DNA of 23,231 bases from a virus: the IMG/VR virus record IMGVR_UViG_3300032282_002542, positions 1-23,231 of that record. The stretch is one strand, 5' to 3'. The stretch's first letter is position 1. Each line of letters begins with the position of its first letter. The position numbers were made by a program, and so were the translations under genes. Shown piece after piece: positions 1 to 23,231 of the stretch. A model generated the notes under the pieces. The model did no database searches and was not told the origin of the DNA. It saw only the letters and a program-made list of their open reading frames with translations.

Positions 1-1
1 G

Positions 2-28
2 CTATGCTGCTGATGGCATAGGGTTTTT
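2..28 (+). terminator. Weak hairpin plus T-run, possible intrinsic terminator
   Basis: A 6-bp stem (CTATGC at 2-7 with GCATAG at 16-21, 8-nt loop) is followed by GG and five Ts at 24-28. This would end a + strand gene lying left of the window. The stem is short and has only two GC pairs, so it may be chance. Confidence 0.4.
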
Positions 29-55
29 CGCTTGTATGTGATGCGAGGCGAATAG

Positions 56-169
56 TGTACAGCATAGGTGTACAGCCTACTGCATGTGCACAGTAATTGT
101 ACAACTATGCCTATCGTTTGAGGCTAGTTCTGCTGCTTTGGTAGGCAACTAGTGAACATGCAGTGTACA
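56..169. repeat. Cluster of four TGTACA palindromes in the leader
   Basis: TGTACA occurs at 56-61, 69-74, 99-104 and 164-169, three times as GTGTACA. The related palindromic hexamer GTGCAC lies at 87-92. Four copies of a 6-mer in about 115 bp is well above chance. The last copy sits inside an inverted repeat (CTAGTGA at 149-155 and TCACTAG at 171-177). Operator or iteron-like sites are an inference; the protein that would bind is unknown. No gene was found in 1-332. Confidence 0.5.
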
Positions 170-175
170 CTCACT

Positions 176-236
176 AGACCACAAAATGTAGTGGGTGGAG
201 TTATGCCAAATAGGGTGAGACCACTAGATGTTGTGG
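176..236 (+). repeat. Imperfect 19-bp direct repeat, 42-bp period
   Basis: The copies at 176-194 and 218-236 share 16 of 19 bases, beginning AGACCAC and ending GTGG. The core ATGTTGTGG of the second copy (228-236) recurs at 4050-4058 and 4082-4090 in the other non-coding region, which suggests a shared binding site. The function is unknown. Confidence 0.5.
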
Positions 237-269
237 CTGTTGGGCAGTGTGTATGATAGTGTGAAACTA

Positions 270-286
270 TTGGCACAGAGAGTGCT
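270..286 (+). promoter_or_regulatory. Sigma-54-like -24/-12 element upstream of the first gene
   Basis: TTGGCAC starts at 270 and GC lies at 284-285. The GG and GC doublets are exactly 10 nt apart, as in sigma-54 promoters. The site matches the family consensus YTGGCACGN4TTGCW except at two positions. It ends 46 bp before the start codon at 333. Chance is possible; a TATGAT box at 252-257 is a weaker sigma-70 alternative. Confidence 0.25.
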
Positions 287-332
287 ATGTATTCAAGGCA
301 GGACCGAACAACATTTAACAGGAGTGTAAACA

Positions 333-2198
333 ATGTGTGAAGTATGCGAATCAGAACAAGCGGAACCATCCGAGGATCTCAATGTAACACCAACACCACC
401 CGAGGGTTTTCGATGGGGCAGGTTGGGTGAGACTATTCCTGCGGGTAGTCAGTGGTACTACCGAGGCGTGCATGACGGTAGTGGTGAGGGTAGTGCTGGG
501 GAAAGACTACGCCTCCAACCACCACACTATTGTGCGTTTCCAATTGTCCCGTCAGATATTTCTGATAAGGAGACAATGGCACCTGAGCCAATTGTTTATC
601 CTGATGACTGGTCCGACAATGCCAAACGATTGGCACGGTATCTCGAAGGACTGACAGCGTACGAAGGCAAGCCGGAAAAGTGTGTCCCGGCAATTGAACG
701 AGTACAGTCACTTTACCCAAATGGATTTGGTTGTACCGACACTGGCGAGATTTATCAACTAGGCTTTACTGGCAAACGTACAGCAGTCCGTTTTCGTATG
801 TTCACCGATAACATGAAATGGCCAACATACAGTTCTCACTATGATACGTTTTGCGAGCGTATCTTTTCCGAGTCTACTGGCAAGATTCACATTGCTTCTG
901 GCGACGACATACACGAGATTTTTCAGACTCATCGGCCTGGCTCCTGCATGGGGGGCGATGGTAATGATCTACACTCATTCCGAGAAGTGTATGCCGTCAA
1001 CGATAAGACAATCGGAATCATCTATTCTGGTCCGAAGTCTAACCCATTGGTTGAGTCGGTATGTTCCTGCCTGTTCTGGATTGGTAAAAAGAGAATCTAT
1101 CTTGATCGTTTGTACTCATCCGGAACATACCACGCGAAACTACACTATGATCTATTCGCGAATCATCTTGAGAAGCAATACGGCAAGCCTTGCGTTCCGA
1201 TTTTTACCAATTCGCACAAACGCAAACAATGGTCAAAGAGTATCACATTCAAATTGGCCAATCATGGTAATCCCCTGCCATATATGGACACAATCCAGAA
1301 TGTAAAGGATTGCAATTCTAGATTTATCTGGATGACAACAAAGACAACAGGACTACGTTGTACCGACACTAGCGGAACATGGCCCGACGGCAGGGGGCGT
1401 TGCAAGTGTTCAGGATGTAATTGTTCGCTGGACGAAGACGACGCATACCACTGGGACGATTCAACGTACTGTGAAGAATGCTACGATGAGACTGTAGGAC
1501 ACTGCCAATATACTGAACAGGATTGCGATGCTGACGATATTCAATCGATCGAATTGTACGGTCATCCATCGAACTATTCTCGACGATACAATCGGTTTGA
1601 CGTTACTTGGCGTACAATGTCAGTGTCGAGCGATACCATTTCATCATATTTCACAGAATTGCACGATGGCAGTTATGCTGAAAATGATCTAACGATCGAG
1701 GACAATCGAGGACGTGCGTTCACCAATGATCCTGATTCATGGGACGACGCTACACTGACGGAAGACGGTGAATTGTACCACATTGATGACGTTGTCCAAT
1801 TGAGTGATGGTAGAACGTATCCTCAAGACGAGTGTGTTGAGGTTGACGGGGAATGGTACTTGTCAGGCGAAGAACCTGAAACGGAAGACGATAGTGCCGA
1901 TGATGATTCTGAGAACGAAGACACTACGGAACAGGAAGACAGTTTAGAACCTGTTGTGTCTGCAATCGTTGATCGTCGTGACCTGTCGGACAATTGGACA
2001 CCCCCAGAAGGCTATCGAATTCTGGATGCTGGTGAAGTAATTCAGCCTGGCGATTGTTGTTTTGGTGATCCTGGTTATCGTCGTTTGGTTCTGCACTATA
2101 ATCCGCTTGGATTCGCTTCTCACGATTATGGTAGAATCGTCGGTAGCAACGCTCTACTTTACACTCGATCTATTACAGAAAACATGGTGACAGAATGA
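333..2198 (+). CDS. Large Cys-rich phage protein with 'SCMGG' motif, function unknown
   Basis: This 621-residue protein has no assigned function. The start is supported by GGAG at 321-324, 8 nt upstream. Residues 22-45 form a P-P-E-G-F-R...G-E module that recurs near the C-terminus (557-575, P-P-E-G-Y-R) and at the N-terminus of the gene at 5161. A central part carries S204-C205-M206-G-G followed by a strand-rich segment, which resembles an uncharacterised family seen in phages with an S/T-C-M motif. Cysteines at 357, 359, 362, 364, 380 and 383 look like a zinc-binding knuckle. Residues of about 510-540 are strongly acidic and probably disordered. No signal peptide or membrane segment is seen. 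The stop codon overlaps the peptidase start (ATGA), so the two are translationally coupled. An early host-interaction role is a guess from the position behind a regulatory leader. Confidence 0.9.
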   Translation: MCEVCESEQAEPSEDLNVTPTPPEGFRWGRLGETIPAGSQWYYRGVHDGSGEGSAGERLRLQPPHYCAFPIVPSDISDKETMAPEPIVYPDDWSDNAKRLARYLEGLTAYEGKPEKCVPAIERVQSLYPNGFGCTDTGEIYQLGFTGKRTAVRFRMFTDNMKWPTYSSHYDTFCERIFSESTGKIHIASGDDIHEIFQTHRPGSCMGGDGNDLHSFREVYAVNDKTIGIIYSGPKSNPLVESVCSCLFWIGKKRIYLDRLYSSGTYHAKLHYDLFANHLEKQYGKPCVPIFTNSHKRKQWSKSITFKLANHGNPLPYMDTIQNVKDCNSRFIWMTTKTTGLRCTDTSGTWPDGRGRCKCSGCNCSLDEDDAYHWDDSTYCEECYDETVGHCQYTEQDCDADDIQSIELYGHPSNYSRRYNRFDVTWRTMSVSSDTISSYFTELHDGSYAENDLTIEDNRGRAFTNDPDSWDDATLTEDGELYHIDDVVQLSDGRTYPQDECVEVDGEWYLSGEEPETEDDSADDDSENEDTTEQEDSLEPVVSAIVDRRDLSDNWTPPEGYRILDAGEVIQPGDCCFGDPGYRRLVLHYNPLGFASHDYGRIVGSNALLYTRSITENMVTE

Positions 2199-3214
2199 TA
2201 GAACTAAACGTGGAACAATTCGAACTAATCGTTCGGGAATGCTGTACACTCACCACCGATGATATGTTCCGTCGATTGTGTGAAGTTTACGGTTTTACAC
2301 TTACTCATCGTGGATCTGAACAATGGGGTAAGGCTGGAAAGATGATCCATAACCGTTATGCCTATCGCCCTGGCAAGTTTGCAGACAGTCCGTTGCTAGT
2401 CTGTCATGCTGACACGGTCTTAGGAAATCTCAGCTATTCGTACGACGTGGAACGTATGGTTGTAACTTCTTCCGAACTGGACGATCGTTTGGGTATCGCT
2501 TGTATGTTGTATTCCCTGTCGCTGAGGAATGCTCTTTCTGAATGTGCTATGTTGGTGTGTGACAACGAAGAGATTGCAAGTACTACAGCCAGCCAGTTTA
2601 CTGACGATACGCTGGCGATGAATGGCACATCAGAAACAGGGTTACCAGTTTGGCTGATGGAATTCGATAGGAGAGGTGTGGACGTGGTCACGTATGTCTA
2701 TGGCAACGATACATTTCATTCATTGTTGGAATCCGTAGGGTTTACAGTAGGTGAGGGTTCCTTTTCCGATATATCCAGCATGGTTGATATTGGGCGTAGT
2801 GGCGTGAATGTTGGAGTAGGGTATCATTCAGAACATTCAACACGTTGCCACGCAAGGCTGAGCGATACGCTGCTCCAATTGGGGCGTGCTGTTCAGTTCT
2901 GTGAGTTCTATTCTTGCGTGACACTACGCTACGCCCCGAGACTTCAGAAGTATGGTAAGTATGAACGGTTTAACTATGACGGGTACTACGACGACGACAG
3001 ATCATTGTTTTCATCTACGGGTGCAAAACTATCGTTGACGCCTGTCGTCGATGATATGTGGGACAATCCGATTGATGAAGACGATGTGAACGAACTAGAG
3101 TGTTGCGAATGTTGTGATGCAATCACTCACGAGCAGGACATGTTAGACTTTGGTGGACAACGTATCTGCGAGCAGTGTTATCGTGATTTCGTGTCGCCCA
3201 ATTCTCTTTCCTAG
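2195..3214 (+). CDS. M20/M28-like di-zinc metallopeptidase with Cys-rich C-terminal tail
   Basis: This 339-residue protein carries the ordered metal and catalytic motifs of the M20/M28/M42 peptidase clan: H71-A-D73, D96-D97-x2-G, D123-N-E125-E126, F157-D158 and G-Y-H211-S-E-H214. By family knowledge H71, D97, E126, D158 and a C-terminal His would hold two zinc ions, with D73 and E125 as catalytic residues. The substrate could be a peptide or an acylated amino acid. Residues of about 300-330 add a second element (CCECC ... CEQC) that looks like a zinc knuckle and is similar in style to the cysteines of the upstream protein. There is no signal peptide, so the enzyme should act in the host cytoplasm. 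It starts inside the stop of the upstream gene (ATGA). The motif order is clear; family placement within the clan is uncertain. Confidence 0.85.
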   Translation: MIELNVEQFELIVRECCTLTTDDMFRRLCEVYGFTLTHRGSEQWGKAGKMIHNRYAYRPGKFADSPLLVCHADTVLGNLSYSYDVERMVVTSSELDDRLGIACMLYSLSLRNALSECAMLVCDNEEIASTTASQFTDDTLAMNGTSETGLPVWLMEFDRRGVDVVTYVYGNDTFHSLLESVGFTVGEGSFSDISSMVDIGRSGVNVGVGYHSEHSTRCHARLSDTLLQLGRAVQFCEFYSCVTLRYAPRLQKYGKYERFNYDGYYDDDRSLFSSTGAKLSLTPVVDDMWDNPIDEDDVNELECCECCDAITHEQDMLDFGGQRICEQCYRDFVSPNSLS

Positions 3215-3235
3215 TCTCTTTTCAGGATTCTCAAA

Positions 3236-3451
3236 ATGTTGCTGCAATCACGCTCTTTTGCATCGTATGGCAATGCCGATAATCTCAAAGCTGATGTTGA
3301 TACCATTCGTCAGTTCATCGGCCAGTCTTCTCTCCCGGTTGTTGACCAATTGTCCATTTTGTTTCTCAGGAGATTTTCGCTATGTCAGGCTTCAATTCTA
3401 GTTCAGACAATGCCAGTGGTTCCCTCAGTAGCGAGGATAAAGAGTTTCTGA
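3236..3451 (+). CDS. Possible small ORF, uncertain
   Basis: This is a 71-codon frame 21 bp after the peptidase stop, with a weak AGGA about 9 nt before the ATG. The first 40 residues look plausible for a soluble peptide. The last 23 codons lie in the region covered by the better supported membrane-protein gene at 3382, in another frame. No family is recognised. It may be a short real gene or chance. Confidence 0.3.
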   Translation: MLLQSRSFASYGNADNLKADVDTIRQFIGQSSLPVVDQLSILFLRRFSLCQASILVQTMPVVPSVARIKSF

Positions 3452-3549
3452 GGATGCAGCGTAACGCCGATAACATGGTGGTGTGTATGGTGGGAATGGT
3501 GGTATCGTGGTTAGGTTGGTTGGTTGTGAGTCTTATCGAATTGGCGTAG
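3382..3549 (+). CDS. Small single-pass membrane protein
   Basis: This 55-residue ORF starts at an ATG preceded by AGGAG at 3369-3373, an ideal ribosome binding site. The N-terminal half is Ser-rich and polar and includes a charged S-E-D-K-E stretch. Residues of about 33-52 form one hydrophobic segment rich in Met, Val and Trp, followed by I-E-L-A at the end. It would sit in the inner membrane with the polar part on one side. It is the last gene before the terminator at 3605. The function is unknown; small inner-membrane phage proteins include superinfection-exclusion factors and anti-holins, but nothing in the sequence identifies either. Confidence 0.6.
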   Translation: MSGFNSSSDNASGSLSSEDKEFLRMQRNADNMVVCMVGMVVSWLGWLVVSLIELA

Positions 3550-3604
3550 TGCAGACGACATAACGCGAACAGCGTGCCTCGACTGGGGAATCAGTCTTCA
3601 CCTC

Positions 3605-3637
3605 AACCCGGACATCACAAGTGTCGCGGGTTTTCTT
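3605..3637 (+). terminator. Intrinsic terminator of the left + operon
   Basis: The arm AACCCGGACA (3605-3614) pairs with TGTC-G-CGGGTT (3622-3632), giving 10 bp with one bulged G and a 7-nt loop. The sequence TTCTT follows. It lies 55 bp after the last stop codon and closes the 333-3549 unit. Confidence 0.7.
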
Positions 3638-3754
3638 GCGTCCGGTGTTTTGCCAGTGTGGTCACCCTCTCAATTCGAGCGATGACGACACTGGTAAGAT
3701 TCTGGACGTTGTTGCGTTTGCGGGTTGACCATTGTATCGGCTTTTCAATCCTTC

Positions 3755-4036
3755 GACGTTCTAGAGGTATTCTGTGCGATTGCGGCAAACGTGGGATATA
3801 TCACCCACTGAATTGGTAGGGGTTTCAAAGTGAACTGAACAGTTTAGTTTATCTAGTGTACAAAGTGTCACCTAGTCTAGAATCGCACAGGATAGGGCAC
3901 CAAGGGCTTGAGATTCTGGACGATACAATACTCGCATTGAAGTATCCTCGGACGTTCTAGGGGTATCCTGTAGCCTCACAATGCGAATTCGAGTGTGGGC
4001 GATAGGTTCAATTGTGTTCTAGTGGTACAGGATACC
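3755..4036. repeat. Repeat family GGTATyCTGT in direct and inverted copies (possible origin or operator)
   Basis: GACGTTCTAG-rGGTATyCTGT occurs at 3755-3774 and 3951-3970 in direct orientation. Inverted copies lie at 3876-3894 (ending ACAGGATA) and 4024-4036 (GGTACAGGATACC). Other repeats nearby are AGATTCTGGACG at 3697-3708 and 3911-3922, and the pair TCGCATTG (3932-3939) with CAATGCGA (3979-3986). The stretch from 3640 to 4358 contains no convincing gene. Iteron-like arrays of this kind suit a replication origin or a repressor-binding region; this is inference. Confidence 0.55.
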
Positions 4037-4049
4037 AGCAAAACACTAC

Positions 4050-4092
4050 ATGTTGTGGTTGACAGAAAGTGTCGCCCCAATATGTTGTGGTT
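4050..4092 (+). repeat. Direct repeat ATGTTGTGGTT, 32-bp period
   Basis: Identical 11-mers lie at 4050-4060 and 4082-4092, and a near copy (ATGTTGTGGCT) at 228-238. The first copy overlaps the -35 box and the second the -10 box of the promoter-like pair at 4059-4086, an operator-like arrangement. Confidence 0.5.
4059..4086 (+). promoter_or_regulatory. Sigma-70-like promoter inside the non-coding region
   Basis: A perfect TTGACA (4059-4064) is followed after 16 nt by TATGTT (4081-4086, four of six consensus bases). No convincing gene starts within the next 300 bp, so the product would be a long leader to the gene at 4433, an untranslated RNA, or an origin transcript. Confidence 0.4.
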
Positions 4093-4117
4093 TGCACAGG
4101 GAATCGGTACGGATGGA

Positions 4118-4176
4118 CCAATATATCCCACCAAAATGGTAGGATTTAATGGGGCACCTATTGGGTGGGATATTGG
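4118..4176. repeat. Long inverted repeat (hairpin)
   Basis: CCAATATATCCCACC (4118-4132) is nearly the reverse complement of GGTGGGATATTGG (4164-4176); they differ by two extra bases in the left arm. The 31-nt spacer could form a loop. A related short hairpin (GTGGG/CCCAC) sits at 3791-3808. There is no T-run, so a terminator is unlikely. Confidence 0.5.
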
Positions 4177-4358
4177 CTAACATAGGGGTCGGTAGACTCG
4201 TTGGGGGATACGAGGTTAGACAAAATGTGGATGGAGGTTTTTTTGGACCAACGACAGGAAGTACTGGCTGGACTGGTGAATGGTCAGGCTGGAGGAGGAA
4301 ATACAGAAGTGTGAAAAGTACCCTGAAGGTTTTTTGAAAATTTTTTGAACTGTTTTTC

Positions 4359-4387
4359 TTGACTTAAAAGCAGAGTAGCGGTACATT
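4359..4387 (+). promoter_or_regulatory. Sigma-70 promoter for the 4433-6116 operon
   Basis: TTGACT (4359-4364), a 17-nt spacer and TACATT (4382-4387) match the bacterial housekeeping consensus well. The preceding 30 bp is very A/T-rich, resembling an UP element. A ribosome binding site (GGGAG) and the ATG at 4433 follow. Confidence 0.65.
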
Positions 4388-4432
4388 GTGTGGTAGTAAT
4401 GCCGGACTATTCCATTACGGGAGATTTTTTTA

Positions 4433-5062
4433 ATGAAGACGTGTGCCCGCTGCAAAATACTCAAACCGCATGAAGATTTTTACAAGAACAAGAAGAGTAA
4501 AGACGGTTTATCCAGCTACTGCTCGTCGTGTTGTAAGGCTGCTGTAACAGCCTCTACTCGCAAACATGCAGGTAGCACTGATGAAGCTGTCAAGCAACGA
4601 CGTAGAGATGCGTACAAAGACAAGTACAGGCACCAAGCGAGACTAAGATACCACCAAAAACGTGAGGAACTGATTGAGTACCAGAAGCAGTGGCACGCAG
4701 AGAACAAAGTGTCAGTTAAGCAGTACCGAAGTAGGTTTTATGCTGTTGTAGCCAATCGTGTATACAAGAATGCTCAAGGTAGATACACAGCGGTAGTATC
4801 ACGTAAAGTAGGGGGTAAGCCTTTACCTTTCCGTATTCTTATTGGGTGTAACAAGACTCAGTTGTTCGAGCACATGGCATCGCTATTTACTGAGGGTATG
4901 ACAGGAGATAACTACGGTGAATGGGAGATTGATCACATCCGACCAATTTGCTCGTTCGATCTAACGGATACGGAACAGATGAAGCAGTGTTTTCACTACA
5001 CGAACATGCAGCCTTTATGGAAAGAAGAGAACCAAGCGAAAGGAACCAAATGGCTCGAATAG
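4433..5062 (+). CDS. HNH endonuclease with N-terminal zinc ribbon
   Basis: This 209-residue protein starts with a zinc ribbon (C4-x2-C7 ... C30-x2-C33) of the kind common in phage HNH proteins. Residues 45-100 form a basic, Lys/Arg/Tyr-rich helical linker likely to bind DNA. The C-terminus has the nuclease core: W-E-I-D167-H168-I, then F-H-Y-T-N191-x-Q-P-L-W and a final N200-x2-K-G. Known members cut double-stranded DNA near intron or intergenic insertion sites and are usually selfish mobile genes. It is the first gene after the promoter at 4359 and follows a repeat-rich region, so its insertion may have displaced the original first gene. The nuclease call is confident; the target is unknown. 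Confidence 0.9.
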   Translation: MKTCARCKILKPHEDFYKNKKSKDGLSSYCSSCCKAAVTASTRKHAGSTDEAVKQRRRDAYKDKYRHQARLRYHQKREELIEYQKQWHAENKVSVKQYRSRFYAVVANRVYKNAQGRYTAVVSRKVGGKPLPFRILIGCNKTQLFEHMASLFTEGMTGDNYGEWEIDHIRPICSFDLTDTEQMKQCFHYTNMQPLWKEENQAKGTKWLE

Positions 5063-5160
5063 TTGGATCAAAAAATGAAGTACCTATTGCAACATGATTT
5101 GAAGTTGCTACAGTTCTGGTGTGGGAAATGTGTCCCGTAAATATTTCTGGAGGAAGTAAT

Positions 5161-5484
5161 ATGAATGGTGAATTGTTGGGACTACCTGATGGGTATCGGG
5201 CTGTGCGTTGGGGTTGTGTGGAACTAAACGAATGGTACATGAATGGTAGGAGTGCATTTAAATGGAACAGTTATGAGGCATCAGTAGGTAGCTATCTGAT
5301 TGTTGAGAAGGTCGAGCCACCTAAGCCGAAGACCCGTTCAGTTGTTCTGAACAGGTATCTTGTGTGGGATGCCGATGTCCCTTGCTCTTATCGTGTGGTT
5401 GTTGCTGAGGAGGACTATGTGACAGACAACTGGCAGAACTTTACCTTGCTTGGTCATTCAGAAACTATTGAAGTGGAGGTGTAA
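5161..5484 (+). CDS. Unknown protein with P-x-G-Y-R module
   Basis: The protein has 107 residues. I chose the ATG at 5161 because GGAGGA lies 7 nt upstream; a longer frame from 5119 lacks a ribosome binding site. The N-terminus (L8-P-D-G-Y-R13 ... G18 ... W25) matches the module seen twice in the protein at 333. Alternating hydrophobic residues in the rest (YLIVEKVE, SYRVVVAEE) suggest a small beta-rich fold. No catalytic residues stand out. It ends 2 nt before the next start, in one operon with the HNH gene and the 209-residue protein. The function is unknown; a small binding or adaptor domain shared among these phage proteins is likely. Confidence 0.75.
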   Translation: MNGELLGLPDGYRAVRWGCVELNEWYMNGRSAFKWNSYEASVGSYLIVEKVEPPKPKTRSVVLNRYLVWDADVPCSYRVVVAEEDYVTDNWQNFTLLGHSETIEVEV

Positions 5485-5486
5485 GT

Positions 5487-6116
5487 ATGAGCAACAGACT
5501 TAAACCAGAACAGTTTGGTGGCAGTAACAAGCAGCCGAAGGAGAACTACAAGCCAATGCGTCTGGATGACGTGATGCAGAACTCATTGGCTGAGGTCTGT
5601 AAGGAATGGATCGGTGACGGTAAAGGTAAGGAATGGACGCTCAAGTGGATGAATGATCGGTTTGATCTGCATGGTAAGATGAACCTGCGACGAGTGTGTA
5701 CTGACATCGAGATGGAGAACAAGGAGACTGGTGACCTGAAGGATGTGATGTTCAGCTTCCAGAATGGTCAGGTGTTCTCACTGGATCTGATGAGGTGCCT
5801 GTCGTTCACTAAGGCTCTGGAATATGTTCTGAGGAAGGAAGACTTTGGTGATGTGCAGGAAGGGATACATCATCAGAGTCTCATGTCGTTCATGGCGGCT
5901 ATGGTAGAGAAGTATAAGCATTACGTTATCTGGCGTATGGCGTACATGACCGAGGATCACGCTGAGACGATGATGTTTGGTTGTCTGCTCAGAGATATTG
6001 GAATGGACGACGGTCCTCAGTTGTGTGCTGGGCTGCCGTATCCTATTGTGGGATCGGTGTTGGAACTGCTGGTTAAGACTGGTGTGCTTGACTACTCAGG
6101 TGATATGGTTAGCTGA
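5487..6116 (+). CDS. Unknown mostly helical protein
   Basis: The protein has 209 residues and a GGAGG ribosome binding site just upstream. The first 30 residues are polar and Gly/Gln/Lys-rich, probably flexible. The remainder looks mainly helical, with a Met-rich core at about residues 128-165. No metal-binding, nucleotide-binding or membrane motif is visible and I do not recognise a family. It is the last gene of the 4433-6116 operon and meets the convergent operon at the hairpin at 6134. Confidence 0.75.
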   Translation: MSNRLKPEQFGGSNKQPKENYKPMRLDDVMQNSLAEVCKEWIGDGKGKEWTLKWMNDRFDLHGKMNLRRVCTDIEMENKETGDLKDVMFSFQNGQVFSLDLMRCLSFTKALEYVLRKEDFGDVQEGIHHQSLMSFMAAMVEKYKHYVIWRMAYMTEDHAETMMFGCLLRDIGMDDGPQLCAGLPYPIVGSVLELLVKTGVLDYSGDMVS

Positions 6117-6133
6117 TGTCTGGACGTAAAGAA

Positions 6134-6162
6134 ACCCCGATGCTTCATGTGAAGGTCGGGGT
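6134..6162. terminator. Bidirectional terminator between convergent operons
   Basis: ACCCCGA (6134-6140) pairs with TCGGGGT (6156-6162), and an inner stem CTTC/GAAG encloses ATGT. On the - strand it is followed by TTTCTTT, a fair terminator. On the + strand only ATTTC follows, which is weaker. It lies between the stops at 6116 (+) and 6184 (-). Confidence 0.7.
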
Positions 6163-6183
6163 ATTTCAGTTGGTAGAGGACAG

Positions 6184-6393
6184 TTATTCCGCGTTTACTT
6201 CCGGAACAATCAGAATCACGACCTCGACCACTTTCCCGGACTGCAAAAGCAAATTCCACTGTGCGTCGCGTTGACCGTAGAAGTCGACAATCATCTTATC
6301 GCGGACCCGCTGGACCGACTCGGCAATCGAATACAAATCGATTTCTCCATCGCGGTCCTGATACGCGAAGCACTTTTCGTTCTCGTTCGTCAT
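6184..6393 (-). CDS. Small unknown protein, last gene of the - operon
   Basis: The protein has 69 residues with a balanced charged composition, a central helix-like segment (ESVQRVRDKMI) and a hydrophobic strand near the end (VVEVVILIV). AGG lies 11 nt before the ATG, a weak ribosome binding site. It ends 22 bp from the bidirectional terminator. No family is recognised. Confidence 0.6.
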   Translation of the reverse strand: MTNENEKCFAYQDRDGEIDLYSIAESVQRVRDKMIVDFYGQRDAQWNLLLQSGKVVEVVILIVPEVNAE

Positions 6394-6426
6394 TGTTTTT
6401 CGCCTATCGGAGTACCAGACCGCTGC

Positions 6427-6621
6427 TCATTCACCCGTCACTATTGACGGGACGATATTCTCAGACCACGCCTTCACGATCCAATACGCTTGCTGCGTCA
6501 TCGCCGCATCGGCCTGAGCCGTTTGCACGATCCATTGGCCGTTGCTGTTGCAGTCAGACTGAATGATATTTGCTGTGGATCGCTGACCTCTCAACCACGC
6601 TACCGCTTCTTCGTATGTCAT
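6427..6621 (-). CDS. Small unknown protein
   Basis: The protein has 64 residues. I place the start at 6621 because AAAGGA lies about 6 nt upstream; the frame is open to an ATG at 6669 that lacks a clear ribosome binding site. Two helix-like segments with repeated Gln, Ala and Trp flank a polar middle. No motif is recognised. The 123 bp upstream (6622-6744) holds no gene and no clear promoter. Confidence 0.6.
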   Translation of the reverse strand: MTYEEAVAWLRGQRSTANIIQSDCNSNGQWIVQTAQADAAMTQQAYWIVKAWSENIVPSIVTGE

Positions 6622-6744
6622 GTTTTTCCTTTGTTTCTGCGCCCACCGAATACAAGTTCCGCTGCTCATTTTGCCATATAAACACCAATGTTTTCGAACT
6701 ATTCAGTAACGCTTACCAGTTGCAACCGGAACGGAATTCCTCTG

Positions 6745-7077
6745 TTACTTTTTATGATACTCATTCCATAACCATTTGACAATGGGCCATGCAAAGTTTC
6801 TGAAGAGGAACCATGCTAACCAGCCATAGCCCATCTCGTAGCGGATAGCCAGTTCCATCTCACGAGCATCGACTGGTGCATCAGGTAGTTCTGCGATACG
6901 AAAGAATGACTGGCTGATGGTCAGTGCCTGAGCAGCACGCTTGGGTAGATGTTTAGTGGACAGTATGGTTCGGTTAGCCGGTGCTGTCTTCCATTCTGGT
7001 GGAAGTAACTCGAATCGTTCCAGCATCTTACGCTCAAGGTCACACTGTTCTGGTACAGACATGGGGGTGAATCGCAT
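6745..7077 (-). CDS. Small unknown protein with hydrophobic aromatic C-terminus
   Basis: The protein has 110 residues. It starts 8 nt after the exported protein's stop and has AAAGG upstream, so it belongs to the holin-like operon. The first 80 residues are soluble and charged. Residues of about 83-103 are aromatic and hydrophobic (GYGWLAWFLFRNFAWPIV) and could be a tail anchor or an amphipathic membrane helix. The end is basic. A role at the host membrane is inferred only from composition and context. Confidence 0.65.
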   Translation of the reverse strand: MRFTPMSVPEQCDLERKMLERFELLPPEWKTAPANRTILSTKHLPKRAAQALTISQSFFRIAELPDAPVDAREMELAIRYEMGYGWLAWFLFRNFAWPIVKWLWNEYHKK

Positions 7078-7085
7078 GGTAGCCT

Positions 7086-7913
7086 TTACTTAAAGTTGAT
7101 GGTAAGGTCTGGGATCATGACCTCGGGGGTGATGACTGTAACGGATTTGTAATCGGATGTGAAGCGTACTTCTGAAATAGAAGCTGATGCTGTGATGCCG
7201 AGCTTACGGACTGATGCCTGAATGGGCGGATCAATCTTGATGGATGTGGTTTCCAACTTGATTGTCTGGTTCCCCGGCCAGATCAGCAGCAGACCTAGTG
7301 CCTCACTCTTGTACTGTTTGTCCTTCATGAGTTTCTGAAGGATAGATGGAACAGAGTCAGGCACGTTGACATCATACTCGAACCATCCACCGTAGAGAGG
7401 CTGGTCTGGTGTGATGAATGGTTTAGACTTGCTGGCTTCAGCAGCAGCTTGCTGTTCGAGGTATGCTGCCAGTACTGATACTACCGTTTCTGGTGTAGCG
7501 TCGACACCTTCAGTTGTTGCTACGATTTGGGATGGTGGTGCAGCCAGTTGGACGGTGAACTCCTGTGGGATGAACTTGATGTTCTGCCCATACTGACTGT
7601 TGGCCACCGTGAAGTCGATGACGTGTTCAGGCTTGCCACCAGATGCAAGAAAGTTGGCCTTACCTCGTGGACATGCCGGACAGTTGGGACCGACAGCCAG
7701 GTAGCGTTCAGGTGCTGGTGCTGCTGAGACTAACAGGCTGAAGGTAACACTGGGTTTGTCAGGCTCTGGTGCTGGAGGGGTCTCAGGCTGCTCAGGAGCC
7801 TCGATGACTGGTTCTGGGACAGGAATACTCTTCAGTCGATCTCTGGCCTGCTGTAGGGTATCCTGTGCGATCAGGGAGGGTGTCAGTAATAGGAAAAGGT
7901 ATATGGCTCTCAT
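7086..7913 (-). CDS. Exported protein with CPAC thioredoxin-like motif
   Basis: The protein has 275 residues. Residues 1-16 are a short signal peptide (hydrophobic core ending S-L-I-A-Q). Residues 30-55 are Pro/Glu-rich, a likely extended linker. C78-P-A-C81 is followed 35 residues later by I-P116, the spacing of the CxxC active site and cis-proline of thioredoxin-fold proteins; the Trx assignment is inference. The C-terminal 100 residues look beta-rich. Its start overlaps the protease stop (ATGA) and AGGAG precedes it, so it is co-expressed with the papain-like protease and acts in the periplasm or outside the cytoplasm. It could reduce disulfides or protect the protease cysteine, or be a structural envelope factor. 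Confidence 0.8.
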   Translation of the reverse strand: MRAIYLFLLLTPSLIAQDTLQQARDRLKSIPVPEPVIEAPEQPETPPAPEPDKPSVTFSLLVSAAPAPERYLAVGPNCPACPRGKANFLASGGKPEHVIDFTVANSQYGQNIKFIPQEFTVQLAAPPSQIVATTEGVDATPETVVSVLAAYLEQQAAAEASKSKPFITPDQPLYGGWFEYDVNVPDSVPSILQKLMKDKQYKSEALGLLLIWPGNQTIKLETTSIKIDPPIQASVRKLGITASASISEVRFTSDYKSVTVITPEVMIPDLTINFK

Positions 7914-8779
7914 GCAAGTTCTCCTGCTGGGTTGGGATTAAGGAGGGGGTTGTCTGGAATCCATTGAAGTTCATTCTTCCAGTCCACGATACGAGGCTCT
8001 GGAGTCTTGAGGTCTGAGCAGCCGATGGTGACAGTCCCTTTGTCCTGTGCCTGACTGTCAACGAACTGCTTGGTGTGGTAGGCAAAGCCATTGTCGCCAT
8101 AAGTCTTGTAGTGACTGTTGGCTTCTACGAGATGGATAACACCGTTGATAGTGATCCAGTCGACGTAGGCACGAGCGTGTCCACCACCACCAGAGACAAA
8201 GCGTGTAGCAATGCCTGCTGAGTTAGGCTTCCAGTTGCCCCACGCACCACCGACTTCAACTGCTCCTTGTCCTGTCTGCAGGAAGCGTAGGATCTGATCG
8301 AAGCCTCGTAGCTCGATCGAATAACCGATGGTCCAGTTGGCAGCGATGCCGTAACAATCTCGGGGGAAAGGAAAGTTGTAGTCAACCTTGTACGGGTACT
8401 CGGCCTTACCATCATTGTCGATGTCTTCTGGTAGACAACCAACCTTCTTGGCTGCTGCTACAACACCGTCGATGGTGGCTCCATTGTCTCCTCGGATACC
8501 AGAGACTTCCTGACCACGACGATAGGACCACAGTGGGTTGAACTGCCGCCATACACGAGTCTGGTTGTAATGACAAACTTCGGCGGTGTTGGTAAGACCA
8601 AAGCCAGCACAGGAGTTCATCTGTGCCTGATCGTCTCGTCGCATCAAGTCTTTGATCCCTCGTGTATCCGGGATGTCTCCAGTACACACGAGGGACATGA
8701 TATCGAACTTGATACACTGAGCAGAGAGTGCTGCTCGGTCTTCACGTCGTGGATCGTAACCAGTAAAGTGCCATGTCAT
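7910..8779 (-). CDS. Papain-like (C1-type) cysteine protease
   Basis: The protein has 289 residues. The papain catalytic set is visible in order: Q51 (oxyanion hole) six residues before C57 in S-C-A-G-F, H201 in G-G-G-G-H-A-R-A, and N221 in E-A-N-S-H followed by Y-G-D-N-G-F. These match the papain pattern NSWG..WG-NGY with Trp replaced by His. There is no signal peptide and no obvious inhibitory propeptide (only about 45 residues precede the active site). It would need a holin or lysis to reach the envelope. It follows the two-TM protein by 1 nt, with AGGAG upstream, and couples to the exported CPAC protein. In this operon position an endolysin would be expected. It could cleave peptidoglycan peptide stems or envelope proteins, or be a virion-maturation protease. 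Confidence 0.85.
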   Translation of the reverse strand: MTWHFTGYDPRREDRAALSAQCIKFDIMSLVCTGDIPDTRGIKDLMRRDDQAQMNSCAGFGLTNTAEVCHYNQTRVWRQFNPLWSYRRGQEVSGIRGDNGATIDGVVAAAKKVGCLPEDIDNDGKAEYPYKVDYNFPFPRDCYGIAANWTIGYSIELRGFDQILRFLQTGQGAVEVGGAWGNWKPNSAGIATRFVSGGGGHARAYVDWITINGVIHLVEANSHYKTYGDNGFAYHTKQFVDSQAQDKGTVTIGCSDLKTPEPRIVDWKNELQWIPDNPLLNPNPAGELA

Positions 8780-8780
8780 A

Positions 8781-9257
8781 TCAGAGACTCCTGTTCTTCA
8801 GGTCGAATGCGAACTTGGTAGGATCACCACCATCAGCAGCTTTGGCAGCAATATCATTGATTGGTTGGTAGGCTGCTTTGTAGACAGCTACCTGACGGTC
8901 GTTGATGTACTTGAGTGCGTCTGCTGGTGTCTTGAACGTGTCACGTTTGGTAGCGAACTGTGCCCACTCTTCTGCCAGTAGCTCACGATACGCATCGTTG
9001 GCTGTGTCCAGCTTATCCTTGTCGACGACTGGTGTTGGGTCTGGAGGAATGGGTGTAACGGATGGTTGGTGAGGTAGCAGGATCATGGCAGCAACAGCAG
9101 CGAGTACAATGTTGTTGCTGGTGAAGATTTTCTTCAGGTCTATCTTGGCGAGTAGCCCCTTGATAGTTTCTGGTGAAGGAAGAATCTTAGGTAGCTGGGT
9201 GAGAGCAATGATTGCTCCGAGGATGTAGAGTTTGGTTTGAAGATCGAGTTGGATCAT
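8781..9257 (-). CDS. Two-TM membrane protein of the holin operon
   Basis: The protein has 158 residues. Hydrophobic segments at about 9-25 and 48-62 are joined by a basic stretch, followed by a Pro-rich linker (65-77) and a charged helical C-terminal domain. The linker-plus-helix layout after a membrane anchor recalls spanin-type or accessory lysis proteins, but there is no sequence proof. Its ATG overlaps the stop of the putative holin (ATGA), so the two are coupled. It could also be a second holin. Confidence 0.75.
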   Translation of the reverse strand: MIQLDLQTKLYILGAIIALTQLPKILPSPETIKGLLAKIDLKKIFTSNNIVLAAVAAMILLPHQPSVTPIPPDPTPVVDKDKLDTANDAYRELLAEEWAQFATKRDTFKTPADALKYINDRQVAVYKAAYQPINDIAAKAADGGDPTKFAFDLKNRSL

Positions 9258-9421
9258 TTGGTTCCCTTTGACTTAATGGACCAGAAGACTGTAAGTGCTG
9301 CCACGATACCGGCAACGATAGTGGTTGCTGTTGAGTCATCCATGTAACCTTGGCTGACGGTGATGCCAGCGATGACTGTCAGGATGTGTCTTGCAATTCC
9401 TTGGTACTGTTCGATCGACAT
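9254..9421 (-). CDS. Putative small holin
   Basis: The protein has 55 residues with two short hydrophobic segments (about 8-24 and 30-47), a turn containing Y-M-D-D-S, and a basic tail (SKGTK). The pattern R-H-x-L-T ... G-Y-x-D ... W-S-I resembles a family annotated in phages as putative Pam3-gp28-like holins, from memory. The start follows a TAGAAAGGTAGTTACT leader with AAAGG. It heads the operon with the two-TM protein and papain-like protease. Holin function is inferred from size, topology and context. Confidence 0.65.
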   Translation of the reverse strand: MSIEQYQGIARHILTVIAGITVSQGYMDDSTATTIVAGIVAALTVFWSIKSKGTK

Positions 9422-9442
9422 AGTAACTACCTTTCTAATAAG

Positions 9443-9748
9443 TTAGTAAATCTTTCTTCTGGCTCGTTCATTGTCAGTTTTCTTTCGGTGACACGGAATA
9501 CATTTCGTGGATTTGTTGCTATCCTCGTCGCTGCCACCAGCTTCGATAGGGACTTCGTGATCACATTCCAAAAACGCCTCAGGGTACGACTCACCGCATA
9601 CCTGACAAGTGAAACCATCGCGTTCAAGTATTCGCATTCGGTCTTTTGTTCTTCCCCGTCGCTTGTGGACTGCGACCTTTTCCACTAGGGGTTGGTCTCT
9701 TCGGTTTGGGTTCTTGATCTTCACTGTCGGATAGACCGGCTTCGACAT
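9443..9748 (-). CDS. HNH endonuclease
   Basis: The protein has 101 residues. The classic HNH core is present: C48-x2-C51, E-C-D63-H64-E, G-G-S-D, N78 and C83-I-P-C86-H87-R. Zinc is held by the two Cys pairs; H64 activates water. The first 30 residues are basic. The frame overlaps the end of the helicase-like gene by 125 nt; an inner ATG at codon 38 (9637) would cut the overlap to 14 nt but leave little before the core. It lies at the junction between the replication and holin blocks, typical of a mobile HNH gene. It could instead be a packaging-associated HNH protein, but no terminase is nearby. Confidence 0.85.
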   Translation of the reverse strand: MSKPVYPTVKIKNPNRRDQPLVEKVAVHKRRGRTKDRMRILERDGFTCQVCGESYPEAFLECDHEVPIEAGGSDEDSNKSTKCIPCHRKKTDNERARRKIY

Positions 9749-11021
9749 GTTGTTCTACCAATCTAAAGGCATCCTGAATCCAGCGAGCACACTTGAGGGT
9801 TGGTACTGTGCGACCACGGACAGGGCGATGATCTGTATCGTTGGGGATGAGGATGCCCAATGAGATCAGATCGTCGATACGCCTTGTAATAGTTTCCAGT
9901 GGAATAGAGGTCAGCACAGCGATGGATTGCCGTGTCAGACCACTCTCAGCCAGTGCAACAGTACGAATGATATTATGCTGCCGACTGAAGGCTGTGTCCA
10001 GTGCAACCTTGGTCAGCAGTACACGAATCCGTTGAGTAATCTCGGTAGTACCGAGTACGTAGCACAGGCATAAGGCTAGGCGACTAAGTTGTTTCACAAC
10101 ACGGGTAGAGGCTTCTGGTCGAGCATCATAGAGCAGTTCACTGGAGCCGAATTCCTTGCTGCGAGGTGCCTGAGCACGACTACAAGCGATCATATCAGCG
10201 AGGGATTGGATCAAGGCTACGTCATGGTCAGTGTAACCCGGACGCAGGATGTCATTGTTTCTGAGAGTGGAATGGAGATGGGACAGGAAGCCTGCTGTGA
10301 AGGCTCGCTGTTTAGGAAATGATCGACTGTCGCCAGCATCATTACCTTCGAAGCTAGTTTTGGCTGTATGTTCAAATACACCTTTGACAGCATTAGCGTT
10401 GCGTACCTTCTCCATCTCTCTGGTTGTTTCCAGACGACAGTGAAGGAAGCGTTCACCGAGTGCTGCCATGTTTAAGCTGTACACCTTTTCGGTGATACCA
10501 ATTACCATACCGAAAGAGATATTGGAGAAGTTGGCGGATACACCGTTACGGAAGTGCTTGACCAGTGATCCGTCGTAGATTGAGCGTAGTTCTCCGAATA
10601 CGTTGGCAAGCTGCAGAGGGTTGGACTCCAGCAATAGTGTTCCGTCTTTGATCACTACACACTTACCTTGCATCAAGGGCACAAGGTGCTTCCCGTTACG
10701 ATCTCCTGAGATGATACCAGTCAGTGAGTCCAGTGGTGTTGAGTGTATTTCATCCGAGCATATCAGATCGCATACAGTGGACTTGCCTCCTGATGGAGGG
10801 GAAACTAGGTATAGCCAGAGAGGGTCGCCGTCCAGTGCCACAGCGATATGGATAGACATGCAGATGGCTAAGCAGTCCTTCAGTGACTCAGTGATCACCA
10901 TGTCCTGATTGTAGATGTCCATCAGTCTGTCAAATGAATCGCACTGTTGGGGTTGGATAGAAACAACTTCGTCGAGTCTAACTTCGACAAGGGAGGCTTT
11001 AATGAGGTCAATAATGTTCAT
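9624..11021 (-). CDS. AAA+/helicase-like ATPase with C-terminal winged helix
   Basis: The protein has 465 residues. A P-loop variant S-P-P-S-G-G-K80-S-T, a Walker B-like V-V-I-K-D126 and a G-E-R191-F-L arginine-finger motif form an ATPase core at about 60-200. A segment with L-R-S-I-Y-D-G follows the Walker B. Residues of about 355-405 look like a winged helix (SGLTRQSIAVL ... TRRIDDLISLG). The C-terminal 40 residues are basic and disordered. It sits directly downstream of the primase and polymerase, so it is probably the replicative helicase or its loader, taking the place of a DnaB/gp4-type helicase. No RecA-type helicase motifs are seen. The ATPase call is solid; the helicase role is inference. 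Confidence 0.75.
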   Translation of the reverse strand: MNIIDLIKASLVEVRLDEVVSIQPQQCDSFDRLMDIYNQDMVITESLKDCLAICMSIHIAVALDGDPLWLYLVSPPSGGKSTVCDLICSDEIHSTPLDSLTGIISGDRNGKHLVPLMQGKCVVIKDGTLLLESNPLQLANVFGELRSIYDGSLVKHFRNGVSANFSNISFGMVIGITEKVYSLNMAALGERFLHCRLETTREMEKVRNANAVKGVFEHTAKTSFEGNDAGDSRSFPKQRAFTAGFLSHLHSTLRNNDILRPGYTDHDVALIQSLADMIACSRAQAPRSKEFGSSELLYDARPEASTRVVKQLSRLALCLCYVLGTTEITQRIRVLLTKVALDTAFSRQHNIIRTVALAESGLTRQSIAVLTSIPLETITRRIDDLISLGILIPNDTDHRPVRGRTVPTLKCARWIQDAFRLVEQHVEAGLSDSEDQEPKPKRPTPSGKGRSPQATGKNKRPNANT

Positions 11022-11028
11022 GGGGTTC

Positions 11029-11784
11029 CTAGCTCATTGCGTTGTGCAGGTCTCTGATGTCGAATTTCTCCGGGATCTCAGAGAACTGAGGGATGGTGAT
11101 CTGACTCCAGTCCAGATACTGCAGGGTCTTGATCGAGTGACCTGATGACTTGATTCTGCGAGCTACTGATTGAACACCAGATCGTCCTGCGTCATCGTTG
11201 TCAAACAGCAGCACTACGTTCTTGTCTTCCAGCAGGTGCAGGTAGTTGGTGCTGAAGCTGGAGCCACAGGTACCCAACAGATCAGGACCATCAGGTAGGC
11301 GTGAGAGTAACTGACGCATGACCAGATAGTCCCAGTGTCCTTCAGCAACCCATATCTCTTCAGAGCCTGTCAATGCGGACATACCTAATACCGAACATGA
11401 CCATGGTTTCGGAGAACTGTAAACGATATTGTCTGAAGGATTGTACTTGTGGAGTGCGATGATGTCCCCTTTCATATTTCTGACAGGGAACCAATAGTAA
11501 TGACCGTCGCAGCGTATTCCTTCCAGTCTGAGTGCAGATGGTGATACTCCTTTCTTCATACCACAGAACTGTTTAGCTTGCGGCATGGTGAGGTCTGGTA
11601 GCTGTGAGAACCATTCACGCATGTAGGACACACCGTTGCCGGTCTGCTTACATTTCCAGCACTGGAAGACATGTCCTTCATCCTTAGAGACTGAAAGCTT
11701 GTCTGACCCGCACCATAAGCACGCAGTCATGAAGTCTTTGTCAGTCTCTTCGTATGGGACTTCTAGGTGATCGAGTAGTTTCAT
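11029..11784 (-). CDS. DNA primase (CHC2 zinc finger + TOPRIM)
   Basis: The protein has 251 residues. An N-terminal zinc ribbon is formed by C22-x2-C25 and C42-x2-C45. The TOPRIM domain shows E148-G-H-W-D and L-F-D194-N-D196-D-A-G, the acidic residues that bind Mg2+ in DnaG-type primases. It makes RNA primers at the phage fork. It is shorter than cellular DnaG (about 580 residues) and lacks a helicase-binding domain, as in several phage primases. It overlaps the polymerase stop by 4 nt (ATGA) and lies 7 nt before the helicase-like gene, so the three act as a replisome. Confidence 0.93.
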   Translation of the reverse strand: MKLLDHLEVPYEETDKDFMTACLWCGSDKLSVSKDEGHVFQCWKCKQTGNGVSYMREWFSQLPDLTMPQAKQFCGMKKGVSPSALRLEGIRCDGHYYWFPVRNMKGDIIALHKYNPSDNIVYSSPKPWSCSVLGMSALTGSEEIWVAEGHWDYLVMRQLLSRLPDGPDLLGTCGSSFSTNYLHLLEDKNVVLLFDNDDAGRSGVQSVARRIKSSGHSIKTLQYLDWSQITIPQFSEIPEKFDIRDLHNAMS

Positions 11785-13763
11785 AGGTGTATCTTCAATT
11801 CCTTATCCCAGCGGTTGGTGATCAAGTTTACTTCGACTGGTGCCTTTACGCCATAGTGAGAGGCTGCTGATTCCATCAGATCTTTCAGGTTCCTGACGTG
11901 CTTCTTAGGCATTCGTACAGGTACTTCGAAATCGAGTTCGTCGTGGACTTGTAATGCTATTCGCCCTTCAGGATATTCTGAAGTGAGATAAGCATCACAT
12001 AGAGCCATGGCACGCTTGACGATGACTCCTTCTGCTCCTTGGACAATGTAGTTCACTCCAGCGTGGGCTGCTTTCTCTTCGCGTCCAGTCCACTTGTTGA
12101 TGTGGGATTTAAGTTCCAGAGGATATGAACCCAAGGTCTCGACGTAACCGACTTCGTTGATCGTCGCTTTAGTTGCTTCGATGAATTCGTGTGCGTGGGG
12201 GAATAGAGTTGTGACCGTATCCCACAAACCCGGGATACCGGCAGTGGATTCAATCTTTCTTGGAGAGGCTCCGAATACGAACCCAAAGTTGACATTCTTA
12301 GCCACACGTCGTTGGGCCTTCGTAGGTGTCTCGGTGGACGGGACATCGAATATCTTGCGTGCCACGAAATCGTGAGCGTCCCAGCCTCTATCGAAGGCAT
12401 CCATCATCTCCTGTTCATTGGTGATCTTGGCGAAGATTCTGAGTTGCAATTGAGAGTAGTCTGCTGTCACCCACCATTTATCTGGAGGTGGACCAAAGCA
12501 GGAACGCATGGAGGGCGAAGCACGTAACCAACGAGCGATATCTGGTGCATCATCTTCGTAGGGATTACCGGCCTTGGTGATGTTCTGAGCATTAGGATTC
12601 TTACTGCTGAATCGGGTGGTCTTTGTCCCCGTGATGTTAAAGGATGGATGAACGTATCCACTGGTACTCCTTGATCGTTCGTATGACTGTAACGAGGTCA
12701 GCTTCTTCTCATACTTCTTCAGACTCAGGTAGCAGCTAAGGAACTGGTGCTGCTTGGTTCCGGGTTGGGCCAGTTCGTGCAGCTTGAGGATGCACTTGGC
12801 GTCTACTGAGTTGTTACCAGTCTTGGTGAGAGTAACAGGTTCGAAGCCCCAATCCTGAAAGAATAGCTTACGCAGCTTGGTGTCAGTGATGTCTTCGATG
12901 CCTGAAAGCTCAGTAACTTTCTGAGAGAGAATACCAATGTACCTGTGGCAGGCTTCCTGTGCGTCCTTTAACTCAGTTGGTCTTACCCATAGTCCATGAG
13001 TTTCCATCTTCCATACGATATGCTCAACCTGACGATTGATGTTGAGTAGTTCAGTGACTTGATCTCCGTGACGTTCGAGGAGTTGGTGGAAGTAGAACTC
13101 AGCCAGTTCAAAGGTGTTGACACAGTCAGCCTTCAGGTATTGCAGCATGACTGAGTTAAGGACTGAATCACTAAGAGTGGGTCGGAAAGCTGCAGGGATA
13201 TGTTTTCGTATGGCTGCTGGCAACCAGAAGTCCATTCGATTCCATTTGTTATTCTTTCCACAAGGAAGGAAGGATGGATGATGTCCCTCAGCCGATGCGA
13301 TGAGCCAGTCTCCGTAGACTGCTTTGAATCGTTTGGTTCTTGTGAGTCTACGGCATTTGTCGACGACACTGATCAACTCCTTGTCTTCAGGGTAGCCTCG
13401 CTGCAAGTATTTCTGAGTGAGGAAGTCTAGGCTAAGCTCGTCCGTTGAGCAGTAGAGGTGAGCAAGGGTGGTGGTATCGACTATCTTTTTCCAGAACGAC
13501 TCTTCTGCTGGTTCATTCCAGTCGTAGATTCCTGATTCACAGAGGGCTTTGAGATCGAATCCTGCGTTGTGGAAGACGATGAGGCTGGCGTTGTCGAAAG
13601 TGCTTCTAAGAGACTTCGGATGCTCTTTAGTTCGGTAACGAGTTCTTGGATCAATGTCAGTAGTTGAGTGTTTGAATACGGCTCCATCATAAACTCCAAT
13701 TGAAAAGCAGGTTGAACCATTTTGCAGAAATAGGCCGGTCGTTTCTGTATCACATGCCAGCAT
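11781..13763 (-). CDS. polA: DNA polymerase, family A, with 3'-5' exonuclease
   Basis: The protein has 660 residues. The proofreading domain has D5-T-E7, N-A-G-F-D70 and Y209-x3-D213 (DEDDy type). The polymerase domain has T-R384-F-S-S, motif A D435-Y-S-Q-L-Q440-L-R, motif B R485-R-V-A-K489-N-V-N-F493-G-F-V-F497-G and motif C H607-D608-E609. There is no 5'-3' exonuclease domain, usual for phage enzymes. Two positions are unusual: the steric-gate Glu (E. coli E710) is Gln440 and its hydrogen-bond partner Tyr (Y766) is Phe497, while the F762 equivalent is kept (F493). A hairpin terminator lies just upstream. It is the replicative polymerase; the symbol denotes the family. Confidence 0.96.
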   Translation of the reverse strand: MLACDTETTGLFLQNGSTCFSIGVYDGAVFKHSTTDIDPRTRYRTKEHPKSLRSTFDNASLIVFHNAGFDLKALCESGIYDWNEPAEESFWKKIVDTTTLAHLYCSTDELSLDFLTQKYLQRGYPEDKELISVVDKCRRLTRTKRFKAVYGDWLIASAEGHHPSFLPCGKNNKWNRMDFWLPAAIRKHIPAAFRPTLSDSVLNSVMLQYLKADCVNTFELAEFYFHQLLERHGDQVTELLNINRQVEHIVWKMETHGLWVRPTELKDAQEACHRYIGILSQKVTELSGIEDITDTKLRKLFFQDWGFEPVTLTKTGNNSVDAKCILKLHELAQPGTKQHQFLSCYLSLKKYEKKLTSLQSYERSRSTSGYVHPSFNITGTKTTRFSSKNPNAQNITKAGNPYEDDAPDIARWLRASPSMRSCFGPPPDKWWVTADYSQLQLRIFAKITNEQEMMDAFDRGWDAHDFVARKIFDVPSTETPTKAQRRVAKNVNFGFVFGASPRKIESTAGIPGLWDTVTTLFPHAHEFIEATKATINEVGYVETLGSYPLELKSHINKWTGREEKAAHAGVNYIVQGAEGVIVKRAMALCDAYLTSEYPEGRIALQVHDELDFEVPVRMPKKHVRNLKDLMESAASHYGVKAPVEVNLITNRWDKELKIHL

Positions 13764-13774
13764 ACTCGTATCCG

Positions 13775-13804
13775 AAAAAGAAGCCCGCTGGGTTAGAGCG
13801 GGCT
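13775..13804 (-). terminator. Intrinsic terminator or attenuator just before the polymerase gene
   Basis: AGCCCGCT (13782-13789) and AGCGGGCT (13797-13804) form a perfect 8-bp stem with a 7-nt loop. On the - strand TCTTTTT follows. It lies after the SSB-like gene and only about 11 nt from the polymerase ATG, leaving no room for a promoter in between. Confidence 0.8.
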
Positions 13805-13829
13805 ATGAGGAAGACTATGGGAGTAACAG

Positions 13830-14723
13830 TTACGGAAGGATCAGGTCAGCGTAGTTGGCTTTGACCTTCTTACCATCACGTTCGAGGGTTACGGTGCCAG
13901 CATCGTCATCTGCTGCGATGACCTTGAAGGTCAGGGCTTTGGGGGACTTCGCTGGCTTGTAATCGACATCAAAGCCAATCCAGTCAGACGGATTGAATTC
14001 TGCTTCAGCAGCGTCTGCAGTATCGTCTGCTTCTTCGGCTGCAGCTTCGTCGAGTTCTTCTGACCATTCATCTGTGGTGTCGTCTGAGTCTGCTGAGTCA
14101 CCTTCAGTGTCTTCTGGTGAAGAGAAGTCCTGATCGTCTGCTTCAGCAGCCAGTCCTGCGATGTAGAAGTTGTTGCCCTTGCCGTCTTTACGTTTGACGA
14201 CTCGGATCATGATGTCCTTACCGACTGTGGACTTGATAGCAGCGTCGATCTGGTCGAGGGACAAGTCCTTCGTGTCGATGCCCATCAACTGGAGATCGCA
14301 CATCAGGTTGTCCAGACCCTGTTCGGCAGAGCGGTACTGGCTGTCATTCAGTCCGTGCAGGATGCCGATACGATGACCGTTGTACTGCTCCTGACCAGCA
14401 ACAGTTCCATCTACCTTGAAGTCAAGGATGTAATAGGTGTTGCCGTCTTTGGTGATAATGTTGTTGCGACTGAACTTGGTGATGACCTCACCCGGAGGAC
14501 CAGCGTAGTCCTGCTGAGGTGTTGTCTTCTTAGCGACTTCCACATGCTTCTTCAAGCGAGCATTGGACTTCATGAGTGCTGCGAGGGAGGTTACTTCTTG
14601 GGCCATTTGAGGTTCTTTCTCGTCAAAGTATTCGTCAGGCATTCGAACTATAACTATACAAACTATGAAGCCTACTAACAGTATCAGCAGACCTCCTTGA
14701 CTTCGCTCTGGTTGAGTGAGCAT
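13830..14723 (-). CDS. OB/SSB-like protein with N-terminal membrane segment and acidic region
   Basis: The protein has 297 residues from the ATG at 14723, which overlaps the ATPase stop as TGATG, a standard coupling. Residues of about 11-26 are a clear hydrophobic segment (GGLLILLVGFIVCIVIV). An inner ATG at 14606 (M-A-Q-E-V) would give a 258-residue soluble form. The middle region (about 70-190: YYILDFKVDG, IGILHGL, GKDIMIRVVKRK) resembles the phage DUF669-type ssDNA-binding family that accompanies Sak4-type ATPases; this is from memory. An acidic stretch at about 200-240 is SSB-tail-like, and a small beta domain ends the protein. The likely role is single-strand DNA binding in replication or recombination. 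Whether the membrane segment is translated is open. Confidence 0.7.
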   Translation of the reverse strand: MLTQPERSQGGLLILLVGFIVCIVIVRMPDEYFDEKEPQMAQEVTSLAALMKSNARLKKHVEVAKKTTPQQDYAGPPGEVITKFSRNNIITKDGNTYYILDFKVDGTVAGQEQYNGHRIGILHGLNDSQYRSAEQGLDNLMCDLQLMGIDTKDLSLDQIDAAIKSTVGKDIMIRVVKRKDGKGNNFYIAGLAAEADDQDFSSPEDTEGDSADSDDTTDEWSEELDEAAAEEADDTADAAEAEFNPSDWIGFDVDYKPAKSPKALTFKVIAADDDAGTVTLERDGKKVKANYADLILP

Positions 14724-15628
14724 CACATCCCCAGTGCTTCTTTGAGTTTACTCCATGTTTCCTTGGCTGATTCTCCACAGTCGATTTCAGTCATCCCTTC
14801 CGGGGTACACCATGACTTAGCTGTGTAATAAGTCGTGGGTGACAATCCGATGAATCGACGTTCACCGACTGTGTTCTTCTTCTTGGTTTTCTGGTCGATA
14901 GAGACAAGGATCTCCTGACCCATGAAGAAGACACCGTGTAGATCCTTGGACGTGTACTTCCAGATGTTCTTATCAAGCTCTGGACGATACTGATCATAGT
15001 CAGGACCATTCGGGTTGTTGACTGGCTTGAACGTCGAGTGAGCAATCAGTACGACATTGTAACCCTTGGCGACAATCTCCAGCATGGTGCTGAGAAGTTC
15101 TGAAGACCAGAATGCTTCAGCAGCTTTCGTGTAACCAGTGTAGTAGGCTGTGAAGTCCTTACTGTCCATGTCGCTGTCAAATAGCATAGAAGCACAGTGC
15201 TGGTAGCAAATGTCCTGCAGACCAGAGGTACTGTCGATGACCAGTGTTTGACGATCATGCTTACCATCACGGAAACGCTGCATCGCTGTCATGCAACGCA
15301 GGTATCCGGGATGACCACCAGCAGGGATCTCATCGTGAGGTGCCAGTGGTTCCAACTGAATGATAGGGATATCGGCAGGTACAAGGTTTCGTTCCTTATA
15401 CAGGTAGATGCCCTGTTCTCCACTGGTGGTAATAAACATTGGTTTGGGGAACTGAGCAGCCAATGTTGTCTTTCCCATTCCGGGAGGACTGTAGAGCATC
15501 AGGAATCGACCATGCTGAGGCTTGGCTTCAATCAGGTCTTCAAAGATGTTCTGAGAAGAAGCAGTGATAGCAGGTCGGTTGGTTGGTGGTACGGGTTGTC
15601 GTTTGATTGGACGTTGGGGTGTATTCAT
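14723..15628 (-). CDS. RecA-like P-loop ATPase (Sak4/AAA_24 type)
   Basis: The protein has 301 residues. Walker A is S-P-P-G-M-G-K53-T-T and Walker B is T-L-V-I-D132-S-T-S. The first 25 residues are Pro/Arg-rich. Proteins of this type are phage single-strand annealing or recombination ATPases and often neighbour an SSB-like partner, as here. It overlaps the nuclease stop upstream by 4 nt (ATGA). A role in recombination-dependent replication or repair with the adjacent nuclease is likely. Confidence 0.85.
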   Translation of the reverse strand: MNTPQRPIKRQPVPPTNRPAITASSQNIFEDLIEAKPQHGRFLMLYSPPGMGKTTLAAQFPKPMFITTSGEQGIYLYKERNLVPADIPIIQLEPLAPHDEIPAGGHPGYLRCMTAMQRFRDGKHDRQTLVIDSTSGLQDICYQHCASMLFDSDMDSKDFTAYYTGYTKAAEAFWSSELLSTMLEIVAKGYNVVLIAHSTFKPVNNPNGPDYDQYRPELDKNIWKYTSKDLHGVFFMGQEILVSIDQKTKKKNTVGERRFIGLSPTTYYTAKSWCTPEGMTEIDCGESAKETWSKLKEALGM

Positions 15629-16593
15629 CGGTATGATACTTTTGGTCTAAGGCCGAGGGTTGATCCAGTAAGACGGAAGTTGCGGAAGCGTTCCTGAGTG
15701 CCTTCCATAAAGGGGTTGTAGAGTCCGTAAGGTGTTGCCCAATGAAAGCGGTTGATCTCATCCTTTCGGTTAGGGTGCGTCATGTAGGTGTACCAGTCTA
15801 GGAACGCTTCGAGCATCGGGTACAGGCACCCGTGCATGAATCTTTCGTATCGTTCTTCGTCAGGTCTGATCCAATATCTGAAGAAGTGGTAATCACGATC
15901 CGTGTCAATTGCTTCTGCAAGTCGCAGCCTGAACTCTTCTCGGGTCTCCTTGGACTTCTGTCTTGGACCCCTGTAGCCGAAGCCACCGGGACGCCTGATG
16001 TGCTGGTACCAGATCCTTTCTGGAAGATAGCCGTACGAAGCCTTGTAGAGAAGCTGGTACATGTTGACTTGAAGGTTGCGATCAATCTCGCGAGCAATGT
16101 CATCTTCACTCCATTCTCCACGGCATTTGTTTTCCATGATGACTGCGTCACCTTCACCGTCGATAAACCCGTTTAGCAGGAGTGATCGACCTGACGGTAA
16201 CGTGAGTTGGATCTTGTGCTGGCATTCTGACTTGTCTACGTGGAATAGATCCAAGTCAGCACCATACAGTGAGATCCATGTTGTGACCTGATGTTGGGCA
16301 AGACCAGCCCACCAACTAATTTCATCATGATCATCGTACTTCGCAGTCTGCTTCTCGAATTCAGTTTGAATGAACTTAGCAGCACCACGAGGCTGACGGG
16401 TCTTGATGTATCCCTCAATGCCTGCTTGGATCAGGCTACCGTAGTTCATGTTCTTGTTCCAAGGTTCTACCGCTTCAAGGTCTCTGAGATAAGAGACTTC
16501 AAAGGCTACTCGATCGACCAGCCACATCTCAAGTGCTGACAGGCTTAGTCCGTTGACTGCTGGGGACCAGATCATTCGACAGGGGGTGTGCAT
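15625..16593 (-). CDS. PD-(D/E)XK nuclease, RecB/Cas4-like
   Basis: The protein has 322 residues. The nuclease core is L-N-G-F-I-D145-G-E-G-D149 ... E154-N-K156, then Q175-V-N-M-Y179, matching the D...ExK and Q-x3-Y motifs of the RecB/Cas4 family. An earlier helix (Y51-G-S-L-I-Q-A-G) fits motif I. Known members degrade duplex ends or ssDNA. No four-cysteine iron-sulfur cluster typical of Cas4/AddB is evident. GAGG precedes the ATG at 16593. It overlaps the upstream gene by 65 nt and couples to the ATPase. It probably processes DNA ends for the annealing ATPase. Confidence 0.85.
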   Translation of the reverse strand: MHTPCRMIWSPAVNGLSLSALEMWLVDRVAFEVSYLRDLEAVEPWNKNMNYGSLIQAGIEGYIKTRQPRGAAKFIQTEFEKQTAKYDDHDEISWWAGLAQHQVTTWISLYGADLDLFHVDKSECQHKIQLTLPSGRSLLLNGFIDGEGDAVIMENKCRGEWSEDDIAREIDRNLQVNMYQLLYKASYGYLPERIWYQHIRRPGGFGYRGPRQKSKETREEFRLRLAEAIDTDRDYHFFRYWIRPDEERYERFMHGCLYPMLEAFLDWYTYMTHPNRKDEINRFHWATPYGLYNPFMEGTQERFRNFRLTGSTLGLRPKVSYR

Positions 16594-16900
16594 TTAGTGC
16601 CTCAACTACTTTGTGGATATCCTTCAATGCGAATACGACCAACGAATTAGCACGATCACCAGCTTCACCGATGACGCATACTGCTGTCTTGTTTTCGACT
16701 TTTGCCTTATCTCTTTCTTCGGTTAACAGGTCACGTAGTCCTTTATTATTTGCCTGTGAGTATTTGCAACTCAAAAATAACAACGGATGATGCGAGTCTG
16801 ATCTAGTTACCTTACCGTTTCCTCCTGAAAGTGCAGTACGTTCTGTACCGAAGATGGCAGCAACGTATCTTTCGAAGTTTTTCCAAAGGGCTTTAGCCAT
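16529..16900 (-). CDS. Small PD-(D/E)XK resolvase-like protein
   Basis: The protein has 123 residues. Features are E10 in an N-terminal helix (W-K-N-F-E-R), G18-T-E-R and S25-G-G-N, D35 in R-S-D-S-H-H-P, and the strand L-F-L-S44-C-K46. This is the layout of small Holliday-junction-resolvase-like nucleases of phages, where E-C-K is usual; here the acidic residue is replaced by Ser44. AAGGA lies 8 nt before the ATG. It may have reduced or no nuclease activity, or use another acidic residue. It follows a structured leader (16936-17052). Confidence 0.7.
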   Translation of the reverse strand: MAKALWKNFERYVAAIFGTERTALSGGNGKVTRSDSHHPLLFLSCKYSQANNKGLRDLLTEERDKAKVENKTAVCVIGEAGDRANSLVVFALKDIHKVVEALNAHPLSNDLVPSSQRTKPVST

Positions 16901-16935
16901 AACATCGTCCTTGAAGTAATAGGATGCAGGAATAC

Positions 16936-17052
16936 GCTGTGGTACAACACAGCATTTCTGTTAGCGTTACCTGCGAGCAAAATGCCCCTACCGCGTCTGA
17001 TGTGGCACGGTAAGGCCGTCAACCTGCGACACAGAAACTTCGTCATTGCAGG
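16936..17052 (-). other. Structured leader with three stem-loops
   Basis: The 169-bp gap between the ParB-like and resolvase-like genes has three potential hairpins: CCTGC-GAC with GTC-att-GCAGG (17023-17052), TACCG with CGGTA (16989-17012), and GCTGTG with CACAGC (16936-16953, 6-nt loop). None is followed by a T-run. It could be a translational regulator or a small RNA; no known family is recognised. Confidence 0.4.
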
Positions 17053-17069
17053 ACTGCCGGGAAGATCAA

Positions 17070-18347
17070 CTAAGCTGAGACTGTTGCTGGCTTAGCTTTA
17101 CGTTTTGGTCGAGGTCGTTTAGCTGCTTGCGTAGCTTCTGTGCTCGACTCAACAGCATCAACTGCTGCCGCTTCATCTCCTTCGTCAGGTCGATCGTCTC
17201 CTGCATCCCGTACGTCAGGGTCCGCAACTGGTGCTGGCTCTGTTGGTTGGCTTGACGCAGCTTTCGCAGCAGCAGCACGTTCGAAACACAGAGTATGGTA
17301 ACCGTCAAACATAACAGGGAAGTCAGTATAACCATCACGCTCTTTCTTATTCAGGGAGATGTCGGAGACCTTCAGACCAGTACGACCTTCGAGGACTGCC
17401 TTAGCGGCTTTAACGAATGGTCCTACCCAGTCACGGTCACGGTCCTTGCTGCCCTTCTCTGCGGTCAGCTTGTTCCAGTAACCTGCAAGTGCCCATGCTG
17501 GGTCACCCTTGTCGTAACCTGATCCGACAGCCAATTGGTTCAGGAAGATGTCCATCGCATCCTGAATTTCTGAGTTGATAGAGATTTCAATGACAGTGTT
17601 GCCGTCATCGTCAAAGCAATCGTTCTCTTCAACGCAAGCAACGTACGTCAGAGCAGCCAGATAAGCAAGGCTCATCTTCAGCCCTTTGTTGCCACCGTCA
17701 GCGTCATTGGCGTCCAGTACCATTGTAACGAAGTTGGCAAGTCCAGCATGACGGTTCTGGATGAACGACATCATTTCTGAGATGAGGAACTTAGGTGCTG
17801 ACGAGACAGTAGCACCACCTTCGATCAACCATACCAGACGTGCAGCACCAGCTAGAGTCTTGGTCCAAGTCTTACGTTTGCTGACTGTGGCGTTCCATGC
17901 TTCTGGAATGACAGAGTCTACCCATGGATCACGGAACAGTACGTCGCTGTGTGTGCGAGTCTTACCAGTGTCAACAGTATCGGCAGTGTCGTGAGGGACA
18001 CCGTAGATGACGACAGCATCCCACTCAGTCTGAGCAGCAGGCCACACTTCGTCCTTCTCAATGGCTTGCTGAGCCAGTACCAGACCCTGCAGACGATGCT
18101 GGCCAGAGATCAGGTGCTCTTCGCCTTCAGCGTCAACTGAGAAGATGATAGGCTCACCGTTGCACTTCCACTGACCACGAAGCATTTCGTTGGCGTAGAG
18201 GTTGGCAACACTGCGAGACATCGGGCGGTTGCTGTTGTTTAGATCCTTCAGGCAGGCAAGAGCAAATGCGGGTGTAATACACAGCACTTTGGTCTTGATT
18301 GGAGTCAGAGTCTTTTCAGCTTTGGAGAACAGAGTTTCAAGTTTCAT
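17070..18347 (-). CDS. Phage ParB/sulfiredoxin-fold protein with GQHR motif
   Basis: The protein has 425 residues. Residues 40-90 contain N-R-P-M-S-R, W60-K-C-N-G-E-P and I-S-G-Q-H-R85-L, the signature of the phage branch of the ParB/Srx fold. In relatives this fold binds nucleotide or DNA. A long helical middle follows. The last 70 residues are acidic, then Ala/Pro-rich and basic (KRPRPKRKAK), a probable DNA- or partner-binding tail. It is the first gene after the TTGACA promoter at 18389-18416, so it heads the replication operon. No cognate ParA or centromere repeats are seen, so plasmid partition is unlikely. Confidence 0.75.
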   Translation of the reverse strand: MKLETLFSKAEKTLTPIKTKVLCITPAFALACLKDLNNSNRPMSRSVANLYANEMLRGQWKCNGEPIIFSVDAEGEEHLISGQHRLQGLVLAQQAIEKDEVWPAAQTEWDAVVIYGVPHDTADTVDTGKTRTHSDVLFRDPWVDSVIPEAWNATVSKRKTWTKTLAGAARLVWLIEGGATVSSAPKFLISEMMSFIQNRHAGLANFVTMVLDANDADGGNKGLKMSLAYLAALTYVACVEENDCFDDDGNTVIEISINSEIQDAMDIFLNQLAVGSGYDKGDPAWALAGYWNKLTAEKGSKDRDRDWVGPFVKAAKAVLEGRTGLKVSDISLNKKERDGYTDFPVMFDGYHTLCFERAAAAKAASSQPTEPAPVADPDVRDAGDDRPDEGDEAAAVDAVESSTEATQAAKRPRPKRKAKPATVSA

Positions 18348-18388
18348 AGGGGGTCTTTCTTAGTGAAGGTTGTCGTTCGTTCGGGTGC

Positions 18389-18416
18389 AGTTTAACCGTC
18401 AGTCTGCGGGTGTCAA
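18389..18416 (-). promoter_or_regulatory. Sigma-70 promoter of the replication operon
   Basis: On the - strand a perfect TTGACA (18411-18416) is followed after 16 nt by TAAACT (18389-18394, four of six consensus bases). Its -35 overlaps the end of the aminotransferase gene. The start codon at 18347 lies about 35 nt after the expected transcription start. Confidence 0.6.
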
Positions 18417-19415
18417 CAGTGGAATAACAATTTTTGCAACATTCATCAGTTCGTCACAGATTCGAGTCACGTCATCGCGGGTCATTGTTTCTGAGAGAGG
18501 AAGATAGATGATCTCGTGCTGAAGTCTCATTGCGTTGGTTTGCAGGAATGGGTTGCCTCGCAAGTGTTCGAACTCGGCTTGCAACTTCATCGACTTGAAA
18601 CCCTGACGGGCAGCAATACCTTTCTCGTTGAGTTTTAGTACAAGTTCTCTTTGCTGAAAGCGATCCATTCCTTTGATACGAATGGGATAGATCCACGGAT
18701 AGATGCACAGCGGCATCACCCATTCCAGAGGTACGTAGCAATCATAATCGACAGACCGTTCCAGCTTGTTGATATAGCTCGCTGAAAAGTTTCTGAGTGA
18801 AGGAAGAATTAGTTCAGCGTGAGCGTTGCTCATGCGAGCATTGACCCCACGAGGAACGTGAAAGTAATCGTGATTGTCGTCAAAGCCAAGAGTACGAAGC
18901 TGTTTAGCCAGTCGTACGTCTTGAGGGTTCTTGAAAGCGATCATTCCGCCTTCTTCACCGTGGATCGTCTTGTTCTTGTAGAAGGACCAGCAGGCTGCAA
19001 ACGAGTTTGGATGCGGCTTAGCACCATGAACTTCAGCCATGTCTTCGATGACCAATGGACCGTACGGCTTACGATGTAACGCAGCAACGTCACATAGATT
19101 GCCGTAGATATGCACAGCCATGACAATGTGCATCTGATCTGGAACCAAGTCCATGTTCATCTGCAGATTGTCGTTGCAGTCTACAAAGTGGATGTCCAGA
19201 TCGGCCATGGCAGCAGCACGAGGACAGGCGACCATCGTGTACTCTGGGATAGCGATACTGGGTCTTACTGCACCAGTTACGTCATCAGTGATCTTGGTAC
19301 GAGCAACTTCACAGGCAATATGCAAGGCTGCTGTGCCACTGGATACTGCGACAGTATTAGGGTTGCCTATGAACTCTCCAAACTCTTTCTCTAGTTGCTC
19401 GAAGGCTTGTGTCAT
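18399..19415 (-). CDS. DegT/DnrJ/EryC1-type sugar aminotransferase
   Basis: The protein has 338 residues. PLP-enzyme motifs are S-S-G-T-A-A at 25-30, V-I-E-D125-M-A-E-V-H-G-A and S-F-Y-K-N-K149-T-I-H-G-E-E-G-G, where K149 would bind PLP. R-G-V-N-A-R-M-S-N is the usual substrate-loop region. The family transfers an amino group to a keto-sugar nucleotide. I choose the ATG at 19415 because it overlaps the HNH stop as ATGA; a TTG at 19451 would add 12 residues inside the HNH gene. It is the last gene of the glycan cassette and presumably supplies the amino sugar acylated by the GNAT protein. Confidence 0.92.
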   Translation of the reverse strand: MTQAFEQLEKEFGEFIGNPNTVAVSSGTAALHIACEVARTKITDDVTGAVRPSIAIPEYTMVACPRAAAMADLDIHFVDCNDNLQMNMDLVPDQMHIVMAVHIYGNLCDVAALHRKPYGPLVIEDMAEVHGAKPHPNSFAACWSFYKNKTIHGEEGGMIAFKNPQDVRLAKQLRTLGFDDNHDYFHVPRGVNARMSNAHAELILPSLRNFSASYINKLERSVDYDCYVPLEWVMPLCIYPWIYPIRIKGMDRFQQRELVLKLNEKGIAARQGFKSMKLQAEFEHLRGNPFLQTNAMRLQHEIIYLPLSETMTRDDVTRICDELMNVAKIVIPLLTPAD

Positions 19416-19933
19416 TTTGTTTGCTCGTTTTGAGGGTTTACGTGTTTCCAAGTTTTTCTACGAACCAGTAAATCTATCAGTTGTGTGGACACTCCGAATT
19501 CTTTTGCTAGAGCATTCATTCCATTGACTCGGCATCTGGGTTTGTACCTCTGCAAAATCGTAGTGGCAATGGTCTCGGTTATCTTAGATGCTTTGTTTTT
19601 GTTTCCTTTTGCGTGTCTGTTTTTTGCTACGCAGTCTAACTTGTTGTCAAGTGGGCTTCCGAGCCACAAATGTTCTGGGTTTATGCATTGAGGCACGTCA
19701 CATCTGTGGCATACGTAATCCCCCTGTCCTATTTCTCCTTTGAATAGTCTGTATGATAGCCGATGTGCTCTGGTCTCGCCAAGACCGTAGCACTGCCCGT
19801 AACCTCTGCCCGTTGTGCTTCCGTTCCACAGCCAGCATGGCGTAGTTAGCCCTACCGGCACATGTGACTGGATATCAATGCCGCTCATCAGCCGCAACAA
19901 TACGTTTTTCCGTTTGTAAATTCCTTTTGGCAT
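19412..19933 (-). CDS. HNH homing endonuclease inserted in the glycan operon
   Basis: The protein has 173 residues. The core is C33-W-L-W-N-G, R-A-H57-R-L-S-Y, V-C75-H76-R-C78, C83-I-N-P-E-H88-L-W and L-D-N-K-x-D, typical of phage HNH homing enzymes. Residues 140-160 form a helix-turn-helix-like DNA-binding end (ALAKEFGVSTQLIDLLV). The start at 19933 is 2 nt after the cupin stop; an upstream ATG at 19960 lies inside the cupin gene. It overlaps the aminotransferase by 4 nt. It separates two sugar genes, so it is most likely a mobile insertion that preserved the operon. Confidence 0.9.
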   Translation of the reverse strand: MPKGIYKRKNVLLRLMSGIDIQSHVPVGLTTPCWLWNGSTTGRGYGQCYGLGETRAHRLSYRLFKGEIGQGDYVCHRCDVPQCINPEHLWLGSPLDNKLDCVAKNRHAKGNKNKASKITETIATTILQRYKPRCRVNGMNALAKEFGVSTQLIDLLVRRKTWKHVNPQNEQTK

Positions 19934-19935
19934 GG

Positions 19936-20385
19936 TTATTTCATCTGTTCGTGAGCACAAGGATCGAAGTCGTAATTGAAGTAAACTTTGTCAGCAGGCG
20001 TGTACGGTCCTTGTTTGATCTCAACAAACTGGACATCAGTGATGAAGTGAAATGCGTGACCACCAGAGTACTGTATGTAAATGTCTCCGGTACGTAAAGG
20101 CTTTGCTGCTACAAAATTACCATTTGTGTCAAAGATGTCTACGACAATGTGACCTGAACGAACAATCAGTACTTCCTGTGTTCCCATCACTTGTTTCTGG
20201 ACAGGAAGATGTTGATGAGCTTGGACGACTGTGCCAGCCTGACGATGCAGGACTCCTACCTGAATGGATTGGCTATCATCAGTAACGAATTCAGTCTTCT
20301 CCTTCTCGTTGCCAACATGCAGGCTGTGGAGGTGCGTTGCCAGCAGGATCAGTGAGTTTGGGACGTATACGTTGTCAACGAACAT
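19936..20385 (-). CDS. Cupin-fold protein, probable sugar-modifying enzyme
   Basis: The protein has 149 residues. The cupin metal site is A-H57-Q-H59, E71 in Q-E-V-L-I-V and H110 in S-G-G-H-A-F. The end of the fold reads V-E-I-K-Q-G-P-Y, then D-K, a pattern I associate with cupins in polysaccharide gene clusters. With the neighbouring aminotransferase and acetyltransferase it could be a keto-sugar isomerase or epimerase (FdtA-like by analogy only). GGAG precedes the ATG; it overlaps the GNAT gene by 11 nt. Confidence 0.8.
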   Translation of the reverse strand: MFVDNVYVPNSLILLATHLHSLHVGNEKEKTEFVTDDSQSIQVGVLHRQAGTVVQAHQHLPVQKQVMGTQEVLIVRSGHIVVDIFDTNGNFVAAKPLRTGDIYIQYSGGHAFHFITDVQFVEIKQGPYTPADKVYFNYDFDPCAHEQMK

Positions 20386-20740
20386 TGTTTAGCTCCAAGA
20401 GGGTTGTGTACTTCTGAGAGAAGAGAATAGCATGACCATCAGCGTAAACACCTTTGACCGATGACAGATCGAAGCCTAACGCTTTGTAAAAGCTCTGTGA
20501 TCCGATGTTGCCTGCTCGTGTGAATCCGAATACTGATTCGTAAGGTGGATCGTCTTTGAGTTCTTGCAGCATAGCGAGGACCAGACCACGACCAGTGCCT
20601 TGTCCGGGAACGTGAGTCTTGATATGGAGCAGTTCTACGTTATCTCCTGTGGCTCTGCGGTAAACGATGTAACCATTCTCCCACTCGATGAAGGAGACAC
20701 CACAGTAAGGATGAACGTACTTGTCTAGATCAATTCGACT
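20375..20740 (-). CDS. GNAT N-acetyltransferase
   Basis: The protein has 121 residues. The acetyl-CoA motif is P-G-Q48-G-T-G-R-G and the C-terminal motif is N79-I-G-S-Q-S-F-Y-K-A-L-G-F-D. The ATG at 20740 is chosen for the GGGAG just upstream; a longer frame to 20836 lies inside the glycosyltransferase gene. It overlaps that gene by 11 nt. Next to a sugar aminotransferase it may N-acetylate an amino sugar; a free-amino-acid or protein substrate is also possible. Confidence 0.85.
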   Translation of the reverse strand, partial: SRIDLDKYVHPYCGVSFIEWENGYIVYRRATGDNVELLHIKTHVPGQGTGRGLVLAMLQELKDDPPYESVFGFTRAGNIGSQSFYKALGFDLSSVKGVYADGHAILFSQKYTTLLELNNVR

Positions 20741-21620
20741 CATCGTACAACTCCCAGAAGCGTTTAGCCATTCGTTTAGCCATAGCGTATTCGCTGTACT
20801 TTTTTGTAATCCATGAGCGTGCTTCGTCGATGTCAACCTTGGGTGGGTTGTCCATCATCTCAATTAGTTTCTTTCTGAACAAAATAGGGTTGTCCCATTG
20901 GAAGTATTCTGCTCGACAGCCAAAGTATTCGTGCCCACCATGACGTGGTGAGTTGGAGATGAGAGATGGAACGCCGTGCCAGTAGCCTTCAACGAGTGAA
21001 AGCCCACCAGTCGATGCTTCGAATTGTGCTGATATTAGGAAGCGAGCATTGGCGATGATACGCTTGAATTCTTCCCATGGTCTCTCATTCTGTGTTTCGA
21101 TCAAGTCAACACCGATAGCTTTGCAGTGCTCGTGAGCTAAGTCTCTGTTCGGGTCTGGGTACTTACGCATCACGTCGACAGCATATTCTGGTGAACGAAG
21201 CTTGGCGGCTTCCCATGGACGGACTGAAGTCTTGATCAGAGTACAATCGTCTCTACCAGTGAACTCGAATGTCCGATTGGTTACGGTTTCTGATGGTACC
21301 CAGATGTCTCTGCAGGTAGTAAGTTCTTCGAGATAAGGGTCCCATAGATCTGGATTAGCTCGTGTGTAACCGTTGCATTCGACTACTTGGAAGGGATACA
21401 GATCCCAGTTGTAGTGGATTGTTGGAACGTGTGGGTGGCGTAGACGTTCTCGTTTAACATCGTTCATTTTCCAGATGGTACCACAGAAGATGAATGAGCA
21501 ATCAGCAGTAAGTTCAAGCTGACAGTCAATGCCGAACTTACGCAGTTCCTCTACGAGTACATCGCCTTCACCGGGTTTCCTATGTGCCTCTGTAAAGTAT
21601 TCTGGGAACCAGACTTTCAT
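20730..21620 (-). CDS. Glycosyltransferase, GT-B fold (group 1-like)
   Basis: The protein has 296 residues from the ATG at 21620, which overlaps the upstream stop as ATGA. The C-terminal domain has F-E201-A-S-T-G-G-L-S-L-V-E211-G-Y-W-H-G-V-P, the nucleotide-sugar-binding E-x(n)-E pattern of GT-B enzymes. The N-terminal half has the beginning M-K-V-W-F-P-E-Y and a conserved N-W-D-L-Y-P. It transfers a sugar from a nucleotide donor in the host cytoplasm. Donor and acceptor cannot be read from the sequence. Confidence 0.88.
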   Translation of the reverse strand: MKVWFPEYFTEAHRKPGEGDVLVEELRKFGIDCQLELTADCSFIFCGTIWKMNDVKRERLRHPHVPTIHYNWDLYPFQVVECNGYTRANPDLWDPYLEELTTCRDIWVPSETVTNRTFEFTGRDDCTLIKTSVRPWEAAKLRSPEYAVDVMRKYPDPNRDLAHEHCKAIGVDLIETQNERPWEEFKRIIANARFLISAQFEASTGGLSLVEGYWHGVPSLISNSPRHGGHEYFGCRAEYFQWDNPILFRKKLIEMMDNPPKVDIDEARSWITKKYSEYAMAKRMAKRFWELYDESN

Positions 21621-22474
21621 GTGTCGCATTGAAAACACTCCGGGATAAGTCCTGTGTAGAAACTGACACGAGCACCACGAGGAAGTTCCGTCTTAGGTTC
21701 CCATGTCTCGAAGCATTGACGGCTCTCACAGTACCATGACCGCTTACGATCTACAGCTTCTCCACGAGCTTCATAATAACGATTCTTGGCTGCTCTGGTT
21801 CTCAGCTGGGAGGCGAAGCCCATGTGCACCATATACGGGAGTCCTGGCTGAGTCATACGAGCTAGTCGTAGATCCAGCGAAGTACTACCGATGAACGGTG
21901 TGTTGTGATTCCCGTAGTGCAGTCCTCGGTACCATCGCCATACACGACAGTAGGGAATGTCCCAAAAGCCACCAGAGACTTCGAAGTCAAACTGTGGCGT
22001 TCGCATTTCCTGTAGGTATGGTGGATACCAGATCTCTCTATGCTTGAAAGCAAATCCGTTGCCAAGAGTCTTAGGTAACAAGTAGTTGATGTCGGTCTGA
22101 CACTCGAACGGATAGAACTCATCAGCATCCAACACGATGAAGTAATTTGGATGGAAGTCCATGTCGGTTATTGCTCGCAGGTACTGATCGCGAGCTTCGC
22201 ACTTACCTTGAGCCTTGTCTTTGGCTGAGCAGAAACCGTACTTGATATGAGTAACACGACTGTCGATACTCGCCAGTTGCGACAAGTACTCTGTGGTACC
22301 GTCGACACTCAGACCTTCTGGTGAGACCATATCAGGATTAGTTTCTGCGTAGACACGATCGGCAGATTCTACGAAGATCCACTTCTCTACTCCCGGCCAG
22401 TTCATGTGCTGTTCGTAGAGTTTAGGGAGCCATTCCATCTCATTGAGCACCAGAGTGCAGAGTGCGAGCTTCAT
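21617..22474 (-). CDS. Glycosyltransferase, GT-A fold (family 2-like)
   Basis: The protein has 285 residues from the ATG at 22474 (ATGA overlap with the upstream gene); a frame open to 22522 is not used. The N-terminus M-K-L-A-L-C-T-L-V-L-N-E-x-E-W-L is typical of GT-A transferases. F-I-V-L-D116-A-D118-E-F is the DxD metal and donor site. The C-terminal half is rich in Trp, Tyr and Arg. There is no membrane segment. It probably adds one sugar to the same glycan as its neighbours. Confidence 0.88.
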   Translation of the reverse strand: MKLALCTLVLNEMEWLPKLYEQHMNWPGVEKWIFVESADRVYAETNPDMVSPEGLSVDGTTEYLSQLASIDSRVTHIKYGFCSAKDKAQGKCEARDQYLRAITDMDFHPNYFIVLDADEFYPFECQTDINYLLPKTLGNGFAFKHREIWYPPYLQEMRTPQFDFEVSGGFWDIPYCRVWRWYRGLHYGNHNTPFIGSTSLDLRLARMTQPGLPYMVHMGFASQLRTRAAKNRYYEARGEAVDRKRSWYCESRQCFETWEPKTELPRGARVSFYTGLIPECFQCDT

Positions 22475-23231
22475 AGTACAGACTCCAGTGCTTCGATGTA
22501 ACGATGCTTCAGCATTTCCCACGAATTGGCAGTACGATAGTTCTTGCCTTCCAAGGAGAACTTCTCAATATCCTGTCCGTTCCATTGATCGAGGCAGGCA
22601 GCAATAGCGACAGGATCTACTACTGACTCTTCGATCTTAAGATGACCAGACATGACCTGAGTGATACGCCGTGCAGCAATTGGGATCAGAGGTTCTTCAG
22701 GTAACCACTGGTTAGTTGGAAACCTGTTGGTTGTCATCACCATCATGCCCGAAGCGAATGCTTCCTGCAATGGAAGGCTAAGCCCATTGTATTTTTCTGG
22801 TGCGACATAGACATCGTACGTCGGACAGAATAACTCACGACGCTGAATCTCACCAGCAATGATTGTTGGTAGTAACGTGCCCTTTGGTAGATCAGCCTCT
22901 TTGAGTAGCTTGTAGATCCCTTCAGGTTTCTGGCAGCGAATAGTCAAGCAGACATGGGATTGAACGTACGCCAATGCTCTGATCAGTTCTAGTGTACCCT
23001 TGTGGTTACGAGAGCCAATGTTGCCAGCATTGTGCAGGAACCTACGTGCCTTAGTCCTGCGAGTCCACTGGATGTGCGGCTCAACAGGAATAGAAATGTG
23101 GACACCGTCAGGAAAGTATTGCTGATCAAGTAACGATGGATTGATGAACAGATCGAATTTGTGACGTGGATGTTCGAGGAACCATTCATACATCGGAATG
23201 ATGACAGTCTTGACTCCACGTTCGTGACAAC
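22471..23231 (-). CDS. Glycosyltransferase, GT-B group 4-like, partial
   Basis: At least 253 residues are visible; the frame is open through the right edge (C-H-E-R-G-V-K-T-V-I-I-P precedes the Met at 23193), so the start lies outside the window. Features are H-N-A-G-N ... R-N-H-K-G-T-L-E-L-I, the GT4 hinge motif, and EKYNGLSLPLQEAFASG, the C-terminal donor-binding motif. It is the first visible gene of the glycan cassette and overlaps the next start by 4 nt. Confidence 0.88.
   Translation of the reverse strand, partial: CHERGVKTVIIPMYEWFLEHPRHKFDLFINPSLLDQQYFPDGVHISIPVEPHIQWTRRTKARRFLHNAGNIGSRNHKGTLELIRALAYVQSHVCLTIRCQKPEGIYKLLKEADLPKGTLLPTIIAGEIQRRELFCPTYDVYVAPEKYNGLSLPLQEAFASGMMVMTTNRFPTNQWLPEEPLIPIAARRITQVMSGHLKIEESVVDPVAIAACLDQWNGQDIEKFSLEGKNYRTANSWEMLKHRYIEALESVL

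Follow-up and report, generated by a model that had tools for sequence, protein, structure and literature searches.

A candidate lysis cassette pairing a papain-like protease with a holin-like and an exported thioredoxin-like protein in uncultured bacterial viruses

To our knowledge, the described lysis pathways of dsDNA phages almost always end in peptidoglycan hydrolysis. Release of a signal-less enzyme by a holin is the canonical pathway, and in holin-endolysin cassettes the gene of a small holin-type protein is coupled to that of the signal-less enzyme and to others whose products are membrane-bound or exported. The locus described here has a similar make-up but encodes a C1-type papain-like peptidase, with no recognised peptidoglycan hydrolase, and includes in the same block an exported thioredoxin-like protein. 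The bursting enzyme thus appears to have been swapped for a papain-like protease and an exported partner.

Endolysins with a papain fold have been described from other families, namely CHAP, NlpC/P60, C39-like and C71 (PMC10318531, PMC3314691), which renders the idea of a protease acting as the lysis enzyme less radical and more plausible, and the lysis cassette of Gordonia phage BetterKatz encodes a cysteine protease-like protein, gp29 (PMC4982276). Such domains (CHAP, NlpC/P60, the C39-like N5 of mycobacteriophage LysA and the C71 enzymes PeiW and PeiP) resemble the protein studied here in their catalytic Cys and His, in a papain-like fold, which is likely for the present protein, and in a phage lysis role, which is proposed for it. 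The present protein is related to C1 peptidases, with a Gln-Cys-His-Asn tetrad, and no cell-wall binding domain was seen in it. When compared to the family C1 peptidases themselves (xylellain 3ois, cruzain, cathepsins), the tetrad is in register over the catalytic domain, but the present protein is phage-encoded beside a holin, has a short N-terminal region without recognised inhibitory propeptide, and displays Ser-His after the Asn instead of Ser-Trp, the latter being kept in a relative from a huge phage. Finally, the exported protein shares with thioredoxin-like exported oxidoreductases a CxxC motif, a putative export signal and a possible profile similarity to thioredoxins, and differs from them by an attached C-terminal domain, conserved but not assignable to a family, and, in one case, by a trypsin-like domain.

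The gene block and its relatives

The window corresponds to a whole IMG/VR record of 23,231 bases, which is a genome fragment of an uncultured bacterial virus. The first-pass annotation had described four coupled genes at 7086-9421, and all four ORFs were found at that place, on the minus strand, with 4-base overlaps between genes 1 and 2 and between genes 3 and 4, and a 1-base gap between genes 2 and 3. A fifth gene belongs to the same block:

9254-9421, minus strand: holin-like protein, 55 aa, PF23987 match
8781-9257, minus strand: two-TM protein, 158 aa, two hydrophobic segments
7910-8779, minus strand: papain-superfamily (C1-type) cysteine protease, 289 aa, with Q51, C57, H201 and N221
7086-7913, minus strand: exported thioredoxin-like protein, 275 aa, with a signal peptide read by eye, a Pro-rich linker, CPAC and a conserved C-terminal domain
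6745-7077, minus strand: fifth gene, 110 aa, same position in most relatives

Of the five genes, that of the protease is most strongly constrained by purifying selection (dN/dS 0.06-0.15), the other four giving values of 0.13-0.36 where the ratio was computable. A survey of related phages for the same gene order, which had been proposed as a check, found the protease/exported core in seven other contigs but showed that the order is not rigid. These contigs fall into lineage A, together with the window, and lineage B, found with a degenerate DNA pattern built on the region of the catalytic cysteine and with a broader search by alignment:

G001, IMG/VR 3300042565_001261, 30.5 kb, lineage A, protease 96% identical to that of the window
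G002 (locus L003), IMG/VR 3300044695_002640, 45.5 kb, lineage A, protease 90% identical
G003 (L004), IMG/VR 3300008448_000127, 51.4 kb, lineage A, protease 77% identical
G004 (L019), IMG/VR 3300009161_000083, 44.5 kb, lineage A, protease 65% identical
G005 (L022), IMG/VR 3300048833_000277, 38.8 kb, lineage B
G006 (L026), IMG/VR 3300048834_000678, 12.2 kb, lineage B
G007 (L029), IMG/VR 3300048597_000138, 35.3 kb, lineage B

G005 was taken as complete because it displays an exact direct terminal repeat of 127 bp and one ORF continues across the join. No further locus was retrieved with the exported protein as query, no cellular relative was found in two scans of genome contigs, and no relative of the protease in plasmids. 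Searches with csrA, methylase, terminase and polymerase were uninformative as to the host.

Other genes of the window include one for a peptidase-like protein (2195-3214; PHROG 4191 peptidase, E=1.9e-9) located beside that of a 621-aa protein of no known family, both with counterparts in G003. An HNH endonuclease gene (9443-9748; PF01844) and the end of the gene that precedes it (9624-11021) share 125 bases on the same strand. At 18399-23193, successive genes resemble those of sugar aminotransferases and glycosyltransferases and have counterparts in relatives, which suggests that the virion or the host surface is glycosylated.

Proteins encoded by the block

The catalytic residues proposed for the protease (Q51, C57, H201 and N221) were correctly numbered and, like the N-S-H around N221, are invariant in seven sequences with identity down to 48%. 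The Gln-Cys-His-Asn tetrad also aligns, in order, with a relative encoded by the 595-kb uncultured phage LR756511, which hhalign relates to the protease with 94% probability. As a single sequence, the window protease had zero matches in Pfam, PHROGs and PDB, and PF00112 gave no match over the eight phage records, window included, only the huge phage LR756511 being matched. The LR756511 relative itself has a weak match to PF00112 (E=0.0033, below cut-off) and matches a PHROG peptidase (E=4.3e-12). A profile of the seven phage proteases retrieved three PDB matches only, all cruzain/cruzipain with the tetrad in register (E 1.5-2.3). When the LR756511 relative was included (profile A14), 81 matches were obtained, with 3ois as the best (E=8.5e-9) and the best 60 all corresponding to papain-family peptidases, a similarity that depends on including a relative that itself weakly matches PF00112. 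Structure prediction, also proposed as a check, was run for the protease and gave a poor AlphaFold model (mean pLDDT 41); all 50 Foldseek matches listed for it were papain-type, with E of at least 1e-3 and TM of about 0.25. The papain-type assignment made from the motif is therefore supported by the A14 profile: on these comparisons, membership of the papain superfamily is established, and a papain fold is likely.

Two side observations relate to LR756511.1. Its papain-like gene overlaps a gene for an exported protein (L020:5045-6636), which has no alignment with the exported protein of the window and no PDB relative, and a second, stronger C1 match occurs at 449322-449933.

Whether a protease of this type might act on peptidoglycan was considered, since other papain-fold enzymes serve as endolysin domains (PMC10318531, PMC3314691) and the BetterKatz lysis cassette has a cysteine protease-like protein (PMC4982276). 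According to this alternative, the block would still be a lysis cassette in which the protease cuts peptide stems or cross-links of peptidoglycan, as an endolysin of an unusual papain-type family. We consider it unlikely: the profile points to C1 peptidases (xylellain, cruzain, cathepsins), which cut proteins, and not to CHAP or NlpC/P60; a CHAP search was negative; neither the protease nor its relatives matched an endolysin family, and no cell-wall binding domain was recognised in the protease.

The description of the first gene product as a small holin-like protein was borne out by a match to PF23987 (Phage_holin_10; E=2.8e-11, 43.7 bits for a curated cut-off of 27), the family of holin Pam3 gp28, which is a holin family by annotation. 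Counterparts occur at L003:9152-9319, L004:9161-9331 and L019:7112-7279, and a PF23987 match is also found among G004 proteins (E=5.8e-16). In every relative examined (G002 to G007), the first gene of the block encodes a small hydrophobic protein, those of lineage B having no PF23987 match and being holin-like by size and hydrophobicity only. In the second protein, the two predicted hydrophobic segments were located at positions 10-26 and 44-60, and the protein aligns with its counterparts in relatives. Its C-terminal domain is predicted to lie outside the inner membrane because the loop between both segments is lysine-rich (positive-inside reading by eye). In L019, the C-terminal part is encoded separately, by a gene whose product begins with a hydrophobic segment, and in G007 the gene appears split by a frame change. 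The fifth protein has a C-terminal hydrophobic/amphipathic stretch (GYGWLAWFLFRNFAWPIVKWLW).

The exported CPAC protein was likewise recovered, its signal peptide being a by-eye reading. Within the family (six sequences, with divergence to about 26% identity), no cysteine other than C78 and C81 is invariant, and six of the eight PDB matches of the family profile are thioredoxin-like, the best being 3vfi (E=0.004). The G007 homologue matches PF00085 with E=0.001, below the curated cut-off, and also PF13365 Trypsin_2 (E=2.9e-5; L029:8838-10301); it has thus gained a trypsin-like domain, so that one phage has two protease types in its cassette. The conserved C-terminal domain matches no known family. 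The AlphaFold model was again poor, and its Foldseek matches were meaningless and discarded.

Distribution of the block between two lineages

All ORFs of the window, G003 and G004 (lineage A) were compared by BLASTP with those of G005 and G007 (lineage B). The protease gave by far the strongest similarity (49-57% identity), followed by matches of the exported protein (22-27%) and of the G004 two-TM protein to G005 and G007 proteins (31% identity, best E=3e-5), the remaining ones being ORFs that shadow the protease gene on the opposite strand, plus a weak match of a terminase-antisense ORF. Many genes match within lineage B. The capsid, portal and terminase genes correspond to Phage_capsid, Phage_portal and TerL in lineage A versus GP7, Phage_portal_2 and GpA in lineage B. 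Since only genes of the block are clearly homologous between the lineages, it behaves as a travelling cassette.

The cassette adjoins replication genes, away from structural genes, in lineage A, and is found directly upstream of the terminase gene in lineage B. In G002, extra genes precede the block and separate the protease gene from the exported gene, indicating that strict adjacency of the latter two is not required. HNH-like genes, as judged by eye, are present among these extra genes just upstream of the cassette (L003:8583-9155) and inside it (L003:10846-11424). In lineage B, the exported gene is followed by a csrA-like one (PF02599; L022:5182-5376, L026:2860-3045 and L029:10351-10536), so that not every gene of the block need serve lysis; a second csrA-like gene occurs in G005 at 11236-11490. 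The fifth gene has the same position in L003, L004 and L019 and is found after csrA in L026 and L029. It was not seen at that place in G005, where a BrnT-type toxin gene and an HTH partner (toxin-antitoxin type) occur instead on the opposite strand between cassette and terminase (L022:5366-5961).

The conservation of the block bears on the alternative that the protease acts in the cytoplasm, in host-protein degradation or phage-protein processing, and is merely co-transcribed with the holin. The protease has no signal peptide, the reducing cytoplasm would keep such an enzyme active, and the papain-like gene of LR756511 adjoins that of an exported protein with no obvious holin. Against this, a block with exported and membrane proteins has been kept in two otherwise distinct lineages, and the phages would be left without any recognised endolysin; this alternative is, in our opinion, quite unlikely.

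Endolysin search and possible role in lysis

A canonical endolysin elsewhere in the genome had been named as one of two results that would speak against a lysis role for the protease, the other being its presence in virions as a head-maturation enzyme. No such endolysin was recognised in four genome-scale contigs. Endolysin families were absent from the best 25 of the 32 Pfam families matched in G005 (94 ORFs; E down to about 6e-4), from the 25 families listed for G004 (E down to about 7e-5) and from the G003 and G007 scans, those of G003, G004 and G007 covering all but a few long genes (G004 tape measure, G007 terminase). Six-frame searches of the eight records for Amidase_2, CHAP, M15_4, Phage_lysozyme, M23 and SLT yielded no match that passed the cut-offs, and matches were obtained with the same six families in control genomes.

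Two candidates were rejected. A sub-threshold Amidase_2 similarity in the window (11.9 bits, 14319-14474) was taken as chance, the relatives of that protein elsewhere not matching. In G003, a protein labelled endolysin (phrog_2252, E=3.4e-56; L010:10383-11015) is really of the dATP/dGTP pyrophosphohydrolase type, a mislabelling by which automatic annotation would be misled.

In phages whose hosts are poorly known, endolysins can have diverged beyond what Pfam recognises, so that absence of a match is not proof of absence, and roughly one in two genes of the present phages belongs to no family. A divergent endolysin encoded elsewhere, with the cassette as a lysis accessory clearing envelope proteins, is nevertheless an explanation to which we give little weight, since the six endolysin families are absent in six frames from all eight records and the enzyme would have to evade Pfam in two unrelated lineages that share no other recognisable gene.

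Head proteases are encoded with the portal and capsid genes, and are ClpP-like in G003 and G004 and of the S49 type in G005. As these hold the protease place of the capsid module, and as the lineage A cassette lies beside replication genes and away from structural ones, a virion-associated or head-maturation protease is highly improbable, even if the lineage B cassette is directly upstream of the terminase gene. With no recognised endolysin and with heads served by ClpP-like or S49 enzymes, the papain-like protease is the best remaining candidate for the lysis enzyme.

From the position of its gene, we infer that the protease may be the envelope-degrading enzyme. Tentatively, and short of calling it probable, we favour a holin-dependent lysis cassette in which a C1-type cysteine peptidase cuts envelope proteins and replaces a canonical endolysin. 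Late in infection, the small holin would permeabilise the inner membrane and thereby release the cytoplasmic peptidase, which would then cut envelope proteins; the absence of a hydrophobic segment in the protease fits such a holin-released enzyme. Outside the inner membrane, the exported CxxC protein would keep the catalytic cysteine reduced and/or reduce disulfides of envelope proteins, and the two-TM and fifth proteins may be membrane-associated accessories. Papain-type enzymes require a reduced cysteine, so that an exported thioredoxin-like protein could plausibly aid activity in the oxidising periplasm.

A more specific version, which we regard as doubtful, is that the hosts are opened not through hydrolysis of peptidoglycan but through digestion of proteins and reduction of disulfides, the exported partner reducing an envelope layer made of protein and stabilised by disulfides. 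An example of such a layer is the disulfide-bonded protein sacculus that planctomycetes were once described to have. These bacteria, which are a candidate host, have peptidoglycan that is sensitive to lysozyme (PMC4432640), and a purely proteolytic lysis would therefore need explaining.

Overall, the cassette suggests an unusual route for opening the bacterial envelope. If the proposed reading is true, it would point to hosts that rely on protein for the integrity of their envelope, besides offering a directly testable lysis mechanism and a source of new envelope-active enzymes.
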